In this document: one piece after another, positions 1 to 64,000 of the stretch
How the letters are laid out: each line of letters begins with the position of its first letter
Position numbering within the stretch: the stretch's first letter is position 1
From: Bacteroidota bacterium
GTDB taxonomy: Bacteria; Bacteroidota; Bacteroidia; Bacteroidales; UBA4417
DNA length: 64,000 bases
Direction of reading: 5' to 3'
Assembly: GCA_013376995.1 (NCBI GenBank)
Contig: JACAAZ010000001.1
Location: 227,289 to 291,288 of the forward strand
Position numbers and translations under genes: made by a program
The notes under the pieces: model-generated
The model's input: the letters and a program-made list of their open reading frames with translations, nothing else
Told to the model about the DNA's origin: nothing
The model's database searches: none

Positions 1-30
1 TACTAATTTAATCCTTCATTTCCTGTCTGC

Positions 31-245
31 TGCCTACTTCCGACTTCCGACTTCCGACTTCCGACTTCCAACTTCTGACTTCCGACTTCCGACTTCCGAC
101 TTCCAACTTCTGACTTCCGACTTCTGACTTCCAACTTCTGACTTCTGACTTCCGACTTCTGACTTCCGACTTCCAACTTCCTACTTCCAACTTCTGACTT
201 CCGACTTCCAACTTCCGACTTCTGACTTCCTACTTCCGACTCCAA
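31..245. repeat. degenerate 7-bp tandem repeat array
   Basis: About 29 head-to-tail copies of a heptamer ACTTCYR run through this stretch. Variants are ACTTCCG, ACTTCTG, ACTTCCA and a few ACTTCCT, so positions 6 and 7 vary while ACTTC is nearly invariant. Because 7 is not a multiple of 3, the minus strand stays open in more than one frame and gives the same EVGSRKS-like heptapeptide; I regard this as an artefact, not a gene. Repeats of this kind occur between genes in Bacteroidota. The array ends about 30 bp before the next gene, and its left limit is close to the window edge. Confidence 0.9.
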
Positions 246-275
246 AAATAAAACTCACCATATATCATATTAAAC

Positions 276-1391
276 ATGAAATTCCTCGCAAACCTTAGCC
301 GCATCCTTACTGGAATGGTTTTTATCTTTTCCGGCTTTGTTAAGGGCGATAATCCCCTGGGGACACTCTATAAGTTTGAGGATTACCTTATTGCCTATCA
401 CTGGGAATTCCTCATGCCTTTGGCTTTATTTCTTGCCATAGCCATGTGTACACTTGAGTTTACAATAGGGATCATGCTCATTTTCAACCTCCGGATGAAA
501 CTTGCATCCTGGTTATTGCTGATGATGATGGTTTTCTTTACCACTGTAACCTTTTTCGATGCCTTATACAGTCCGGTACCGGATTGTGGTTGCTTTGGAG
601 ATGCATTGATCCTGACAAACTGGCAAACTTTCTGGAAAAATGTTGTACTCATTGGCTTTGCTCTCATCGTATTTCTATATAGGAAAAAGTTCAAGGGATT
701 TTCTACACCGGCTATGCAATGGACTATTACCTGGGCTTTCGTCTTTTTGTTTGCAGGATTCTCTGTTTATTGCCTCAGGCATTTACCTGTTATCGATTTC
801 ACTGAGTGGAAGACAGGTCATAAACTCTATGCTGAAAATCCTAAACCTGTCAAATATTACCTTACATACAAGGATAAAACAACTGGAAAATTACAGGAAT
901 ACCTTTCACCGGGCTATCCTTATAATGACAGCATCTGGATGGCTAAAAATGAATTTGTTTCACAACGTGTCGAAGATCCGAATATATATTATGGAAAAAC
1001 ACTCATCATAACCGATAATTCTCAGAATCCGGTTACAGAATCCATAATTCGGAATCCGGGTTACCAATTAGTTGTAAATTCTTACAGCCTAAAGGATGCA
1101 AATACAGATGCATTCAAAAAGATCAGTGAATTTGCTGGTAAGGCTGCTTTATCCAATATTCCTACCGCCGTTTTGGTTAGCGCAGAGCCTTCAGAAATTG
1201 AAGCGTTTAAGAAAGCCAACCAGATAAACCTGGATTTTTACAATGCTGACGATATTCTATTAAAAACTATGGTGCGTTCAAATCCGGGAATCATGTTACT
1301 GAAGGCCGGGGTTATTATCGATAAATGGCACTGGCGCGATTTACCTGATTTTGACAAGTTCATTAAGAAATACCCCTCGAACCAGCAATAG
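276..1391 (+). CDS. DoxX/MauE-like membrane protein (BT_3928-type family)
   Basis: A 371-residue protein with about five hydrophobic segments in the first 170 residues and a soluble C-terminal half. The membrane part looks like the DoxX/MauE redox-associated family, and the loop motif PDCGCFGD (residues 102-109) has paired cysteines as in MauE-type proteins that handle disulfides. The C-terminal part resembles the thioredoxin-like extension seen in Bacteroidota members, but I see no CxxC there. It lies 3 bp upstream of a permease gene and close to tpiA; a DoxX-tpiA neighbourhood is common in Bacteroidales. Electron transfer or disulfide chemistry in the inner membrane is inferred; the substrate is unknown. 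The start is an ATG just after the repeat array. Confidence 0.75.
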   Translation: MKFLANLSRILTGMVFIFSGFVKGDNPLGTLYKFEDYLIAYHWEFLMPLALFLAIAMCTLEFTIGIMLIFNLRMKLASWLLLMMMVFFTTVTFFDALYSPVPDCGCFGDALILTNWQTFWKNVVLIGFALIVFLYRKKFKGFSTPAMQWTITWAFVFLFAGFSVYCLRHLPVIDFTEWKTGHKLYAENPKPVKYYLTYKDKTTGKLQEYLSPGYPYNDSIWMAKNEFVSQRVEDPNIYYGKTLIITDNSQNPVTESIIRNPGYQLVVNSYSLKDANTDAFKKISEFAGKAALSNIPTAVLVSAEPSEIEAFKKANQINLDFYNADDILLKTMVRSNPGIMLLKAGVIIDKWHWRDLPDFDKFIKKYPSNQQ

Positions 1392-1394
1392 CTT

Positions 1395-2477
1395 ATGTTC
1401 AGGTACATAATCAAGCGCTTGTTATACGGTATCCTGGTCCTTCTGGGTGTTGTGACATTGATTTTCTTCCTGTTCAATATTTTGCCCGGCGATCCGGCCA
1501 GGATGATGCTAGGCCAGCGGGCTGACATTGCATCAGTTGATGCTATCAATAGAGATCTCGGCCGTAATAAGCCGATATCTGTTCAATTCATAGGTTTTCT
1601 GAACGATCTGTCACCACTGTCCATTCATAATGATCACTCTCAAACAAGCTACTTCTACCTCGATAAAACTAAGTACCCTTCAAATTTGAAACTGCTGCGT
1701 TTGGGCAATGAAAATGTACTGGTGTTGAAGAAACCTTACCTGCGACGCTCCTATCAAAGCAAGAGGCCAGTTACAGAAATTCTTGCTGAATCATTTCCCC
1801 CCACCATGATTTTGGCTACCGTTGCCATGATAGCTGCAACCCTGATTGGGCTAATACTTGGGATTTTCAGCGCTTTGTTCAAGGATAGCATCTTCGACAA
1901 AACTGCCATGGTCGTTTCCGTATTTGGAATGTCCTTACCTTCTTTCTTTGCTGCAATACTGGTAGCATGGCTATTTGCTTATGTTTTAGCCGCCTATACT
2001 GGACTGAATATGTTTGGTAGCCTTTACACTGTTGATGATTTTGGTACAGGTGAATATATCGATCTTAAGAATCTTATTCTTCCTGCTTTTACACTGGCAA
2101 TCAGACCCCTTGCTATTATTACTGAATTGACAAGGTCCTCAATGCTCGAAGTCCTATCGCAGGATTATATCAGGACAGCAAGAGCAAAAGGGCTTTCTAT
2201 GTACAATATAGTTGTTAAACACGCTTTAAAAAATGCTCTAAACCCTGTTGTTACAGCTGTTTCAGGCTGGTTTGCCTCATTGATGGCCGGAGCTGTATTT
2301 GTTGAGTATGTATTTGATTGGAAAGGTGTTGGAGTGATTATCGTGGATGCCCTGGAAAAGTACGATTTTCCGGTTGTTATGGGAGCCGTCCTATTTATTT
2401 CGGTAATCCTGATAGTTATTAATATTTTTGTAGACTTGATATATGGTGTTCTGGACCCTAAAATCAGATATTCCTAA
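1395..2477 (+). CDS. ABC transporter permease, DppB/OppB family
   Basis: A 360-residue inner-membrane permease of the dipeptide/oligopeptide (binding-protein-dependent) class. The N-terminus has the family signature of a first membrane helix followed by NILPGDPAR. Later helices and the cytoplasmic EAA loop (DYIRTARAKGLS, about residues 254-265) are intact and would contact an ABC ATPase. Between the first helix and the GRPV-like motif (here SKRPV) there is an extra segment of roughly 50 residues compared with classical OppB, probably periplasmic. No partner permease, ATPase or binding protein is encoded nearby, so its partners must be elsewhere. It starts 3 bp after the preceding stop, which suggests co-transcription. 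The substrate cannot be deduced. Confidence 0.85.
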   Translation: MFRYIIKRLLYGILVLLGVVTLIFFLFNILPGDPARMMLGQRADIASVDAINRDLGRNKPISVQFIGFLNDLSPLSIHNDHSQTSYFYLDKTKYPSNLKLLRLGNENVLVLKKPYLRRSYQSKRPVTEILAESFPPTMILATVAMIAATLIGLILGIFSALFKDSIFDKTAMVVSVFGMSLPSFFAAILVAWLFAYVLAAYTGLNMFGSLYTVDDFGTGEYIDLKNLILPAFTLAIRPLAIITELTRSSMLEVLSQDYIRTARAKGLSMYNIVVKHALKNALNPVVTAVSGWFASLMAGAVFVEYVFDWKGVGVIIVDALEKYDFPVVMGAVLFISVILIVINIFVDLIYGVLDPKIRYS

Positions 2478-2504
2478 ATAAATTAATCTAAAGATAGAAT
2501 CGAA

Positions 2505-3263
2505 ATGAGAAAAAAAATAGTAGCCGGTAATTGGAAAATGAACAAGACGTTCCAGGAAGCAGATGATCTTTTATTTGAGATTGCCGATGAATTGAATGAG
2601 AAGGGCAGGGGAGATGTGGATGTTATTGTTTGCCCTCCATCACCCTACCTGGAAATGTCCTGTGATATTGCCGCTGAAAACGATTTTTTGGTAGGTGCTC
2701 AAAATCTCAGCCAATGGGAAAGTGGTGCTTATACAGGTGAGATATCAGCAGCCATGTTACATTCAATGGGCGTAACGCATTGTATACTTGGTCATTCGGA
2801 AAGAAGAACCTATTTTGGAGAAACCGACAATGCAATTGCTAAGAAGATTGACCTGGCACTTAAAAATGGAATTATTCCTATCTATTGCTGTGGGGAAGTT
2901 TTAGCTGAACGCCAGCAGGAAAAACATTATGATGTTGTTCGCAGCCAGGTTTCCGAAGCATTATTCCACCTTGGAAAAGAAGCGTTGCAGCAGATCATTG
3001 TTGCTTATGAGCCAGTTTGGGCTATAGGAACAGGTGTAACTGCCAGCCCTGAACAAGCTCAGGAAATGCACAAATTTATCAGGAGCCTTATTGCTGATAA
3101 GTTTGGTAATGATATTGCTGATGATTTGGTTATCTTATACGGTGGCAGTTGTAATGCAAAAAATGCTGCTGAATTGTTTGCTAATTCTGATGTGGATGGA
3201 GGACTGATCGGTGGTGCAGCTTTGAAAGCACAGGATTTTGTAGCTATCGTTAACTCTTTCTAG
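2505..3263 (+). CDS. tpiA: triose-phosphate isomerase
   Basis: A 252-residue cytosolic TIM-barrel enzyme that interconverts dihydroxyacetone phosphate and glyceraldehyde 3-phosphate in glycolysis and gluconeogenesis. Catalytic elements are all visible: N9 and K11 in GNWKMN, H97 in LGHSERR, and E169 in AYEPVWAIGTG, followed by the mobile loop and a phosphate-binding YGGSC (the last residue is more often V). Length is normal for the family. It follows the permease gene by 27 bp and precedes prmA by 77 bp on the same strand, so the four genes from 276 may form one transcript. Confidence 0.98.
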   Translation: MRKKIVAGNWKMNKTFQEADDLLFEIADELNEKGRGDVDVIVCPPSPYLEMSCDIAAENDFLVGAQNLSQWESGAYTGEISAAMLHSMGVTHCILGHSERRTYFGETDNAIAKKIDLALKNGIIPIYCCGEVLAERQQEKHYDVVRSQVSEALFHLGKEALQQIIVAYEPVWAIGTGVTASPEQAQEMHKFIRSLIADKFGNDIADDLVILYGGSCNAKNAAELFANSDVDGGLIGGAALKAQDFVAIVNSF

Positions 3264-3340
3264 TTTCCTGCCATACTTTTATTTTGGGATTCTCGTTGAT
3301 AATTGACGAGATCTCATTCTTACCGATCATTTGAATCCCA

Positions 3341-4177
3341 ATGGATTACCTTGAACTTACCTGCATTCCGGAAACCGGGCCGCATACATCGGAATTATTG
3401 ATAGCCAAACTCGCCGATATTGGGTTTGAAAGCTTTACGGAAGAACCTGGCCTTGTCTGTGCTTACATTCCCTTTCCTCAATACAATGATGAAGTCAGAC
3501 TGATGCTGAAAGACCCGGAATTGAAAAACTACATTAAATCTTTCAGTACAAGTATCATTGCTGACCAAAATTGGAATGCAACATGGGAAAGCAATTACGA
3601 AGCTGTTCATATTTCTGAAAATTGCATGGTCCGTGCTCCTTTTCATCCTAAAACCATCACTGAAGGATTTGATATTGTCATCGAGCCTAAGATGTCGTTC
3701 GGAACTGCCCATCATGAAACTACTCACCTTATGATGCTTTTTCTGCTGAATACGGATGTTAAGGGGAAACACTTGCTGGATATGGGCTGTGGAACAGGCG
3801 TCCTCGCTATACTGGCATCAATGAAGGGTGCTTCGCCGGTATTGGCCATCGACAATGATGAATGGGCCTTCCGGAATTCTCTTGAAAATGTTGAAAACAA
3901 TGTACCGGGTAAGATAGAAGTGCTTCTTGGGGATAGCAGCCTGTTGAAAGAAAAAATGTTTGACATGATTCTTGCCAACATTAACAGGAATATATTACTT
4001 CAGGATTTGCCTGAATTTACAAAAGCATTGACAATCAATGGATTAATTTTTCTTTCAGGCTTTTATGAAGAGGATCTGCCTGTAATAAACCAGAAGGCAC
4101 AGTCATGTGGACTTTCATTCTTGTCAAGCATGAACAAAAACAAATGGACTGCAGCCTGCTTCATGAAAACCACTTAG
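3341..4177 (+). CDS. prmA: ribosomal protein L11 methyltransferase
   Basis: A 278-residue SAM-dependent methyltransferase. The C-terminal class I Rossmann domain has motif I LDMGCGTGVLAIL and the downstream DMILANINRNILL motif typical of PrmA, which methylates ribosomal protein L11. An N-terminal domain of about 100 residues corresponds to the L11-binding domain, with the MSFGTAHHETT motif before motif I also matching the family. Length is close to other PrmA proteins. The position directly after tpiA agrees with its arrangement in many Bacteroidota. Confidence 0.95.
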   Translation: MDYLELTCIPETGPHTSELLIAKLADIGFESFTEEPGLVCAYIPFPQYNDEVRLMLKDPELKNYIKSFSTSIIADQNWNATWESNYEAVHISENCMVRAPFHPKTITEGFDIVIEPKMSFGTAHHETTHLMMLFLLNTDVKGKHLLDMGCGTGVLAILASMKGASPVLAIDNDEWAFRNSLENVENNVPGKIEVLLGDSSLLKEKMFDMILANINRNILLQDLPEFTKALTINGLIFLSGFYEEDLPVINQKAQSCGLSFLSSMNKNKWTAACFMKTT

Positions 4178-4231
4178 CTAAGGATGTCTTTACAGCATTT
4201 TAAATTGTATTTCGGAATTCAATAGAATAAT

Positions 4232-7200
4232 ATGGCAAGGAAAAGTGTATGGATGATTGTGGCTTTCCTTCTGGGAACATTTACCTTGTTCGCCCAGGAG
4301 AAACACAGCATTTTTACGATTGATTCCTTGTTCCTTCCTGACCTTAGGGAACATTTTAATGCAGTTGGAGATAATGATGCCAAAGAAGCCAGGGAAAGCT
4401 TATCGGCTTTTTCATATTTCTGGACCTCCAATGTCCTTTTTGAGGAGCAGAAAAAACAGGTAATGCAGGTTTGCAAATCTATGCTTGACCAGAAAATGGG
4501 AGTAGCCCCTTTCTTTATTGATTACCTGGATGCCATATCCGCATTCGTCAGGCATAATTTAGTTTCAGAAGATTATAGCGTACTTCATCAATCTGTATTT
4601 TATTGCCTCGCTAATAAAAATCCATCCCGAACCCTATTAGCCTACCTTTCACAACTTGACCTGCTGCTGGAAAAGGAAGCTTTGCTCAAAACAAATACAG
4701 AAGCATGGTTTTGCAGAAATTCTGCATATAAAATACGCTTTGACTCAGTTCCCTGCTTTGATTTTGCGAAAGTTACCCTGAGCTGTGTTTGCAGGGGAGA
4801 TAGTTCATGCATCAATAATACCCATGGAAGATTTTATCCTTTAACTCAACAATGGATAGGCCATGAAGGTGTTGTGTATTGGGATCGAGAAGGTCTCAGT
4901 AGGGATGAAGTATATGCTAAGCTCGCAGATTATACCATCAATACAAAGCTGACCTATTATTCTGCAGATTCAGTCACCATGTACCATGGTGGATTTATCA
5001 AGAAGCCATTACAGGGGGAATTGGAAGAGAAAGTTATGGCTGATGTTATTCCTGAAAAAGCCATCTATCCTAAATTCTCCATGTACCCGGGAAATACTGT
5101 TATTATCAATCTTAACAGCAACATAGAATATGAGGGTGGGTTTTCATTGGAAGGTGCCAAGGTGGTTGGTTTCGCCTCTGCCTCAAACCTTGCAAAGATC
5201 ATGATTAGCCGCAATAAGGAAAGGTTTATCGAGCTTCGGTCAAAAGAATTTGTGATCCGCCCCGATCATTTTGTTTCTGCTCGTGCCAATGCAGTCATTT
5301 ACATTGCCGACGATTCTATCTATCACCCTGGTGTTCAGGTCAGGTTCAACAGGGAAAACAATGAGATTGCTCTGACAAGGGCACAGGAGGGACTTTCTCA
5401 GAGCCCCTTCTTTGATACCTATCATAAAATTGATATGATTCCGGAAGCCCTATACTGGAAGTTGGATGACACCATTATCAGTTTCGAGGCAATCCGCGGG
5501 ATCAGGTCGAAAGGTGAAGCAATGTTCGCTTCCTCCGACTACTTTTCAGCTTATGAGTACGATAAACTGCAGGGAATCGACGATGTGAACCCGGCCAATT
5601 TGGTTTCATTATACATCCGAAAGCATCCTACAACAAGGTTTTATGTTCAGGACCTGGCCGATTTTGAAAGAAAGCCTATTGAACAGGTGAAAGTTCAGCT
5701 TATCAGGCTTGCCAACGAAGGTTTTCTTATCTATGATATAGATAATGACTTTGTAACAATAAAGCCAAGGCTCAATGAATACCTGGCTTCACATAACGGA
5801 GCCAAGGATTATGATATTATTCAATTTAAATCATTCGTTGAACATGGTAGCAATGCAGTCCTCAACCTCAAAACACTCGATCTCACGATTCTTGGTGTTC
5901 AACAGGTTATGCTAAGCGACTCGCAATATGTTTATGTTATTCCCCATGATCAAAAGATACTCCTGAAACAAAACAGGGATTTCATGTTCATAGGAAAGGT
6001 GCATGCCGGTATGTTCGATTTCTATGCTCATGAATGTTCCTTTGATTATAACAAGTTTATTATCAATCTTCCTGAGATTGATTCCCTGGCTATGTCAGTA
6101 CCTTCCTGGGAGACTGATCAAGCTGGTTATAAGCATCTTGTCAGGGTGAGGAATGTGTTGTCTAATATGAGTGGAGTTCTGGAGATTGATGCCCCTAATA
6201 GCAAATCCGGGCGGAAATCATTCCAGGAGTATCCCCGATTTACAAGCCGGGACAATAGCTATGTGTACTTTGACAGTAAAAATATTGTCAAGGGTGTCTA
6301 CAAACGCGATCATTTCTATTATTATGTAGATCCATTTTCGATGGATAGCTTGAACAGGTTGCCGGCTGAGAAAGTTCAATTCAAAGGCAAATTGATATCG
6401 GGCAATATTCTTCCGGATATTGAGGAACCCTTATCCGTGCAACGCGATTACTCACTCGGTTTTAAAAAAGTTCTTGGTCAACCGGGATTACCCATGTACG
6501 GGGGCAAAGGAATGTTTTACGATACTTTACAGCTAAGCAATAAAGGATTGAGAGGATCCGGTACATTAAATTATCTTGCATCAACTACTAAATCGAATAA
6601 CTTCCTTTTCTGTCCGGATTCCACTACCGGTAAGGTTCAGAATTATGACCTTGCGAGAAGGGTGGGAGCTTCCGAAAATCCTGATGTTAAGGTCAAAGAA
6701 GCAAACATCAAATGGTTACCTGGTTCGGATGTAATGTATATTCATAATAACGATAAGGAAAAGTTCAGTCTTTTCAATACTACCGCAACTTTGAATGGCG
6801 ACCTTGCTTTGTCACCTAAGGGTTTGAAAGGTAAAGGGCTTTTGGCTTTTGAGGATGCAGAAGTAAAATCCAATACCTATACGTTTAACTCGAATGCATT
6901 TACCTCGGATACTGCAGACTTTACTCTATTCACGCATGATCACAAGGCTGAAGCTTTAAAAGTTCATGTATTTAGAACCGAGATTGACTTTATCAACAGG
7001 CTGGGCCATTTTACTGCTTCCGGGAAAGGGGCACTTATGGAGTTCCCGGTTAATAAAATCAACTGCGTTGTTGATGAGTTTGACTGGATGATGGATAAAA
7101 AACAACTTCAATTGGTTAACCAGACCTCCTTTACGAAGGAGAAATATATGAGCATGACAAAGCAGGAATTGATTAATCTGAATCCTGCTGACGAGCGATA

Positions 7201-8722
7201 TGTTTCTACGGATCCTAAACAGGATTCACTAAGGTTCTTTGCAATGACAGCCATGTATGATCTCACTACAAGCATTCTTTCTGTTGAGAATGCCAGGATT
7301 GTGAGGGTTGCAGATGCTGCAATCTTTCCTAAGGATGGGAGAATAACCATTGCCAAGGATGGAATTATCGGTGAGCTTCAGCAGGCATCGATACTTGCAA
7401 ACAGGACTAACCAGCTTCATAATATCTATAATGCCACCGTTAATATTGAATCGAAAAACAGCTATAAGGCTAAGGGGTTATATGATTATACACCTTCTGA
7501 TGGAGATGTTCAGACTATCTTGATGAACCAGGTAGGAGTGGATGGCAGGAAGAATACATATGCTTATGCTTCTATTACTGATTCCATGAATTTTACACTG
7601 AACCGCTATTTCGGCTTTACAGGGAAAATGGAATTGCATGCAGCTAAGCCTGAACTTTATTTCGAAGGAGGATACCTGTTAAAACATAGTTGTGATAAGC
7701 TTACCTCTGAGTGGATCAAAATAAGGAGTGATATTGATCCGAAAAAGGTTATGATCCCTGTAAAGGGAGATATCGAAAACACAGGCAATGGTAAGCTGAG
7801 GGTTTCAGTTTTCTATTCGATGACAGAAAATACCTTGAAACCTGGTTTCTTTGTTAAGCCCGATAATGTTACTGATCAGGACCTGATAACAGCTGACGGA
7901 TTCCTGGTATATGATCCAGTCAAGGGAGAATACAGGGTTACCTCCGAAGCCAAGCAGAAAGACCTGACTATTTCCGGCAATTCCCTCGCTTTAAATACCA
8001 GCCGTTGTATTCTGCAGGGTGAAGGCTCAGTGAATCTCACCGGTGACCTTGGAAGGGTTACTATGAATTCAGCAGGCCGAGTCACCTGTCAGACTGTAAC
8101 GGATTCCACCTTCCTAAATATCATGACTGCTCTTGATTTCTTCTTTTCTGAGGAAGCCATGAAGGTAATGGCAGATGACCTTAATGCAGCTGACCTGAAA
8201 GGAATGGATATCAGTAATATCAATTATACAAAACCACTCCGCGAACTGGTAGGCCAGCAGGAAGCAGATAAGTTGCTGACTGAATTAAGCCTTTACGGAC
8301 AGTATAAAAAGTTTCCTGAAGTATTAAATCATACACTTGTTCTTTCTGACTTGAACCTGTCATGGAATCCTGAAGTGAGGTCATATATAAGCAATGGCCC
8401 TATTGGCGTCAGCAATATAGGACGGACATCTGTAAACCGTTATGTGAATGGTTATGTTGAGGTTATTAAAAGACGTACAGGTGATATGTTTAACATTTAT
8501 CTTGAAGCTACTCCCGATAAATGGTATTTCTTCTCTTATTCAGGGGGCACTATGCAAGCCCTTTCCTCATTTAAAGATTTCAACGATAAACTTGTCGGAC
8601 TTAAGGAAGATCAGCGTGTCCTAAAAGGAGGTGATGGCGAAAAGAGTTACCAGTTTATAGTCTCAACCAGCGATAAGAAAACAACCTTCCTTCGTAAAAT
8701 GCGCCAACTTAAAGGTGAATAA
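4232..8722 (+). CDS. large secreted protein of unknown function (1496 aa)
   Basis: This very long protein begins with a signal peptide (hydrophobic residues 6-20, likely cleavage after FAQ at about 22) and is therefore exported. I do not recognise a named domain. The N-terminal third is mostly helical. The region from about residue 720 onward is rich in beta-strand-like alternation and contains two related motifs, LSNKGLRGSGTLNY and LSPKGLKGKGLLAF, roughly 90 residues apart, suggesting internal repeats such as a beta-solenoid or barrel-like fold. There is no type IX sorting domain or lipobox. Codon use looks like that of the neighbours and the frame is uninterrupted. It is likely a conserved Bacteroidota envelope protein; periplasmic or outer-membrane location is inferred. 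Confidence 0.7.
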   Translation: MARKSVWMIVAFLLGTFTLFAQEKHSIFTIDSLFLPDLREHFNAVGDNDAKEARESLSAFSYFWTSNVLFEEQKKQVMQVCKSMLDQKMGVAPFFIDYLDAISAFVRHNLVSEDYSVLHQSVFYCLANKNPSRTLLAYLSQLDLLLEKEALLKTNTEAWFCRNSAYKIRFDSVPCFDFAKVTLSCVCRGDSSCINNTHGRFYPLTQQWIGHEGVVYWDREGLSRDEVYAKLADYTINTKLTYYSADSVTMYHGGFIKKPLQGELEEKVMADVIPEKAIYPKFSMYPGNTVIINLNSNIEYEGGFSLEGAKVVGFASASNLAKIMISRNKERFIELRSKEFVIRPDHFVSARANAVIYIADDSIYHPGVQVRFNRENNEIALTRAQEGLSQSPFFDTYHKIDMIPEALYWKLDDTIISFEAIRGIRSKGEAMFASSDYFSAYEYDKLQGIDDVNPANLVSLYIRKHPTTRFYVQDLADFERKPIEQVKVQLIRLANEGFLIYDIDNDFVTIKPRLNEYLASHNGAKDYDIIQFKSFVEHGSNAVLNLKTLDLTILGVQQVMLSDSQYVYVIPHDQKILLKQNRDFMFIGKVHAGMFDFYAHECSFDYNKFIINLPEIDSLAMSVPSWETDQAGYKHLVRVRNVLSNMSGVLEIDAPNSKSGRKSFQEYPRFTSRDNSYVYFDSKNIVKGVYKRDHFYYYVDPFSMDSLNRLPAEKVQFKGKLISGNILPDIEEPLSVQRDYSLGFKKVLGQPGLPMYGGKGMFYDTLQLSNKGLRGSGTLNYLASTTKSNNFLFCPDSTTGKVQNYDLARRVGASENPDVKVKEANIKWLPGSDVMYIHNNDKEKFSLFNTTATLNGDLALSPKGLKGKGLLAFEDAEVKSNTYTFNSNAFTSDTADFTLFTHDHKAEALKVHVFRTEIDFINRLGHFTASGKGALMEFPVNKINCVVDEFDWMMDKKQLQLVNQTSFTKEKYMSMTKQELINLNPADERYVSTDPKQDSLRFFAMTAMYDLTTSILSVENARIVRVADAAIFPKDGRITIAKDGIIGELQQASILANRTNQLHNIYNATVNIESKNSYKAKGLYDYTPSDGDVQTILMNQVGVDGRKNTYAYASITDSMNFTLNRYFGFTGKMELHAAKPELYFEGGYLLKHSCDKLTSEWIKIRSDIDPKKVMIPVKGDIENTGNGKLRVSVFYSMTENTLKPGFFVKPDNVTDQDLITADGFLVYDPVKGEYRVTSEAKQKDLTISGNSLALNTSRCILQGEGSVNLTGDLGRVTMNSAGRVTCQTVTDSTFLNIMTALDFFFSEEAMKVMADDLNAADLKGMDISNINYTKPLRELVGQQEADKLLTELSLYGQYKKFPEVLNHTLVLSDLNLSWNPEVRSYISNGPIGVSNIGRTSVNRYVNGYVEVIKRRTGDMFNIYLEATPDKWYFFSYSGGTMQALSSFKDFNDKLVGLKEDQRVLKGGDGEKSYQFIVSTSDKKTTFLRKMRQLKGE

Positions 8723-8727
8723 CCCTA

Positions 8728-8906
8728 TTTGATCAGCCTCATGCGGAAATGACCATCGAATGATCTGCCTCAGGCCGAAATGACTGGGTACGACTACTGA
8801 ATGATCCGCCAGCTGGCGGAAATGACTACTGAATGATCTGCCAGCTGACAGAAAAGACTACTGAATGACCATTGAATGACTAATGAATGACTATTGAATG
8901 ACCATT
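8728..8906. repeat. REP-like palindromic repeat array
   Basis: Four degenerate copies of a roughly 32-40 bp unit lie between the 1496-residue protein and plsY. Each unit carries an ATGATCYGCC arm, a centre that is palindromic in the best copy, then GAAATGACTACTGA. The best copy contains the perfect 16-bp palindrome TCCGCCAGCTGGCGGA (8805-8820); the next copy is a decayed version. The units are followed by about four 11-bp repeats of the form TGAATGACYAT. The arrangement resembles mobile REP-type intergenic palindromes more than a gene or CRISPR. Confidence 0.75.
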
Positions 8907-8916
8907 GTTTAAGATT

Positions 8917-9558
8917 ATGGAACTAAATTATATACTACTGATCACTGGAGGAATCGTGGCCTACCTGTTAGGGTCAATTTCCTTTTCAGTCTGGATCGGA
9001 AGGATCTTCCACGGAATAGATGTCAGGGAAAAAGGGAGTGGCAATGCAGGGGCAACCAATACTATCAGGGTTCTGGGACTCAGGACAGGAATCATAGTTC
9101 TTTTACTCGATACATTCAAGGCCTGGTTTTCGGTTCAGCTGGCACCTTTGTTTGCCCATGGTTCACTTGAGGTCTTTCAGCTGATAAATTATAGCATTGC
9201 TTTAGGCGCGCTGGCGGTTCTGGGCCATGTATTTCCGTTGTACACAGGTTTCAGGGGTGGTAAGGGTGTAGCGTCACTGGTAGGAGTTGTAATAGCATTG
9301 TATCCATATGCTTTCCTTGCAGTTTTGCTTTGGTTCATCTTTGTATTTGTATTAACCAGGTATGTCTCCCTTTCATCGATTACTTCAGCAGTACTCTTTC
9401 CATTTCTAGTAATTCTGATCTTTCATGAGAAATCCCTTTCCCTCGTCATCCTTTCCGTTTTTATAGCCGTATTTATCCCTGTTACACATAGGAAAAATAT
9501 TAAACGCTTGTTGAAGGGAGAAGAACTCAAAATGAGTTTCCGCAAAAATCAAGGATGA
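8917..9558 (+). CDS. plsY: acyl-phosphate:glycerol-3-phosphate acyltransferase
   Basis: An integral membrane enzyme of 213 residues that transfers the acyl group from acyl-phosphate to glycerol 3-phosphate, the first step of phospholipid synthesis. The three conserved cytoplasmic motifs are present: GSISFSVWIGR with the GSGNAGATN loop, HVFPLYTGFRGGKGVAS, and the later region before the C-terminal basic tail. About five membrane helices are visible. I place the start at the ATG giving MELNYILL; an upstream in-frame TTG at 8905 lies in the REP-like array and is less likely. Confidence 0.95.
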   Translation: MELNYILLITGGIVAYLLGSISFSVWIGRIFHGIDVREKGSGNAGATNTIRVLGLRTGIIVLLLDTFKAWFSVQLAPLFAHGSLEVFQLINYSIALGALAVLGHVFPLYTGFRGGKGVASLVGVVIALYPYAFLAVLLWFIFVFVLTRYVSLSSITSAVLFPFLVILIFHEKSLSLVILSVFIAVFIPVTHRKNIKRLLKGEELKMSFRKNQG

Positions 9559-9694
9559 AAAATAAATAGGAAAGGTTCAAATTCTTTCAATACATGTTCA
9601 TATCTTAGCAAAAGGTAATTTTCTTTTTTGAAGGAAGATTCATATTTTTACGTACACATTTTCTGCAAAGTAATTTATTGAAATACACATAACT

Positions 9695-10822
9695 ATGAAA
9701 TTTATCATCAATAGTCAAACCCTTCTCAGGAAACTTCAGTCTTTGAGTGGCATCATCAATAGCAGTAATACACTACCTATTCTGGACGATTTCCTATTTG
9801 AATTGGATGAATCAGTTCTCAAAGTTACAGCTACGGATCTTGAAACCACAATGGTGATGACCATGGAACCAACGATGGCTGATGAACCGGGAAAAATAAC
9901 CATCCAGGCAAAATTGTTATTGGATTTTTTGAAATATCTGCCTGATGCACCTCTTACATTTACAATCGATCAAACTACCCTGGCTGTTGAAATTCTCTCT
10001 AGTGAAGGGAAATACAAACTTACCGGTCATAATGCCGAAGACTATCCCCAGGTACCTGAACTAGCGGATACAACAAGTGTCGATATTGCATCATCACTCC
10101 TGGCCGCCGGAATATCAAAAACAGTATTTGCTACAGGAAATGATGAGTTGCGGCCTGTAATGGGTGGAGTGTTTTTTGAACTGACTCCTGATTATATGAC
10201 TTTTGTTGCTACCGACGCACATAAACTTGTCAGGTATCGCAGGATGGACGCTCAATTAGGTTTATCTGCCTCTTTCATTGTGCCCCGCAAACCACTGAAT
10301 GTTCTTAAAAATTTACTGGCAAATGATGAATTCCCTGTAGCAGTGGAATATAATATCACCAATGCTTCATTTGCCTTCCAGGGTGTGAAACTATACAGCA
10401 GGTTAATTGAAGGTAAATATCCTGCTTACGAAGCTGTTATTCCAAAGGATAATAAAAACCTCCTTACTGTTGATAGGCTTGCTTTCGTAAACTCAGTTAA
10501 ACGCCTTTCTCCATTTGCCAATCAAAGCACTCACCAGGTCAGGCTTAGGATAAGCGGTCAGGAACTGCTTATGAATGCCGAAGATATCGATTATTCAAAT
10601 GAAGGTGTTGAACGCCTGGCCTGTACGTTCGAAGGAGAAGATATGGAAATCGGGTTCAATTCAAAATTCCTTCTCGATATGGTTAGCAACCTCGAAACAG
10701 ATGAAATTTGTTTCGAACTTTCCGGTCCAACCCGCGCTGGAATCATTCTTCCTGTTGCACCCGAAAACAAGGAAGAAAACATTCTCATGCTGGTTATGCC
10801 TGTTATGCTTGCCCAGAATTAA
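9695..10822 (+). CDS. dnaN: DNA polymerase III sliding clamp (beta subunit)
   Basis: A 375-residue protein with the three repeated clamp domains of DnaN. It forms a ring-shaped dimer that tethers polymerase III and repair factors such as MutL to DNA. The start MKFIINSQTLLRKLQSLSGII and the C-terminal LPVAPENKEENILMLVMPVML motif are typical. dnaA is not adjacent, so this position does not mark the replication origin. It is a single-gene unit closed by a clear terminator. Confidence 0.97.
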   Translation: MKFIINSQTLLRKLQSLSGIINSSNTLPILDDFLFELDESVLKVTATDLETTMVMTMEPTMADEPGKITIQAKLLLDFLKYLPDAPLTFTIDQTTLAVEILSSEGKYKLTGHNAEDYPQVPELADTTSVDIASSLLAAGISKTVFATGNDELRPVMGGVFFELTPDYMTFVATDAHKLVRYRRMDAQLGLSASFIVPRKPLNVLKNLLANDEFPVAVEYNITNASFAFQGVKLYSRLIEGKYPAYEAVIPKDNKNLLTVDRLAFVNSVKRLSPFANQSTHQVRLRISGQELLMNAEDIDYSNEGVERLACTFEGEDMEIGFNSKFLLDMVSNLETDEICFELSGPTRAGIILPVAPENKEENILMLVMPVMLAQN

Positions 10823-10842
10823 TACTTTTTTTTAATAATAGT

Positions 10843-10877
10843 AAATCTCCGGTACCATACACCGGAGATTTTTTTTT
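10843..10877 (+). terminator. intrinsic terminator after dnaN
   Basis: An 11-bp perfect stem (AAATCTCCGGT pairing with ACCGGAGATTT) with a 7-nt loop ACCATAC is followed by a run of T residues. It begins 20 bp after the dnaN stop codon. Confidence 0.9.
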
Positions 10878-11091
10878 ATCATGTTTTATATATCAGTTAT
10901 ATTCAACTTATTTATTCCATTTTGATTAAAATAACTTTCAATTATCGTATTTCTTTTTGGCTTTTGGTCGATAAAATATAGTCTTCATAAGCAATTCCCG
11001 ATGAAGACTAAATTCTCTGATGTGAATTTCGCAGAGAACTCTAAATGGTATTAATCGATTTCCCTAAAAGTTAAATTAATTTTCTTTCGCA

Positions 11092-13131
11092 ATGAAAAAC
11101 CGCTTCCATTTTTCTCTTTTCCTTTTCCAGGCTGCAGCATTGATGGCTATCATCTCATTTCAATCTTGTCGAAAAGAGATCATTGGCCAGGACCCTGCAA
11201 AGATAAGCATGGCTGATTTCTCAGTAGATCAAAGCTTTACGTTTAAAACATCAAACGATGTTGATATAAAAATTCAAATGCTTGATAATACAGGTGGACC
11301 GGTTAAAGGAATGAGGGTTGACATTCTGACTGATTTATCCGAAAATAACGGACAGGCAATTGTAAGTGGAATAACAGATGAAAATGGAATTTTTACCTGT
11401 AATTATAAGATACCTGCATATCTGAAATCACTTGTTGTATCAACCAATGCAATTGGGTTTATACATGAACAGTCGATCAATGTGGAGAATGGCAAATTGG
11501 ATTGTACCCTGGGTGGCAGACCTCCTGCATTTAAAAGCAGTGGAGTAGGGGTATTTAAAAGTACAAGCAGCTTATTTGTGCCACTTGGGACGTATAACAA
11601 TAATGGCGTGCCCAATTACCTCATAAGCCCGAATGATGTTATCGATGCTACGATGGTTCAGGATATCAATGCTACACTTCCTGAATATATTGCTCTGCCC
11701 AATTCACACCCCCAGTATTTTGCTTCTTCCCTCAGCCAGAATATGGTACTGACAGAAGCCTGTGATGTTTGGGTTACCTTTGTTCATGAAGGTGCCGGTT
11801 ATCGCAATGTACTTGGATTCTATACCTTCCAGACTGGAAACCCACCGGCTACACCTGCAGATATTGATTCCATTCACATTATCTTCCCTAATGCATCCTT
11901 CAATGGAAGTGGAGGAGGGCTTTACGCCGGGAATAAAGTTCACATTGGTGTTTTTGGTCCTGGTACCGAGATTGGATGGGCACTCATAGCTGACGGGTTT
12001 CGGAATGGAACTATTACTGCAGGGTATAATGTATTCTACTCCAATATGCAATTAAACCCGGAATCATCTGCGACCAAAAAGCAGCATACCATCCTGTGCA
12101 ACGATATTGGCCGCGGCAAATTCCTCCTTGGATTTGAAGACCTGCGCAGGGATGCCGGTTCAGATAACGATTTCAATGATGCAGTCTTCTATGTAACGGC
12201 TAACCCGATACAAGCTGTCGATCCTACCCGTATGCCATTACCTAACTATACGCAAATAGATTCTGATGGTGACGGTGTATCTGATGTTTTTGACGATTAT
12301 CCATCAGATGCATCTAAAGCATTTAATAATTACTATCCGAGTAAAAATCATTACGGAACTCTGGCATTTGAGGATCTTTGGCCGTCAAAGGGTGATTACG
12401 ACTTCAATGATATGGTTGTCGATTACTATTTTAATCAGATCACAAATGGACAGAATAAGGTAGTTAAAATTGATGGAAAATGTGTAGTCAGAGCCCTGGG
12501 AGCAGGATATAAGAGTGGTTTCGGCTTCCAGTTGCCAGTAATCCCTTCAAGTATTGCCAGTTATACAGGTCATTCCTTGAGTGAAAACATGATTAATCTC
12601 TCATCAAATGGAACTGAAGCAGGTCAAAGCAAAGCCACATTCATTGCATTTGATAATGGATACCAGCTATTTAAAGCCCAAAAGTCAAGTGAAGTTTTTG
12701 GTATAAACACTAACCAGGCAGATCCTTATCACAACCCGGATACCCTCAACCTGAATATAACCTTTACAAGTCCGGTATTATTGAGCCAGATAGGAACTCC
12801 TCCCTATAATCCTTTCATTTTTGTTAATCTGAACCGAAGTCACGAAGTACACCTGGTGAATGACCCTCCTACAGACCTTGCTGACATGAGCCTTTTCGGT
12901 ACAGGCCAGGATAACAGCGTTCCTGCTGCAGGAAGGTATTATGTGACAAGGCAAAATCTGCCTTGGGGCTTAAATACGGTTGATCGTTTTGACTACCCGG
13001 TTGAAAAAACACCTGTTAATGATGGATTTACAAAATTTATCCCCTGGGGCGTATCAGGCGGCAGTGACTTTTTTGATTGGTTCCAGGATAAATCCGGGTA
13101 TAGGAATACCCAATATATCTATCATAAATAG
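11092..13131 (+). CDS. LruC domain-containing surface lipoprotein
   Basis: A 679-residue lipoprotein: a basic and hydrophobic N-terminus ends in ISFQSC, with the lipidated cysteine at about residue 26. The middle carries a DUF4114-like segment with the FEDLRRDAGSDNDFNDAVFY signature. A calcium-binding-like DSDGDGVSDVFDDYP stretch follows. The C-terminal part is the LruC/DUF4842 domain, recognised by LAFEDLWPSKGDYDFNDMVV. Such proteins sit on the outer membrane of Bacteroidota and some spirochaetes; their function is not established. It stands alone with its own terminator, and the next gene converges on it. Confidence 0.85.
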   Translation: MKNRFHFSLFLFQAAALMAIISFQSCRKEIIGQDPAKISMADFSVDQSFTFKTSNDVDIKIQMLDNTGGPVKGMRVDILTDLSENNGQAIVSGITDENGIFTCNYKIPAYLKSLVVSTNAIGFIHEQSINVENGKLDCTLGGRPPAFKSSGVGVFKSTSSLFVPLGTYNNNGVPNYLISPNDVIDATMVQDINATLPEYIALPNSHPQYFASSLSQNMVLTEACDVWVTFVHEGAGYRNVLGFYTFQTGNPPATPADIDSIHIIFPNASFNGSGGGLYAGNKVHIGVFGPGTEIGWALIADGFRNGTITAGYNVFYSNMQLNPESSATKKQHTILCNDIGRGKFLLGFEDLRRDAGSDNDFNDAVFYVTANPIQAVDPTRMPLPNYTQIDSDGDGVSDVFDDYPSDASKAFNNYYPSKNHYGTLAFEDLWPSKGDYDFNDMVVDYYFNQITNGQNKVVKIDGKCVVRALGAGYKSGFGFQLPVIPSSIASYTGHSLSENMINLSSNGTEAGQSKATFIAFDNGYQLFKAQKSSEVFGINTNQADPYHNPDTLNLNITFTSPVLLSQIGTPPYNPFIFVNLNRSHEVHLVNDPPTDLADMSLFGTGQDNSVPAAGRYYVTRQNLPWGLNTVDRFDYPVEKTPVNDGFTKFIPWGVSGGSDFFDWFQDKSGYRNTQYIYHK

Positions 13132-13157
13132 CGAATCTGATTTGTAAAGATAATTTC

Positions 13158-13190
13158 CAGCCCGCATAATAACGGGCTTTTTTATTTTTT
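13158..13190 (+). terminator. intrinsic terminator after LruC-domain gene
   Basis: A 6-bp GC-rich stem AGCCCG/CGGGCT with an 8-nt loop is followed by a T-rich tract, 27 bp after the stop codon. Confidence 0.8.
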
Positions 13191-13381
13191 CTGAACCCTG
13201 ATTTCGATGGAATAGCAACATGAAAGATTCCTGTTAATTTACTAATTTGAATTTCTGTAATCCATCACAAAGCCATGAAACCTGCAGCACTGTAATCTGG
13301 CAGTTCAACTCATTAGCCTTTTATCAAAAAAACATCGATGATTGCCATAATGGAAAAAAGAAAACAGAAATTGTCGATATG

Positions 13382-14320
13382 CTATAAATTCTTTAGATCC
13401 TTGATACACCGAACAGATCGCCCATCACGCTTAGTATCGCCATCGTCGCGAAAGATACCCGAATAATCGTAACAGAGGCTCCGGATCCATGCGAAACTTG
13501 AATCGCCCTCAGTAGCCGACCACCAGAACCCCCAAACCCCAATGTCGCCGTAAGAGCCACTGACGGCGAAACGGAACCCGCCTGGAAGAGCCGTGAAGCC
13601 ACTACTATTGTTGGCCCCGGTATTAGGGCTAATCCATAAGGAAGTGGCTTTCATCTTGCCACCGGCAACACCCTCACCACCCAGATAGGTCGTCAATTCA
13701 GACCATTCTACATCAGTAGGTATGTGCCAGCCTGAGGGACAAAGGTTGCAGCTATCCACTACAGTGTAATAATTATAAAGCGCTCCACAAATACCCTTGT
13801 AAGCAGATGAATCATTATCGTACCAGCAATAAGCTCCTGAAGATTGTTGTGACCATGCGGTGTAGTCGGTTATGTAAGGTATGTCAACACCATTTCTGTA
13901 CCGTGTCGTTTTCAGATTCTCCTTCATCCATATTTGTGTACCAATGGTTAAGGTGTTGTAGACATTGCCATCAATATCCGTGACTGTATTTAAATCTGAT
14001 ACGTTAATTTTTACTGTTCTACTTGCGTTGTTGTAGGTTGTAGCATTGTCAGGTGTAAAGTCCACTCTTAAAACTTGATCTGTTCCTGCCTTTAATTTAG
14101 TTCCTGATGCAGGGGTGTAAACAAAAGTGCCAGCTACATTAGCTGTGGCATTAAGCTGGATGGCACTTAACAATGTAGCAGAACTAATATCTGCCGGATT
14201 TGCCCATGTGATTATTGGGTCTTTTTTAGCTTCTTTATCCTTTTTACAACTATTCGTACTTATTAATATAAATCCGGAGATTATTAATGCATAAATCAAT
14301 AATCTGTTTTTATGTTTCAT
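13382..14320 (-). CDS. FISUMP-domain lipoprotein
   Basis: A 312-residue predicted lipoprotein: the N-terminal hydrophobic segment ends in STNSC (cysteine at about 25). Residues 30-110 look like a short Ig-like or repeat-type domain (VTWANPADI-type start, with the phrase LKAGTDQVLRVDFTP). The C-terminal 200 residues are the Fibrobacter succinogenes major paralogous (FISUMP, TIGR02145) domain, with DIDGNVYNTLTIGTQIWMKEN, LCPSGWHIPTDVEWSEL, and the final GRSVRCIKD. These proteins are common surface lipoproteins in Bacteroidota and Fibrobacteres; no enzymatic activity is known. The gene is convergent to the LruC lipoprotein gene. Confidence 0.9.
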   Translation of the reverse strand: MKHKNRLLIYALIISGFILISTNSCKKDKEAKKDPIITWANPADISSATLLSAIQLNATANVAGTFVYTPASGTKLKAGTDQVLRVDFTPDNATTYNNASRTVKINVSDLNTVTDIDGNVYNTLTIGTQIWMKENLKTTRYRNGVDIPYITDYTAWSQQSSGAYCWYDNDSSAYKGICGALYNYYTVVDSCNLCPSGWHIPTDVEWSELTTYLGGEGVAGGKMKATSLWISPNTGANNSSGFTALPGGFRFAVSGSYGDIGVWGFWWSATEGDSSFAWIRSLCYDYSGIFRDDGDTKRDGRSVRCIKDLKNL

Positions 14321-14484
14321 TTCAATAATTATAAGTTATTAATCATCAGGTTATTTCGGATACTTTCTTTCCAATGAGCGCTAACTTGTACATTGGCAAA
14401 AATCAAGAAAAACATAAATACGAAGAGGGTACCTTTTCAGGTAATCATATATCTATATTGTAATTGTAATCAGTAAAAATGTAG

Positions 14485-16380
14485 CTATTTCTTTGAAGAA
14501 TCAATAATCTCACCCAACTCCATCCAGAGCATGGTTTTTTCTTCAATCATCGATTCCAATTCGCTGTAACGAACCGATAGCTTATTAAGTTCCTCAACGG
14601 CAGCCTGTCCTGAATTCAACCTGGATAGGAGGGTTTCCTTTTCAGCTTCAAGGGATTGAATATCCTTTTCAAGCTGCTCAAATTCTTTCAATTGCTTATA
14701 ACTGGGCTTGCCGGAAGATTTCTTTTCAGGTTCTGGTTTCAGGGGTTTTTCTTCTGCCTCTTTTTTAAGTTTGATGCGCTTTAGCTCGTTAACCCGCCAT
14801 TGGTAGTACTTGGTATAATTCCCATAAAAGTCCTTGATCTTTCCATACCCTTCAAATACGAATACATGGTCGCATAATTTATCAAGCAGGAAACGGTCAT
14901 GAGAGACAATCAGCAGGCACCCGGGAAAGTCGGCAAGAAATTCCTCCAGTACCTGCAAGGTTTGAATATCAAGATCATTTGTTGGCTCATCCAGAATCAG
15001 GAAATTCGGATTCTTGATAAGTTGGAGAAGCAAGTAAAGCCTGCGTTTCTCCCCACCGCTGAGGCTGCTGAAATATGCCTGCTGAACCGGATAGGAAAAA
15101 TTGAAATGATTGAGGAACTGGGATGCTGACATGCTTCCTTTCTTGAGTTGGATCTCTTCTGCAACACCTTTTACAATATCAATCACCCTCTTATCTTCAA
15201 TTGGCTGAAGGCCCTCCTGGGTGTAATAACCCATTACCACTGTCTGGCCAACCGTTATTTTGCCCAAATCGGGCCTTAGACGCCCGGAAATGATGTTTAA
15301 CAGCGTCGATTTACCTGCTCCATTTAGGCCAACAACCCCTATTTTCTCTCCTCTTTTGAATATATACGAGAAATCATCAATGGCTATGAAATCTCCAAAA
15401 CGCTTGGTAATATTATCAACCTCAATGATCTTACCTCCAAGTGGATTTGCATTGACCCCAAACTGGATAGTCTTGTCATCTTTCCTCTGGGTAGCTTTTT
15501 CCTTTACTTCGGAAAAAGCATCTATCCTCGATTTTGATTTAGTAGTTCGGGCCTTGGGCATTCTCCTGATCCAGTCCAGTTCGGTTTTATAGATATTCCT
15601 GGCTTTCTCAAGGGATTGCTCCTCCTGGAACTCTCTTTCTGCTTTCTTTTCGAGGTAATATGAATAGTTGCCGCGATAGGGATAAATGGCAGAACTCTCA
15701 AGTTCAAGAATGGTATCACAGACATTGTCCAGGAAATAGCGGTCGTGAGTAACCAGTAGCAAGCTTAAGGATTCCCTGGAAAGATATTCCTCCAGCCATT
15801 CAATCATTTCAAAATCGAGGTGGTTGGTTGGCTCATCCAGCAACAGCAAGTCAGGTTCGCCAATGAGTGTATGGGCAAGTGCTATTTTTTTCTTCTGGCC
15901 TCCTGATAATTCAGAGATAGACTGGGTTAAATCATGAATGGCAAACTGGCCAAGTATCTCCCGTGCCCTGGTTTCATAATCCCATCCCCCTGAGGCGTCC
16001 ATCTTCAGCATGCTGTCACTGACAAGTTTATCGCTTTCAGCACCCGGATGCGACTTCATTCTTGTAAGTGAATACTCATAATCCCTGAGGGCTCTCATCG
16101 CATCATTATCCGAAGAAAATATAGCATCCAGCACAGTAATGTCGTCCCTGAAAGGAGGATTTTGATCCAGGAATGCTATTCGCAGCCCATTTCTCAAGGT
16201 GACTTTACCGGAATCGGCGACATCCAATCCTGCAAGTATCCTCATAAGCGTACTTTTCCCGGTACCATTCCTGGCAATCAGGGCAACCTTCTGGCCACGC
16301 TCAATGCCAAAACTAATGTCCTCGAATAAGACTTTCTCTCCGTAGGCCTTGGTCAGATGTTCAGCTTGTAGAAAATTCAA
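14485..16380 (-). CDS. ABC-F family ATPase (Uup-like)
   Basis: A 631-residue soluble protein with two tandem ABC nucleotide-binding domains and no membrane segment. Domain 1 has Walker A ARNGTGKST, signature LSGGQKKK and Walker B LLLDEPTNHLDF. Domain 2 has GLNGAGKST, LSGGEKRR and LILDEPTNDLD. A charged linker joins them, and residues from about 535 to the end form the lysine/glutamate-rich coiled coil typical of Uup. ABC-F proteins act on the ribosome or on DNA intermediates; the tail and the domain set favour Uup over EttA, but the precise role is inferred. Confidence 0.9.
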   Translation of the reverse strand: MNFLQAEHLTKAYGEKVLFEDISFGIERGQKVALIARNGTGKSTLMRILAGLDVADSGKVTLRNGLRIAFLDQNPPFRDDITVLDAIFSSDNDAMRALRDYEYSLTRMKSHPGAESDKLVSDSMLKMDASGGWDYETRAREILGQFAIHDLTQSISELSGGQKKKIALAHTLIGEPDLLLLDEPTNHLDFEMIEWLEEYLSRESLSLLLVTHDRYFLDNVCDTILELESSAIYPYRGNYSYYLEKKAEREFQEEQSLEKARNIYKTELDWIRRMPKARTTKSKSRIDAFSEVKEKATQRKDDKTIQFGVNANPLGGKIIEVDNITKRFGDFIAIDDFSYIFKRGEKIGVVGLNGAGKSTLLNIISGRLRPDLGKITVGQTVVMGYYTQEGLQPIEDKRVIDIVKGVAEEIQLKKGSMSASQFLNHFNFSYPVQQAYFSSLSGGEKRRLYLLLQLIKNPNFLILDEPTNDLDIQTLQVLEEFLADFPGCLLIVSHDRFLLDKLCDHVFVFEGYGKIKDFYGNYTKYYQWRVNELKRIKLKKEAEEKPLKPEPEKKSSGKPSYKQLKEFEQLEKDIQSLEAEKETLLSRLNSGQAAVEELNKLSVRYSELESMIEEKTMLWMELGEIIDSSKK

Positions 16381-16424
16381 TGATGGGGGATTAGAGCTTG
16401 CAAAAATACCCGATAATGGGAAAC

Positions 16425-16453
16425 AAAAAAGCTTCCTGGGGGCAGGAAGCTTT
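16425..16453 (-). terminator. intrinsic terminator after cold-shock gene
   Basis: Read on the minus strand, the stem GCTTCCT/AGGAAGC encloses a short C-rich loop and is followed by TTTTTTG. It lies 20-50 bp beyond the cold-shock stop codon. Confidence 0.85.
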
Positions 16454-16474
16454 AATCTTGTATCAATGTGGTAA

Positions 16475-16666
16475 TTATTTTAGCCTTACATTGATTGCTT
16501 TTGGACCACGGCGGTCTTCAACAATATCAAAAGTAACTTCATCGTCATCTTTAATCTTGTCAATTAGGCCTGTAACATGCACAAATACATCTTTTTGAGT
16601 TTCATCATCAAGGATAAAACCGAAACCTTTTTGCTGGTTAAAAAATTTTACTTTTCCAGTGGACAT
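16475..16666 (-). CDS. cold-shock domain protein
   Basis: A 63-residue single OB-fold protein of the CspA family. The nucleic-acid-binding motifs RNP1 (KGFGFI, residues 13-18) and RNP2 (DVFVHV, about 26-31) are intact. It would bind single-stranded RNA or DNA as an RNA chaperone. Its family has several paralogues per genome, so I do not assign a specific csp letter. A candidate -7 box lies about 40 bp upstream and a terminator follows, so it is a monocistronic unit. Confidence 0.95.
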   Translation of the reverse strand: MSTGKVKFFNQQKGFGFILDDETQKDVFVHVTGLIDKIKDDDEVTFDIVEDRRGPKAINVRLK

Positions 16667-16706
16667 TGTAATGGGTATTAAAAATTAAAAAATTGAGAAA
16701 CGAATA

Positions 16707-16714
16707 CAAATGTA
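16707..16714 (-). promoter_or_regulatory. candidate -7 box of the cold-shock gene
   Basis: On the minus strand this reads TACATTTG, an exact match to the Bacteroidota sigma-A -7 consensus TAnnTTTG, about 40 bp before the start codon. I do not see a perfect -33 TTTG at the expected spacing. The rest of the gap between this gene and pckA (16667-17014) holds only AT-rich sequence and the pckA terminator. Confidence 0.4.
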
Positions 16715-16969
16715 GTGCAATAATTAAATATTTGGTAAAATTCTAATCATAATTTTATTAAATTATTTGCAAAAATTAGTATAATGTATTGATTATTAGG
16801 GTATTTCTTCTTTGGAATTCATGTAAATAAGAAAGGATAGAATTTCATTAAAGGCCATCTTAGATTGAAAAAGGTTTAAATTTTCATCAATAATTTCATG
16901 CTTCCATTGGTTAAATCATTCATATACATTTATGAAGCCTTTCTTTGATTACTCTGTTTTTGTGAAAAC

Positions 16970-16998
16970 AAAAAAAGCCCCCGGTTGGAGGCTTTTAA
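16970..16998 (-). terminator. intrinsic terminator after pckA
   Basis: On the minus strand, AGCCTCC pairs with GGGGGCT (one mismatch) around a short loop and is followed by TTTTTTTG. It starts about 20 bp past the pckA stop codon. Confidence 0.85.
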
Positions 16999-17014
16999 TT
17001 CTTAAATTCCGAAA

Positions 17015-18637
17015 TCAAATTTTGGGACCGGCCGAAACAAGTCTTTTACCTTCCTCGTTATCAGTGTATTTGTCAAAGTTGTCAATAAACCTCTTAGCAA
17101 GGTCTTTAGCTTTTTCATCCCATTCTTCAGGATTTGCATAGGTCATCCGGGAATCGAGCACTCCTGGATTAACGCCATGAAGTTCAGTTGGAATGGTCAG
17201 ATTGAAGTATGAAATAGTTTTGGTTGGTGCATGATCAATTGAGCCATCAAGGATTGCATCAATAATTGCACGAGTATCTTTAATTGAAATGCGCTTACCG
17301 GTTCCGTTCCAGCCCGTATTCACAAGATAGGCTTTTGCATTTACTTTCTGCATTCGCTTCACGAGTTCTACTGCATATTTGGTTGGGTGAAGTGAAAGAA
17401 AAGCATTGCCAAAACAAGCCGAGAATGTTGGCTGAGGCGAAGTAACACCACGCTCTGTACCAGCAAGTTTTGCCGTAAAACCGGACAGGAAGTGGTATTT
17501 TGTCTGATCAGCATCCAGGATGGAAACCGGAGGTAATACGCCGAATGCATCAGCCGTAAGGAAAATCACTTTGGTTGCGTGGCCTCCCTTTGAAATCGGC
17601 TTAACAATATTGTTAATGTGGTAAATAGGGTAGGAGACACGGGTGTTCTCAGTTTTGGCAGCAGAGGAGAAATCAGGAGTTCCGTCTGGTAGCAAAACAA
17701 CATTCTCAAGCAAAGCATCCCTGCGGATAGCTTCATAGATATCAGGTTCATTTTCCTTACTCAGGTTGATGCACTTAGCGTAGCAGCCTCCTTCAAAATT
17801 GAAAACTCCGTCATCGTCCCATCCATGTTCATCATCCCCAATAAGCATTCTCTTTGGATCAGCAGAAAGCGTGGTTTTACCGGTTCCTGACAATCCGAAG
17901 AAAATTGCAACATCACCTTCTTTTCCCATGTTGGCTGAACAATGCATAGACGCCATGCCCCTGAGTGGAAGGAAATAATTCATCATGGAGAACATACCCT
18001 TTTTCATTTCTCCACCATACCATGAGCCCCCAATAAGCTGCATCTTCTGGGTAAGATTGAAAGCGATGAAATTCTCGGAATTCAATCCCTGCTCTGACCA
18101 ATTTGGGTTAGTGGTTTTTGAACCATTCAAAACAACAAAATCAGGGACAAAGGATTTTAGCTCTTCATCAGATGGACGAATGAACATGTTTTTAACAAAA
18201 TGGGCCTGCCAGGCAACTTCTACTATGAATCTTACATTGAGGCGGGTATCAGCATTGGCACCGCAATATGCATCCATCACATAAAGCTTCTTGCCTGATA
18301 ATTCTTTTACAATTACGTCATGAAGGTGATCCCAAACTTCACCCGTTATAGGCTTATTGTCATTTTTACCAATGGTTGACCACCATACTGTATTTTCACT
18401 CGTAGCATCTTTTACAATGTACTTATCCTTGGGAGAACGGCCGGTAAATATACCAGTATCCACATTCACAGCATCCAGGGTTGACAGAGCACCACGTTCA
18501 TAACCCTGAAGAGCGGGGTCAGTTTCGTGTTTGAACAATTCTTCATACGAGAGGTTGTAGTAGACCTCGTTCACATTTTTAATTCCGTACTGATCAAGGT
18601 CAATCAGAAATTCCGGACGGTTAATCGCTTTTGCCAT
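17015..18637 (-). CDS. pckA: phosphoenolpyruvate carboxykinase (ATP)
   Basis: A 540-residue cytosolic enzyme that reversibly converts oxaloacetate and ATP to phosphoenolpyruvate, ADP and CO2. The ATP-type P-loop GLSGTGKTT (residues 248-256), the following metal-binding region [16 protein letters not shown], and the N-terminal GRSPKDKY motif are present. In fermentative Bacteroidota this enzyme often runs toward oxaloacetate, fixing CO2 on the way to succinate; direction here is inferred. It lies immediately downstream of ppdK on the same strand, but a terminator between the two suggests separate control. Length is typical. Confidence 0.98.
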
Positions 18638-18686
18638 TGGTTGGGATTAAGGTTATGAAGGTTGAATTTGGTTTCTGTCAGTGGCA

Positions 18687-18694
18687 CAAAATTA
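18687..18694 (-). promoter_or_regulatory. candidate -7 box of pckA
   Basis: TAATTTTG on the minus strand matches TAnnTTTG, about 50 bp upstream of the pckA ATG and downstream of the ppdK terminator. No clear -33 element was found. Confidence 0.35.
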
Positions 18695-18735
18695 AAAAAG
18701 TAGATATTTCAATATGTTACATTCTTTGCAAATGT

Positions 18736-18780
18736 AAAAAAAGACAGCAATCAATCGTTGCTGTCTTTTTAAAAAAAATA
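18736..18780 (-). terminator. intrinsic terminator after ppdK
   Basis: A 13-bp stem (AAAAAGACAGCAA pairing with TTGCTGTCTTTTT) with a 7-nt loop sits between ppdK and pckA. A-rich and T-rich flanks allow it to work in either direction, but only ppdK reads into it. Confidence 0.9.
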
Positions 18781-18816
18781 GGATATTTTAATCCCCCGGA
18801 AAGTCAGTGTATTGGA

Positions 18817-21543
18817 CTATTTCCGGTTTGCCTTGATAGCTGACTGAGCAGCTGCCAAACGAGCGATAGGAACGCGGAAAGGAGAACAACTTACATAGGT
18901 CAAACCTGCTTTAAAACAGAATTCAACAGAAGCTGGATCACCGCCTTGTTCACCGCAAATACCTACCTTGAGGTCCTTACGGGTTCCACGGCCTTTTACA
19001 ACTGCCATTTCAATAAGCTGGCCAACACCATCCTGGTCAATCGTCTGGAATGGATCAGCTGGAAGGATCTTGAGATCAAGATAATCATTCATGAATCCGC
19101 CAATATCATCGCGGCTGAAACCAAATGTCATCTGGGTAAGGTCGTTTGTTCCGAAGCTGAAGAATTCAGCAGTCTTAGCCATACGATCAGCCAGTAAGCA
19201 GGCACGTGGGATTTCAATCATGGTGCCATATTTGTAGTCAATGGCGCTAACGCCAAATTTCGCACAAACTTCAGCATAAACCTTATCTGCAACCTTCTTC
19301 GTGAAATCAAGTTCTCCAACTTCGCAAGTTACCGGAACCATGATCTCTGGCTTTGGTGTATGTCCTTCCTTGATCAGCTCAACGGTTGATTCAAAGATGG
19401 AACGAATCTGCATTTCAGAAACTTCCGGGTAAGTTACTCCAAGACGGACACCACGGTGACCCATCATTGGATTTGATTCATGAAGACCTTCTCCGCGTTT
19501 CGCAATGGCTTCAGCAGTAATTCCAAGGGCTTTGGCAAGTTCGGCCTGCTTTTCAGCACTCTGTGGAACGAATTCATGCAAAGGAGGATCAAGAAGACGG
19601 AAGGTGACAGGAAGGGTATCCATTGCAAGCAAGGTAGCCTTGATGTCTTTCTTAACATATTCAAACAGTTCATTAAGGGCAAGGCGACGTTCTTCCAGGC
19701 CATCGCTTAGAATCATCTTACGAAGGAGGAACAAGGGCTGTTCTGATCCTTTTCCATAAAACATATGCTCGGTGCGGAAGAGGCCAATTCCTTCAGCTCC
19801 AAAATCACGTGCGATCTTTGCATCAGCAGGTGTGTCGGCATTTGTGCGGACACCCATGGTACGGAATTTATCAACCATTTTCATGAAAGTCTGGAAACGT
19901 GGGTTTTCAGATGCATCCATGAGCGGGAGTGAACCCTGGTAAACATGTCCTTTGGTTCCGTTGAGAGTGATAACATCACCTTCCTTAAGAACGATGGAAG
20001 TACCTTCAACCTTAGCTGTTTTGCTGGCAGCATCAACGTGAAGTTTTCCGGCACCTACGATACAACATTTACCCCAGCCGCGTGCAACAAGAGCTGCATG
20101 AGATGTCATACCACCACGGGCAGTAAGGATACCTTCTGCAGCACGCATACCTTCTACGTCTTCCGGGTTGGTTTCTTCACGGACAAGGATAACTTTTTCA
20201 CCTTTACGTTGCCATGCAACTGCATCTTCAGCAGTAAAAACAATTTTACCAACTGAAGCACCAGGACCGGCGGGTAATCCTTTTACGATCGGGCTTACCT
20301 TACTTTCTTCTGCCGGGTTGCAAATCGGGTGAAGAAGTTCATCCAACTGAGCAGGTTCAACACGCATTACAGCGGTTTCTTCAGAAATGAGCCCTTCTGA
20401 AAGCATATCCATTGCCATGTTCAAAGCTGCAGTTCCGGTACGTTTGCCGGCGCGGCATTGCAACATATAGAGTTTGCCTTCCTGGATGGTGAACTCAATA
20501 TCCAGCATATCATGGAAACTCTTTTCAAGGGTTTCGCGGATCTGCCATAATTCAGAATAGGTTCCTGGCATGGCTTCCTGCATGCTATGCAGATGAGCAT
20601 TCTGTTCATTCTTTGTATCGTCATTCAATGGGCTAGGGGTACGAATACCGGCTACCACATCTTCACCCTGTGCATTCACAAGCCACTCACCATAAAAGAG
20701 GTTATCACCGGTTGCAGGGTTACGGGTAAAGGCAACACCGGTAGCTGAAGAGTCACCCATGTTTCCGAAAACCATCGCCTGGACATTCACCGCAGTTCCC
20801 CAAGTGTCAGGAATACCTTCGATCCTGCGATAAGAAACAGCCTTTTTACCGTTCCAGCTTTTGAAAACGGCCTTGATACCACCTTCAAGTTGTTCCCTTG
20901 CGTCATCTGGGAATTCACTTCCAAGTGATTCCTTAACTCTTTTCTTGAAGTTTTCAGCAAGCGTTTTGAGATCTTCAGCACTGAGATCAGTATCTGATTT
21001 CAGTCCACGGCTGTGTTTATATTCGTCAAGCATTTCATCCAGTTGCTTACGGATTCCTTTTCCATCAGAAGGTTCAATGCCTTCAGCCTTCTCCATAACA
21101 ACGTCAGCATACATCATGACCAAACGACGATAGGAGTCCCAGACAAAACGTGGATTATTGGTCTTTTTAATAAGGCCTGGAATGGTAGCTGAACAAAGGC
21201 CAACATTGAGCACGGTATCCATCATACCTGGCATTGAAGCACGGGCTCCTGAACGGCATGACATCAACAATGGATTTTCAGCATCGCCATATTTCATTCC
21301 CATTTCAGCTTCAACCCTCTTCATGGCTTCCCATACCTCTGGCATGAGTGAAGCAGGTAATTGGCAACCGTTATCGTAGTAATCCGTGCAACCTTCGGTA
21401 GTAACTGTCAAACCAGCAGGTACAGGGAGTCCAAGGTTAACCATCTCAGCAAGGTTAGCTCCTTTTCCACCCAGAAGATTCTTCATAGTGGCTTCTCCTT
21501 CAGCTTTCTTACCTCCGAAGAAATAAACATACTTTTTACTCAT
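18817..21543 (-). CDS. ppdK: pyruvate, phosphate dikinase
   Basis: A 908-residue cytosolic enzyme that interconverts pyruvate, ATP and phosphate with PEP, AMP and pyrophosphate. The N-terminal ATP-grasp domain starts with GGKGANLAEMVNLGLPVPAG. The swivelling phosphohistidine domain has GGMTSHAALVARGWGK (histidine near residue 455). The C-terminal PEP/pyruvate TIM barrel ends with GICGEQGGDP and the conserved cysteine. Length is normal for the bacterial enzyme. Being next to pckA, it links pyruvate, PEP and oxaloacetate. A candidate -7 box lies about 70 bp upstream. Confidence 0.98.
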   Translation of the reverse strand: MSKKYVYFFGGKKAEGEATMKNLLGGKGANLAEMVNLGLPVPAGLTVTTEGCTDYYDNGCQLPASLMPEVWEAMKRVEAEMGMKYGDAENPLLMSCRSGARASMPGMMDTVLNVGLCSATIPGLIKKTNNPRFVWDSYRRLVMMYADVVMEKAEGIEPSDGKGIRKQLDEMLDEYKHSRGLKSDTDLSAEDLKTLAENFKKRVKESLGSEFPDDAREQLEGGIKAVFKSWNGKKAVSYRRIEGIPDTWGTAVNVQAMVFGNMGDSSATGVAFTRNPATGDNLFYGEWLVNAQGEDVVAGIRTPSPLNDDTKNEQNAHLHSMQEAMPGTYSELWQIRETLEKSFHDMLDIEFTIQEGKLYMLQCRAGKRTGTAALNMAMDMLSEGLISEETAVMRVEPAQLDELLHPICNPAEESKVSPIVKGLPAGPGASVGKIVFTAEDAVAWQRKGEKVILVREETNPEDVEGMRAAEGILTARGGMTSHAALVARGWGKCCIVGAGKLHVDAASKTAKVEGTSIVLKEGDVITLNGTKGHVYQGSLPLMDASENPRFQTFMKMVDKFRTMGVRTNADTPADAKIARDFGAEGIGLFRTEHMFYGKGSEQPLFLLRKMILSDGLEERRLALNELFEYVKKDIKATLLAMDTLPVTFRLLDPPLHEFVPQSAEKQAELAKALGITAEAIAKRGEGLHESNPMMGHRGVRLGVTYPEVSEMQIRSIFESTVELIKEGHTPKPEIMVPVTCEVGELDFTKKVADKVYAEVCAKFGVSAIDYKYGTMIEIPRACLLADRMAKTAEFFSFGTNDLTQMTFGFSRDDIGGFMNDYLDLKILPADPFQTIDQDGVGQLIEMAVVKGRGTRKDLKVGICGEQGGDPASVEFCFKAGLTYVSCSPFRVPIARLAAAQSAIKANRK

Positions 21544-21612
21544 CTTGAAAGATATTAAATTTATATTAAGAGTTGATTATCAGTCAGTTAATTTACAATG
21601 CCAATTTTGGCG

Positions 21613-21620
21613 CAAAGTTA
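21613..21620 (-). promoter_or_regulatory. candidate -7 box of ppdK
   Basis: TAACTTTG on the minus strand fits TAnnTTTG and leaves a leader of about 65-70 nt before the ppdK ATG. The -33 element is not evident. Confidence 0.35.
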
Positions 21621-21699
21621 GCGAAAACTTAGGTAAATATTTAAAGAAGTTAGGGGAGGATTACTACCATTTTTCAACAATATTTTCGCATTTACTTCC

Positions 21700-22392
21700 T
21701 TAGACCATGGCTATTTCATCCAGTACCTTGTCAAAAATTTGATTGTTGGATAGGCAGGAAGAGGCTTGATTCAAGATGGTTGCGGGATCTTGTATCCATG
21801 TTCCTTGAGTAGGCCGTTGCTCCTTTGAATTGAAAAAGCAAGAAATGTTATCTGTAGTCACCTCGAAATGAAACTGAAATGCGAAAACGTTCCTGCCTAA
21901 GCGGAATGCCTGGCAAAGAGTTGCTGCAGAAGAGGCCATCCTGATCGCACCTTCAGGCAAAATAAAAGTATCATTATGGATATGAAGTACATTCAATTCA
22001 CCGGGAAAATGCCTGAAAACAGGATCCGTTTGTGCTGAATCTGTGAAGGTCACAGGGAAAAATCCTATTTCCGGATCTTTATTCACGAAGACTTCAGCAC
22101 CTAATGCCGCAGCTATCAATTGTGACCCAAGGCAAATTCCAATCACAATTTTTCCAGCCTCAATGGCATTCTTAATAAATTCCTTTTCTTTTCGAAGAAA
22201 GGGTACGAGATCATCCTCATAAGCACCCATTTTCCCACCCATTATGACAAGCCAGTCTATATCCTCTAGATCTGGTAGCGAATCATGAAGATCAAACCGG
22301 GTGGCAGACATGGTATGTCCATTTCTTGAAGCCCAGGTTCCAATGTACCCAAGATCTTCATAATCATCATGTTGAAACCAGTGGATATGCAT
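21700..22392 (-). CDS. class I glutamine amidotransferase-like protein
   Basis: A stand-alone class I GATase domain of about 230 residues, related to the glutaminase part of GMP synthase. The nucleophile elbow GICLGSQLIAAALGAE carries the catalytic cysteine, and the HFEVTTDN segment carries the catalytic histidine near the C-terminus. No synthetase domain follows, so the partner or substrate is unknown; such proteins may hydrolyse gamma-glutamyl compounds. I choose the ATG giving MHIHWFQHDDYEDLG because homologues start there; an in-frame GTG at 22422 would add ten residues. It lies 50-100 bp downstream of uvrA and may be transcribed with it. Confidence 0.8.
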   Translation of the reverse strand: MHIHWFQHDDYEDLGYIGTWASRNGHTMSATRFDLHDSLPDLEDIDWLVIMGGKMGAYEDDLVPFLRKEKEFIKNAIEAGKIVIGICLGSQLIAAALGAEVFVNKDPEIGFFPVTFTDSAQTDPVFRHFPGELNVLHIHNDTFILPEGAIRMASSAATLCQAFRLGRNVFAFQFHFEVTTDNISCFFNSKEQRPTQGTWIQDPATILNQASSCLSNNQIFDKVLDEIAMV

Positions 22393-22446
22393 GTTGCGTG
22401 CTATTGGATCCAGGATCGGCACTGCATTTACCGAGGTAAATGCGAA

Positions 22447-25278
22447 TCAGATTTTTCCGAGTTTGTCTTTAACATATTTGCCGGTGTAGGATTTTTCACA
22501 CTCAGCAAGCTTTTCAGGAGTTCCTTCAAAAACTACAAAACCACCCTGATCACCTCCTTCAGGCCCCAAATCAATGACCCAGTCGGCTGTTTTTATTACA
22601 TCCGGGTTATGCTCAATAACAATCACCGAATGGCCTTTTACAATCAGTTCATTCAGGGCTATCAGTAATTTGCTGATATCATGAAAATGCAGGCCTGTAG
22701 TAGGTTCATCAAAAATAAAGAGGGTAGGGGTTTCACTGGCTCCCTTGCTTAAGAAGGATGCCAATTTTATCCTTTGGGCTTCACCTCCAGAAAAGGTATC
22801 TGAGGATTGGCCTAGTTTTAAGTATCCAAGGCCTACATCAGACAAAGGCTTTAATTTAGCAACGATCTTGCTGCAGCTGTTATGTTTTGAGTCATGTTTT
22901 GAAAAGAATTCAATGGATTGCTCAATAGTGAGGTCGAGGATATCAGCAATGCTGTGATCCTGGAATTTAACATCCAAAACCTCATCTTTGAAACGTTTCC
23001 CCTTGCAGGAATCGCAGGTTAGCTGGATATCAGCCATAAACTGCATTTCCACTTTTACAATGCCATCACCTTCACATTCCTCGCATCTTCCACCTTCGAT
23101 ATTGAAAGAGAAAAAGCCTGGTTTGTATCCGCGCAACCTTGCAAGCGACTGATCTGAGAATAGATTCCTGATTTCATCATAGGCTTTTACATAGGTTGCA
23201 GGATTCGACCTTGAGGATCGACCTATTGGGTTCTGGTCGATCATTTCAACACTGAACACCCTGTTGAAGTCACCATCAAGTTTGTCAAATTTTCCGGTTC
23301 GTTCACCATAGCCGCCATGCATTTTCTTCAGGGCAGGATAAAGGATTTGTTTAACCAGGGATGTTTTTCCTGAACCACTAACTCCAGTTACAACAGTTAA
23401 GGCCTTAAGAGGGAATTTAACACTGATATTCTTAAGGTTGTTTTCCCTGGCACCTTTAACTTCAATGAAATCATGCCAGCGACGCCTTGAAATCGGAACA
23501 TCTATCTTTAACTGCCCCCGAAGGTACTTTCCTGTCAGACTTACATTATCCTCCATCAATTCCCGGAAACTTCCCTGGAAAACCAGTTCACCGCCATGAC
23601 TCCCTGCGAGGGGGCCTATATCAATCACCTGGTCTGCGGCTTTAATCACTTCTTCTTCATGTTCTACAACAATAACAGTATTTCCGATATTTCTCAACCC
23701 TTTCAGCACTTCCACCAGCAGGTGGGTATCACGCGGGTGCAGTCCGATACTGGGCTCATCAAGTATATACATTGATCCCACCAGGCTGCTGCCTAATGAA
23801 GTAGCCAGGTTTATCCTCTGGGATTCTCCACCGGAAAGGCTGTTAGATAGCCGGTTAAGTGTTAGGTATGGTAAACCAACATTGCATAGGTAATGCAGGC
23901 GATTCCTGATTTCAACCAATAATCTTCCAGCTACCTTGGCTTCGAACTCAGTCAACTGAATAGTATCAATAAAACTGAGTGCTTGTACGACAGGCATTAA
24001 AACCAGGTCAGTAACAGATTTGCCATGTATCCTCACAAAATTTGCGTCTTTTCGCAACCTTGTACCTTTGCAATCAGGACATACCGTTTTTCCCCGGTAC
24101 CTTGAAAGCATAACCCTGTATTGTATCTTAAAAGTCTGGCTCTCAACCATCCTGAAGAAATCATTTATTCCCTCAAAGTGGCTGTTGCCTTCCCAAAGCA
24201 ATCTTTTTTGATCTGCAGACAGATCGAAATAAGGTTTATGGATAGGAAAGTCAAATTTGTGGGCATTGCGAACCAGTTCTGTTTTGTATTCGCTCATCTT
24301 CTCACCTTTCCAGCAAGCCACAGCATCATCGTACACTGAAAGGCTTTTGTCAGGTATAACCAGGTCTTCATCAATACCTATAACAGATCCAAATCCTTCG
24401 CAGGTCTTGCACGCGCCATATGGGTTATTGAAACTGAAAAGATGGACAGAGGGTTCTTCAAATGTAATTCCGTCAAGTTCAAACCTGTTGGAAAACTCTT
24501 CTTCTGATTCTTTATCTTCAAAGCTATAACTTACATAGCAGGTTCCATCTCCCTCAAAAAATGCAGTCTGGGCAGAATCAGCAATTCGCGATGCAAATTC
24601 TTCATCCATTGAATCAACGGTAAACCTGTCAATCAGGATGAATAATCTACCTGGTGTAAACTCGGTATGATGAGAAATAACTTCTTCAATCTTAAATATT
24701 TCTCCCAGGTATAAAACCCTAGTAAAACCCTGTTGAAGAATCACTGTCAGATGCTCTTTCAAGCTCCTGTCTTCTTTTAGTAATAGCTTGCAATAAATAA
24801 GGATTTTACTCTGATCCGGAAAAGATTTTATGAAATCTACTACATCTGTAACAGAATGTCGCTTGACAACATTGCCTGAAACTGGTGAATAAGTTACTCC
24901 AATTCTTGCAAAAAGTAGTTTGATATATTCATAGATCTCAGTTGAAGTACCAACGGTGGATCTGGGATTCCTGGTATTTACTTTCTGTTCAATAGCTATG
25001 GCTGGAGCAATCCCTTTGATATAATCGACTTCAGGTTTGCTCATGCGTCCCAGAAATTGCCTGGCATAAGCACTAAGGCTTTCAACATACCTGCGCTGAC
25101 CATCAGCATATAGGGTGTCAAATGCAAGTGAAGATTTTCCCGATCCTGACAAGCCTGTTATAACCGAGAGTTGATTCCTTGGAATCGCAACTGATAGATT
25201 TTTAAGGTTATTAACCCTGGCGCCTTTGATCAGGATAAAATTCCGCGGATCAAGCTTGTCAATATCGTATTGGCGCAT
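22447..25278 (-). CDS. uvrA: excinuclease ABC subunit A
   Basis: A 943-residue DNA-damage recognition ATPase of nucleotide excision repair. It has two ABC ATPase modules: the first Walker A is GLSGSGKSSLAFDTLYADGQ, the second GVSGSGKTSLVKQ. Zinc-binding cysteine pairs are visible in CKTCEGFG, CPDCKGTR, CEECEGDG and CDSCKGKR. Signature motifs LSGGESQRI and FSGGEAQRI are intact. It loads UvrB, which is encoded about 20 kb away in this window. Length matches the family. Confidence 0.98.
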   Translation of the reverse strand: MRQYDIDKLDPRNFILIKGARVNNLKNLSVAIPRNQLSVITGLSGSGKSSLAFDTLYADGQRRYVESLSAYARQFLGRMSKPEVDYIKGIAPAIAIEQKVNTRNPRSTVGTSTEIYEYIKLLFARIGVTYSPVSGNVVKRHSVTDVVDFIKSFPDQSKILIYCKLLLKEDRSLKEHLTVILQQGFTRVLYLGEIFKIEEVISHHTEFTPGRLFILIDRFTVDSMDEEFASRIADSAQTAFFEGDGTCYVSYSFEDKESEEEFSNRFELDGITFEEPSVHLFSFNNPYGACKTCEGFGSVIGIDEDLVIPDKSLSVYDDAVACWKGEKMSEYKTELVRNAHKFDFPIHKPYFDLSADQKRLLWEGNSHFEGINDFFRMVESQTFKIQYRVMLSRYRGKTVCPDCKGTRLRKDANFVRIHGKSVTDLVLMPVVQALSFIDTIQLTEFEAKVAGRLLVEIRNRLHYLCNVGLPYLTLNRLSNSLSGGESQRINLATSLGSSLVGSMYILDEPSIGLHPRDTHLLVEVLKGLRNIGNTVIVVEHEEEVIKAADQVIDIGPLAGSHGGELVFQGSFRELMEDNVSLTGKYLRGQLKIDVPISRRRWHDFIEVKGARENNLKNISVKFPLKALTVVTGVSGSGKTSLVKQILYPALKKMHGGYGERTGKFDKLDGDFNRVFSVEMIDQNPIGRSSRSNPATYVKAYDEIRNLFSDQSLARLRGYKPGFFSFNIEGGRCEECEGDGIVKVEMQFMADIQLTCDSCKGKRFKDEVLDVKFQDHSIADILDLTIEQSIEFFSKHDSKHNSCSKIVAKLKPLSDVGLGYLKLGQSSDTFSGGEAQRIKLASFLSKGASETPTLFIFDEPTTGLHFHDISKLLIALNELIVKGHSVIVIEHNPDVIKTADWVIDLGPEGGDQGGFVVFEGTPEKLAECEKSYTGKYVKDKLGKI

Positions 25279-25552
25279 AGTAGTTTCTGGAATTCATTCT
25301 CCAGCCTGAAACGTAGGAATCACTTGCAGTACTGGCTCGAATTTGGCGATGCAAAATTACTCAATCCTTTTGAGTTATTCTAAATTCCTTGAAATATGTA
25401 TAATTAGTGATCGTTGAAAAAGAATAGTTAAAAATTCTTAAATGCCTGTTCTTCCTAAAATTACATCAAATTAGGGTATTACTTTTCAAATTGAGGGCTA
25501 TTAAAAGATGAACAAATTTCATTGGGAGGAACTGATTTTTCGAAAATTGCTT

Positions 25553-25560
25553 TATATTTG
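25553..25560 (+). promoter_or_regulatory. candidate -7 box and leader of the ECF sigma gene
   Basis: TATATTTG matches TAnnTTTG in the 420-bp divergent gap between uvrA and the sigma factor. It would give a leader of about 130 nt, which contains a small hairpin (TTCCAGCA pairing with TGTTGGAA, 25601-25619). The remaining part of the gap is AT-rich with no gene that I can see. Confidence 0.4.
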
Positions 25561-25696
25561 CACAACCAACGAAATAAATGCAAGAATTTTAATCATCATT
25601 TTCCAGCATCGTGTTGGAATATTAATCAATAGGAGGGCCCTTATCGACAGATTTCTACGCTTTTAGACACACTCATTACTAACTAATCCAGGAGCG

Positions 25697-26284
25697 ATGG
25701 AAGCCCCCTATGTTAGCGATCAGGAGCTAATAAGCGATTATCTGTCCGGTAATCACAACAGCCTCGAGGTCCTTATCAACCGTCACAAGCAAAAGGTTCA
25801 ATCTTACATTCTTCTCGTTGTCCGGGATAGACACCTGGCCGATGATATTTTCCAGGATACCTTTATCAAGGTTATCAATACCTTGCGTTCCGGTACCTAT
25901 AAAGAAGAGGGTAAGTTCATCCAATGGGTAATGCGTATTGCCCACAACCTTATCATTGATTTTTACAGGAAATCAAAGAGAATCCCGGTATTGGATAACA
26001 ATAGCGAAGACGGAGATATCTTTGATAACCTTAGGATTATTGATGATTCAATTGAAGAACGGATCATTGTTGACCAGATTCATGAGGATGTTCGCCGTTT
26101 GATCAATTACCTTCCGGATGAACAACGCGAAGTATTGATGATGCGGCATTATGCTGATATGAGTTTCAAGGACATTGCCGAACAAACGGATGTCAGCATT
26201 AATACTGCTTTGGGCAGGATGCGTTATGCACTGATCAATCTTCGGAAAATGATTGAACGTAAGGAAATTACACTGACCGTTTAA
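25697..26284 (+). CDS. RNA polymerase sigma factor, sigma-70/ECF family
   Basis: A 195-residue ECF-type sigma factor with region 2 (about residues 20-90, including DIFQDTFIKVIN and the WVMRIAHNLIIDFYRK promoter-melting segment) and region 4 (about 130-185, with the helix-turn-helix MSFKDIAEQTDVSINTALGRMRYAL). It has neither region 1.1 nor region 3. No anti-sigma factor or FecR-like gene follows; instead a 58-residue protein is encoded about 80 bp downstream and shares its terminator. This sigma factor type is conserved in Bacteroidota, but I cannot name its regulon. Confidence 0.9.
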   Translation: MEAPYVSDQELISDYLSGNHNSLEVLINRHKQKVQSYILLVVRDRHLADDIFQDTFIKVINTLRSGTYKEEGKFIQWVMRIAHNLIIDFYRKSKRIPVLDNNSEDGDIFDNLRIIDDSIEERIIVDQIHEDVRRLINYLPDEQREVLMMRHYADMSFKDIAEQTDVSINTALGRMRYALINLRKMIERKEITLTV

Positions 26285-26365
26285 AAAGAAAAATAATTTC
26301 TGCCTGTTAACAATATTGTGAAGTAAACTGTCGTTTATCTGGTATTACAAACCAATACCAGTTTC

Positions 26366-26542
26366 ATGACAAAAAGCTTTACCCTTGAAAATGTTCTTAC
26401 CCAGCAGTCAAGCCAGAATAAGTCAGGAAAATCAATAAGAATTCCTTCGAATGAATCAGTAAATATGATCGTTCGCTATTCCATGGCACTGGAGGTGATC
26501 AGAACTCAACATTCGGGAAACTGTTTCCTGATTAAAAATTAG
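26366..26542 (+). CDS. small conserved-looking protein downstream of sigma factor (58 aa)
   Basis: A short reading frame of 58 codons starting MTKSFTLENVLTQQSS and ending NCFLIKN. It is placed between the sigma factor stop and a strong terminator and is followed by no other gene before that terminator, which supports co-transcription. The sequence is polar at the N-terminus with a hydrophobic, helix-like stretch (VNMIVRYSMALEVI) in the second half. I recall similar short proteins next to sigma factors in Bacteroidota but know of no function. A role as a partner or regulator of the sigma factor is possible but only inferred from position. Confidence 0.55.
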   Translation: MTKSFTLENVLTQQSSQNKSGKSIRIPSNESVNMIVRYSMALEVIRTQHSGNCFLIKN

Positions 26543-26560
26543 GTTTTTGAAACCGCATAC

Positions 26561-26588
26561 AAACCCGCCATTGAGCGGGTTTTTTTAT
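26561..26588 (+). terminator. intrinsic terminator of the sigma factor unit
   Basis: The stem AACCCGC/GCGGGTT with loop CATTGA is followed by seven T residues. It ends just before nth, so nth needs its own promoter or read-through. Confidence 0.9.
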
Positions 26589-26626
26589 TGTTTGGAATGA
26601 GTAATTTTGATGAAAAAAGAAACGGT

Positions 26627-27307
26627 ATGCGAATAACTATAAAGAGGCGATTCCAGATGTTTATCGACTATTTTTCGGAACATATGCCTTTAGCTGAAAC
26701 GGAACTTGTATACAAATCTCCTTATGAGTTACTGGTAGCTGTCATTTTATCAGCTCAGTGTACCGATAAGCGTGTTAATATGCTAACTCCAGCCTTTTAT
26801 TCAAGGTTTCCGGATGCAGAATCCCTTGCAGTAGCTGAATATGATGAGGTTTTTGAATTGATAAAGAGTTGTTCCTATCCAAATAATAAATCCAGGAACC
26901 TGCTTGGAATGGCTAAAACATTGCTGGAACTTTTCGATGGGGTTGTGCCTTCCGATATTGATGAGCTTCAGAAATTGCCTGGGGTTGGAAGGAAGACAGC
27001 AAACGTGATTGCTTCGGTGGTCTTCAATAAGCCGGCCATGGCAGTCGATACGCATGTATTCAGAGTAGCTGCAAGGATTGGATTGACGGTCAATGCAAAA
27101 AAACCATATCAAACCGAAATGCAGCTGATCAGGTATATTCCAGAAGAACTGATTCCCAATGCCCATCATTGGCTAATTCTGCATGGCAGATACGTTTGCA
27201 AGGCCCGGAAACCGGATTGCCCTTCATGTGGTTTAAAGGATTTCTGCCAATATTATGTTGATTCAATTTCCGCTTCCTCAGTGGACCACAGATCTTCATC
27301 AAAATAA
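26627..27307 (+). CDS. nth: endonuclease III (DNA glycosylase/AP lyase)
   Basis: A base-excision-repair enzyme of about 226 residues that removes oxidised pyrimidines and cleaves the abasic site. The helix-hairpin-helix LPGVGRKTANVIA carries the catalytic lysine, and VDTHVFRV carries the catalytic aspartate. The C-terminal iron-sulfur cluster loop CKARKPDCPSCGLKDFC has the exact C-x6-C-x2-C-x5-C spacing. I place the start at the ATG giving MRITIKRRF because it fits the family length; in-frame starts at 26588 (TTG) and 26597 (ATG) lie against the upstream terminator. Confidence 0.95.
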   Translation: MRITIKRRFQMFIDYFSEHMPLAETELVYKSPYELLVAVILSAQCTDKRVNMLTPAFYSRFPDAESLAVAEYDEVFELIKSCSYPNNKSRNLLGMAKTLLELFDGVVPSDIDELQKLPGVGRKTANVIASVVFNKPAMAVDTHVFRVAARIGLTVNAKKPYQTEMQLIRYIPEELIPNAHHWLILHGRYVCKARKPDCPSCGLKDFCQYYVDSISASSVDHRSSSK

Positions 27308-27392
27308 TTATGAACCGTAATAAACCAATAGTCTTTATTATTGTTTATAAATCATCATAGTATCGTTAAACAAAATCTAATATTTGAACATT

Positions 27393-27845
27393 ATGTCAAT
27401 AATAAATGCAGGAGTTGAAGCTCCACACTTTGAGGGCATTGATCAGAACGGTCAGCATGTTGACCTGAAATCCCTGAAGGGTAGCAAGGTAGTGCTCTAT
27501 TTTTATCCGAAGGATTCTACCCCGGGCTGCACTGCCGAAGCATGCGACCTTCGAGATAATTATCAGCTTTTGATTTCTAAGGGTTATAAGGTGGTGGGAG
27601 TTAGCCCTGATAATGAAAGTTCACACAAGAAATTCGCTGATAAGTATGAACTTCCATTCCCCTTATTGCCTGATCCCGATAAGAAAATTATAGAGGCATA
27701 CGGAGTATGGGGACCCAAGAAATTTCTGGGTAAAAGTTATGAAGGTGTTCTTAGAACAACCTTTATTATTTCCGAAGATGGAATCATTGAGGAAGTAATT
27801 GGAAAAGTAGATACAAAAAATCATACTCAACAAATTATCAAATAG
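27393..27845 (+). CDS. bcp: thioredoxin-dependent thiol peroxidase (BCP/PrxQ)
   Basis: A 150-residue peroxiredoxin of the BCP/PrxQ type that reduces hydroperoxides using thioredoxin. The active site DSTPGCTAEACDLRD has the peroxidatic cysteine and a resolving cysteine five residues later, the atypical 2-Cys pattern. The start is the ATG giving MSIINAGVEAP; an upstream TTG at 27384 is less likely. It is followed by a terminator and then recA; bcp-recA proximity is frequent in Bacteroidota. Confidence 0.95.
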   Translation: MSIINAGVEAPHFEGIDQNGQHVDLKSLKGSKVVLYFYPKDSTPGCTAEACDLRDNYQLLISKGYKVVGVSPDNESSHKKFADKYELPFPLLPDPDKKIIEAYGVWGPKKFLGKSYEGVLRTTFIISEDGIIEEVIGKVDTKNHTQQIIK

Positions 27846-27904
27846 TTAACTGGTTAATTCAAAAGTTATCCAGAGCATAGATATTGTTGATAAATTCTTC
27901 CAAG

Positions 27905-27930
27905 AATCCGGTTTTTGACCGGATTTTTTC
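27905..27930 (+). terminator. intrinsic terminator after bcp
   Basis: The stem AATCCGGT/ACCGGATT with a 5-nt loop is followed by TTTTTTC, 60 bp after the bcp stop. Confidence 0.85.
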
Positions 27931-27942
27931 ATTTCTATCTGC

Positions 27943-27950
27943 TATATTTG
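27943..27950 (+). promoter_or_regulatory. candidate -7 box of recA
   Basis: TATATTTG is an exact TAnnTTTG match 36 bp upstream of the recA ATG and just after the bcp terminator. No LexA-type palindrome was recognised. Confidence 0.45.
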
Positions 27951-27985
27951 TCAGTGTTACGTAAGGATTAAAAACATTTTGAAAC

Positions 27986-28984
27986 ATGAGCAAAGACGAG
28001 AAAAACGAAAAACTTAATGCGCTAAAACTCACCCTCGATAAACTCGAGAAAACATATGGCAAAGGGACGATCATGAAACTGGGTGACCAGGCAATTGATG
28101 ATACTCCTGCTATTTCAACCGGTTCCATTGGACTTAATGCAGCTCTGGGTGTTGGTGGTTTGCCAAAAGGCAGGGTAATTGAGATATATGGCCCTGAATC
28201 ATCAGGTAAAACAACACTTGCACTTCATGTCATCGCCGAATCACAAAAAACGGGTGGAATCGCGGCTTTTATTGATGCAGAACATGCATTCGATCGCACA
28301 TATGCGCAGAAATTAGGCGTAGATATCGAGAATCTGCTTATCTCCCAGCCGGATAACGGCGAACAGGCCCTTGAAATCACTGATAACCTGATTCGCTCCG
28401 GAGCAATTGATGTAATCGTCATTGACTCAGTAGCAGCGCTAACTCCGAAGAGCGAAATAGAAGGTGAAATGGGCGACTCAAAGATGGGCTTGCAAGCACG
28501 TCTGATGTCTCAGGCACTTCGTAAACTGACTTCAACAATCAGTAAAACAGGATGTTGCTGTATTTTTATCAACCAGTTGCGCGACAAAATTGGTGTTATG
28601 TTCGGTAACCCGGAAACAACAACCGGTGGGAATGCACTTAAGTTTTATGCATCCGTTCGCCTGGATATTCGCCGCCAATCCCAGATTAAGGAAGGGGAAA
28701 ATGCCATCGGTAACCATGTGAAGGTAAAAGTTGTAAAAAACAAAGTAGCTCCTCCTTTCCGCTTTGCCGAATTTGATATCATCTATGGCGAAGGCATCTC
28801 CAAATACGGTGAGATCATTGATATTGGAGTGGAACATAACATCATCAAGAAGAGTGGATCATGGTTCAGTTATGGCGAAACTAAACTTGGACAGGGACGC
28901 GATTCACTTAAGAAACTGCTCGCTGATAATCCTGAACTATGCGACGAAATTGAAGCACAGGTAAAGGAGGTTCTGAAAGGCTGA
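27986..28984 (+). CDS. recA: recombinase A
   Basis: A 332-residue RecA, which forms filaments on single-stranded DNA for homologous recombination and triggers self-cleavage of SOS repressors. Walker [15 protein letters not shown] (about residue 72 onward), the DAEHAFD segment, Walker [13 protein letters not shown], and the L2 loop motif [16 protein letters not shown] are intact. The acidic C-terminal tail of some RecA proteins is short here. It forms a single-gene unit with its own terminator. Confidence 0.98.
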
Positions 28985-29002
28985 TCAAATTGACATGCAA
29001 AG

Positions 29003-29043
29003 ACTCCTTCCTTCTCAAACAGTTGGAAGGAGTTTGTATTTTT
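29003..29043 (+). terminator. intrinsic terminator after recA
   Basis: A 9-bp stem ACTCCTTCC/GGAAGGAGT with a 13-nt loop is followed by a T-rich run. The T-rich part overlaps TATTTTTG (29037-29044), the candidate -7 box of the next gene. Confidence 0.85.
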
Positions 29044-29062
29044 GCACCCTTAATCTGCTGTA

Positions 29063-30079
29063 ATGAAAAAATATTTCCTTGCTTCCATCTGCTTTCTGTT
29101 ATTAGCAATAGTCTCCTGTAATCATACAACAACAAAAGATTCTTCAAAACTTCAGGGTGCTGATTCAGTTCTTGTTCAGCTGAATGAAAACATTGCTAAG
29201 AATCCAGCTGATGCAGCATTATTGGTTAAAAGAGCTGACTACTATCTTTCAGTTGAAAGAATGAATGATGCTCTCAAGGATGTTAATGATGCTCTGAAAT
29301 TGGATCCTGTGAACAAGGAGGGAAATCTACTGCTCTCTTCGATCGATATCCTGGATGGTAAACCGCAGCAAGCTCTGGAAATTCTGAATAAAGTAATTGC
29401 CCATGACCCTGATTACAAGCAGGCATATCTAAAGAAAGCTAAGCTCTGTCTTATAATGAAGGATTATGAAAATTGTGCCCAGGCTGTGCAGAAAGTCTTT
29501 CAACTGGATCCGCACAATGCAGATGCTTATTATCTTAAGGGAGTTGCTTTAGATGAGAATAAGGAAGCGGCTAAGGCCCTGGAGGCTTTCCAAAAAGCTG
29601 TTCTTTATGATCCCAGGCATTATGACGCACTGATGCAGTTGGGCTATGCTAATAGCAAATCTAATCCGAAAATGGCAATTGATTATTTCAATAATGCCCT
29701 GAAAGTGATACCAACCAGCAATGAAGCACTCTATAATGTTGGAATGCTATACCAGGAAAACGATCAGCCAAAGAAAGCACTTGATATCTATGCCCAAATG
29801 TTGAAGGTAAATCCTAATAATAAACTCGCCCTTTATAATTCAGGCTATGTTAACATGGTTTATCTTTCCAAACTGAAAGAAAGTTATGATTTTTTTACAA
29901 GGGCAATAACTATAGATTCACTGTTTACCGATGCATATTATAACAGGGCCTACTGCTCTGAACTTAAAGGGGATTTCAAATTAGCCCGTGAAGATTATAA
30001 CAAGGTTTTAAAACTCAGGGTAAACGATGAGAAGGCAATCAGCGGTTTAAACCGGCTTGATAAACATAGGAGTAAATAG
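29063..30079 (+). CDS. TPR-repeat lipoprotein
   Basis: A 338-residue predicted lipoprotein with lipobox AIVSC (cysteine at 19). The mature part is built almost entirely of tetratricopeptide repeats, about eight, each with the A-L-x-D-P pattern (for example ALKLDP, VIAHDPDYKQAYLKKAKL, VFQLDPHNADAYYLKG). TPR solenoids bind protein partners; an envelope scaffold role is inferred. No other domain is present. Its candidate -7 box TATTTTTG lies just 18 bp before the ATG, giving a very short leader. Confidence 0.9.
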   Translation: MKKYFLASICFLLLAIVSCNHTTTKDSSKLQGADSVLVQLNENIAKNPADAALLVKRADYYLSVERMNDALKDVNDALKLDPVNKEGNLLLSSIDILDGKPQQALEILNKVIAHDPDYKQAYLKKAKLCLIMKDYENCAQAVQKVFQLDPHNADAYYLKGVALDENKEAAKALEAFQKAVLYDPRHYDALMQLGYANSKSNPKMAIDYFNNALKVIPTSNEALYNVGMLYQENDQPKKALDIYAQMLKVNPNNKLALYNSGYVNMVYLSKLKESYDFFTRAITIDSLFTDAYYNRAYCSELKGDFKLAREDYNKVLKLRVNDEKAISGLNRLDKHRSK

Positions 30080-30086
30080 ACGAAAA

Positions 30087-30275
30087 TTAGCTTTTTGTAG
30101 TTTTCATCCTTAGTAAGGCCTTTTTCTCTTCATTGCTATCACATCCGCAATTGGAACCACACCCAGTGACAACTTCTTTCTTATGAAAAATAGTCCGGGC
30201 CAGTTTGTACAATACATAACCGGATACCAAACATATGGTAGTGTAGGTTAAGATAAGCTGGATGGTAGTATTCAT
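30087..30275 (-). CDS. FeoB-associated Cys-rich membrane protein
   Basis: A 62-residue protein with one N-terminal membrane helix (about residues 5-25) and a short cytoplasmic tail bearing the cysteine cluster CGSNCGCD (C39, C43, C45). This is the FeoC-like or FeoB-associated small protein found at the end of feo operons in Bacteroidota. It may help handle ferrous iron or regulate FeoB, but the mechanism is not established. It follows the M50 peptidase gene with a gap of 5 bp and is the last gene of the operon. Confidence 0.85.
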   Translation of the reverse strand: MNTTIQLILTYTTICLVSGYVLYKLARTIFHKKEVVTGCGSNCGCDSNEEKKALLRMKTTKS

Positions 30276-30280
30276 ATTCC

Positions 30281-30985
30281 TTATTTAATGATTTCCGAAA
30301 CTGGGGGGAAGTAATGTTTCATGCCCAGGTAAGCTATGTAGCCTGAAAAAGCAAGTAAAAGAATTGACCAGATAACAGCTGGTATCTTGGTGAATTTTTC
30401 AAGGTTTGAAGCATCTCCAGCCTTTTTCGGTGTCTTAATGCTGATCACAAAAAGAATCACACTGCTTAAAACTGAATCAACAACTACAATTAAACTGAAA
30501 AATGCAGCAGCCAGGTAAACCCAGTTTGACTGGTTGAAGTATATCAATAACAAATTAATGATGGTAAATGTTCCGGACCAGAATAATCCATATGCATTTC
30601 TTATAGAAAGTACCATCAATAAAAGGGTCAGGCTAACAAGAACAAACAGGATGAGGATATTATATCCTTTTGATAGCAGGAAAAGGAAAAGCAGCCCACA
30701 GGCGGCGGAAACCGGATATCCGGCGAGGGAGATCAAAACCTGGAAGAACTTGCTTTTTGCTTTGGTAATTGTATTTCCTGAGGTGTCAGCGAAAAGATTG
30801 ACTGCAATCACTTCGCCGCTTACCAGCAAGGTCATAAAGGCATGACCGCCTTCGTGAATTAGGGTATTTACACTTCTGAAGTATTTTCCGATGACCGGGA
30901 TCCTGGTCAGGAATAAGGCGATTGCAAGCAAAATGTAAAATACCAGGGTGTGGTTGCCTAGAACTTTATCCATGAAATCATGCAT
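30281..30985 (-). CDS. M50-type membrane metallopeptidase
   Basis: A 234-residue multi-spanning membrane protein. HEGGH (residues 44-48, within NTLIHEGGHAFMTLL) is an HExxH zinc-binding motif inside or next to a membrane helix, as in M50 (site-2-protease-like) peptidases. About six further hydrophobic segments follow. The third zinc ligand, a DG or NP-type motif, is not obvious, so activity is uncertain. It lies 3 bp downstream of feoAB and 5 bp upstream of the Cys-rich gene, so it is embedded in the iron-uptake operon; a link to FeoB turnover or signalling is only inferred. Confidence 0.75.
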   Translation of the reverse strand: MHDFMDKVLGNHTLVFYILLAIALFLTRIPVIGKYFRSVNTLIHEGGHAFMTLLVSGEVIAVNLFADTSGNTITKAKSKFFQVLISLAGYPVSAACGLLFLFLLSKGYNILILFVLVSLTLLLMVLSIRNAYGLFWSGTFTIINLLLIYFNQSNWVYLAAAFFSLIVVVDSVLSSVILFVISIKTPKKAGDASNLEKFTKIPAVIWSILLLAFSGYIAYLGMKHYFPPVSEIIK

Positions 30986-30988
30986 ATC

Positions 30989-33496
30989 TCAGAAGATTAG
31001 ATGTCCAAACTGGAAAAGGATAAGAGATGCAAGATAAGCAAGGAATGTGGTATAAAAAACAATAAATGCAGCCCATTTCCAACTGCCCGACTCCCTGCTG
31101 ATAGCAGATACAACGCCAATACATGGGAAATAAATGAGAATGAACAACATGAAGCTTAGAGCTACCAGGGGGGTAAACACATTTTCCCCATAGTGCGGGC
31201 CATCCATATATTTCTGTGATTGAAGACGCTTAATGAGTGTCTGGTCGTCATGCTGCCCGGATTGATTTGCCTGGTACAATATCCCTAAGGTTCCTACTAC
31301 GACTTCCTTAGCCGAAACCCCTGTCAGCAGGGCAACGCTCATTTTCCAGTCAAATCCCAGTGGCCTCATTACAGGTTCAATGAAATAACCAATCTTTCCG
31401 ATATAGGAATTCTTTTGCAATTCTGCATCCATTGCCATCTTCACTTTTCCTAATTCTTCATTCCGGGCTAGATCAAAGGTTTCCCTGGCCCTGGCTTCCG
31501 CAGGTGGAGTGCTGAAACGGCTTTCAATTTCTTTGATTTGACTGAGGTATTTATCCTGGTCAGGCAAATGATGCGGGAAATATCCCAAAGCCCAGATAAT
31601 TACGGATGCCAGGAGAATAATGCCGCCTATTTTGCGAAGGTATTGTCCTGTTCTATGCCACATATGCCTCAGAACGCTTTTAAGGGTAGGGACACGGTAG
31701 GGTGGCAGCTCCATTACAAACGGGACATCCTTCTTCCTGAATAAGGTTCGTCTGAATAATAGTGCGGATCCAATTGCCAGCATAATTCCGGTAAAGTACA
31801 TACCAAACAGGATAGTTCCCTGGTAATTCTTAAAAAAGGCACTGATAAAGAGAATATATACAGGAAGCCTGGCACTGCATGACATAAACGGATTGATCAG
31901 CATAGTTATAATGCGGTCTCGCCGGCTTTCTATAACACGTGTTGAAAGGATTGCCGGTACATTGCATCCGAAGCCCATAACCAGTGGTATGAACGATTTT
32001 CCATGGAGCCCGATTTTATGCATCAGCTTGTCCATAATAAACACGGCCCTGGCCATATATCCTGAGTCTTCCATCAGTGAGATGAAAAGGTATAGCAGGA
32101 CAATATTTGGAAGGAAGATAATCACTCCTCCGACACCACCAATAATACCCTGAACCAGCAGGTCCCTGAACATACCCTCCGGGATAGAATTCTGAACCAG
32201 TATAGATACCTGCTGGACAAGCCATTCAATACCAAGCATGGGGTAATTGCCCAGTTTGAAAGTACTGTAAAAAGTAGCCCACATAAAGAAAATGAATACC
32301 GGAATTCCCCAAACCCTGTGGGTAATAAGCGTATCAATTACTTCGCTTTTGCGTCTCTGGGCAACAGGATTGAGTTTGAATGTTTCAGCCAATGCGCCGG
32401 CTATGAAACCATATTTAGCATCAGTAATCAGCGTTTCGCTATCATCCTTTAACTCGGTTTCTATTTTGAGGATCTGCTCCTGGCTTGTTTCAAGTATATC
32501 ATCACCATTAGCAAGGCCACGTATTATTGTTCTTGCCGAGCGGTCCTTTTCAAGCAGCTTTATGGAAAGAAATCGCGATGAAATAGTAGTTAAAAGGTCG
32601 TTGTTTTCATTAACCTTAAGTTTTTGCTGTATTGCCTTGATCGACGATTCAAGGGTTTTTCCATAATTGATGTGTATATGTCTGGAAGTCTGGTCCTTTC
32701 CTTCATATACCTCGATAATCTTCGAAAAAAGACTATGGATACCTTTCCCTCTGGAGGCAACAGTCGGAACGAAAGGAATACCAAGCATTTCTCCTAGATG
32801 CTTATTATCAAGCTTATCACCTTTGTTCTGTAACTCATCGTACATATTAAGGGCCACCACCAGCTGGATATCCATGTCAATAAGCTGCGTGGTAAGGTAG
32901 AGATTCCGCTCAAGGTTAGAGGCATCAACCACATTGACAACAACATCAGGCAGGGTATTGAAAATAAAATCCCTTACAAATAGTTCTTCAGGTGTGTAAG
33001 CTGTAATGGAGTATGTGCCAGGCAGGTCAGTTACGACAAATTCATAGCCTTCCTGGCGGAACCTGGCTTCTTTTGCGTCGACGGTTACACCGCTGTAATT
33101 TCCAACCCTCTCCTGGGAACCGGAAGCCATATTGAAAAGCGTGGTCTTCCCGGAATTAGGATTCCCAACAAAGGCAACATGAATGATTTTTCCCTGTGAA
33201 ATAGGAGGGATGCTTGAGGGCGCTTCTTCAAAAGTTCCTGAATATGGAGCATCCTGAACAGGAGATGCATCATCCGGTTTCTCAACTTCTATCAGGCGAG
33301 CCTCACTATTCCTGAGAGAAACATTATAACCCAGAATATTGTATTCAACCGGATCCAATAAAGGCGCTTTTTTCACAACGGTCACTTCCTTCCCGACAAT
33401 AAATCCCATTTCTGTGATTCTCTTGCGAAATGCTCCCCTGCCTCTCACTTTCGTGATTATCGCTTTCTCACCTAAACCTGTATCAAGTAAGGTCAC
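30989..33496 (-). CDS. feoB: ferrous iron transporter FeoB with fused FeoA domain
   Basis: An 835-residue fusion. Residues 1-73 form a FeoA (SH3-like) domain with GFIVGKEVTVVKKAPL. A linker leads to the FeoB G domain with G1 GNPNSGKTT (111-119) and G3 DLPGTYSI. The C-terminal half has about eight membrane helices with two gate regions, including the conserved GFGCNVPAI. It imports Fe2+ across the inner membrane in a GTP-dependent way. The start is a GTG. The FeoA-FeoB fusion is common in Bacteroidota. It is the first gene of a three-gene operon. Confidence 0.97.
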   Translation of the reverse strand: MTLLDTGLGEKAIITKVRGRGAFRKRITEMGFIVGKEVTVVKKAPLLDPVEYNILGYNVSLRNSEARLIEVEKPDDASPVQDAPYSGTFEEAPSSIPPISQGKIIHVAFVGNPNSGKTTLFNMASGSQERVGNYSGVTVDAKEARFRQEGYEFVVTDLPGTYSITAYTPEELFVRDFIFNTLPDVVVNVVDASNLERNLYLTTQLIDMDIQLVVALNMYDELQNKGDKLDNKHLGEMLGIPFVPTVASRGKGIHSLFSKIIEVYEGKDQTSRHIHINYGKTLESSIKAIQQKLKVNENNDLLTTISSRFLSIKLLEKDRSARTIIRGLANGDDILETSQEQILKIETELKDDSETLITDAKYGFIAGALAETFKLNPVAQRRKSEVIDTLITHRVWGIPVFIFFMWATFYSTFKLGNYPMLGIEWLVQQVSILVQNSIPEGMFRDLLVQGIIGGVGGVIIFLPNIVLLYLFISLMEDSGYMARAVFIMDKLMHKIGLHGKSFIPLVMGFGCNVPAILSTRVIESRRDRIITMLINPFMSCSARLPVYILFISAFFKNYQGTILFGMYFTGIMLAIGSALLFRRTLFRKKDVPFVMELPPYRVPTLKSVLRHMWHRTGQYLRKIGGIILLASVIIWALGYFPHHLPDQDKYLSQIKEIESRFSTPPAEARARETFDLARNEELGKVKMAMDAELQKNSYIGKIGYFIEPVMRPLGFDWKMSVALLTGVSAKEVVVGTLGILYQANQSGQHDDQTLIKRLQSQKYMDGPHYGENVFTPLVALSFMLFILIYFPCIGVVSAISRESGSWKWAAFIVFYTTFLAYLASLILFQFGHLIF

Positions 33497-33589
33497 AAGT
33501 ATTATTTTTATTTAGTCTAAATAATGAGGCAAAGGTAATAAATATGGATTTGAAATAAATAAGATAAAGTATAATTTCAACGGGTAGTA

Positions 33590-34129
33590 TTAATCGATGA
33601 AAGAGAGGTCTTCTTTTTCCTGCTGCTTGTTCACAATTTGATGCAGCATGGTCTGTGCAAGAAGCAATTTTGGCCCCCAGTTATTGATAAAGAGCTGTTT
33701 TACGTCATATGAGGCGTATTTCCGGGCCAGGACGGTGTTTTTGGTCATCAGGTATACGAAGTCCTTCATGTCTTGGTAAACATCAGCATAAAGCTCTGCA
33801 AGGCTTCCCTTGAGAATTTCATCCTGGCTTGGGGATGAATAATCGAGAAAATTGAATAAATCTTCTTTGCCAAATTTGTTCCTTAGGCTATTAAAAACAT
33901 TTTCCCATTGTTCCTGGGTTACAAAACGTTCTGCAGCTTCTTCCTCAGGCTCTTCAGTCAGGGGAAAGAGTATTCCTCTCAAATAGAGCATAGGAGAGAT
34001 TTTACTCAGAAAACTCTTCAGCTCAATTGGGTCTGCATTCTCAGTGTTTTCTATGTTAATGCAATATTCGCCTGCCAATGTCAACATTTCGACGAGGTGG
34101 CGGTCAATAAGTTGGGTATCCTCTTGCAT
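33590..34129 (-). CDS. DUF5063 family protein
   Basis: A 179-residue soluble protein. The pattern, including LTLAGEYC near the N-terminus, MLYLRGILFPL, VTQEQWENV, the LAELYADVYQDMKDFVYL helix and a final NNWGPKLLLAQTMLHQ, matches the DUF5063 family of Bacteroidota, an all-helical protein of unknown role. There is no signal peptide or catalytic motif. It sits between the feo operon and rplS on the same strand without overlap. Function is not assigned. Confidence 0.8.
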   Translation of the reverse strand: MQEDTQLIDRHLVEMLTLAGEYCINIENTENADPIELKSFLSKISPMLYLRGILFPLTEEPEEEAAERFVTQEQWENVFNSLRNKFGKEDLFNFLDYSSPSQDEILKGSLAELYADVYQDMKDFVYLMTKNTVLARKYASYDVKQLFINNWGPKLLLAQTMLHQIVNKQQEKEDLSFID

Positions 34130-34202
34130 TGAATGATCTTATATAATAGAGTTGCAAATTTAAGAACAGCTGTAATCCCAATCCCATTATTGCCAAAAAA
34201 GA

Positions 34203-34236
34203 ATAAAAAAAGGCTGCAGTATGAACGGCAGCCTTG
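34203..34236 (-). terminator. intrinsic terminator after rplS
   Basis: On the minus strand AGGCTGC pairs with GCAGCCT around a 10-nt loop and is followed by TTTTTTT. It starts 20 bp after the rplS stop. Confidence 0.88.
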
Positions 34237-34255
34237 AAATATAGTTAAAATGCAA

Positions 34256-34612
34256 TTACATGCGTTTTTCCTTAATACGGGCTTTCTTGCCTTTCAACTG
34301 GCGCAGGTAGAAAATCCTTGCCCTGCGGACAGCGCCATGTTTGTTGACTTCAATTTTATCGATGAAAGGTGAATGAACAGGGATGATCCTTTCAACACCA
34401 ACAGTTCCGGAAACCTTACGAACAGTGAATGTTTCAGTTGCGCCTTCACCTGAACGCTGCAAAACAACGCCTTGATATTGCTGGATACGCTCTTTGTCAC
34501 CTTCCTTGATTTTATAATGAACGGTGATGGTATCACCTGCCTTAAATGCAGGAGCCTGCTGTTTCACGATCAAATGTTCCTCCACGTAGGTAATTAACGC
34601 CTTCTTACTCAT
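34256..34612 (-). CDS. rplS: 50S ribosomal protein L19
   Basis: A 118-residue ribosomal protein that sits at the 30S-50S interface. The family pattern is clear: [22 protein letters not shown], then [19 protein letters not shown], then [17 protein letters not shown] and the basic KLRRAKIFYLR-like C-terminus (here [18 protein letters not shown]). In many bacteria it lies beside trmD; here trmD is 2.3 kb away with two plus-strand genes between. It has its own promoter and terminator. Confidence 0.98.
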
Positions 34613-34653
34613 TGCTTTATGTATTTATTATTCGGGTTCGTCAAAAATGAGTG

Positions 34654-34686
34654 CAAAAATACGTTTTTTTTCTGATACAAAACAAA
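34654..34686 (-). promoter_or_regulatory. Bacteroidota-type promoter of rplS
   Basis: On the minus strand a -33 TTTG (34683-34686) and a -7 TATTTTTG (34654-34661) are separated by 21 bp, which fits TTTG-N19-21-TAnnTTTG. The -7 box is about 40 bp before the rplS ATG. This is the most complete match found in the window. Confidence 0.6.
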
Positions 34687-34832
34687 TGTCATAGCTATTT
34701 TTCTACAGGCAATTGTTAATAACTCATTTGACCAAGTCTTGAAATAACGAACTTGCTATTTGATAATTTTGTCAAAATCAATCTGGTCAGGCAATCGGTA
34801 TATTCAGGTTGCCAGGCATTTAAATTATTTGG

Positions 34833-35990
34833 ATGGACCTTTCATACATCATCAATATCCTGGGAGAGGATGAATTTGGAGAACTGAATCCTGTTTCCCC
34901 ACCGATTTACCAAACTTCAAATTTTTACTTTAAGTCGGTAGATCAATTCCGGAAAGCAATCTCCAACGAAAAGGAAAATTGGATTTATTCCAGGGGTAAT
35001 AATCCGACTATCAACTTATTATGTAAAAAACTTGCGGCACTTGAGGGTGCAGAAGATGCACTTGTATTTGCGAGCGGAATGGCTGCAATCTCAGGAACTA
35101 TCCTTGCCAATATTAAAACAGGGGATCATATTGTCTCAGTGCGTAATCCCTATTCCTGGACAGATACCCTGATGAACAGGAAAATCCTTCCGGGCTTTGG
35201 TATTGAAGTTAGTATGATAGATGGCACGAACATCCAAAATATAATGGCTGCATGCAGGCCAAATACAAAGGTAATATACCTTGAAAGTCCGAATTCCTGG
35301 ACATTTGAGATGCAAGACCTGGAAGCTGTCGGGAAATTTGCAAGGGAAAAAGGGATAATTACAATCATAGACAATAGCTATTCAACGCCTCTTTTTCAGA
35401 AGCCCCTGAGCTATGGCATTGACCTCGTTGTTCATACAGCATCCAAGTACCTGGGTGGTCATAGTGATACTGTTGCTGGTGTCTGCTGCGGGTCCAGCGA
35501 GTTGATCGACAAAATCTTTCAAAACGAATTCCTTACCCTGGGTGGAATTATGTCTCCAATGAATGCCTGGTTGGTATTGAGAGGTCTCAGGACACTGCCT
35601 TTAAGAATGGAGAGAGTATCACGGAGCACAGGGCAAATTGTGACATTTCTGTCTAGTCATCCGAAAGTGAAAAGGATCTATTATCCCTACCATCCCAGTC
35701 ATCCACAGTTCGAACTGGCCAAAAAACAAATGAGCCAGGGATCAGGTTTATTTACTGTCCAGGTTGAAAGTGAAGATATCGCCGCCATTGAACAGTTCTG
35801 CAATTCATTGAAATATTGGAGAATGGCTGTTTCATGGGGCGGATTTGAATCGTTGATAATCCCTTCATGCACTTTTGTCAGGCCCGGATTATACACAACG
35901 TTACCTGCCAATCTAATTCGCTTTTCAGTCGGACTTGAAGATCCCAAATCCCTGATTGGTGACCTGGAAAAATCATTTGAGTTGCTGTAG
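34833..35990 (+). CDS. trans-sulfuration PLP enzyme (Cys/Met metabolism family)
   Basis: A 385-residue fold-type I pyridoxal-phosphate enzyme of the cystathionine gamma-synthase/beta-lyase/methionine gamma-lyase family. The PLP lysine is K205 in HTASKYLGGHSD. Phosphate-binding residues come from YSRGNNPT and FASGMAAI, and ESPNSWTFEMQDL and IDNSYSTPLFQKPL are the usual cofactor-contact motifs. The usual YSRSGNPT reads YSRGNNPT here. Which reaction it catalyses (gamma-synthase, lyase or methionine gamma-lyase) cannot be settled from sequence alone, and no other methionine genes are nearby. Confidence 0.88.
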   Translation: MDLSYIINILGEDEFGELNPVSPPIYQTSNFYFKSVDQFRKAISNEKENWIYSRGNNPTINLLCKKLAALEGAEDALVFASGMAAISGTILANIKTGDHIVSVRNPYSWTDTLMNRKILPGFGIEVSMIDGTNIQNIMAACRPNTKVIYLESPNSWTFEMQDLEAVGKFAREKGIITIIDNSYSTPLFQKPLSYGIDLVVHTASKYLGGHSDTVAGVCCGSSELIDKIFQNEFLTLGGIMSPMNAWLVLRGLRTLPLRMERVSRSTGQIVTFLSSHPKVKRIYYPYHPSHPQFELAKKQMSQGSGLFTVQVESEDIAAIEQFCNSLKYWRMAVSWGGFESLIIPSCTFVRPGLYTTLPANLIRFSVGLEDPKSLIGDLEKSFELL

Positions 35991-36046
35991 AAAACTGTAG
36001 TTCGCTGTTTGTTATTTGCTCCGCCCCCGATTAACCCATTCGAAAT

Positions 36047-36904
36047 TTGAAAAAGGGAATTCGCATTTTCACTGATTACTTGTTATTCGGCAATATCTAT
36101 ATTGCTGCCTGTGCAGTTTCAATTGCTCTTTCTACTTTTCTTTTCCTGCATAAAGAGCCGGATATTCTATTACTATGCTTCATCTTTTTTCTGACAATAA
36201 TTAGTTATGATTTACATGCCTATTTCAACCCATTGCTCGTGCAATCCTCAGTTCGAATGAGTTGGATCAGGGTTAACAAAAGCACTCTCCTTATTTCAAT
36301 GATTGTCGCTTTTGCAGCTGCATGTTACTGTTTCTTTCTTCTTCATCATTTATTTAGCTGGTTCCTGCTGCTAACCTTGCTCACTCTTATCTATTCCCTT
36401 CCTCGAATCTTTCCTCCTTTGAATGACTACCTGATTTTTATCCAGAAGATCAAGGTATTTTATCTTTCCATGATTTGGTTGATGGTAACTGTTTTTACAC
36501 CGATAATCAGTTCGGGAAGCAAAATAGATTTCTTTGCAATACTGGGAATTTCCAGCACCTACTTCTTAATATTATTAGTATGCTTAATCTTTGATGAAAG
36601 GGATAAGAACCAGCTAAGTTATGAACAGAGAGCCAGCATTTTAAAGAAATTGAATAATCAGAAGACATCCATGTTCTTCCATTCCGTTCTAATGTTAGCT
36701 GTTGGTTCTACTATAATAAAAGAGATCTTGTACCCTGATCTGTATATTTTCACAGCTAACTTAATTGCTCAGATTGCTGTATTGCTGGTATTCATTACGA
36801 GGAAAACCGATCGAACAGATTATTGGTATTACCTGCTGGTGGATGGAATATTACTAATCCCGGGGCTCATGCTGTTTCTCCTGAAAATGAGCTCAACTTC
36901 CTGA
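36047..36904 (+). CDS. UbiA-like polytopic membrane protein, function unknown
   Basis: A 285-residue protein with about eight or nine hydrophobic helices. Its arrangement resembles UbiA prenyltransferases, and two polar stretches, YDLHAYFNPLL near residue 60 and FDERDKNQ near residue 186, fall where the Asp-rich substrate motifs would lie. However, the classical NDxxDxxxD motif is not present, so it may be a divergent or inactive relative. It starts at a TTG (36047), 57 bp after the PLP enzyme; no ATG is close. Co-transcription with that enzyme is possible. It converges on trmD. Confidence 0.55.
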   Translation: MKKGIRIFTDYLLFGNIYIAACAVSIALSTFLFLHKEPDILLLCFIFFLTIISYDLHAYFNPLLVQSSVRMSWIRVNKSTLLISMIVAFAAACYCFFLLHHLFSWFLLLTLLTLIYSLPRIFPPLNDYLIFIQKIKVFYLSMIWLMVTVFTPIISSGSKIDFFAILGISSTYFLILLVCLIFDERDKNQLSYEQRASILKKLNNQKTSMFFHSVLMLAVGSTIIKEILYPDLYIFTANLIAQIAVLLVFITRKTDRTDYWYYLLVDGILLIPGLMLFLLKMSSTS

Positions 36905-36921
36905 ATTAGTGCTAAATTGAC

Positions 36922-37599
36922 TTACTGATCAAGTAGTCCAGGCCTTCTTGCTTTGGTTCTTTCAATAGCTTTTTCTGACTGCCATTTCCTGATCTCCTTA
37001 TCGTTTCCTGAAAGAAGCACATCCGGCACTTTCCAGCCATTATATTCGGCTGGCCTGGTATAAACTGGGTGAGACAAAAGCTGGTCTTGAAACGAATCGG
37101 AAAGCGCTGACATTTCATCATTCAGGACTCCGGGGATCAGCCTGATTAATGAATCAGCCAAAACAGCCGCCGCCAGTTCCCCGCCCGAGATTACATAATC
37201 ACCAATAGAAACTTCCAGGGTAATGAAATGTTCCCTGATCCTCTCATCTATGCCTTTGTAATGGCCGCACAGCATAATGAGATTGCCCTTCAGGGATAGT
37301 TTATTGGATAAGGACTGATCAAGCAGAACCCCATCGGGAGTAAGGAAAATTATTTCGTCGTATTCTCTTTCAGATTTTAGCTTTTCCATACATCTGGCAA
37401 TCGGCTGTATCATCATTACCATTCCAGCATCCCCACCAAATCCGTAATCATCAACATTCCGGTGTTTACTAAGGGCATAATCCCTGATATTGTGAATATA
37501 GATATCAGCAAGCCCTTTATCCTTAGCTCTTTTAACGATTGAATGGTCAAAAGGCCCGGTGAACATTTCAGGAAAGATGGTCAGGATATCAATACGCAT
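36922..37599 (-). CDS. trmD: tRNA (guanine-N1-)-methyltransferase
   Basis: A SPOUT-class enzyme of 225 residues that methylates G37 of tRNAs next to the anticodon and prevents +1 frameshifting. The knot signature is intact: [13 protein letters not shown], then [15 protein letters not shown] (here [15 protein letters not shown]), and [17 protein letters not shown] with HPVYTRP before it. The start giving [13 protein letters not shown] is typical; an ATG at 37638 would add 13 atypical residues. The gene is isolated from rpsP, rimM and rplS. Confidence 0.97.
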
Positions 37600-37770
37600 G
37601 GTAAGAATTATGTGGTCAAATTTAGTGAATGCTGGCATAAAGATGTTCGTTCAGCCTAAAATATGGCTAGTATTGTATCCATTAATGAGTCAGTTGCTGG
37701 AAAATCAATATATAGAAGCAAACAACCTAGCTCAGGAATTGTTACTTTTGTAATATCCTAAGAAACTGAC

Positions 37771-39450
37771 ATGAAACTTACCTTCTTCCTGTTCCTGGCA
37801 ATAATGCTACAGTTCATAGCCCAGGCACAAACTTCCGCTCAAAAACTATATCTCGTAAACTTCAGGGATAAAGGCAATCAGAAATCACATTTAGAGGTTC
37901 CAACTCAAATTCTGTCATCCCAGGCTGTTAACCGCAGGATGAAATTTAATATTTCTTTGGACCAGTCTGATTTACCTGTTAATGAGCAATATGTGAGGCA
38001 GGTATCAAACAATAGCACTCGAGTATTATGCAGGTCCAGGTGGTTTAATAATGTATTGATTGAAACAGATCAGTCATCAGCAAAACAGATTCAGTCGTTG
38101 CCTTTTGTAACTGAAATCAAAGAAGTTAACAATCAATTCAAATCAGGTACGAGCTTAGTCGCAACCCAATCCGCCGGGCTCCTTCAGAATCCAGGTTTAA
38201 GGCATACGTCAGGGACCAAATCATCAAATGCCGACGTATTTGATTATGGGTTGGCTGGTAATCAGATACATATGCTTAAAGGCGAATTCCTTCATAATCA
38301 TGGTTATGCCGGGCAAGGAATGACTATTGCGGTAATAGATGCAGGTTTTGGCCTGGCAGATACAATGGCAGTTTTTGATAGCCTTCGCATAAACAATCAA
38401 ATAAAGGGGACATTCAATTTTGCTCAGCCAGGTCAAAGTGTATATGATCCTTCAACCAGCTTTCATGGTACCGAAGTATTGTCAACAATGGCAGCGAATA
38501 TGAGCGGGGTTATGATTGGTACGGCTCCTAAAGCCAATTACTGGTTATTTCGCACTGAAGTTGCTGCTACTGAATATATCATTGAAGAGTATTACTGGGT
38601 TAGTGCTGCTGAATACGCAGATAGCGTTGGAGCTGATATCATTAATTCCTCACTGGGTTATACAGTGTTTATGGATCCAACCACCAGTCATACTTATGCT
38701 GATATGGATGGGAACACAACCTATGTGACCATTGGTGCGGACAAGGCTGCGGAAAAAGGGATACTGGTTGTAAATAGTGCAGGTAATGATGGCAGTGATG
38801 ATTGGAAATACATTGGCGCTCCTGCTGATGGGGATAGTGTTTTTACGATTGGAGCTGTTGATGGATCTGGCGTTTACGCATATTTCAGTTCCAAGGGGCC
38901 AACATATGATGGTAGGATTAAACCTACTATAGCAGCAATGGGTTATAATGCAACTGTATTTACACCTTATGGTGTTTCGTTTGCAAGTGGCACTTCATTT
39001 TCATCTCCCATTATTGCGGGTATGTCAGCATGTTTATGGCAGGCAGCTCCGGCTCTCAATAATATGCAAATCATTGAGGCGTTGAAAACAACTGCCAGTC
39101 AGGCAAATGATCCTGATACATTAATGGGCTGGGGAATTCCAGACTACTCAGCTGCCTATGGAGTGCTGGGATTTAACGATAATGAAGAATCTTCTGCTCA
39201 AGAATTAAAGGTATATCCCAATCCTTTTTCTGATCAGCTATACATTGAACTCGCTTCAGCTATTCCTGGAAAGGCTGCTCTTCAATTATTTGATCTGACA
39301 GGACGCCAGGTAATGATTCGGTCGTATAGCCAGGATCCTCCTCTTAAATTCATTCATCTGGAATTAGGAAATAATATCCCGGAAGGAGTATACCTGCTCC
39401 GGATTAGTACGAATGATGCTGTATATTCTTCCAGGATCATTAGAAGATAG
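37771..39450 (+). CDS. secreted subtilisin-like (S8) serine protease with type IX sorting domain
   Basis: A 559-residue exported protease. Residues 1-18 are a signal peptide ending AQAQ. A propeptide-like region (about 25-140) with VNRRMKFNISLDQSDLPVNEQYV is typical of Bacteroidota members. The catalytic triad is D190 (AVIDAGFG), H232 (FHGTEV) and serine in SGTSFSSPIIAG (near residue 409). The last 80 residues form a type IX secretion C-terminal domain, with LKVYPNPFSDQLYIEL and an end LLRISTNDAVYSSRIIR. It is therefore expected to cross the outer membrane through the type IX system and be surface-anchored or released. Confidence 0.95.
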   Translation: MKLTFFLFLAIMLQFIAQAQTSAQKLYLVNFRDKGNQKSHLEVPTQILSSQAVNRRMKFNISLDQSDLPVNEQYVRQVSNNSTRVLCRSRWFNNVLIETDQSSAKQIQSLPFVTEIKEVNNQFKSGTSLVATQSAGLLQNPGLRHTSGTKSSNADVFDYGLAGNQIHMLKGEFLHNHGYAGQGMTIAVIDAGFGLADTMAVFDSLRINNQIKGTFNFAQPGQSVYDPSTSFHGTEVLSTMAANMSGVMIGTAPKANYWLFRTEVAATEYIIEEYYWVSAAEYADSVGADIINSSLGYTVFMDPTTSHTYADMDGNTTYVTIGADKAAEKGILVVNSAGNDGSDDWKYIGAPADGDSVFTIGAVDGSGVYAYFSSKGPTYDGRIKPTIAAMGYNATVFTPYGVSFASGTSFSSPIIAGMSACLWQAAPALNNMQIIEALKTTASQANDPDTLMGWGIPDYSAAYGVLGFNDNEESSAQELKVYPNPFSDQLYIELASAIPGKAALQLFDLTGRQVMIRSYSQDPPLKFIHLELGNNIPEGVYLLRISTNDAVYSSRIIRR

Positions 39451-40340
39451 TGCCCTATTCGTAAACTTTTCTTTCAAAGGCTTCAGAGCACAACTGCCAG
39501 GGGAAAAACATTTCTGTATTCATAACCTTGTTATTTGCAATATACATATAAATTACTTAAATATATCTTCAGGTTGTAATAAGAGGTAAAATATCATAAT
39601 CTCTTACGTAATTAATCATTTCAGGAAGTATTCAATCTATTTAACTGTTAAAGGATACGAAGATTTAACACTTGCCTACGCCCACCTGGGATTTTTCACA
39701 TCCTTCATGAGTTAAGAAACCAATATTGTCTGCCTGATTTATAAATGTAGAAATTGTAGAGATTTCATCAAAAGGAATTTCAAAAAGGATGCGTCCAGAC
39801 AATTATTTACAATCTTCTCTGAATTGAAGTTTTCAATCCTAATTCACGAACTCACTATTTATTCTAAAAACATTATTTGGGTCAAATCACAATGTCTGAA
39901 ATAGGGGAGTATTATAATGGGAATTTAGATATTTATCCAACAAATGACAAGTTACGCAAGTAAACTAATCACGCATTCACAACTGTAACCCTGCAGCCAT
40001 CTGTAAACATAAGACGGTTACAAAACTAACTACCAGTATCTTTTAGTAATATATACAAATGTTAACTGTGGATTACGGATGTAAATCAGCTAGCATGTAC
40101 AATTAGATGACTATTAAGTTATATGTATCATATAATCAATATTATATAAGATGTATCTAAACCATATCATTAATAAAAGTGCTGGATTCGTTAAACCTTG
40201 TTAATATTATCTATATAAATTATAAATGATTATTTATCAATAATATAGGATGTCATATTTGAATAATAACTTATTAAGTCAACTGGCTGATTTACATAGT
40301 TATATATTTATAATTAATTTAGAAACAATTGTGAAAGTAT
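39451..40340. other. AT-rich intergenic region without a recognisable gene
   Basis: About 0.9 kb between the S8 protease and the XRE regulator is strongly AT-rich toward its right end, with many TATA- and TTAA-type runs. I find only very short open frames (for example one of 23 codons), no RNA gene, no terminator with a clear stem and no repeats beyond AT-rich simple sequence. It may hold regulatory sites or a decayed gene, but nothing specific can be supported. Confidence 0.6.
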
Positions 40341-40346
40341 AATTTC

Positions 40347-40354
40347 TACATTTG
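40347..40354 (+). promoter_or_regulatory. candidate -7 box of the XRE regulator gene
   Basis: TACATTTG matches TAnnTTTG 36 bp upstream of the ATG at 40391. It overlaps an in-frame TTG at 40352, which therefore cannot be the start of translation if this box is used. Confidence 0.4.
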
Positions 40355-40390
40355 TATTATTCTATTCATTGGTTTATAAATGGAATTTAT

Positions 40391-40951
40391 ATGAAAGACA
40401 GGATCATTTTATTGATAAAGGCAAAGAATTATACTGCCGCTCAATTTGCTGATGAGATTGGTGTTCAGAAATCAGGTATTTCACATATTATCTCTGGCAG
40501 GAATAATCCTAGCCTGGATTTCGTACAAAAAATTCTACAACGATTTCCAGAAGTAAATATGGATTGGTTAATCATGAGTAAAGGCCCAATGTTTTCGAGT
40601 GACAGCATAAGACCTGTTTTGACGGAACCAACTCTTTTTACGCCGCATGAAGTGAATATTCCGACCTCTGATCTGTTTACAACAGAAATATCTCAACCAG
40701 AAACGCCAAAAATAGATGCTAAAATTGTTGCAGAGCCTGAAAAGACTGAGCAGACCGGTAACTGGTCCTCACCCCCGGAAATGGAACAAAAATCTTTCGA
40801 TTCTGTAATTGAAAAAAAATCTGTCAATTCTGTAATAGAAAAAAATATCCCTGCCAAAGAAGAGATATTGGCAGGGAATCCTAAAAAGGTTGTAAAAGTA
40901 TTGTTCTTTTATTCGGATAAAAGTTTTACAGAATTTTATCCGGAAAGTTAA
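40391..40951 (+). CDS. XRE-family helix-turn-helix transcriptional regulator
   Basis: A 186-residue protein with an N-terminal XRE/Cro-type helix-turn-helix (about residues 5-60; [21 protein letters not shown] is the recognition region). A long polar, proline- and glutamate-rich linker follows. The C-terminal segment [18 protein letters not shown] resembles a conserved tail found in Bacteroidota regulators of this type. The linker holds a near-duplicate [16 protein letters not shown] (DNA repeat of about 27 bp). Targets are unknown. The start is the ATG giving MKDRIILL. Its stop overlaps the ndk stop by 4 bp on the opposite strand. Confidence 0.85.
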
Positions 40952-41367
40952 ACCCTATCAAAAAACGAAAAGAAGAAATTACTTTCCTGGATGGCAGTTT
41001 CATCTGCATCTGAACCGTGAACTGCATTTTGCTGTATTGAAGTAGCAAACCTTTTCCTTATTGTTCCTTCTGATGCTTGTTCAGGGTTAGTTGCGCCAAT
41101 CAATACCCTGTAAGCTTCAACAGCATTGGTTTTTTCCAGGATAGCAGCCACAACTGGCCCGGATGACATAAATTCAACCAGGTCCTTGTAAAAAGGCCTT
41201 TCACTATGGATAGCGTAAAATTCCTCAGCCTGGTGTTTTGTTAAATGAACAAGACGCATTGCCTTGATCTGAAATCCGTTTTTAAGTATCTGATCCAGTA
41301 TAAGGCCCGAATTACCTGCCTTCACAGCATCAGGTTTAATCATTGTAAATGTGATATTACCGTGCAT
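40948..41367 (-). CDS. ndk: nucleoside-diphosphate kinase
   Basis: A 139-residue enzyme that transfers the terminal phosphate between nucleoside triphosphates and diphosphates. The start [12 protein letters not shown], the R-x-L-I-GATNP motif and the catalytic histidine H117 in [12 protein letters not shown] are all present. The family motif usually reads NAVHGSDSxENA, a small difference. The stop codon overlaps that of the convergent regulator by 4 bp, with no terminator between. A -7-like TATCTTTG lies about 20 bp upstream of the ATG (41388-41395). Confidence 0.97.
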
Positions 41368-41387
41368 ATTTATAGAGTTAGTGATTA

Positions 41388-41395
41388 CAAAGATA
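41388..41395 (-). promoter_or_regulatory. candidate -7 box of ndk
   Basis: TATCTTTG on the minus strand matches TAnnTTTG about 20 bp before the ndk ATG. A divergent TAATTTTG at 41436-41443 (+) could serve the DHH gene. Confidence 0.35.
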
Positions 41396-41470
41396 TATTG
41401 TAATAACGATCAATCCTTCATAAAGTTTTAATTGATAATTTTGCATTTCTTTATTTGATAAGATTCTGCA

Positions 41471-42523
41471 TTGTTGAACTTGCTTAGCCATTCGATCAAT
41501 TACTTCCAGAAGCTGGTTTCTGAACCTGCCAATATACTGGTTGTCTCTCACTATAACCCTGATGGAGATACCATAGGCGCTTCTCTTGCATTATACCATT
41601 TCCTGAAAAAGAAAGGGCATAGAGCACATGTTCTTGTTCCCAATGATCCTCCGGGATTCCTTAAATGGATGCCTGGAAGTGAGGAATTAATTATTTATCA
41701 AGCTGATAATGAATATGGTAACCAGCTTATACAATCAGCAGATTCCATATTCTATATGGATTTCAATTCATCCTCCAGGGTCAAGTTTTTCAGTGAACAG
41801 CTTATAGCTTCACATGCTACTAAAGTATTGATTGATCATCATCTTCAGCCGGAGAATGAATTTGATATGGCCTTTTCCGTTACAGCGGTTTCCTCGACTT
41901 CTGAATTGTTGTTTATGATACTGGAAGAAGCCGGTTATGGCAATGATGTTAGCAAGGAGATGTCAGAATGCTTATTTATAGGTATAATGACTGATACAGG
42001 ATCTTTCAGTTATGCATGTAATCGTCCGGAAACATTCCAGGTAACAGCCAAATTGATTGCTACTGGTATTGATATTGAGAAACTGCACAGGCTGGTATAT
42101 GATACTTATTCTGAAAGTCGTATGCGGTTGCTTGGACATTGTCTTAGTGACAGGTTAAAGGTCCTGCCTGAACTTGGAACTGCCTATATCTGGTTAACCC
42201 GGGATGACCTTGAACGATTTGAGTATCAGTCAGGTGATACTGAAGGAGTTGTAAATTATGCACTCAGCATTGAGAAAATTTCTCTTGCTGCGCTTTTTAC
42301 AGAACGTGATGATCGGATTCGCCTTTCACTTCGGTCAAAGGGCAATTTTTCGGTAAATGAGATGGCCCGTAAGCACTTCAACGGCGGGGGACACAGGAAT
42401 GCTGCCGGTGGTGATTCATTTGAGTCTATGGAGCAAACACTTGCAACTTTTGAATCACTTCTCCAGGAATACAAACAGGAGCTTGAACATAATCTCTTGA
42501 ATTACCATAGTAAAGCTCTTTAG
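41471..42523 (+). CDS. DHH-family phosphoesterase (NrnA-like)
   Basis: A 350-residue DHH/DHHA1 phosphoesterase. Metal-binding motifs are visible in order: VVSHYNPDGDTIGAS, the FYMDFN aspartate, LIDHHLQP (DHH), and TDTGSF; the DHHA1 domain ends with GGGHRNAAGG. NrnA-type enzymes degrade nano-RNAs, and some also dephosphorylate pAp. No ATG is available, so translation probably starts at TTG 41471 (or 41474); an in-frame stop lies at 41459-41461. It is followed by the FKBP lipoprotein with almost no gap, suggesting one transcript. Confidence 0.9.
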   Translation: MLNLLSHSINYFQKLVSEPANILVVSHYNPDGDTIGASLALYHFLKKKGHRAHVLVPNDPPGFLKWMPGSEELIIYQADNEYGNQLIQSADSIFYMDFNSSSRVKFFSEQLIASHATKVLIDHHLQPENEFDMAFSVTAVSSTSELLFMILEEAGYGNDVSKEMSECLFIGIMTDTGSFSYACNRPETFQVTAKLIATGIDIEKLHRLVYDTYSESRMRLLGHCLSDRLKVLPELGTAYIWLTRDDLERFEYQSGDTEGVVNYALSIEKISLAALFTERDDRIRLSLRSKGNFSVNEMARKHFNGGGHRNAAGGDSFESMEQTLATFESLLQEYKQELEHNLLNYHSKAL

Positions 42524-42526
42524 TTG

Positions 42527-43060
42527 ATGAGAAAGTTACCCTGGTTCATATTGTCGCTCTCACTGTTCTGCCTCAGTTCTGGCTGTGGAAGTAGCTCAGG
42601 TGAGAAGAAACAGAAAGAGGTTAATACGAATTCTTTGCGGGAACCCTTGTTAAAGGCTAACCAGGCTACCATAGTGACTGAAGATCAACAAATAAATGAC
42701 TTTATTAGCCGCTATGGATGGAAGATGAAAGAGACTGGCACAGGCTTGAGATACCTGATCTACAAACATGGAGAAGGTACATTTGCCAGAAAGGACAAAA
42801 TCGTTACACTAAACTATGAAATTCGATTGATTTCAGGAGACCTGGTCTATTCATCGAAAGAAACCGGCCCTAAGGTTTTTAAAATAGGTAGCGGCGGTGT
42901 TGAAAGCGGGCTGGAAGAAGGCATTCTTTTTTTCCGAGTAGGGGATAAGGTAAAAATGATCCTGCCATCCCATTTAGCATGGGGATTGATTGGAGATCAG
43001 GACAGAATTCCGCCAAAATCAACAGAAATATATGATATTGAAGTACTAAGCATAAAATAA
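42527..43060 (+). CDS. FKBP-type peptidyl-prolyl isomerase lipoprotein (GldI-like)
   Basis: A 177-residue predicted lipoprotein with lipobox LSSGC (cysteine at 20). The mature part is one FKBP domain; the segment with VGDKVKMILPSHLAWGLIGD corresponds to the usual catalytic-site region. It catalyses cis-trans isomerisation of prolyl bonds in envelope proteins. Domain layout, size and position after ndk and a DHH phosphoesterase resemble the gliding-motility protein GldI of Flavobacteriia. I cannot confirm a motility function; other gld genes are not in this window. The start ATG lies 3 bp after the previous stop; a TTG at 42524 is also in frame. Confidence 0.75.
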   Translation: MRKLPWFILSLSLFCLSSGCGSSSGEKKQKEVNTNSLREPLLKANQATIVTEDQQINDFISRYGWKMKETGTGLRYLIYKHGEGTFARKDKIVTLNYEIRLISGDLVYSSKETGPKVFKIGSGGVESGLEEGILFFRVGDKVKMILPSHLAWGLIGDQDRIPPKSTEIYDIEVLSIK

Positions 43061-43094
43061 ATCAAAATCAAATCCATAATCTAATCCAAGCAAA

Positions 43095-44453
43095 ATGAGA
43101 AAAACAGGTTCAATCATGTTATTGGCAGCAGCAACTATTGCAATATTCTTTGCCTGCTCCAAATATCCGGGTTTCAAAAAATCAGAAAGCGGCTTTTATT
43201 ACAAGTTCTATGTGCAAAATGAAGATTCCATCAAGGCTGATACGAACTTCATCCTGACCATGAATATCAGGTATAGGGTAAATGTTAAGGGTAAGGACAG
43301 CGTCTTTTTCAATTCAAGGGATATGAACAAGCCATTCCAGCTTGGTATTCAGAAACCTCAGTTCAAGGGCGATGTATATGAAGCATTTGCCATGCTTCAC
43401 CAGGGCGATAGTGCAACCTTCATTCTTGGAGCCAAGGACTTCTTTACCAAGACTGCAAGTTATCCAAATGTTCCGGCGGGGATCGATAGCACTACCAGGA
43501 TCTATTTTGATGTTAAAGTATTAAAGGTTGAATCGCTTGAACATATGAAGAAAGAGGCTGAAGCCAAGGCTGCCAAGCTCAAAAGTGAAGAAGCTGGTAA
43601 AATGCAAAAGTTTATTTCTTCGAAAGGAATTACTACTCCTCCAACCGAAACCGGAGTATATTACCTAGAAGAAAAACCTGGTGCCGGCAGGCTGATTCAG
43701 AAGGGAGATATTGTAAAAATGGATTTTACTGTTTTAACGATTGAAGAGAAAAAAGTATTTTCGACTCTTGACCGCAAACAACCAATCTCTTTTGAATTCG
43801 GTCAGCCTTTTGATACCAAAGGCCTGGATGAAGGAATTGGCAAGATGAAAAAAGGGACCAAGGCTCGTATTGTTGTTCCATCAGCTGTTGGGTTTGGCGA
43901 AAGAGGCAGGAAAGACATGAATGGCAATGAAATTATTGCTCCCTATAGTCCTGTTATCTATGATGTCGAGATAGTCGATATTCAAACGAAAGCTCAGCAT
44001 GAAAAAGAAGTAGCTGATAAAGCTGCAAAAGATAAAGCAGAAGCTAAAGTGGCTGAAGCTAAAGAACCTGGCCTTATCCAGTCATACATGAAGGATAAGA
44101 ATATTTCTGCCCGCCCATCAGCAAGTGGACTATATTACATAGAGAAAGTAAAAGGAAAAGGTCCCCATGCTGCAAAGGGAAAAACAGTCAGTGTTCATTA
44201 TACTGGCCACCTTTTGGATGGAACCGTCTTTGACACTTCATTGAAAGGTAATCCGGCTAAACCATATGAATTTGTTCTGGGCGCCGGCCAGGTTATCCAG
44301 GGTTGGGACGAAGGCATAGCCTTGATGAATGAAGGCGGAAAAGCTACTCTCATCGTTCCGTCAAAACTTGGATACGGCTCTAATGGAAGCGGAAGCGTTA
44401 TTAAACCATTTTCTCCGCTTGTATTTGATGTGGAATTGGTAAAAGTGAAATAA
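43095..44453 (+). CDS. lipoprotein with three tandem FKBP-like domains
   Basis: A 452-residue predicted lipoprotein (cysteine 21 in FFACS). Three FKBP-like domains follow: about 35-150, 195-300 and 345-452. The third is canonical, with VSVHYTGHLLDGTVFDTS and the motif VIQGWDEGIALMNEGGKA. The second retains a LDEGIGKMKKGTKARIVVPS core, and the first is the most divergent. Linkers are rich in Lys, Glu and Ala and look helical (EAEAKAAKLKSEEA). It is likely a periplasmic folding factor. It is adjacent to another FKBP lipoprotein and closed by a terminator. Confidence 0.88.
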   Translation: MRKTGSIMLLAAATIAIFFACSKYPGFKKSESGFYYKFYVQNEDSIKADTNFILTMNIRYRVNVKGKDSVFFNSRDMNKPFQLGIQKPQFKGDVYEAFAMLHQGDSATFILGAKDFFTKTASYPNVPAGIDSTTRIYFDVKVLKVESLEHMKKEAEAKAAKLKSEEAGKMQKFISSKGITTPPTETGVYYLEEKPGAGRLIQKGDIVKMDFTVLTIEEKKVFSTLDRKQPISFEFGQPFDTKGLDEGIGKMKKGTKARIVVPSAVGFGERGRKDMNGNEIIAPYSPVIYDVEIVDIQTKAQHEKEVADKAAKDKAEAKVAEAKEPGLIQSYMKDKNISARPSASGLYYIEKVKGKGPHAAKGKTVSVHYTGHLLDGTVFDTSLKGNPAKPYEFVLGAGQVIQGWDEGIALMNEGGKATLIVPSKLGYGSNGSGSVIKPFSPLVFDVELVKVK

Positions 44454-44470
44454 TTTCACAGTTTATTAAT

Positions 44471-44511
44471 TGAAGCAGGCTGTTGTGTATAACAACAGCC
44501 TGCTTCTTTTA
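44471..44511 (+). terminator. intrinsic terminator after the triple-FKBP gene
   Basis: A perfect 15-bp stem (GAAGCAGGCTGTTGT/ACAACAGCCTGCTTC) with a 5-nt loop GTATA is followed by TTTT. It lies between two convergent genes and may also stop transcription from cysQ. Confidence 0.92.
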
Positions 44512-44541
44512 TGGAATAACAGACTTAAGGTAAATTCACAA

Positions 44542-45372
44542 TTATTGTCTTTCGACAATAAAGAAAGGATTCAGCAGGGACTCTTTGTTATAAATGATTG
44601 CTTCTGATGTTTCAGGATTGAACACCTGGCATTTTGCATGCAACGCAATGGCGTGACCGGCTGCAGTGTCCCATTCCATTGTTGGGCCCAATCGAGGATA
44701 GTAATCAGCAGAACCTTCAGCTACCGCACAGAATTTTAGAGAACTTCCCTTGGAAAGGAAGGTGACTTTCCCCCTAGATGCACTTATTTGTTGAATCAAA
44801 TTGGAAGTTTCCTCATTTTGGTGCGACCTGCTTGCCACAATTACATAATCTTCACTATTCAACATTACAGGAAGCCTGGAAGAATTCTCCAGGATATCAC
44901 TAAAAGATGGAAAGGGTTCCTGTTTAAGATAACTGCCATCAACTCTGAAAGCTCCATATAATGGCAGTGCAAAATACAGTAGATCAGGGACTGGAGCATA
45001 TACAACACCGGCAATGGAGCGAGAATCTTCGATGAGGGCAATGTTTACCGTGAAATCACCATTCCGGTTAATAAATTCCTTAGTTCCATCCAAAGGGTCA
45101 ACCAGCCAGAATGATATCCAATCTTTCCTCTCATGAAATGGTATGTCAGCACCTTCTTCGCTTAGTATAGGCAGGTTTGTTTTTTCGAGGTATTCCGCTA
45201 TAATTGAATGGGCACGCTGATCTGCAAGTGTTAACGGGCTTTTATCACTTTTAAGCTCAATGGCAAAATCAGTTGCATAAACATCCATTATTGCGGTTCC
45301 GGCCTCAATAGCTGCACGAATAGCAATATTTATCAGGGAATCAATCATAGTTGGAACGATAGTGTTAGCCAT
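44542..45372 (-). CDS. cysQ: 3'(2'),5'-bisphosphate nucleotidase
   Basis: A 276-residue inositol-monophosphatase-fold enzyme that dephosphorylates 3'-phosphoadenosine 5'-phosphate, a by-product of sulfate activation. Metal-binding motifs are VDPLDGTKEFINRNGDFTVN and the C-terminal EWDTAAGHAI; SPLTLADQRAH and LSEEG are also typical. CysQ-like rather than general inositol phosphatase assignment rests on these motifs. A second ATG at 45348 (MIDSLINIAI) is an equally good start. It lies 17 bp from uvrB on the same strand. Confidence 0.92.
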   Translation of the reverse strand: MANTIVPTMIDSLINIAIRAAIEAGTAIMDVYATDFAIELKSDKSPLTLADQRAHSIIAEYLEKTNLPILSEEGADIPFHERKDWISFWLVDPLDGTKEFINRNGDFTVNIALIEDSRSIAGVVYAPVPDLLYFALPLYGAFRVDGSYLKQEPFPSFSDILENSSRLPVMLNSEDYVIVASRSHQNEETSNLIQQISASRGKVTFLSKGSSLKFCAVAEGSADYYPRLGPTMEWDTAAGHAIALHAKCQVFNPETSEAIIYNKESLLNPFFIVERQ

Positions 45373-45389
45373 TAATGAGACAAATTAGA

Positions 45390-47420
45390 TTATAATTTCC
45401 CCCTGCTTTCAAGTTGAGATTTGAATGCCAGCATGTCATCACGAAGCCTGGCTGCTTCATAGAAATCCAGTTCTTTGGCAGCCTTTTCCATGGCTCGTTT
45501 GGTTTCATCAACCAATTTCTTCAACTGATCCTTGTTGAGGTATTTTACCAATGGATCAGCAGCGTCATTAATTTTTTCTTCTTCAATGTATGGCTTTGGC
45601 GCTTTCGAGGAAGAATTGACAACTGATGTCTGGCCCATTATATCACCAGTGCTCTTCAAAATAGCAGTTGGAGTAATATTATTATCCGTATTGTATTTGA
45701 TTTGCTTTTCCCTTTTTCTCAAAGTTTCATCCATGGTTCGCTGCATGGAATCCGTGATTTTATCAGCATAAAATATAACCTTGCTGTTTATATTTCTTGC
45801 GGCCCTTCCCGCTGTTTGGGTTAATGATCTTTCCGAACGAAGGAATCCTTCTTTATCCGCATCAAGGATTGCGACCAGTGAAACTTCAGGCAAATCCAGG
45901 CCTTCGCGAAGCAGATTCACTCCAACCAATACATCAAATGTTCCCAGCCTGAGGTCGCGCAATATTTCAATTCTCTCAAGTGTATCTACTTCAGAATGAA
46001 TATACCTGCAACGGATACCAAGTTTGGTCATATACTTTGTAAGCTCTTCAGACATCCTCTTGGTCAGGGTCGTCACTAAAGTACGTTCTCCAACTTTAGT
46101 CCTTTGTTCTACTTCGTCAAGCAGATCATCAATCTGGTTCAAACTGGGCTTGATAACAATTTCGGGATCCAATAGCCCAGTAGGACGGATAAGTTGTTCT
46201 ACAACAATACCTTCTGTCTGGTTCAGTTCATAATCTGCAGGAGTGGCACTTACAAAAATTACCTGGCTATACATGGACTCGAATTCCTCGAACTTTAAGG
46301 GTCTGTTATCCATTGCTGAAGGGAGACGAAATCCATATTCTACCAGGTTCTGTTTCCTTGATCTGTCACCACCATACATAGCGCGAACCTGGGAAACTGT
46401 TACATGGCTTTCATCAATGACCAGCAGGAAATCGGAAGGAAAATAATCGATGAGGCAGAAAGGGCGAGCACCCGGCTGCCTTTTATCAAAGTACCTGGAA
46501 TAGTTTTCAATTCCAGAACAATACCCCAATTCCCGCATCATCTCAATATCGTAAGTTACCCGGTCTTCCAGTCGCTTAGCTTCCAGGTATCGCCCGAGCT
46601 TATTGAAATACTCAACCTGCCGTGTCATATCCTGCTGAATTTCCCAAATAGCTTCCTTCATTTTTTCCTTGGAGGTAACAAAAATGTTGGCCGGATAAAG
46701 GACAATTTCTTCCAATTCCTCAATGCCTTTGCCATTCAAAGGATCAAATGATTCAAGCAGTTCAATCTCATCACCAAAAAATATCACCCTGTAGGCAATA
46801 TCGGCATAAGCTGGAAACACATCCACTGTATCTCCTTTCACCCTGAACTTGCCTCTAGTCAATTCCAATTCTGTTCTGGAATAAAGACTTTCAACAAGTG
46901 CATGAAGGAACTTATTCCTGTTAACCTTGTCACCTTTATGGATATTTATAGTACTGTTGTAGAAATCGTCCGGATTTCCAATACCATAAATACATGAAAC
47001 GGAAGAAACGACAATTACATCCCTGCGCCCGGAGAGTAGAGCAGAGGATGCACTTAACCTCAGTTTTTCAATCTCTTCATTGATGGAAAGATCTTTCTCT
47101 ATATATGTATTCGTAACTGGAATATAAGCTTCAGGCTGATAATAATCATAATATGATACGAAATACTCAACCCTGTTATCAGGGAAAAACTGCTTGAATT
47201 CGCCATACAATTGAGCTGCCAATGTCTTATTGTGGCTTAATACCAAAGTAGGCCGGTTAATCAGCTGAACCACATTAGCTATCGTGAATGTCTTCCCTGA
47301 TCCTGTAACTCCTAATAATACTTGCGCCTGGTCTCCTCTCAACAGTCCTTCCGTAAGCTGTCGGATTGCATCAGGTTGGTCACCGGTTGGAAAGTACTCT
47401 GAAGTAAGTTTGAAATCCAT
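45390..47420 (-). CDS. uvrB: excinuclease ABC subunit B
   Basis: A 676-residue DEAD-type helicase-like repair protein that holds damaged DNA and recruits UvrC. Walker A GVTGSGKTFTIANV, the beta-hairpin YYDYYQPEAYIP, the DEAH-like VIDESHV, VSATPADYE and the later VGVNLLREGLDLPEVSLV motif are present. The C-terminal UVR motif (AMEKAAKELDFYEAARLRDD) binds UvrC. It is a partner of the UvrA encoded in this window but not adjacent to it. Confidence 0.98.
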   Translation of the reverse strand: MDFKLTSEYFPTGDQPDAIRQLTEGLLRGDQAQVLLGVTGSGKTFTIANVVQLINRPTLVLSHNKTLAAQLYGEFKQFFPDNRVEYFVSYYDYYQPEAYIPVTNTYIEKDLSINEEIEKLRLSASSALLSGRRDVIVVSSVSCIYGIGNPDDFYNSTINIHKGDKVNRNKFLHALVESLYSRTELELTRGKFRVKGDTVDVFPAYADIAYRVIFFGDEIELLESFDPLNGKGIEELEEIVLYPANIFVTSKEKMKEAIWEIQQDMTRQVEYFNKLGRYLEAKRLEDRVTYDIEMMRELGYCSGIENYSRYFDKRQPGARPFCLIDYFPSDFLLVIDESHVTVSQVRAMYGGDRSRKQNLVEYGFRLPSAMDNRPLKFEEFESMYSQVIFVSATPADYELNQTEGIVVEQLIRPTGLLDPEIVIKPSLNQIDDLLDEVEQRTKVGERTLVTTLTKRMSEELTKYMTKLGIRCRYIHSEVDTLERIEILRDLRLGTFDVLVGVNLLREGLDLPEVSLVAILDADKEGFLRSERSLTQTAGRAARNINSKVIFYADKITDSMQRTMDETLRKREKQIKYNTDNNITPTAILKSTGDIMGQTSVVNSSSKAPKPYIEEEKINDAADPLVKYLNKDQLKKLVDETKRAMEKAAKELDFYEAARLRDDMLAFKSQLESRGKL

Positions 47421-47446
47421 AATCTTTCACCTTGATTTAGCTACCA

Positions 47447-48586
47447 CTACATTTGGATGTTTGCTACAATAGGGTAGTGATCCGAATAATTATTATGTAT
47501 GGTTCTGTAATTCAGAACTTTCATTGATTCATCAGCAAAAATGTAGTCAATCCGCAGAATAGGTAATAGTTGAGTATATGTTTGTCCTAAACCAGAACCT
47601 GCTTCCTTGAATGAATCATTATGAATCCTGGCTATTTGCCTGTAAACATAGGAGGCCGGAGTATCATTGAAATCAGCACAAAGCAATACCCGGTAAGGAG
47701 ATTCCTTAATGATTGAAACCAGTTCATCGGCCTGACCCGCTCTCTTTTTATAGGCATTCATCATTTTGCCAAGGATGGTAACGATTCCTTGCCTCAAATC
47801 ATTGCCTTTCCCGCTGTTATTGGTCAGTTCATTCACGAAAATGTAATCCTCTTTACCGAATTTAATTGATTCAAGATGGGTATTGATAACCCGGATAGTA
47901 TCTGTTGGCAATGCAATATCAGTAATGATGCAGAAATTCTGGTATGTATTGAGGAAGCTGATCTTTTGTCCCGAAACAATTGGGAATTTGCTAAACGTGG
48001 CTAGCCCGAAAGGAAGTTCCTTTTTCCCATTGTCAATATAGGCATCAAAGTAGTTTTTGAATTTGCAGGATTTCATAATGGTATCCGCATAATTGGAAGA
48101 TGTTTTCTTACCACTGTAATATTCCTGTAAGCAAAGAATATCAGCGGATTCTTCTTTAAACAACCCGAATATCTGTTCCCTTGATTTTGAGAATTCTTTA
48201 TTGTTCTTCCAATTGTAAAGGTCAAACAAGCGAACATTGTATGACATCACCTTGATGCTTTCTGTTGATGGCTTCTGATTGTTGCTGCCTCTCAGTTGAA
48301 TTAATGAGTTAAACTGGTTAAAGCCAAGCAAAATGGTGATGAGCGATAATAAAAAGTACTTCTTAAGAAATACTAACCAGAATAAAACAAAAAATAAGTT
48401 AATAGCCAGGAAAAGAGGGTAAGCGATTCCGGCAAAAGCTATGGGCCAGAAATATGTGGGGGAGATATAACAGGCAAGAAGAGAACAGGCTAGCAGGAAA
48501 GCAAAGACCAAATTGACAAGAAGCATCAATTTAGTAGGCAATGACACTTTTTGTTTGGAAGGCTTCTTTCTGATTCTTTTTGCCAT
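47447..48586 (-). CDS. membrane-anchored endonuclease/exonuclease/phosphatase (EEP) family protein
   Basis: A 379-residue protein with three hydrophobic segments in the first 100 residues and a C-terminal EEP (exonuclease III/DNase I-like) domain. Active-site motifs are visible: MSYNVRLFD, LCLQEY, INTHLES, ADFNDTPASYVYR and the final NNYSDHYPI, giving the usual Asn, Glu, His and Asp set. The substrate could be a nucleic acid or a phosphorylated lipid; it is not determined here. It lies next to two rhomboid genes and mutL, as in other Bacteroidota. Confidence 0.85.
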   Translation of the reverse strand: MAKRIRKKPSKQKVSLPTKLMLLVNLVFAFLLACSLLACYISPTYFWPIAFAGIAYPLFLAINLFFVLFWLVFLKKYFLLSLITILLGFNQFNSLIQLRGSNNQKPSTESIKVMSYNVRLFDLYNWKNNKEFSKSREQIFGLFKEESADILCLQEYYSGKKTSSNYADTIMKSCKFKNYFDAYIDNGKKELPFGLATFSKFPIVSGQKISFLNTYQNFCIITDIALPTDTIRVINTHLESIKFGKEDYIFVNELTNNSGKGNDLRQGIVTILGKMMNAYKKRAGQADELVSIIKESPYRVLLCADFNDTPASYVYRQIARIHNDSFKEAGSGLGQTYTQLLPILRIDYIFADESMKVLNYRTIHNNYSDHYPIVANIQM

Positions 48587-48594
48587 ACTGCCTT

Positions 48595-49506
48595 CTACTT
48601 ATTGCTGAATTTGAAAAGAAATTCTTTTTCTTCTTCCGTTAGGCTCTTGTAACCAGATTGAGCAATTTTATCAAGGATACTATCAATACGCTTCTGGTTT
48701 TGTGCCTTCCTCGAATTGTATTCCTCATCCGTCATTGGTTTCGGCGAAGAATATACTTTCTTCACCCTTGATCTCCTGAAAAAGGCAGGTATTTTAAAAG
48801 TTCCAAGCCAGCGGGAGAATGAGAATTTACCAGAACGTGAAGCAAGTATATACAGTAAACCGGCAAGCGCTCCTCCCAGGTGGGCAAAGTGCCCTCCTGC
48901 ATTATTTGACTTAAGCATCAAAATGTCAAGTCCGATGGTGATCAGGGCAATGTACTTGATCTTAACCGGCCCTATAAAAAGCAGGCTTATTATATAGTCA
49001 GGAACCATGACAGCAGTAGCAACAACTATTGCAAGCACTGATGCGGAAGCGCCAAGTGCCATTGCGTGGCCAAGACTGGCAGAGAATGCAGGAAAGAAAT
49101 TAAATGCAAGCATGAATGTGAAAGCACCAGCGATTCCCCCGATCAGGTAAACCTCGATCATTTTACGGTTCGAAAGAAATTGCAGGAATATTTTCCCGAA
49201 CCAATAAAACCATAACATATTGAAAAACAAATGCCAGAAATCAATATGAAGGAACATATAGGTAATAGTTGTCCATGGCTTTAAGAACCATTGATCTATA
49301 CCTGCTGGAACCGCAAACCATTGCTGGATTCTGAATAACCATAATTCTTCCAGAGGATGGTCGGCTGTCTGAAATAAATAGGCAATCACACCAACCAGGT
49401 TGATAACCAACCAAACTGCAATATTGATAACAATTAGCCTGGAAAGAGCAGATTTTTCCCTGATGAACCTACCTATCCGATCTGCTATTGGCTGAGATTG
49501 AAACAT
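48595..49506 (-). CDS. rhomboid family intramembrane serine protease (C-terminal of pair)
   Basis: A 303-residue polytopic protease with about six membrane helices. The catalytic serine lies in GASASVLAI, and the histidine in GHFAHLGGALAGLLY. A cytoplasmic C-terminal tail of about 70 residues, rich in Lys and Glu, follows the last helix. It cleaves transmembrane substrates in the lipid bilayer. The second of two adjacent rhomboid genes, it lies downstream of the other with a gap of 39 bp. Unlike the other, its loop is GASA rather than GASG. Confidence 0.92.
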   Translation of the reverse strand: MFQSQPIADRIGRFIREKSALSRLIVINIAVWLVINLVGVIAYLFQTADHPLEELWLFRIQQWFAVPAGIDQWFLKPWTTITYMFLHIDFWHLFFNMLWFYWFGKIFLQFLSNRKMIEVYLIGGIAGAFTFMLAFNFFPAFSASLGHAMALGASASVLAIVVATAVMVPDYIISLLFIGPVKIKYIALITIGLDILMLKSNNAGGHFAHLGGALAGLLYILASRSGKFSFSRWLGTFKIPAFFRRSRVKKVYSSPKPMTDEEYNSRKAQNQKRIDSILDKIAQSGYKSLTEEEKEFLFKFSNK

Positions 49507-49545
49507 AGTTATAGAATTTCTACATTAATGCTGCAAATGAGAGCA

Positions 49546-50418
49546 TCATTCCCAGTAATTTTTTCTTCTTCGTTTATCTTTTTGGCTCCAGTAAATTATC
49601 AGGAAGAAGCCAAATGCCATCCCTCCAAGGTGAGCAAAATGAGCCACATTGCCTCCAGTATCCATGAAACCTGAAACGAGCTCAATCAGTCCGAATACAA
49701 TTACGAACCATTTGGCTTTTATAGGTATAAAAAAGTAAAGGTAGATCAGGGAGTTGGGGAATAACATCCCAAATGCCAGTAACAGCCCGAAAATTGCTCC
49801 GGATGCACCAATAACGACGGGTATATTAAGGAAATGATCCCTGTATTCAGTAACAAATGTGAGGGCAACCTGCAACGCCTGCGCATTCGTAGGATCTTCC
49901 CGGAGAGTTTGATAACTGCTTTCGAATTGTCCGAAAAATGTAAATAATTCGCCTGAACTATCGTTTATCACAAATTTATGATTTGAGACAAAATGCTGTA
50001 GATTAGCAAAATCAGGGTTATTAATGAAAGTATCCATTAAGTTCAGGACAGGATTTATCTGAAGATAAAAAACGAGGTAATGTGTTAAAGCTGCCCCGAT
50101 TCCAGTGATAAAATAGAACAAAATGAACCTTTTCGGGCCCCATACATTTTCCAATACGCTTCCAAACATCCATAATGCAAACATATTGAAGAAGATATGC
50201 GAGAACCCACCATGCATGAACATATAGGTGATGAACTGGTAAGGCTCGAATTTTGAGGAGGCAAAATACCGCAGGCCCAGTATTTCAGTGAGATCAATAT
50301 GAGTCGCACTGCCTAGTCCGATGGTAGCCAGAAAAAATAAGATATTGATAATGATGATGTTTTTGACAACCGGGGGGAGAACCCTGAAACCAGTTGGACT
50401 ATATTGATCTAGAGCCAT
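49546..50418 (-). CDS. rhomboid family intramembrane serine protease (N-terminal of pair)
   Basis: A 290-residue rhomboid with the GASGAIFGLLLAFG serine motif and HFAHLGGMAFGF histidine motif. A long polar insertion of about 90 residues (roughly 115-200) separates the early helices from the catalytic serine. It lies 14 bp downstream of mutL. The pair of rhomboids with mutL appears often in Bacteroidota; substrates are unknown. Confidence 0.92.
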   Translation of the reverse strand: MALDQYSPTGFRVLPPVVKNIIIINILFFLATIGLGSATHIDLTEILGLRYFASSKFEPYQFITYMFMHGGFSHIFFNMFALWMFGSVLENVWGPKRFILFYFITGIGAALTHYLVFYLQINPVLNLMDTFINNPDFANLQHFVSNHKFVINDSSGELFTFFGQFESSYQTLREDPTNAQALQVALTFVTEYRDHFLNIPVVIGASGAIFGLLLAFGMLFPNSLIYLYFFIPIKAKWFVIVFGLIELVSGFMDTGGNVAHFAHLGGMAFGFFLIIYWSQKDKRRRKNYWE

Positions 50419-50432
50419 TTAGTTGAAGATAT

Positions 50433-52295
50433 TTAACGTAATAATTTTTCAATTTCTGCAGAGGTAAGTATTCGAAGAATCCTGCTTCCATCCGGGGCAA
50501 TATCAGGGACCTGGCAACTGAATAATTCATCAATTATTGCTTGCATTTCTTCATTTTGCAGCAACTTACCAACTTTTACTGCTATGTTATGAGCCAGAAG
50601 TCTGGCAACTTTTGCTTTCCTCTCGGAACCTAATTCAGTGCGGTTATTCTTGAAATCCTCCAACAAGCTATCTATCAGATCTGATACCTTGTCAATTGGC
50701 AAATCAGCAGGCAATGAATTAATAACGAATGACCCGCCGCCAAGTTCATTTATATCAAAACCAAGTGTTAACAGGTCCTCATTAATTTCACGAAGAATTT
50801 CGGCATCAATGGCTGAAAGCTTAATGGTATGAGGAAACAAGCTTCGCTGAGGGGCTGAAGCCTCCGAACCAAGCATCGCTCCAATCCTTTCGTACAATAT
50901 GCGCTCATGTGCCTTTTGTTGATCAACAAGCATGAGGCCAGATTTTACATTTACTGCAATATACCTGTTTTGAACCTGTATAAGCCGGGATGTTGAAATT
51001 GTCTCCTCAGGAATAATCTCAATCTTGTCATTTTCTATTTTATTCTCAACCTGTGAAAAAATAGAATGTTCAACAAAAGGCTGGATTCCTGTAGTTGAAG
51101 CGTTTACAACATCATACATCTTTTCCCACTGATCCCGGTTAGCCTTGATACCATCTCCAGGCCTGCTTAAAGAGGCTGGTTTTGATGGACGATTAAATGG
51201 ATTGTAATCGGGATTCAGGGTTATTGTTGGTGGCTTTGGTTCGTATCCTTTTGGAATGTTAAAATCAAAACTTTGTTCTGTTTCAAAATCCAGGGTAGGA
51301 CTGAGACTAAACATTCCCAATGCATGTTTCACGGCTGATCTAAGGGAACCATACATGAGTTGTCCATGCTGAAAATTAACTTCCGTTTTTGTAGGATGGA
51401 TATTTACATCAATAGAAGAAGGGTCAACTTCTATAAACAGGAAATAGGTAGGATAAGCTGCTTCAGGTATCAATTCTTCAAATGCCTGTTCTACAGCGTG
51501 ATGCAGGTAAGGGTGGCGTATAAACCTGCCATTGGCAAAAAAGTACTGTTCCCCCCGGGTTTTCCTGGCGGTTTCAGGTTTTCCAATAAAGCCATAGATA
51601 GTGACCTGTTCTGTTTTCATTTCAACGGGCAATAATTTCTCGTTGATCTGGTTTCCGAATACATGTACTATTCTTTGCTTCAATCCAACCTTAGTAAGTT
51701 GAAAAACAGGCTTGTCATTGTGATGCAATGAGAATTCAATATCTGGATGAACAAGGCTTACGCGCTGAAATTCTTCAAGAATTTGGCGAAATTCTACAGT
51801 ATCTGATTTGAGGAAATTCCTACGGGCAGGAACATTAAAGAATAGGTTCTTAACTAGTATTGAAGTTCCAATTGCACAGGATACTTCTTCCTGGCTTTTA
51901 ACACGGGAGCCTTCAATGTTGATGCAAGTGCCTATTTCATCACCTTGTTTCCGGGTTTTTAATTCAACCTGAGCAACTGCAGCGACTGAAGCCAGAGCTT
52001 CTCCACGGAAACCAAGAGTCCGGATTGAGAAGAGATCATTTGCATCACGTATCTTTGAAGTAGCATGTCTCTCAAAACTCATCCTGGCGTCGGTTTCCGA
52101 CATGCCAGAACCATTGTCAACAACCTGGATCAGCGTGCGCCCGGCATCCTTAATTATAAGCCTGATATTAGTTGATCCGGCGTCAATTGCATTCTCCATA
52201 AGTTCCTTAACAGCAGAGGCAGGACGCTGAATAACTTCACCGGCAGCAATTTGGTTTGCAACTGAATCAGGAAGTAACCGGATAAAATCAGGCAT
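50433..52295 (-). CDS. mutL: DNA mismatch repair protein MutL
   Basis: A 620-residue MutL, which couples mismatch recognition by MutS to strand removal. The GHKL ATPase domain is complete: NAIDAGST, DNGSGM, RHATSKI and LGFRGEALASVA. The C-terminal domain contains the endonuclease-type motif, but it reads DQQKAHERILYE (from D458) where the nuclease form usually has DQHxxxE. Thus the His is replaced by Gln, so endonuclease activity is in doubt. It starts a run of genes ending with the rhomboids and the EEP protein. Confidence 0.97.
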   Translation of the reverse strand: MPDFIRLLPDSVANQIAAGEVIQRPASAVKELMENAIDAGSTNIRLIIKDAGRTLIQVVDNGSGMSETDARMSFERHATSKIRDANDLFSIRTLGFRGEALASVAAVAQVELKTRKQGDEIGTCINIEGSRVKSQEEVSCAIGTSILVKNLFFNVPARRNFLKSDTVEFRQILEEFQRVSLVHPDIEFSLHHNDKPVFQLTKVGLKQRIVHVFGNQINEKLLPVEMKTEQVTIYGFIGKPETARKTRGEQYFFANGRFIRHPYLHHAVEQAFEELIPEAAYPTYFLFIEVDPSSIDVNIHPTKTEVNFQHGQLMYGSLRSAVKHALGMFSLSPTLDFETEQSFDFNIPKGYEPKPPTITLNPDYNPFNRPSKPASLSRPGDGIKANRDQWEKMYDVVNASTTGIQPFVEHSIFSQVENKIENDKIEIIPEETISTSRLIQVQNRYIAVNVKSGLMLVDQQKAHERILYERIGAMLGSEASAPQRSLFPHTIKLSAIDAEILREINEDLLTLGFDINELGGGSFVINSLPADLPIDKVSDLIDSLLEDFKNNRTELGSERKAKVARLLAHNIAVKVGKLLQNEEMQAIIDELFSCQVPDIAPDGSRILRILTSAEIEKLLR

Positions 52296-52527
52296 TCGTT
52301 AAGTACAGTTTAAGTAAGTTGTATTCAGATTAGTAAATCGGGAAATCAAAAATTTAAACTAATTCCAATTGTAAATATGGCTATAAATTAAATGAGATCT
52401 TTTTTATTATATTGATATGGAGCCAATTACAACCTTTCAAACAGGAATTGTCAAGATTTTACAAGCTTTCCCTTGCCATTTGGAATAATGTTCCATATTC
52501 CGGAGTAAAGGTACCTCAAAATTATTT

Positions 52528-52535
52528 TACTTTTG
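52528..52535 (+). promoter_or_regulatory. candidate -7 box of the GroES-like gene
   Basis: TACTTTTG matches TAnnTTTG about 53 bp upstream of the GTG start. The rest of the gap after mutL (52296-52527) is AT-rich with no gene seen. Confidence 0.35.
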
Positions 52536-52587
52536 CATTAGCCCTAAGGCTTATGTTCAATTATCACATCCATTTGGCAAACAAATC

Positions 52588-52968
52588 GTGAATAAAAGAA
52601 AAGGTTTGGAAAAATTGATTGTTGTCGGCGACAGGGTGCTGATTCAACCCCGGACTGTTTCCAATAAAACTAAGACAGGTCTCCTTTTGCCACCGGGTTA
52701 CAATGAAAAAGAAGATATCCAATCCGGCTTTGTAATAAAGGTTGGCCCGGGTTATCCTATTCCTCATCCTCCAGATGATGATGAACCCTGGAAAACTTCT
52801 GACGGGTCTGTTAATCAGAGGTATATTCCTTTGCAGCCGAAAGTTGGGGATATAGCTATTTACCTTGCTAAGGGTGCAATAGAAATAATGTATGACAATG
52901 AAAAATACTATGTTGTGCCACAGTATTCCATTCTATTGCTAGAAAGGGATGACACTCTTTTTGAATAA
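52588..52968 (+). CDS. GroES-like co-chaperone family protein (orphan)
   Basis: A 126-residue protein with a Cpn10/GroES fold: VVGDRVLIQPRTVSNKTKTGLLLPP at the start and VGDIAIYLAKGAIEI then YYVVPQYSILLLERDD at the end. It differs from true GroES in an inserted proline- and acid-rich loop (YPIPHPPDDDEPWKTSDG) and is not linked to groEL. It is a common stand-alone Bacteroidota protein; its partner is unknown. The start is a GTG. Confidence 0.85.
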   Translation: MNKRKGLEKLIVVGDRVLIQPRTVSNKTKTGLLLPPGYNEKEDIQSGFVIKVGPGYPIPHPPDDDEPWKTSDGSVNQRYIPLQPKVGDIAIYLAKGAIEIMYDNEKYYVVPQYSILLLERDDTLFE

Positions 52969-52980
52969 CGAATAGATATA

Positions 52981-53016
52981 AAAAAAACTCCTGCCAAATG
53001 ACAGGAGTTTTTTTTA
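52981..53016. terminator. bidirectional intrinsic terminator
   Basis: The 8-bp stem AACTCCTG/CAGGAGTT lies between two convergent genes, with an A run before it and eight T residues after it, so it can terminate both the GroES-like gene (+) and the DUF6580 gene (-). Confidence 0.88.
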
Positions 53017-53031
53017 CGGGTGTAAATATTA

Positions 53032-53553
53032 TTAGGCGAAAATCCTACTCTTTTTTGTTACCATGTAAAACGCCCCAAAGAAAACTCCGTTGAAAAACAG
53101 ATCACCCAGGATACCATTCAGGAAAAATGGAAGTCCGGCAATATAGGCCTGCATCAACCCTGTAATCCCGGTAGAATATGGTACCATTCCGGTTGCCCAG
53201 GAAGCCATATTCGTTATCAGATAAAATACAAGAGATGACATTAAGGAGGCCGTTACTACGTTAACCATGGATACTTTGCTCTTTAGTATGAACCCAAAAG
53301 AAACAATCAGTAAAAAGCTGGCATAAACAGGGATCATCACATTGTGAAAACCAATGATGACATCGCTGAGAAGCATTGCCAGGACAGGAATCAAAAAGGC
53401 AAGTTCTTTTCTTTTCAGGTAAGTTCCACCAAATAAGGCAATAGATGCAATTGGTGTAAAATTTGGCCAATGAGGTATTAATCTAAGCATTGCACCGGCA
53501 AAAATTATACTCAGAATAAGGTAGAACTTGGGTGAGAGAATTGATTTATTCAT
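53032..53553 (-). CDS. DUF6580 family membrane protein
   Basis: A 173-residue protein with about five membrane helices. The pattern RLIPHWPNFTPIASIALFGGTYL near the N-terminus and LPFFLNGILGDLFFNGVFFG near the C-terminus matches the DUF6580 family, whose function is unknown. It may be a small transporter-like (ECF S-component-like) protein, but this is only inferred from its size and helix pattern. It is convergent with the GroES-like gene. Confidence 0.8.
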   Translation of the reverse strand: MNKSILSPKFYLILSIIFAGAMLRLIPHWPNFTPIASIALFGGTYLKRKELAFLIPVLAMLLSDVIIGFHNVMIPVYASFLLIVSFGFILKSKVSMVNVVTASLMSSLVFYLITNMASWATGMVPYSTGITGLMQAYIAGLPFFLNGILGDLFFNGVFFGAFYMVTKKSRIFA

Positions 53554-53752
53554 GATCCCTTGAGTTACAGTTTTAACAACAGCAAAAGTATAAAAATACA
53601 GCCATGTTTATTCGTGAACGATGCTTTTATTCTAACAACAATATGTTGAATTTGTTAATAAATGAAAATAATAGTTATTTGAAACATATTACCCTCTTGA
53701 TTTGGACATACAAACCATCAAATTGATATTTTTACCATTCATAATAACCAGT

Positions 53753-55408
53753 ATGCCTAATTCAAAAAGATCGACATTCATATTCAAATTATTGATAATC
53801 ATAGAGTTATTTATGATAATTCCATCTGTCTTTGGTCAAAAGAAAAATGTTGACCTCATTATATCAGATGCCATGATATATACCTTGGATGCTGCTGATT
53901 CAAAAGCTCAGTGCCTTGCAGTAGATCATGGCAGTATCCTTGACCTGGGAAGCCAGAAGGAAATAATGGAAGAGTATTCTTCTGATAAAGTCATCAATGT
54001 TAATGGAGCTTTTGTATATCCTGGTTTCATTGATGCTCATTCTCATTTTACAGGCCTTGCCCAATTCCTTCGTTATGCTGATCTCAATGCAGCTGAATCT
54101 TTTGACGAGGTAATATCAATTCTAGAAGATTATCATAAGAGTTATCCCGGAAGGTGGATCTTGGGTAGGGGATGGGATCAGAATAAATGGAAAAATAAAG
54201 AATTCCCTGTAAATAATCTGCTTGACAGTCTTTTCCCTGGTATTCCGGTGGTGCTTACAAGGGTTGATGGCCATGCTGTTCTTGCCAATAGTACAGCTAT
54301 TTCTAAGGCTGGTATTACTCCGCCTTATACTAAAGGTGAGGTGATATTGAGTAAAGGGATAGCGACAGGAGTTTTCCTGGAACGAACCGCCGACAGGATT
54401 AAGGAATCCATTCCTTTGCCATCCTCAGAAGAAATAAAAATCCTGCTTCTTAAAGCTGCGGCATTGTGCCAGCAGGCTGGGCTAACTGGGGTAAATGACG
54501 CTGGTATTGATAAGCCAATGATCCTTTTTCTCGATTCTTTACAGAAATCAGGAAGTTTGAAGATCAGAATAGATGCCATGATCAATCCTACAAATGAGAA
54601 TATGGACTATTTCATGGGAGGTAAATTTCAATCTTCTGATTGGCTTAGGGTTGGATCTGTAAAAATTTATGCGGATGGCGCACTTGGATCAAGGGGGGCA
54701 TGCCTGTTGCAACCCTATTCTGATGAGCCGGAATCAAACGGTATTATAGTCACAGGTAAGGACGAAATGAGATCTATTTGTAATCGAGCCTTCATGTCAG
54801 GGTTCCAGGTCAATACGCATGCGATTGGAGATTCAGCTGTGAGGCTGGTTTTGAATACCTATGGTGAATTTCTGAAAGGAAAAAATGACCGGCGCTGGCG
54901 TATTGAGCATTCCCAGGTTGTGGACGAAAATGATTTTGATCTTTTCGGCAAATATTCAGTAATACCTTCTATACAGTCTACTCATGCAACATCCGATATG
55001 GCATGGGCAGTCCTCCGACTTGGAAAGAAAAGATTAATCAATGCTTATTCTTACCATAGGCTGATGGATGAAAATGGATGGATACCTAATGGAACGGATT
55101 TTCCGGTTGAAAATATCAGCCCCTTGCTTACTTACTATGCAGCTGTGGGCCGGATGGATTTGCAAGGTAACCCCGAAGGAGGGTTTCAGCCGGAAAATGC
55201 ACTCTCCAGATCTGACGCACTTAAAAGCATTACCATTTGGGCCGCAAAAGCTGCCTTCCTTGAAAATTCAAGAGGAAGCCTTGAAAAAGGAAAACTCGCT
55301 GACTTGGTAATCCTTGATAAGGACCTCCTTCAGGTCCCTGTTTCCGATATTCCGAAAGTAAAGGTTATAATGACTATCATTAATGGTGAAGTAGTTTATC
55401 AGAAATAG
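53753..55408 (+). CDS. secreted amidohydrolase (YtcJ-like, amidohydrolase family 3)
   Basis: A metal-dependent hydrolase of about 551 residues. A signal peptide covers residues 7-28 (ending VFGQ) when the ATG at 53753 is used; an upstream TTG would place 17 extra residues before it. The zinc motif FIDAHSHFTG, GRGWDQNKW, the mid-domain HAIGDSAVR and the late DFPVENISPLLTYY region are typical of the YtcJ branch of the amidohydrolase superfamily. Substrate is unknown; related enzymes act on amides or imides. It converges on the NUDIX gene, with only 7 bp between stop codons. Confidence 0.85.
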   Translation: MPNSKRSTFIFKLLIIIELFMIIPSVFGQKKNVDLIISDAMIYTLDAADSKAQCLAVDHGSILDLGSQKEIMEEYSSDKVINVNGAFVYPGFIDAHSHFTGLAQFLRYADLNAAESFDEVISILEDYHKSYPGRWILGRGWDQNKWKNKEFPVNNLLDSLFPGIPVVLTRVDGHAVLANSTAISKAGITPPYTKGEVILSKGIATGVFLERTADRIKESIPLPSSEEIKILLLKAAALCQQAGLTGVNDAGIDKPMILFLDSLQKSGSLKIRIDAMINPTNENMDYFMGGKFQSSDWLRVGSVKIYADGALGSRGACLLQPYSDEPESNGIIVTGKDEMRSICNRAFMSGFQVNTHAIGDSAVRLVLNTYGEFLKGKNDRRWRIEHSQVVDENDFDLFGKYSVIPSIQSTHATSDMAWAVLRLGKKRLINAYSYHRLMDENGWIPNGTDFPVENISPLLTYYAAVGRMDLQGNPEGGFQPENALSRSDALKSITIWAAKAAFLENSRGSLEKGKLADLVILDKDLLQVPVSDIPKVKVIMTIINGEVVYQK

Positions 55409-55415
55409 GTCATGT

Positions 55416-56066
55416 TCATCGGCTATATTCAGCAAATGAGCTGATAATATCAATAAATTCACTGAAGATCATCGCTGTCGCTCCCCAAATAAACCTTTTC
55501 TCAAATTGATATCCGGGAGCTTCCAAGGAAAAACCGTTTTCAAAATGCAGCATTTTATGAGTGATAGCTCCCGGCTTTAAGAATTCCTCGATATCCAATT
55601 CAATAACGGCTTGAACTTCACCTGGTTCAGGTGTAAAGGTGGGTCTGGATGAAGTATAACCAACATAAGGAAACACTACATAATTGCTTCTGTTAATATA
55701 AAGCGCAGAGAGCGGGCCAAGAAGAGTTACCCTTGATTCATCAACACCAATTTCCTCTCTTGTTTCCCTGAGTGCAGTTACTGAATGATCGGCATCAGCA
55801 ACTTCCTTTCTTCCTCCGGGCAGGCTGATCTGTCCTGAATGCACTCCATCGTACTCAGTTCGAAGGATCACACATGTTTGTATCTTATCTTCAAATGGAA
55901 AAAGCAGGATCAATACGCTGCTCTCAATAGCGTCATTCGGCACATCTTGTTGTAATTCATCAATCCTGTGAACAGGAGCTAATTTCAACTGAGACTGCAA
56001 TCCAGGCAAAGGTTTTAACAAAGCACTCTTAAGATTAACAATAAATTCATCAAACTTTCGATACAT
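55416..56066 (-). CDS. NUDIX hydrolase, CoA pyrophosphatase-type
   Basis: A 216-residue NUDIX protein. The box reads GGRKEVADADHSVTALRETR followed by EEIGV, and the LPGG plus TALRE-EEIG signature is that of the CoA diphosphatase (YeaB/NudL) branch. It would hydrolyse CoA or related nucleotide diphosphates. The family also has a UPF0035-type motif upstream of the NUDIX box, here partly visible (LLFPFEDKIQTCVILRT). Catalytic glutamates are intact. Substrate preference is inferred from motif only. Confidence 0.85.
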   Translation of the reverse strand: MYRKFDEFIVNLKSALLKPLPGLQSQLKLAPVHRIDELQQDVPNDAIESSVLILLFPFEDKIQTCVILRTEYDGVHSGQISLPGGRKEVADADHSVTALRETREEIGVDESRVTLLGPLSALYINRSNYVVFPYVGYTSSRPTFTPEPGEVQAVIELDIEEFLKPGAITHKMLHFENGFSLEAPGYQFEKRFIWGATAMIFSEFIDIISSFAEYSR

Positions 56067-56203
56067 ACTTATAGCAACTTAATTGTCTTGTCCAGTTGAA
56101 TGCAAATTCATAACAGTTATTAATATGGTACTTAAAAGTAAACAAAAATCGGGTGTTTAGGTTTTACCAAAGGTTGCCGGACACCAAATTCGCAGGAAAT
56201 GGT

Positions 56204-56211
56204 TAAATTTG
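56204..56211 (+). promoter_or_regulatory. candidate -7 box of clpS
   Basis: TAAATTTG matches TAnnTTTG about 23 bp before the clpS ATG. A canonical -33 element is not seen. Confidence 0.35.
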
Positions 56212-56233
56212 CATCATCCAGTGAAAATCGTTT

Positions 56234-56506
56234 ATGGTAAAGGAGAATCCCCGAATTATTGATGAACCTGTTGAGCTTGATGACTCTGGTAAGGTCCTGG
56301 TTCTTCACAATGATGACCACAACACGTTTGATTATGTTATTGAATCGCTGATCGAAGTTTGCGGGCACGAATTTGAACAAGCTGAGCAATGTGCCCTCAC
56401 AACTCATACCAAAGGGAAATGCGATATTAAAAAAGGCGAACTTTCCATCCTTAAATCCCTGCACAATGAAATGGGCAGAAGAGGATTAACAACATCTATT
56501 GACTAA
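56234..56506 (+). CDS. clpS: ATP-dependent Clp protease adaptor ClpS
   Basis: A 90-residue N-end-rule adaptor that delivers substrates to ClpAP. The conserved LHNDDHNTFDYVIESL (substrate-binding pocket) and TTHTKGKCDIKKGEL (usual: H-x-x-G) motifs are present. ClpA is not encoded nearby. It precedes the M48 lipoprotein gene by about 20 bp on the same strand and may be co-transcribed with it. Confidence 0.93.
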   Translation: MVKENPRIIDEPVELDDSGKVLVLHNDDHNTFDYVIESLIEVCGHEFEQAEQCALTTHTKGKCDIKKGELSILKSLHNEMGRRGLTTSID

Positions 56507-56525
56507 AGAAACAATACAGACTTTT

Positions 56526-57449
56526 ATGAATACAAGATTTCGCATAATTACAATTTTGTCAATTATTATTTCAATAATTGCTTGCCAGAAAGTACCCATT
56601 ACGGGAAGGAAACAGCTAAAATTGATTCCCCGCAGTACAATGACCCAAATGGGCAACGAAAGCTATGCCTCATTTTTAAAGGAGAATCCCCCCGTAAATC
56701 CTCCAACAATGCAATCAGAAGAAGTAACTTCTGTCGGACAAAGAATAAGCGCAGCTGTTGAAAAATACATGAATGATAATGGTTTTTCCGATAGGATTCA
56801 GGGGTATAAGTGGGATTTCAATGTTGTTCAGAGTTCAGAGGTTAACGCATGGTGTATGCCGGGAGGGAAAGTTGTTGTGTATACCGGGATACTGCCTCTT
56901 ACAAAGGATGACGCGGGACTTGCAGTTGTTTTAGGGCATGAAATTGCTCATGCTATTGCTGACCATGGCAATGAACGAATGAGTCAGCAGTTGGCCCTAC
57001 AACTTGGTGGTATGTCACTTGCTGTAGCTATGCAACAAAAACCGCAACAGACGCAGAATATATTTCTTTCTGCTTACGGTGTAGGATCACAATTGGGAGA
57101 ATTAGCTTTTTCGAGGCAGCACGAACTTGAAGCCGATAAACTAGGATTAATTTTTATGGCAATGGCAGGATATGATCCAAACCGGGCAATAAGTTTCTGG
57201 AAAGAGATGTCTGCCCAGGGAGGAAACAAACCACCTGAAATTTTAAGCACTCATCCATCAGATGCCAGGAGAATTGCCCAGATACAGTCCTTTTTGCCGG
57301 ATGCAATGAAATATTACAAACCAGGTTCACAAGGCTATAACCTTAAACCTGGTAATACAGAACCAAAAGGAAATTCGGTCAAGACACCGGCAACCCCTTC
57401 AAATCCTCAGCCAGCAAGTAAACCTGGTAAAGGAATTAAGAGAAAATAG
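56526..57449 (+). CDS. M48-family zinc metallopeptidase lipoprotein
   Basis: A predicted lipoprotein of about 307 residues (cysteine 20 in IIACQ). The zinc motif HEIAHAIADHGNERM and the third-ligand glutamate in HELEADKLGLIFM are intact. N-terminal residues include the typical VPITGRKQLKLIP of M48 lipoproteins (BepA/YcaL-like). The C-terminal 50 residues are rich in Pro, Gly and Lys and look disordered. It would act in the periplasm or at the outer membrane on protein quality control. I use the ATG giving MNTRFRIITI; an in-frame ATG at 56499 overlaps clpS. Confidence 0.93.
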   Translation: MNTRFRIITILSIIISIIACQKVPITGRKQLKLIPRSTMTQMGNESYASFLKENPPVNPPTMQSEEVTSVGQRISAAVEKYMNDNGFSDRIQGYKWDFNVVQSSEVNAWCMPGGKVVVYTGILPLTKDDAGLAVVLGHEIAHAIADHGNERMSQQLALQLGGMSLAVAMQQKPQQTQNIFLSAYGVGSQLGELAFSRQHELEADKLGLIFMAMAGYDPNRAISFWKEMSAQGGNKPPEILSTHPSDARRIAQIQSFLPDAMKYYKPGSQGYNLKPGNTEPKGNSVKTPATPSNPQPASKPGKGIKRK

Positions 57450-57478
57450 GTTAGCGGACGGATCTATGATAAGATTTT

Positions 57479-57510
57479 TAAACGCCCGCAGAAATCGGGC
57501 GTTTATTATT
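57479..57510 (+). terminator. intrinsic terminator after M48 gene
   Basis: The 8-bp stem AACGCCCG/CGGGCGTT with a 7-nt loop is followed by TTTATT. It separates the M48 gene from the Rel-type gene. Confidence 0.82.
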
Positions 57511-57547
57511 TGGCAGATGCACATTTGATTTACTAGATTGAAAGAGA

Positions 57548-59752
57548 ATGAAGGATACAGATAGTGGAGAGCTATTCAAAAACTACAGGCAGCAATATGA
57601 CCTGTTGATGGAATCATGCCGCCATATTTCATCGACTGAAGATAAAAATAGTATCAGGCAGGCATTTGAAGAAGTCAGGACTACTTTATTGGAAAATAGG
57701 GACGAGCGGAACGAAGAAGCCATTCTGCATTCGATTTCTGTTGCAAGGATCGTTGCTGAAGAAATGGAAATGGATACAACCGGTATACTCTCAGCATTGC
57801 TTCTCGATATCAGTTATGACAAGCCCGAGGTGATAGATTCACTAAAAAACCAATACGGTAAAAAGGTTGTTGATATCCTCATTAATCTCAAGAGGATAGC
57901 TGATCTGAGAATGGATAAAGTTTCCATCAATTCTGAGAATTTTATTCAGCTCCTTCTCACTATGGCTGTTGATGTGCGGGTTATCCTGATTCGCCTTGCT
58001 GATCGGTTGAACTTGATGAGGATCATTGATAAACTGCCAAATGAAAGCCAGCAGCAAATATCAATTGAAACATCAAATCTTTACTCCCCCTTGGCTCATA
58101 GACTTGGTTTGTACAGGATCAAGACAGAACTTGAGGAACTTGCAATGCAGCATGCATATCCTGAAGTTTTTACAGGAATTTCAAGAAAAATTGAAGATTC
58201 CAGGGATGAGCAAAATTCATACTTTAAAAAATTCATTCGACCAATTGACAAGGAATTGGCAGGCCATGGCCTTGATTATGAATTAAAGTTCCGGATCAAG
58301 TCCATTCCGTCAATCTGGAATAAAATGAAGAAGCAACATATTGAATTTGAGCAGGTTTATGACTATTTTGCTATCCGGATCATCCTAAAAAGTCCATTTG
58401 ATAGCGAGAAAGATGATTGCTGGAAAGCTTATTCTCTGATCACAAATATTTACCCTCCTAATCCATCCCGGTTAAGAGATTGGATATCCGCACCCAAGCC
58501 TAATGGTTATGAATCACTTCATACAACAGTCCAGGGCCCGTTAGGAAGATCAGTTGAAGTCCAAATTAGGACTAAGCGAATGGATGAGGCAGCAGAAAAG
58601 GGGAGGGCTGCCCACTGGAAATACAAGGAAGGTCCTGCAAACCAGGCTGAAACAGCAGATCAATGGCTGGCAAGTATCAGGTCGATGCTCGAAAATTATT
58701 CTCCAGGTCAAGATGAGATGAGTGCCGGCACAAAAATGGAGTTGTTCTCCGATTATGTTTTTGCATTTACACCAACAGGAGACCTGAAAAAGCTGAAGGC
58801 AGGTGCAACAGTCCTCGATTTTGCTTTTGATATTCATACAGATGTCGGACAGAAATGTTCAGGAGCTAAAGTCAATAATAATTATGTCCCTCTGAAGCAT
58901 ATTTTGCACACAGGTGACCAGGTAGAGATCATAACCACAAAAAGCCAGAAACCAAATAAGGATTGGCTTACCTATGTAACTACGTCCAAGGCAATTTCGA
59001 AGATAAAAAGATGCCTTAAAGAAGCTGAATACTCCCAGGCGGATCGAGGTAAAGGCATGTTGCAGAGGAAGATCAGCCAGTTGAAGATGAACTACAGCGA
59101 TGAGATTGCCAATAAATTAGTAAATGTTTACAAAGCTGCAAGTACCCTTGACCTTTTCCATGGCATAGCCGAAGGCAAATACGACCTGATAAAAATCAAG
59201 GAATTTCTATTGCCTGTAGCAAAGGCAGATGAATCCAAACTTCCGGATAAACCCTTCACCAAGGATATTTTGGTTCCTGCAAAAAAGGAACATCCTGTTA
59301 AAGCGCTTGTTATTATAAATGAAGATACTCCCCTGGATGATGTGAAGTTGGCCCGTTGTTGCCAACCTGTATTGGGTGATGAGATCTTTGGTTTTGTAAC
59401 TGTAGCGGAAGGAATCAAGATCCACAGGACATCTTGTACGAATGCCCTGGATATGCATTTGAGATATTCCTACAGGATTGTTAAAGCGAGATGGGCTGAA
59501 AAGACTGAAATATCCGCATATGTAACCACTATAACAATTACCGGTGATGATCAGCTTGGAATGCTGAATCAGATATCGGATACCTTAACACATGAGTTGA
59601 AGGCGAACATCCGGTCCATTAATTTATCTAGTGCTAATGGTAAATTTGAAGGTAATATTTCGATCAATGTAGATGGAAAATCTCATCTTGACCTCATTAT
59701 AGCCAGGTTATCCAAATTAAAAGGCATAAAGAAAGTAATCCGGGAAAAATAG
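57548..59752 (+). CDS. RelA/SpoT-family (p)ppGpp synthetase with degenerate hydrolase domain
   Basis: A 734-residue long RSH protein. The synthetase domain (about 230-370) is intact, with RIKSIPSIWNKMKK, YDYFAIRI, NGYESLHTT and VEVQIRT; the RxKD position reads RLRD. TGS, helical, zinc-finger-like (CCQPVLGDEIFGFV) and C-terminal ACT domains follow. The N-terminal HD domain keeps H61 but the HD motif reads LLLD (L86 D87) and the ED-type motif is absent, so it is unlikely to hydrolyse (p)ppGpp. The enzyme is predicted to be synthetase-only; a second RSH enzyme is expected elsewhere. Confidence 0.9.
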   Translation: MKDTDSGELFKNYRQQYDLLMESCRHISSTEDKNSIRQAFEEVRTTLLENRDERNEEAILHSISVARIVAEEMEMDTTGILSALLLDISYDKPEVIDSLKNQYGKKVVDILINLKRIADLRMDKVSINSENFIQLLLTMAVDVRVILIRLADRLNLMRIIDKLPNESQQQISIETSNLYSPLAHRLGLYRIKTELEELAMQHAYPEVFTGISRKIEDSRDEQNSYFKKFIRPIDKELAGHGLDYELKFRIKSIPSIWNKMKKQHIEFEQVYDYFAIRIILKSPFDSEKDDCWKAYSLITNIYPPNPSRLRDWISAPKPNGYESLHTTVQGPLGRSVEVQIRTKRMDEAAEKGRAAHWKYKEGPANQAETADQWLASIRSMLENYSPGQDEMSAGTKMELFSDYVFAFTPTGDLKKLKAGATVLDFAFDIHTDVGQKCSGAKVNNNYVPLKHILHTGDQVEIITTKSQKPNKDWLTYVTTSKAISKIKRCLKEAEYSQADRGKGMLQRKISQLKMNYSDEIANKLVNVYKAASTLDLFHGIAEGKYDLIKIKEFLLPVAKADESKLPDKPFTKDILVPAKKEHPVKALVIINEDTPLDDVKLARCCQPVLGDEIFGFVTVAEGIKIHRTSCTNALDMHLRYSYRIVKARWAEKTEISAYVTTITITGDDQLGMLNQISDTLTHELKANIRSINLSSANGKFEGNISINVDGKSHLDLIIARLSKLKGIKKVIREK

Positions 59753-59757
59753 ATTGT

Positions 59758-60216
59758 ATGACGGATCCTAATCTTGGCAGAATTCTAATTGACGAAGGAA
59801 GTATCTTGTATTTCAAGGTCATGAACATTGTTAGCCTGCAGGATAACCGGGATTACTATATACTTGAAGATCCGAACGGACTTAAGCATTTTATTGATGC
59901 AGAGGCTTATGCGACTTATGGAATTAAGATCGGAAGTAAATTAAAGTGTAAAGTTGATAAGATCAATTGCACTGGCAGAATATTATTGGAACCTGAGCAT
60001 CCGATTTATGTCGATGGACAAACTTATTTCTTTAAGGTTATTTCAGTAAACGAATCCGGAGTGAATAACAATATAGTGGTTGAGGACATTTTTCAAAATC
60101 GAATCGAAGTAAACATACAAAACATTAAAAATCAGCTTGGAAAAGATGTAGAATCTTTAAAGGCTGTTGTAATAAAAGTAAAAAAAGGTAGACCCATTCT
60201 TGAGTTCGTGGATTAG
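59758..60216 (+). CDS. tandem OB-like protein of unknown function
   Basis: A 152-residue soluble protein with no known motif that I recognise. It appears to contain two related halves of about 75 residues, each starting with a similar phrase (ILYFKVMNIVS and TYFFKVISVNE) and each rich in alternating hydrophobic and polar residues typical of small beta-barrels, such as OB or S1 folds. The first half ends with CKVDKINCTGRILLEPEHP, and the next begins right after. It starts 5 bp after the stop of the RSH gene, so the two are probably co-transcribed. A role in RNA or ribosome binding is only a guess. Confidence 0.6.
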   Translation: MTDPNLGRILIDEGSILYFKVMNIVSLQDNRDYYILEDPNGLKHFIDAEAYATYGIKIGSKLKCKVDKINCTGRILLEPEHPIYVDGQTYFFKVISVNESGVNNNIVVEDIFQNRIEVNIQNIKNQLGKDVESLKAVVIKVKKGRPILEFVD

Positions 60217-60966
60217 AATTTGTGAATTGCAATTTAACTTATTGATAATCAAGTAACGATTTAGTCATCTGCACTATTAACAATTGTTCATATCCCTGGT
60301 TCTCTTTTTGTTCAGTAGTTTCCAGCCAAATACTTGATTTACAGGTATGAAAAGAGTTACCTTTATTTCACCGGATATGATTATCCAAAGCTTAATCAGG
60401 AAACGGAAATGATCCTTGAAAAAGGAACCAAATTCGAAACCTGGGTTTCCTGAAATTGAAAATCTGAGAAGGTATTCGACCAAGGAGAGCATGAGAGATG
60501 TTTACCGCAAGGAAGGCAATCATCATTAAAGCAAAGGATATCTGCAGAGGTCAGATTCAGGATTAAAGGAGCAGATTGGCAACAACCTGACCTGAAATCC
60601 AGAAAATCCGAAAGAGTACGTAAGGAAATTTAGGACCAGTAAAATGAATCAGGGGAGAAGGATTGGAGACAATTCCGCTATCCCGGAAAAATCAAAGGAC
60701 AGTTCTACGGGACGACCAATGATTCCGCCTCCATCTGCAAAAACTGCCAGCCAGGTTAACTAATCCGCATGGAAAAGAAACCGGCCAACGTTTCGAAAAG
60801 AACTGGCATCGCAAGAAGTTAGAACTATTGAAACTTAAGCAGAAAGCCGAAAGAAAGGTGCAAATCATTCGAATAGGCCAACTTAGTAAACTTCGTCAAA
60901 AGAGATGAAAAGTTGATTTTGCAGAAAACATCTGGCCAGGATAACAACCACGGTTGTTATTCATGG
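60217..60966. pseudogene. ORF-poor tract with possible decayed coding fragments
   Basis: About 750 bp contain no long reading frame on either strand; one minus-strand open frame of 71 codons (60277-60492) lacks a plausible composition. Two short plus-strand frames lie head to tail in different frames: one (about 60640-60760) reads ..RYPGKIKGQFYGTTND.. followed by CKNC, and the next (about 60734-60908) is Lys/Arg-rich. This could be a decayed transposase or other gene, or a structured RNA that ends in the terminator just downstream. I cannot identify it. The terminator at 60967-61010 shows that something on this strand is transcribed. Confidence 0.3.
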
Positions 60967-61010
60967 GATGGGGAACTTTTCTGAACGGAAAGTTCCCCAT
61001 CATTTTTTTA
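60967..61010 (+). terminator. strong intrinsic terminator of an unidentified transcript
   Basis: A perfect 13-bp stem (GATGGGGAACTTT/AAAGTTCCCCATC) with a 9-nt loop is followed by seven T residues. It lies more than 750 bp after the nearest plus-strand gene. Confidence 0.9.
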
Positions 61011-61040
61011 CGTAAGCGTATCTTAAACAGGTGTTTATGA

Positions 61041-61075
61041 GCAAAAAAAAAGAGGCTTTAATAGCCTCTTATTTT
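61041..61075 (-). terminator. intrinsic terminator of the acidic-tail protein gene
   Basis: The 8-bp stem AAGAGGCT/AGCCTCTT has A-rich and T-rich flanks; on the minus strand it is followed by a T run. It serves the minus-strand gene at 61217-61525, leaving a 3' leader of about 150 nt. Confidence 0.75.
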
Positions 61076-61216
61076 GTTTTTTAATTAATCCGTTCTGGTA
61101 CTTTCTGTTATACTAACATGCAAAAGCTAAAGTAGTATATTCGAATGATCGGTTGCAAATTTCATTTGTTAATAGTTGTTAAGAATCAAAATATGAATCG
61201 AATAAAGGAAATATCA

Positions 61217-61525
61217 TTATTCTTCCTTCTCAGATTCGTGTTCTTCTTCTTCTGCCACATCACCTGATTCCTTAACATCGCTGGTTTCTTCAAAGAAATC
61301 TTCATCATCCTTTTCCGATTTATTGTCGACCTTGACAGGGACCTTAATCAGGTAACTTGCTTCATCTGTATCCACAGTTATTGCAAAGAAAAACGAATCA
61401 CCACCTGACTTAACCTTAATCGTATGATTAACCCATCCTAGCGGATATTTCTTTCTAATAGCCTCCATTAATTCCGGAGACACATTGGCGTAATTGATTA
61501 TGAGCTTCTTACGTTCAGTATGCAT
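61217..61525 (-). CDS. small protein with acidic C-terminal tail, function unknown
   Basis: A 102-residue protein. The N-terminal 65 residues (MHTERKKLIINYANVSPELM start, then IRKKYPLGWVNHTIKV and FFFAITVDTDEASYLIKVPVKV) look like a compact alpha/beta domain, and the last 35 residues are almost all Asp, Glu, Ser and Lys, probably disordered. Similar proteins occur in Bacteroidota genomes but I know no assigned function. It is a single-gene unit. Confidence 0.65.
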   Translation of the reverse strand: MHTERKKLIINYANVSPELMEAIRKKYPLGWVNHTIKVKSGGDSFFFAITVDTDEASYLIKVPVKVDNKSEKDDEDFFEETSDVKESGDVAEEEEHESEKEE

Positions 61526-61631
61526 ATTATCAATAATTCAGATCATTGAAAGCACAATTATACAAAACAATTTTAAAAATTGTGTATCTTTTGGATTATT
61601 TAACAATGTTCCGGTAATTTTTTGTTTCCGA

Positions 61632-63659
61632 TCAGATCAAGTTTAGTACTAGCGCGGTGCGGCTTGTGAGATAAACTCTTAAAAAATTCGTTCTGCTTTC
61701 CTTTTTGTGAAGAGTTGTAAAGATGGTTTCTTCATCAATCCGGCCATGACCGTCAAACTCTTTGGCATCGGTGTTCAACACAATTTTATAGTCTCCACCC
61801 ATAGGCACAGCAAATTCATAATCAGGTATTGACCTGTCAGGGCTAAAATTAAAGAGAAAGACAAGCCCGGACCGCTCAAATATAATACACTTATTATCTT
61901 CATCCATATTGAGCAGGTGAGCATACAAAGACGTCTGAAGGAACTGGAATTTGTTTGCCAGGCTGATCATAGCTCTATCAAAATCTGCAAGAAAATGATA
62001 TTTGAGCAATTTATTATCAACCAGGGACCATTGGCGTCTGGCGTGAAGGTAACTCCAGTCATTGCCAACTCTTGGGAAATCTATCCATTCAGGATGTCCG
62101 AATTCGTTTCCCATAAAATTAAGATAGGCTTGACCACCAAGTGCTATGGTAAAAAGGCGGATCATTTTATGAAGTGCGATACCCCTGTTAATTATTGGAT
62201 TGGTATCATCCTTTTGCATATGAAAATACATCTCCTTATCCATAAGCCTGAATGCGATCGTTTTATCTCCAACCAAAGCCTGGTCATGGGATTCACAATA
62301 AGCAACTGTTCTAACGTAGGGCAGCCTGTCATTTAAAACATGCCACATTTCTGCCATGCTCCATTCTTCATCACGGAATTCCTTGAGGTATTTGATCCAA
62401 AAATCAGGTATTCCCATACCTAAACGATAATCAAATCCTAATCCTCCATCCTTTATATTAAGTGATAAGCCAGGCATACCAGTTACATCCTCAGCAATTG
62501 TAATTGCTTCAGGTTTTACAAGGTGTGAAAGGTAATTAGCCAATTGCAGGTATGTTACAGCATCCCATTCAACTCCTTGAGTAAAGTACTTCTGAATGGA
62601 ATCAATTGGTTCATCTCCATGGTGGTAATACATCATGGATCCTACGCCATCAAACCGGAACCCGTCAAAATGAAACTCCTCTAACCAAAATTTGATATTG
62701 GAAAGCAAAAATTGAAGTACTTCTGATTTACCATAATCAAAAAGTTTCGAATCCCAATTCGGATGTTCACCCCTTGCACCAGGATGAAAGTATTGATTCT
62801 CAGTACCATCAAATTGGTTTAAGCCTTCATTCAGATTCTTTACTGTATGTGAATGAACCAGGTCCATAATTACAGCCATTCCCAACTTATGGGCGGTTTT
62901 TACAAGGGTCTTAAGTTCTTCAGGCGTTCCAAACCTGCTGGATACAGCAAAGAAATTTGCGACATGGTAACCAAAGGAACCATAATACGGATGTTCCTGT
63001 ATAGCCATTAATTGAATGGCATTGTAACCTGCTTTCTTTATCCTTGGAAGCACCAGTTCTGTAAACTCAGTATAAGTGCCAATTCCTTCCTTCTCCTGGG
63101 CCATTCCAACATGAGCTTCATAGATCAACAACTGTTTCAATCCTTTGGCAGTAAACGAATCACCTTTCCAGTTGAATTCACCTGGAAACCATAACTGACC
63201 AGAATAATTCTTTGTATCCTCATCCTGAATTACCCTCTGGATATAGGCTGGTATGCGGGGATGAGATCCTATCTGGCTATTTACCAGTACCTTAATTTTG
63301 CTTCCATGTGTAAACCGATCCTTGTAAGCTTCGAAATCAAGTTTGATTTCCCAAATATCATTATCTACCCTGTATAAAGGATGTGAACTCATATTCCAAT
63401 CGTTGAATTCACCTGTAAGAAACAATGAATGCGCAGATGGTGCCCATTCACGATAGATCCAGCAGTTCTCTTTTTTACAGAAAGTTATACCCATGTATTC
63501 ATAAGCAGACGCAAAAGAGACAATTCCCTTGTGGTAAGCTTCAATGGATGCCAATCTCGCATTAAATCTATTGTAACGGTCTATAATATCCTGTGTAACA
63601 GGCTTTAACCATGGATCATACTCAATGATAGCGGGAATATTTTGGTTTTGTGATGACAT
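61632..63659 (-). CDS. glgB: 1,4-alpha-glucan branching enzyme, GH13_8 (eukaryotic) type
   Basis: A 675-residue alpha-amylase-family enzyme that forms alpha-1,6 branches in glycogen. An N-terminal CBM48-like domain carries the WIYREWAPSAHSLFLTGEFNDW motif. The catalytic GH13 barrel has the nucleophile region FRFDGVGSMMYYHHG, the acid/base ITIAEDVTGMPG and the transition-state-stabilising ESHDQALVGDKTIAF. These motif spellings are those of the eukaryotic GBE1-like branch rather than classical bacterial GlgB. No other glycogen genes lie in the window. Confidence 0.93.
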   Translation of the reverse strand: MSSQNQNIPAIIEYDPWLKPVTQDIIDRYNRFNARLASIEAYHKGIVSFASAYEYMGITFCKKENCWIYREWAPSAHSLFLTGEFNDWNMSSHPLYRVDNDIWEIKLDFEAYKDRFTHGSKIKVLVNSQIGSHPRIPAYIQRVIQDEDTKNYSGQLWFPGEFNWKGDSFTAKGLKQLLIYEAHVGMAQEKEGIGTYTEFTELVLPRIKKAGYNAIQLMAIQEHPYYGSFGYHVANFFAVSSRFGTPEELKTLVKTAHKLGMAVIMDLVHSHTVKNLNEGLNQFDGTENQYFHPGARGEHPNWDSKLFDYGKSEVLQFLLSNIKFWLEEFHFDGFRFDGVGSMMYYHHGDEPIDSIQKYFTQGVEWDAVTYLQLANYLSHLVKPEAITIAEDVTGMPGLSLNIKDGGLGFDYRLGMGIPDFWIKYLKEFRDEEWSMAEMWHVLNDRLPYVRTVAYCESHDQALVGDKTIAFRLMDKEMYFHMQKDDTNPIINRGIALHKMIRLFTIALGGQAYLNFMGNEFGHPEWIDFPRVGNDWSYLHARRQWSLVDNKLLKYHFLADFDRAMISLANKFQFLQTSLYAHLLNMDEDNKCIIFERSGLVFLFNFSPDRSIPDYEFAVPMGGDYKIVLNTDAKEFDGHGRIDEETIFTTLHKKESRTNFLRVYLTSRTALVLNLI

Positions 63660-63697
63660 AATTAATTGTATTTATTGTGGATAGGAGAGGAGCCTAA

Positions 63698-64000
63698 CTA
63701 TTTTACCGGGTAAAGGATATCGGTCTGCCATTTTAAGGAATCCTTTTCGATGTTCGGATCCGTTAAATAGACTTCCCAGGGAGCACCTGTAATAATTTGG
63801 TTTTTATCATGGATGTACTTTTCAATAGCTCTATATACAACGGATGTTTTGTTATAGGGCCCAAAGTAACTCGACATTACCGTTCTTTGTGAAGGAATTA
63901 CGTAGCAATTAATGCCGTGAGGTGGTTCAATCCTGATGTCAACCTGAAGACCAGCTTCCAGATCAAAAGATTGGTTGGAATAGTTATGATAAATGGCAAA
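63698..64000 (-). CDS. GyrI-like small-molecule-binding domain protein (partial)
   Basis: The C-terminal 100 residues of a protein that runs off the right edge; the stop is a TAG at 63698-63700. The sequence SSYFGPYNKTSVVYRAIEKYI followed by TGAPWEVYLTDPN and a final WQTDILYPVK is the GyrI-like/AraC effector-binding fold. Without the N-terminus it cannot be said whether a DNA-binding domain is attached. It lies about 40 bp upstream of the branching enzyme on the same strand and could be in the same transcript. Confidence 0.8.
   Translation of the reverse strand, partial: FAIYHNYSNQSFDLEAGLQVDIRIEPPHGINCYVIPSQRTVMSSYFGPYNKTSVVYRAIEKYIHDKNQIITGAPWEVYLTDPNIEKDSLKWQTDILYPVK

Follow-up and report, generated by a model that had tools for sequence, protein, structure and literature searches.

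The window, a 64,000-nucleotide stretch of DNA from a genome of the Bacteroidales (here G000; 5.05 Mb, 97% complete), carries at positions 57548-59752 of the forward strand a complete ORF that begins with ATG and encodes a full-length long RSH of 734 aa. Pfam places an HD_4 domain at residues 47-188 (95.7 bits), a RelA_SpoT domain at 249-362, a TGS domain at 404-463 and an ACT_4 domain at 656-732, and the protein scores above the family cut-off of the NCBIfam model spoT_relA (TIGR00691); by both resources it has the HD, SYNTH, TGS and ACT architecture of a long RSH. A sequence search matched it to 21 distinct solved chains. The features of the locus are as follows.

57548..59752, + strand: long RSH, HD-degenerate, predicted synthetase-only by sequence (ORF, Pfam, NCBIfam, alignment)
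57686..58111, + strand: degenerate HD domain, residues 47-188 (Pfam HD_4; Rel-like N-terminal fold in the predicted model)
57728..57730, + strand: H61, equivalent to Rel_Seq H53, retained (alignment)
57803..57808, + strand: HD motif, L86-D87 replacing H77-D78 (alignment)
57815..57820, + strand: ED motif, Y90-D91 replacing E81-D82 (alignment)
58001..58003, + strand: D152, equivalent to Rel_Seq D144, retained (alignment)
58292..58633, + strand: RelA_SpoT synthetase domain, residues 249-362, with RLRD at 308-311 (Pfam; scored residues intact)
58757..58936, + strand: TGS domain with conserved His430 (Pfam, alignment)
59357..59437, + strand: zinc-finger/RIS region, C604, C605, H626 and C630 conserved (alignment)
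59513..59743, + strand: ACT domain, residues 656-732 (Pfam)
59758..60216, + strand: ORF of 152 aa with no Pfam match, starting 5 bases past the RSH stop

Positions of the HD site follow the residue numbers and roles of Rel_Seq, the columns themselves being set by alignment. The window protein has D at R44, H at H53, L at H77, D at D78, Y at E81, D at D82, D at D144 and L at N148, and its segment L86-D87-I-S-Y90-D91 (LDISYD) stands where the second RSH of the same genome has H-D-V-V-E-D. The set of six residues of an intact bifunctional site (H53, H77, D78, E81, D82, D144) is thus broken at H77 and E81, which are presumably a metal ligand and the catalytic Glu, respectively, of the Rel_Seq HD site. 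Since H53, D78, D82 and D144 are all retained, it is the changes at H77 and E81, along with those at R44 and N148, that argue for lost hydrolysis. An initial sequence-only reading of this gene had described the HD motif as LD, which the alignment bears out (L86-D87 in place of H77-D78), and the ED motif as missing, which holds for the Glu but not for the Asp; the motif reads YD, and the notion that it is wholly absent was dropped because D82 is retained.

The same reading had called the synthetase domain complete, and all 12 scored synthetase residues are indeed intact, several being invariant also in a 25-row alignment. Its proposal that the protein is probably a (p)ppGpp synthetase only is the best reading of these residues. 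The nucleotide-specificity motif, RLRD, is of the basic RXKD type and not of the acidic EXDD type seen as EFDD in E. coli RelA, and none of the 104 rows of the clade described below is acidic; the meaning attached to the basic and acidic forms follows the accessible text of PMC3153485. An AlphaFold model of the protein (mean pLDDT 79, pTM 0.59, 25 sequences in the alignment) resembles structures whose titles name ribosome-bound RelA, bifunctional Rel or full-length SpoT; the N-terminal half of the model resembles Rel catalytic fragments with a target TM of up to about 0.85. The match of the predicted model to Rel folds suggests an HD domain that is degenerate in its site, not in its fold.

Companion enzymes and the reach of HD loss

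Profile searches of G000 returned two RelA_SpoT matches and three HD_4 matches. The second long RSH, of 746 aa on contig 34 (L001), has all scored HD and synthetase residues; the search proposed earlier for another RSH with an intact HD site was thereby answered, and the accompanying suggestion that a different enzyme degrades the alarmone gains a candidate in this protein. As its synthetase site is intact as well, the pair would consist of a synthetase and a bifunctional enzyme rather than a synthetase and a pure hydrolase. The third HD_4 match is an HD-only protein of 219 aa on contig 23 (L005, 1435-2094); its best match among solved structures is 7p1y (E 8e-36), titled small alarmone hydrolase, and it also matches MESH1 weakly. 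Judged by sequence, alarmone hydrolysis in G000 has one strong candidate provider, the contig-34 RSH, and one possible one, the small-alarmone-hydrolase-like protein of contig 23.

The comparison covered long RSHs from the genus and order of the window and, further afield, from other orders of its class and other classes of its phylum. Copies of the window type, termed HD-dead here, form a clade within Bacteroidales in which none of the 102 scorable rows keeps all six HD residues, versus 63/63 rows of the class outside the order (out of 95 such genomes); in other classes of the phylum the HD site is intact in 19/19 rows read. Whether relatives share the change, as the sequence-only reading had asked, thus depends on the relatives: orthologues do, and members of the class outside the order do not. 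The extent of damage ranges from one row (G247) that lost E81 only to 23 rows that lost all six residues, and in none of the 104 rows of the clade are E81 and D82 both present. At least one of these two residues is changed in every HD-dead copy, as it is in all seven of the separately HD-damaged copies considered below. By comparison, 101 of 103 rows have at most one of the 12 synthetase residues changed, the TGS His is found in 104/104, and the CCHC set in 102/104 (the other two being gapped).

The erosion is confined in a similar manner when whole columns are considered. Fifty HD columns are at least 97% invariant in 55 single-copy Rels of the class; 44 of these drop under 80% across the 104 rows of the HD-dead clade, versus 5 across 87 rows of the HD-intact copy, or sister. 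For 53 synthetase columns the corresponding numbers are 6 and 6, and for 39 columns of TGS, AH, RIS and ACT they are 4 and 11, which argues that the HD-dead copy keeps its C-terminal columns at least as well as the sister does. In the 67 genomes that have the two copies, the HD-dead copy averages 30.3% pairwise identity in the HD region and 59.3% in the synthetase region, versus 63.8% and 54.2% for the sister; the HD region is the less alike of the two in 2210/2211 genome pairs for the HD-dead copy and in 138/2211 for the sister, these pairs being non-independent.

Where proteins were read, 62 of 98 genus and order genomes have one intact sister and one HD-dead copy, and 16 have an intact sister only, a class that takes in genomes 72% (G007) and 88% (G024) complete and one with an unlisted second match (G240). 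Three have a single ancestral-type Rel, and five appeared at first to have the HD-dead copy only, of which G002, G009 and G010 were later shown to have an intact sister. The other 12 comprise three with a sister read without its HD site, eight with extra or damaged sister copies, and the odd pair of G018. Of 122 genomes, 118 have one or more long RSHs in which the six HD residues are all present, a proportion biased toward HD-intact rows, which came partly from the best 30 matches to a hydrolase-only query; the other four are a 74% complete genome (G015), one whose sister is cut by a contig end (G029), and two in which the sister start is unread (G005, G026). On contig 12 of G276 (46089-48131), another of the 16 sister-only genomes, lies a window-type match with five in-frame stops, probably a decayed copy.

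Ancestry and genomic setting of the two copies

Trees were built without the HD region, because decay of that domain must not shape them. In a FastTree analysis of 243 rows the HD-degenerate Bacteroidales copies, the window RSH among them, form one clade of 88 rows (five unscorable) with support 1.0; in an IQ-TREE analysis of 63 chosen rows its 18 members are joined with SH-aLRT 98; in a larger tree of 283 rows the clade numbers 104 rows with support of only 0.62, and the HD-dead row L079 (G018) falls outside it. Support for the clade is therefore uneven across trees. In the 243- and 63-row trees the clade is sister to the single HD-intact Rel of G087, which belongs to another order. In the 283-row tree, 279 Bacteroidota rows stand apart, with support 1.0, from E. 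coli RelA and SpoT and two proteobacteria-like outgroup rows. This separation argues that HD loss here was independent of the gammaproteobacterial one, and it bears out the sequence-only proposal of a split distinct from RelA/SpoT of proteobacteria; by the same tree, the window RSH does not descend from the beta/gammaproteobacterial RelA/SpoT duplication.

AU tests, for groups chosen after the trees had been seen, did not reject one duplication at the root of the order, either when G087 was included (lnL 11.2 above the free tree, p-AU 0.712) or without it (p-AU 0.225). In G027, G228 and G233, all assigned to the order, the one Rel present is HD-intact and lies outside both clades, so the duplication may not span the whole order. 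Overall, the likely source of the HD-dead and HD-intact copies is one duplication of Rel close to that root. The window copy is up to 48% identical to single-copy Rels of other orders, versus 38% to its own sister.

Gene order was compared in 21 contexts with flanks of no more than about 8 kb either way; family names were assigned by Pfam on the G000 members. The arrangement rel-fur-purA, in which a FUR gene and then an adenylosuccinate synthetase gene follow rel, occurs downstream of the sister in two of eight contexts (G000, G256) and was not found within that distance in the others (G061, G099, G275, G271, G278, G227). Both genes follow the single Rel in four of seven contexts (G087, G106, G068, G092), with only the second in G064 and neither in G050 and G228, and the pair is absent from all six HD-dead contexts. 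Upstream of the window copy are genes for ClpS and an M48 peptidase, which lie near it in several genus members also. This suggests that the HD-intact copy stayed in the rel-fur-purA place and the HD-dead one moved, an argument made modest by its counts (2/8 versus 0/6). The opposite possibility, prompted by the closer identity of the HD-dead copy to single-copy Rels of other orders, is that this copy continues ancestral Rel directly; it was dropped because rel-fur-purA accompanies the sister in G000 and G256, and is unneeded in light of the AU tests, of which the one with G087 also has the higher likelihood.

Of the HD-dead copies, 68 are followed by 500 bases of DNA or more, and homologues of the 152-aa ORF lie downstream of 13 of these, nine in the genus and four in other families; none was found downstream of 53 class, 7 sister, 42 unassigned or 2 phylum rows.

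Predicted hydrolase-only copies and three-enzyme genomes

Among 335 rows scored for synthetase residues (six unscorable, four dropped as second readings of one gene), 16 distinct long RSHs have at least four of the 12 residues changed, and all 16 keep the six HD residues intact. Such proteins, predicted to be hydrolase-only, include L336 400-2463, L183 3047-5275 and L203 2585-4846, and the residues replaced in them include R241, D264, Y308, H312 and R327; sister copies of G247, G245 and G280, with two or three of 12 changed, are milder cases and were not counted as ruined. In a tree built without synthetase columns, 14 of the 16 fall within a single subgroup of the sister clade (23 rows, SH-aLRT 99), in which they are not resolved as a single branch. 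The same subgroup holds seven copies with a damaged HD site (e.g. HHDTND) and an intact synthetase, and two bifunctional rows. The remaining two synthetase-ruined copies are from G018 and G229. G018 has a reciprocal pair (L035/L079), one member with an intact HD site and ruined synthetase, the other the reverse. No protein scorable at both sites has lost both.

Each of the seven HD-damaged copies of this kind occurs in a genome where a hydrolase-only copy is also present, and in G254 and G250 the two are same-strand neighbours, with the hydrolase first and gaps of 393 and 45 bases, respectively. The assemblies concerned are mostly fragmented; the occurrence of tandem pairs on single contigs argues against a binning artefact. 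With the window-type copy, such a genome has three long RSHs. We consider it probable from these residue patterns that division of labour in Bacteroidales was repeated and went in both directions, the sister having been re-duplicated into a hydrolase-only enzyme and an HD-damaged synthetase to give three RSHs, two makers and one eraser. In the literature searched, in which subscription papers are thinly covered, neither long RSHs confined to hydrolysis nor sets of three RSHs were found described for Bacteroidales, and the three-enzyme lineages are the part of this work that may be new. They allow one to ask whether the enzymes that make the alarmone and those that remove it require sensing of their own.

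Interpretation and relation to known systems

The window gene very probably encodes a synthetase-only enzyme, one half of a (p)ppGpp system of two enzymes that is widespread in Bacteroidales. One duplication of Rel near the base of the order would have given rise to the HD-dead copy and its sister, the latter keeping, in G000, what would be the ancestral rel-fur-purA place. The window protein, in which the ribosome- and tRNA-facing C-terminal residues are retained, would make (p)ppGpp on starved ribosomes and would be unable to hydrolyse it, because the putative metal ligand H77 and catalytic E81 are gone. Hydrolysis would be left to the contig-34 sister and possibly also to the contig-23 protein, and the degenerate HD domain may survive as a structural or allosteric part.

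Retention of the H53, D78, D82 and D144 equivalents, and of a Rel N-terminal fold in the predicted model, could be taken to mean that the altered site has kept hydrolase activity toward (p)ppGpp, whether weak or dependent on a different metal or substrate. We regard this as quite improbable: H77 and E81 are both replaced, the letters at H77-D78 vary within the genus (QQ, EQ, QD and KD, with HD still in G004) in a manner that looks like drift rather than a new conserved site, and 44 of 50 HD columns lose conservation across the clade. A use of the domain in binding some ligand or partner, making the protein a regulated synthetase, would be compatible with the two-enzyme explanation and fits a fold that seems to outlast its site (the HD_4 score and the model); that no new conserved letters appear at the HD-site columns, which vary from row to row, makes such repurposing unlikely, if less so than residual hydrolysis. 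The least probable alternative, to which we give very little credence, is that window-type copies are decaying genes bound for loss. The 16 sister-only genomes of 98 (some incomplete or with an unread match) and the interrupted match of G276 indicate that the HD-dead copy can be lost, but its synthetase region is about as conserved as that of the sister, the TGS His and the readable zinc residues are invariant in the clade, and most window-type matches have no internal stop. The HD-dead copies offer a natural series of partly decayed active sites, and the system indicates an independent origin of a RelA/SpoT-type split, widespread in an order that is dominant among gut and environmental bacteria.

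The idea of a synthetase-only enzyme with a partner is already published for P. gingivalis and B. thetaiotaomicron (PMC6994654, PMC10746209). In the accessible text of PMC6994654, P. gingivalis Rel (PGN_0465) and BT_0700 are described as having hydrolase domains that lack many key residues, Rel as a monofunctional synthase and RshB as having both activities, with a duplication in Bacteroidetes; ppGpp was undetectable there only when both genes were deleted. The bifunctional enzyme of P. gingivalis yields most of the ppGpp and its deletion mutant is viable (PMC6994654), which is a poor fit to a dominant, RelA-like role for the other copy. For B. thetaiotaomicron, PMC10746209, as far as its text was accessible, likewise describes a bifunctional enzyme and a monofunctional synthase that arose by duplication and loss of hydrolase function. 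Beyond the papers cited, our article searches found neither a Bacteroidales-wide nor a hydrolase-only description.

The window RSH resembles BT_0700 and PGN_0465, as they are portrayed in those texts, in having lost HD residues and kept SYNTH residues, by sequence, beside a bifunctional RSH. The likeness is one of description and clade; the window clade takes in MAGs titled Bacteroides sp. (L054), Paludibacter jiangxiensis (L036) and Porphyromonadaceae. It also resembles the RshB of Atkinson 2011 (PMC3153485), in the accessible text a second, nested Bacteroidetes copy of Rel with a diverged HD domain and a long branch in the HD tree. In that paper RshB is recorded for Bacteroides, Porphyromonas and Parabacteroides, with the notation [HS], whereas the copies compared here come from many more families of the order and are HD-dead by their residues. 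Judging by their wording, Atkinson 2011 and PMC6994654 seem to give the name RshB contrary meanings, the former applying it to the diverged-HD copy and the latter to the bifunctional one.

E. coli RelA is likewise a long RSH with a dead HD site, a live synthetase and a partner with a live HD site, but it differs in its separate origin in the tree and in its acidic EFDD motif, where the window RSH has RLRD. A mirror image is provided by the hydrolase-only SpoT described in Moraxellaceae (PMC9974481, accessible text). The SpoT of Acinetobacter baumannii, as presented there, is unlike the window RSH and like the HD-intact, synthetase-ruined RSHs of Bacteroidales, with the difference that it lost the TGS His, which the 14-member Bacteroidales lineage retains.
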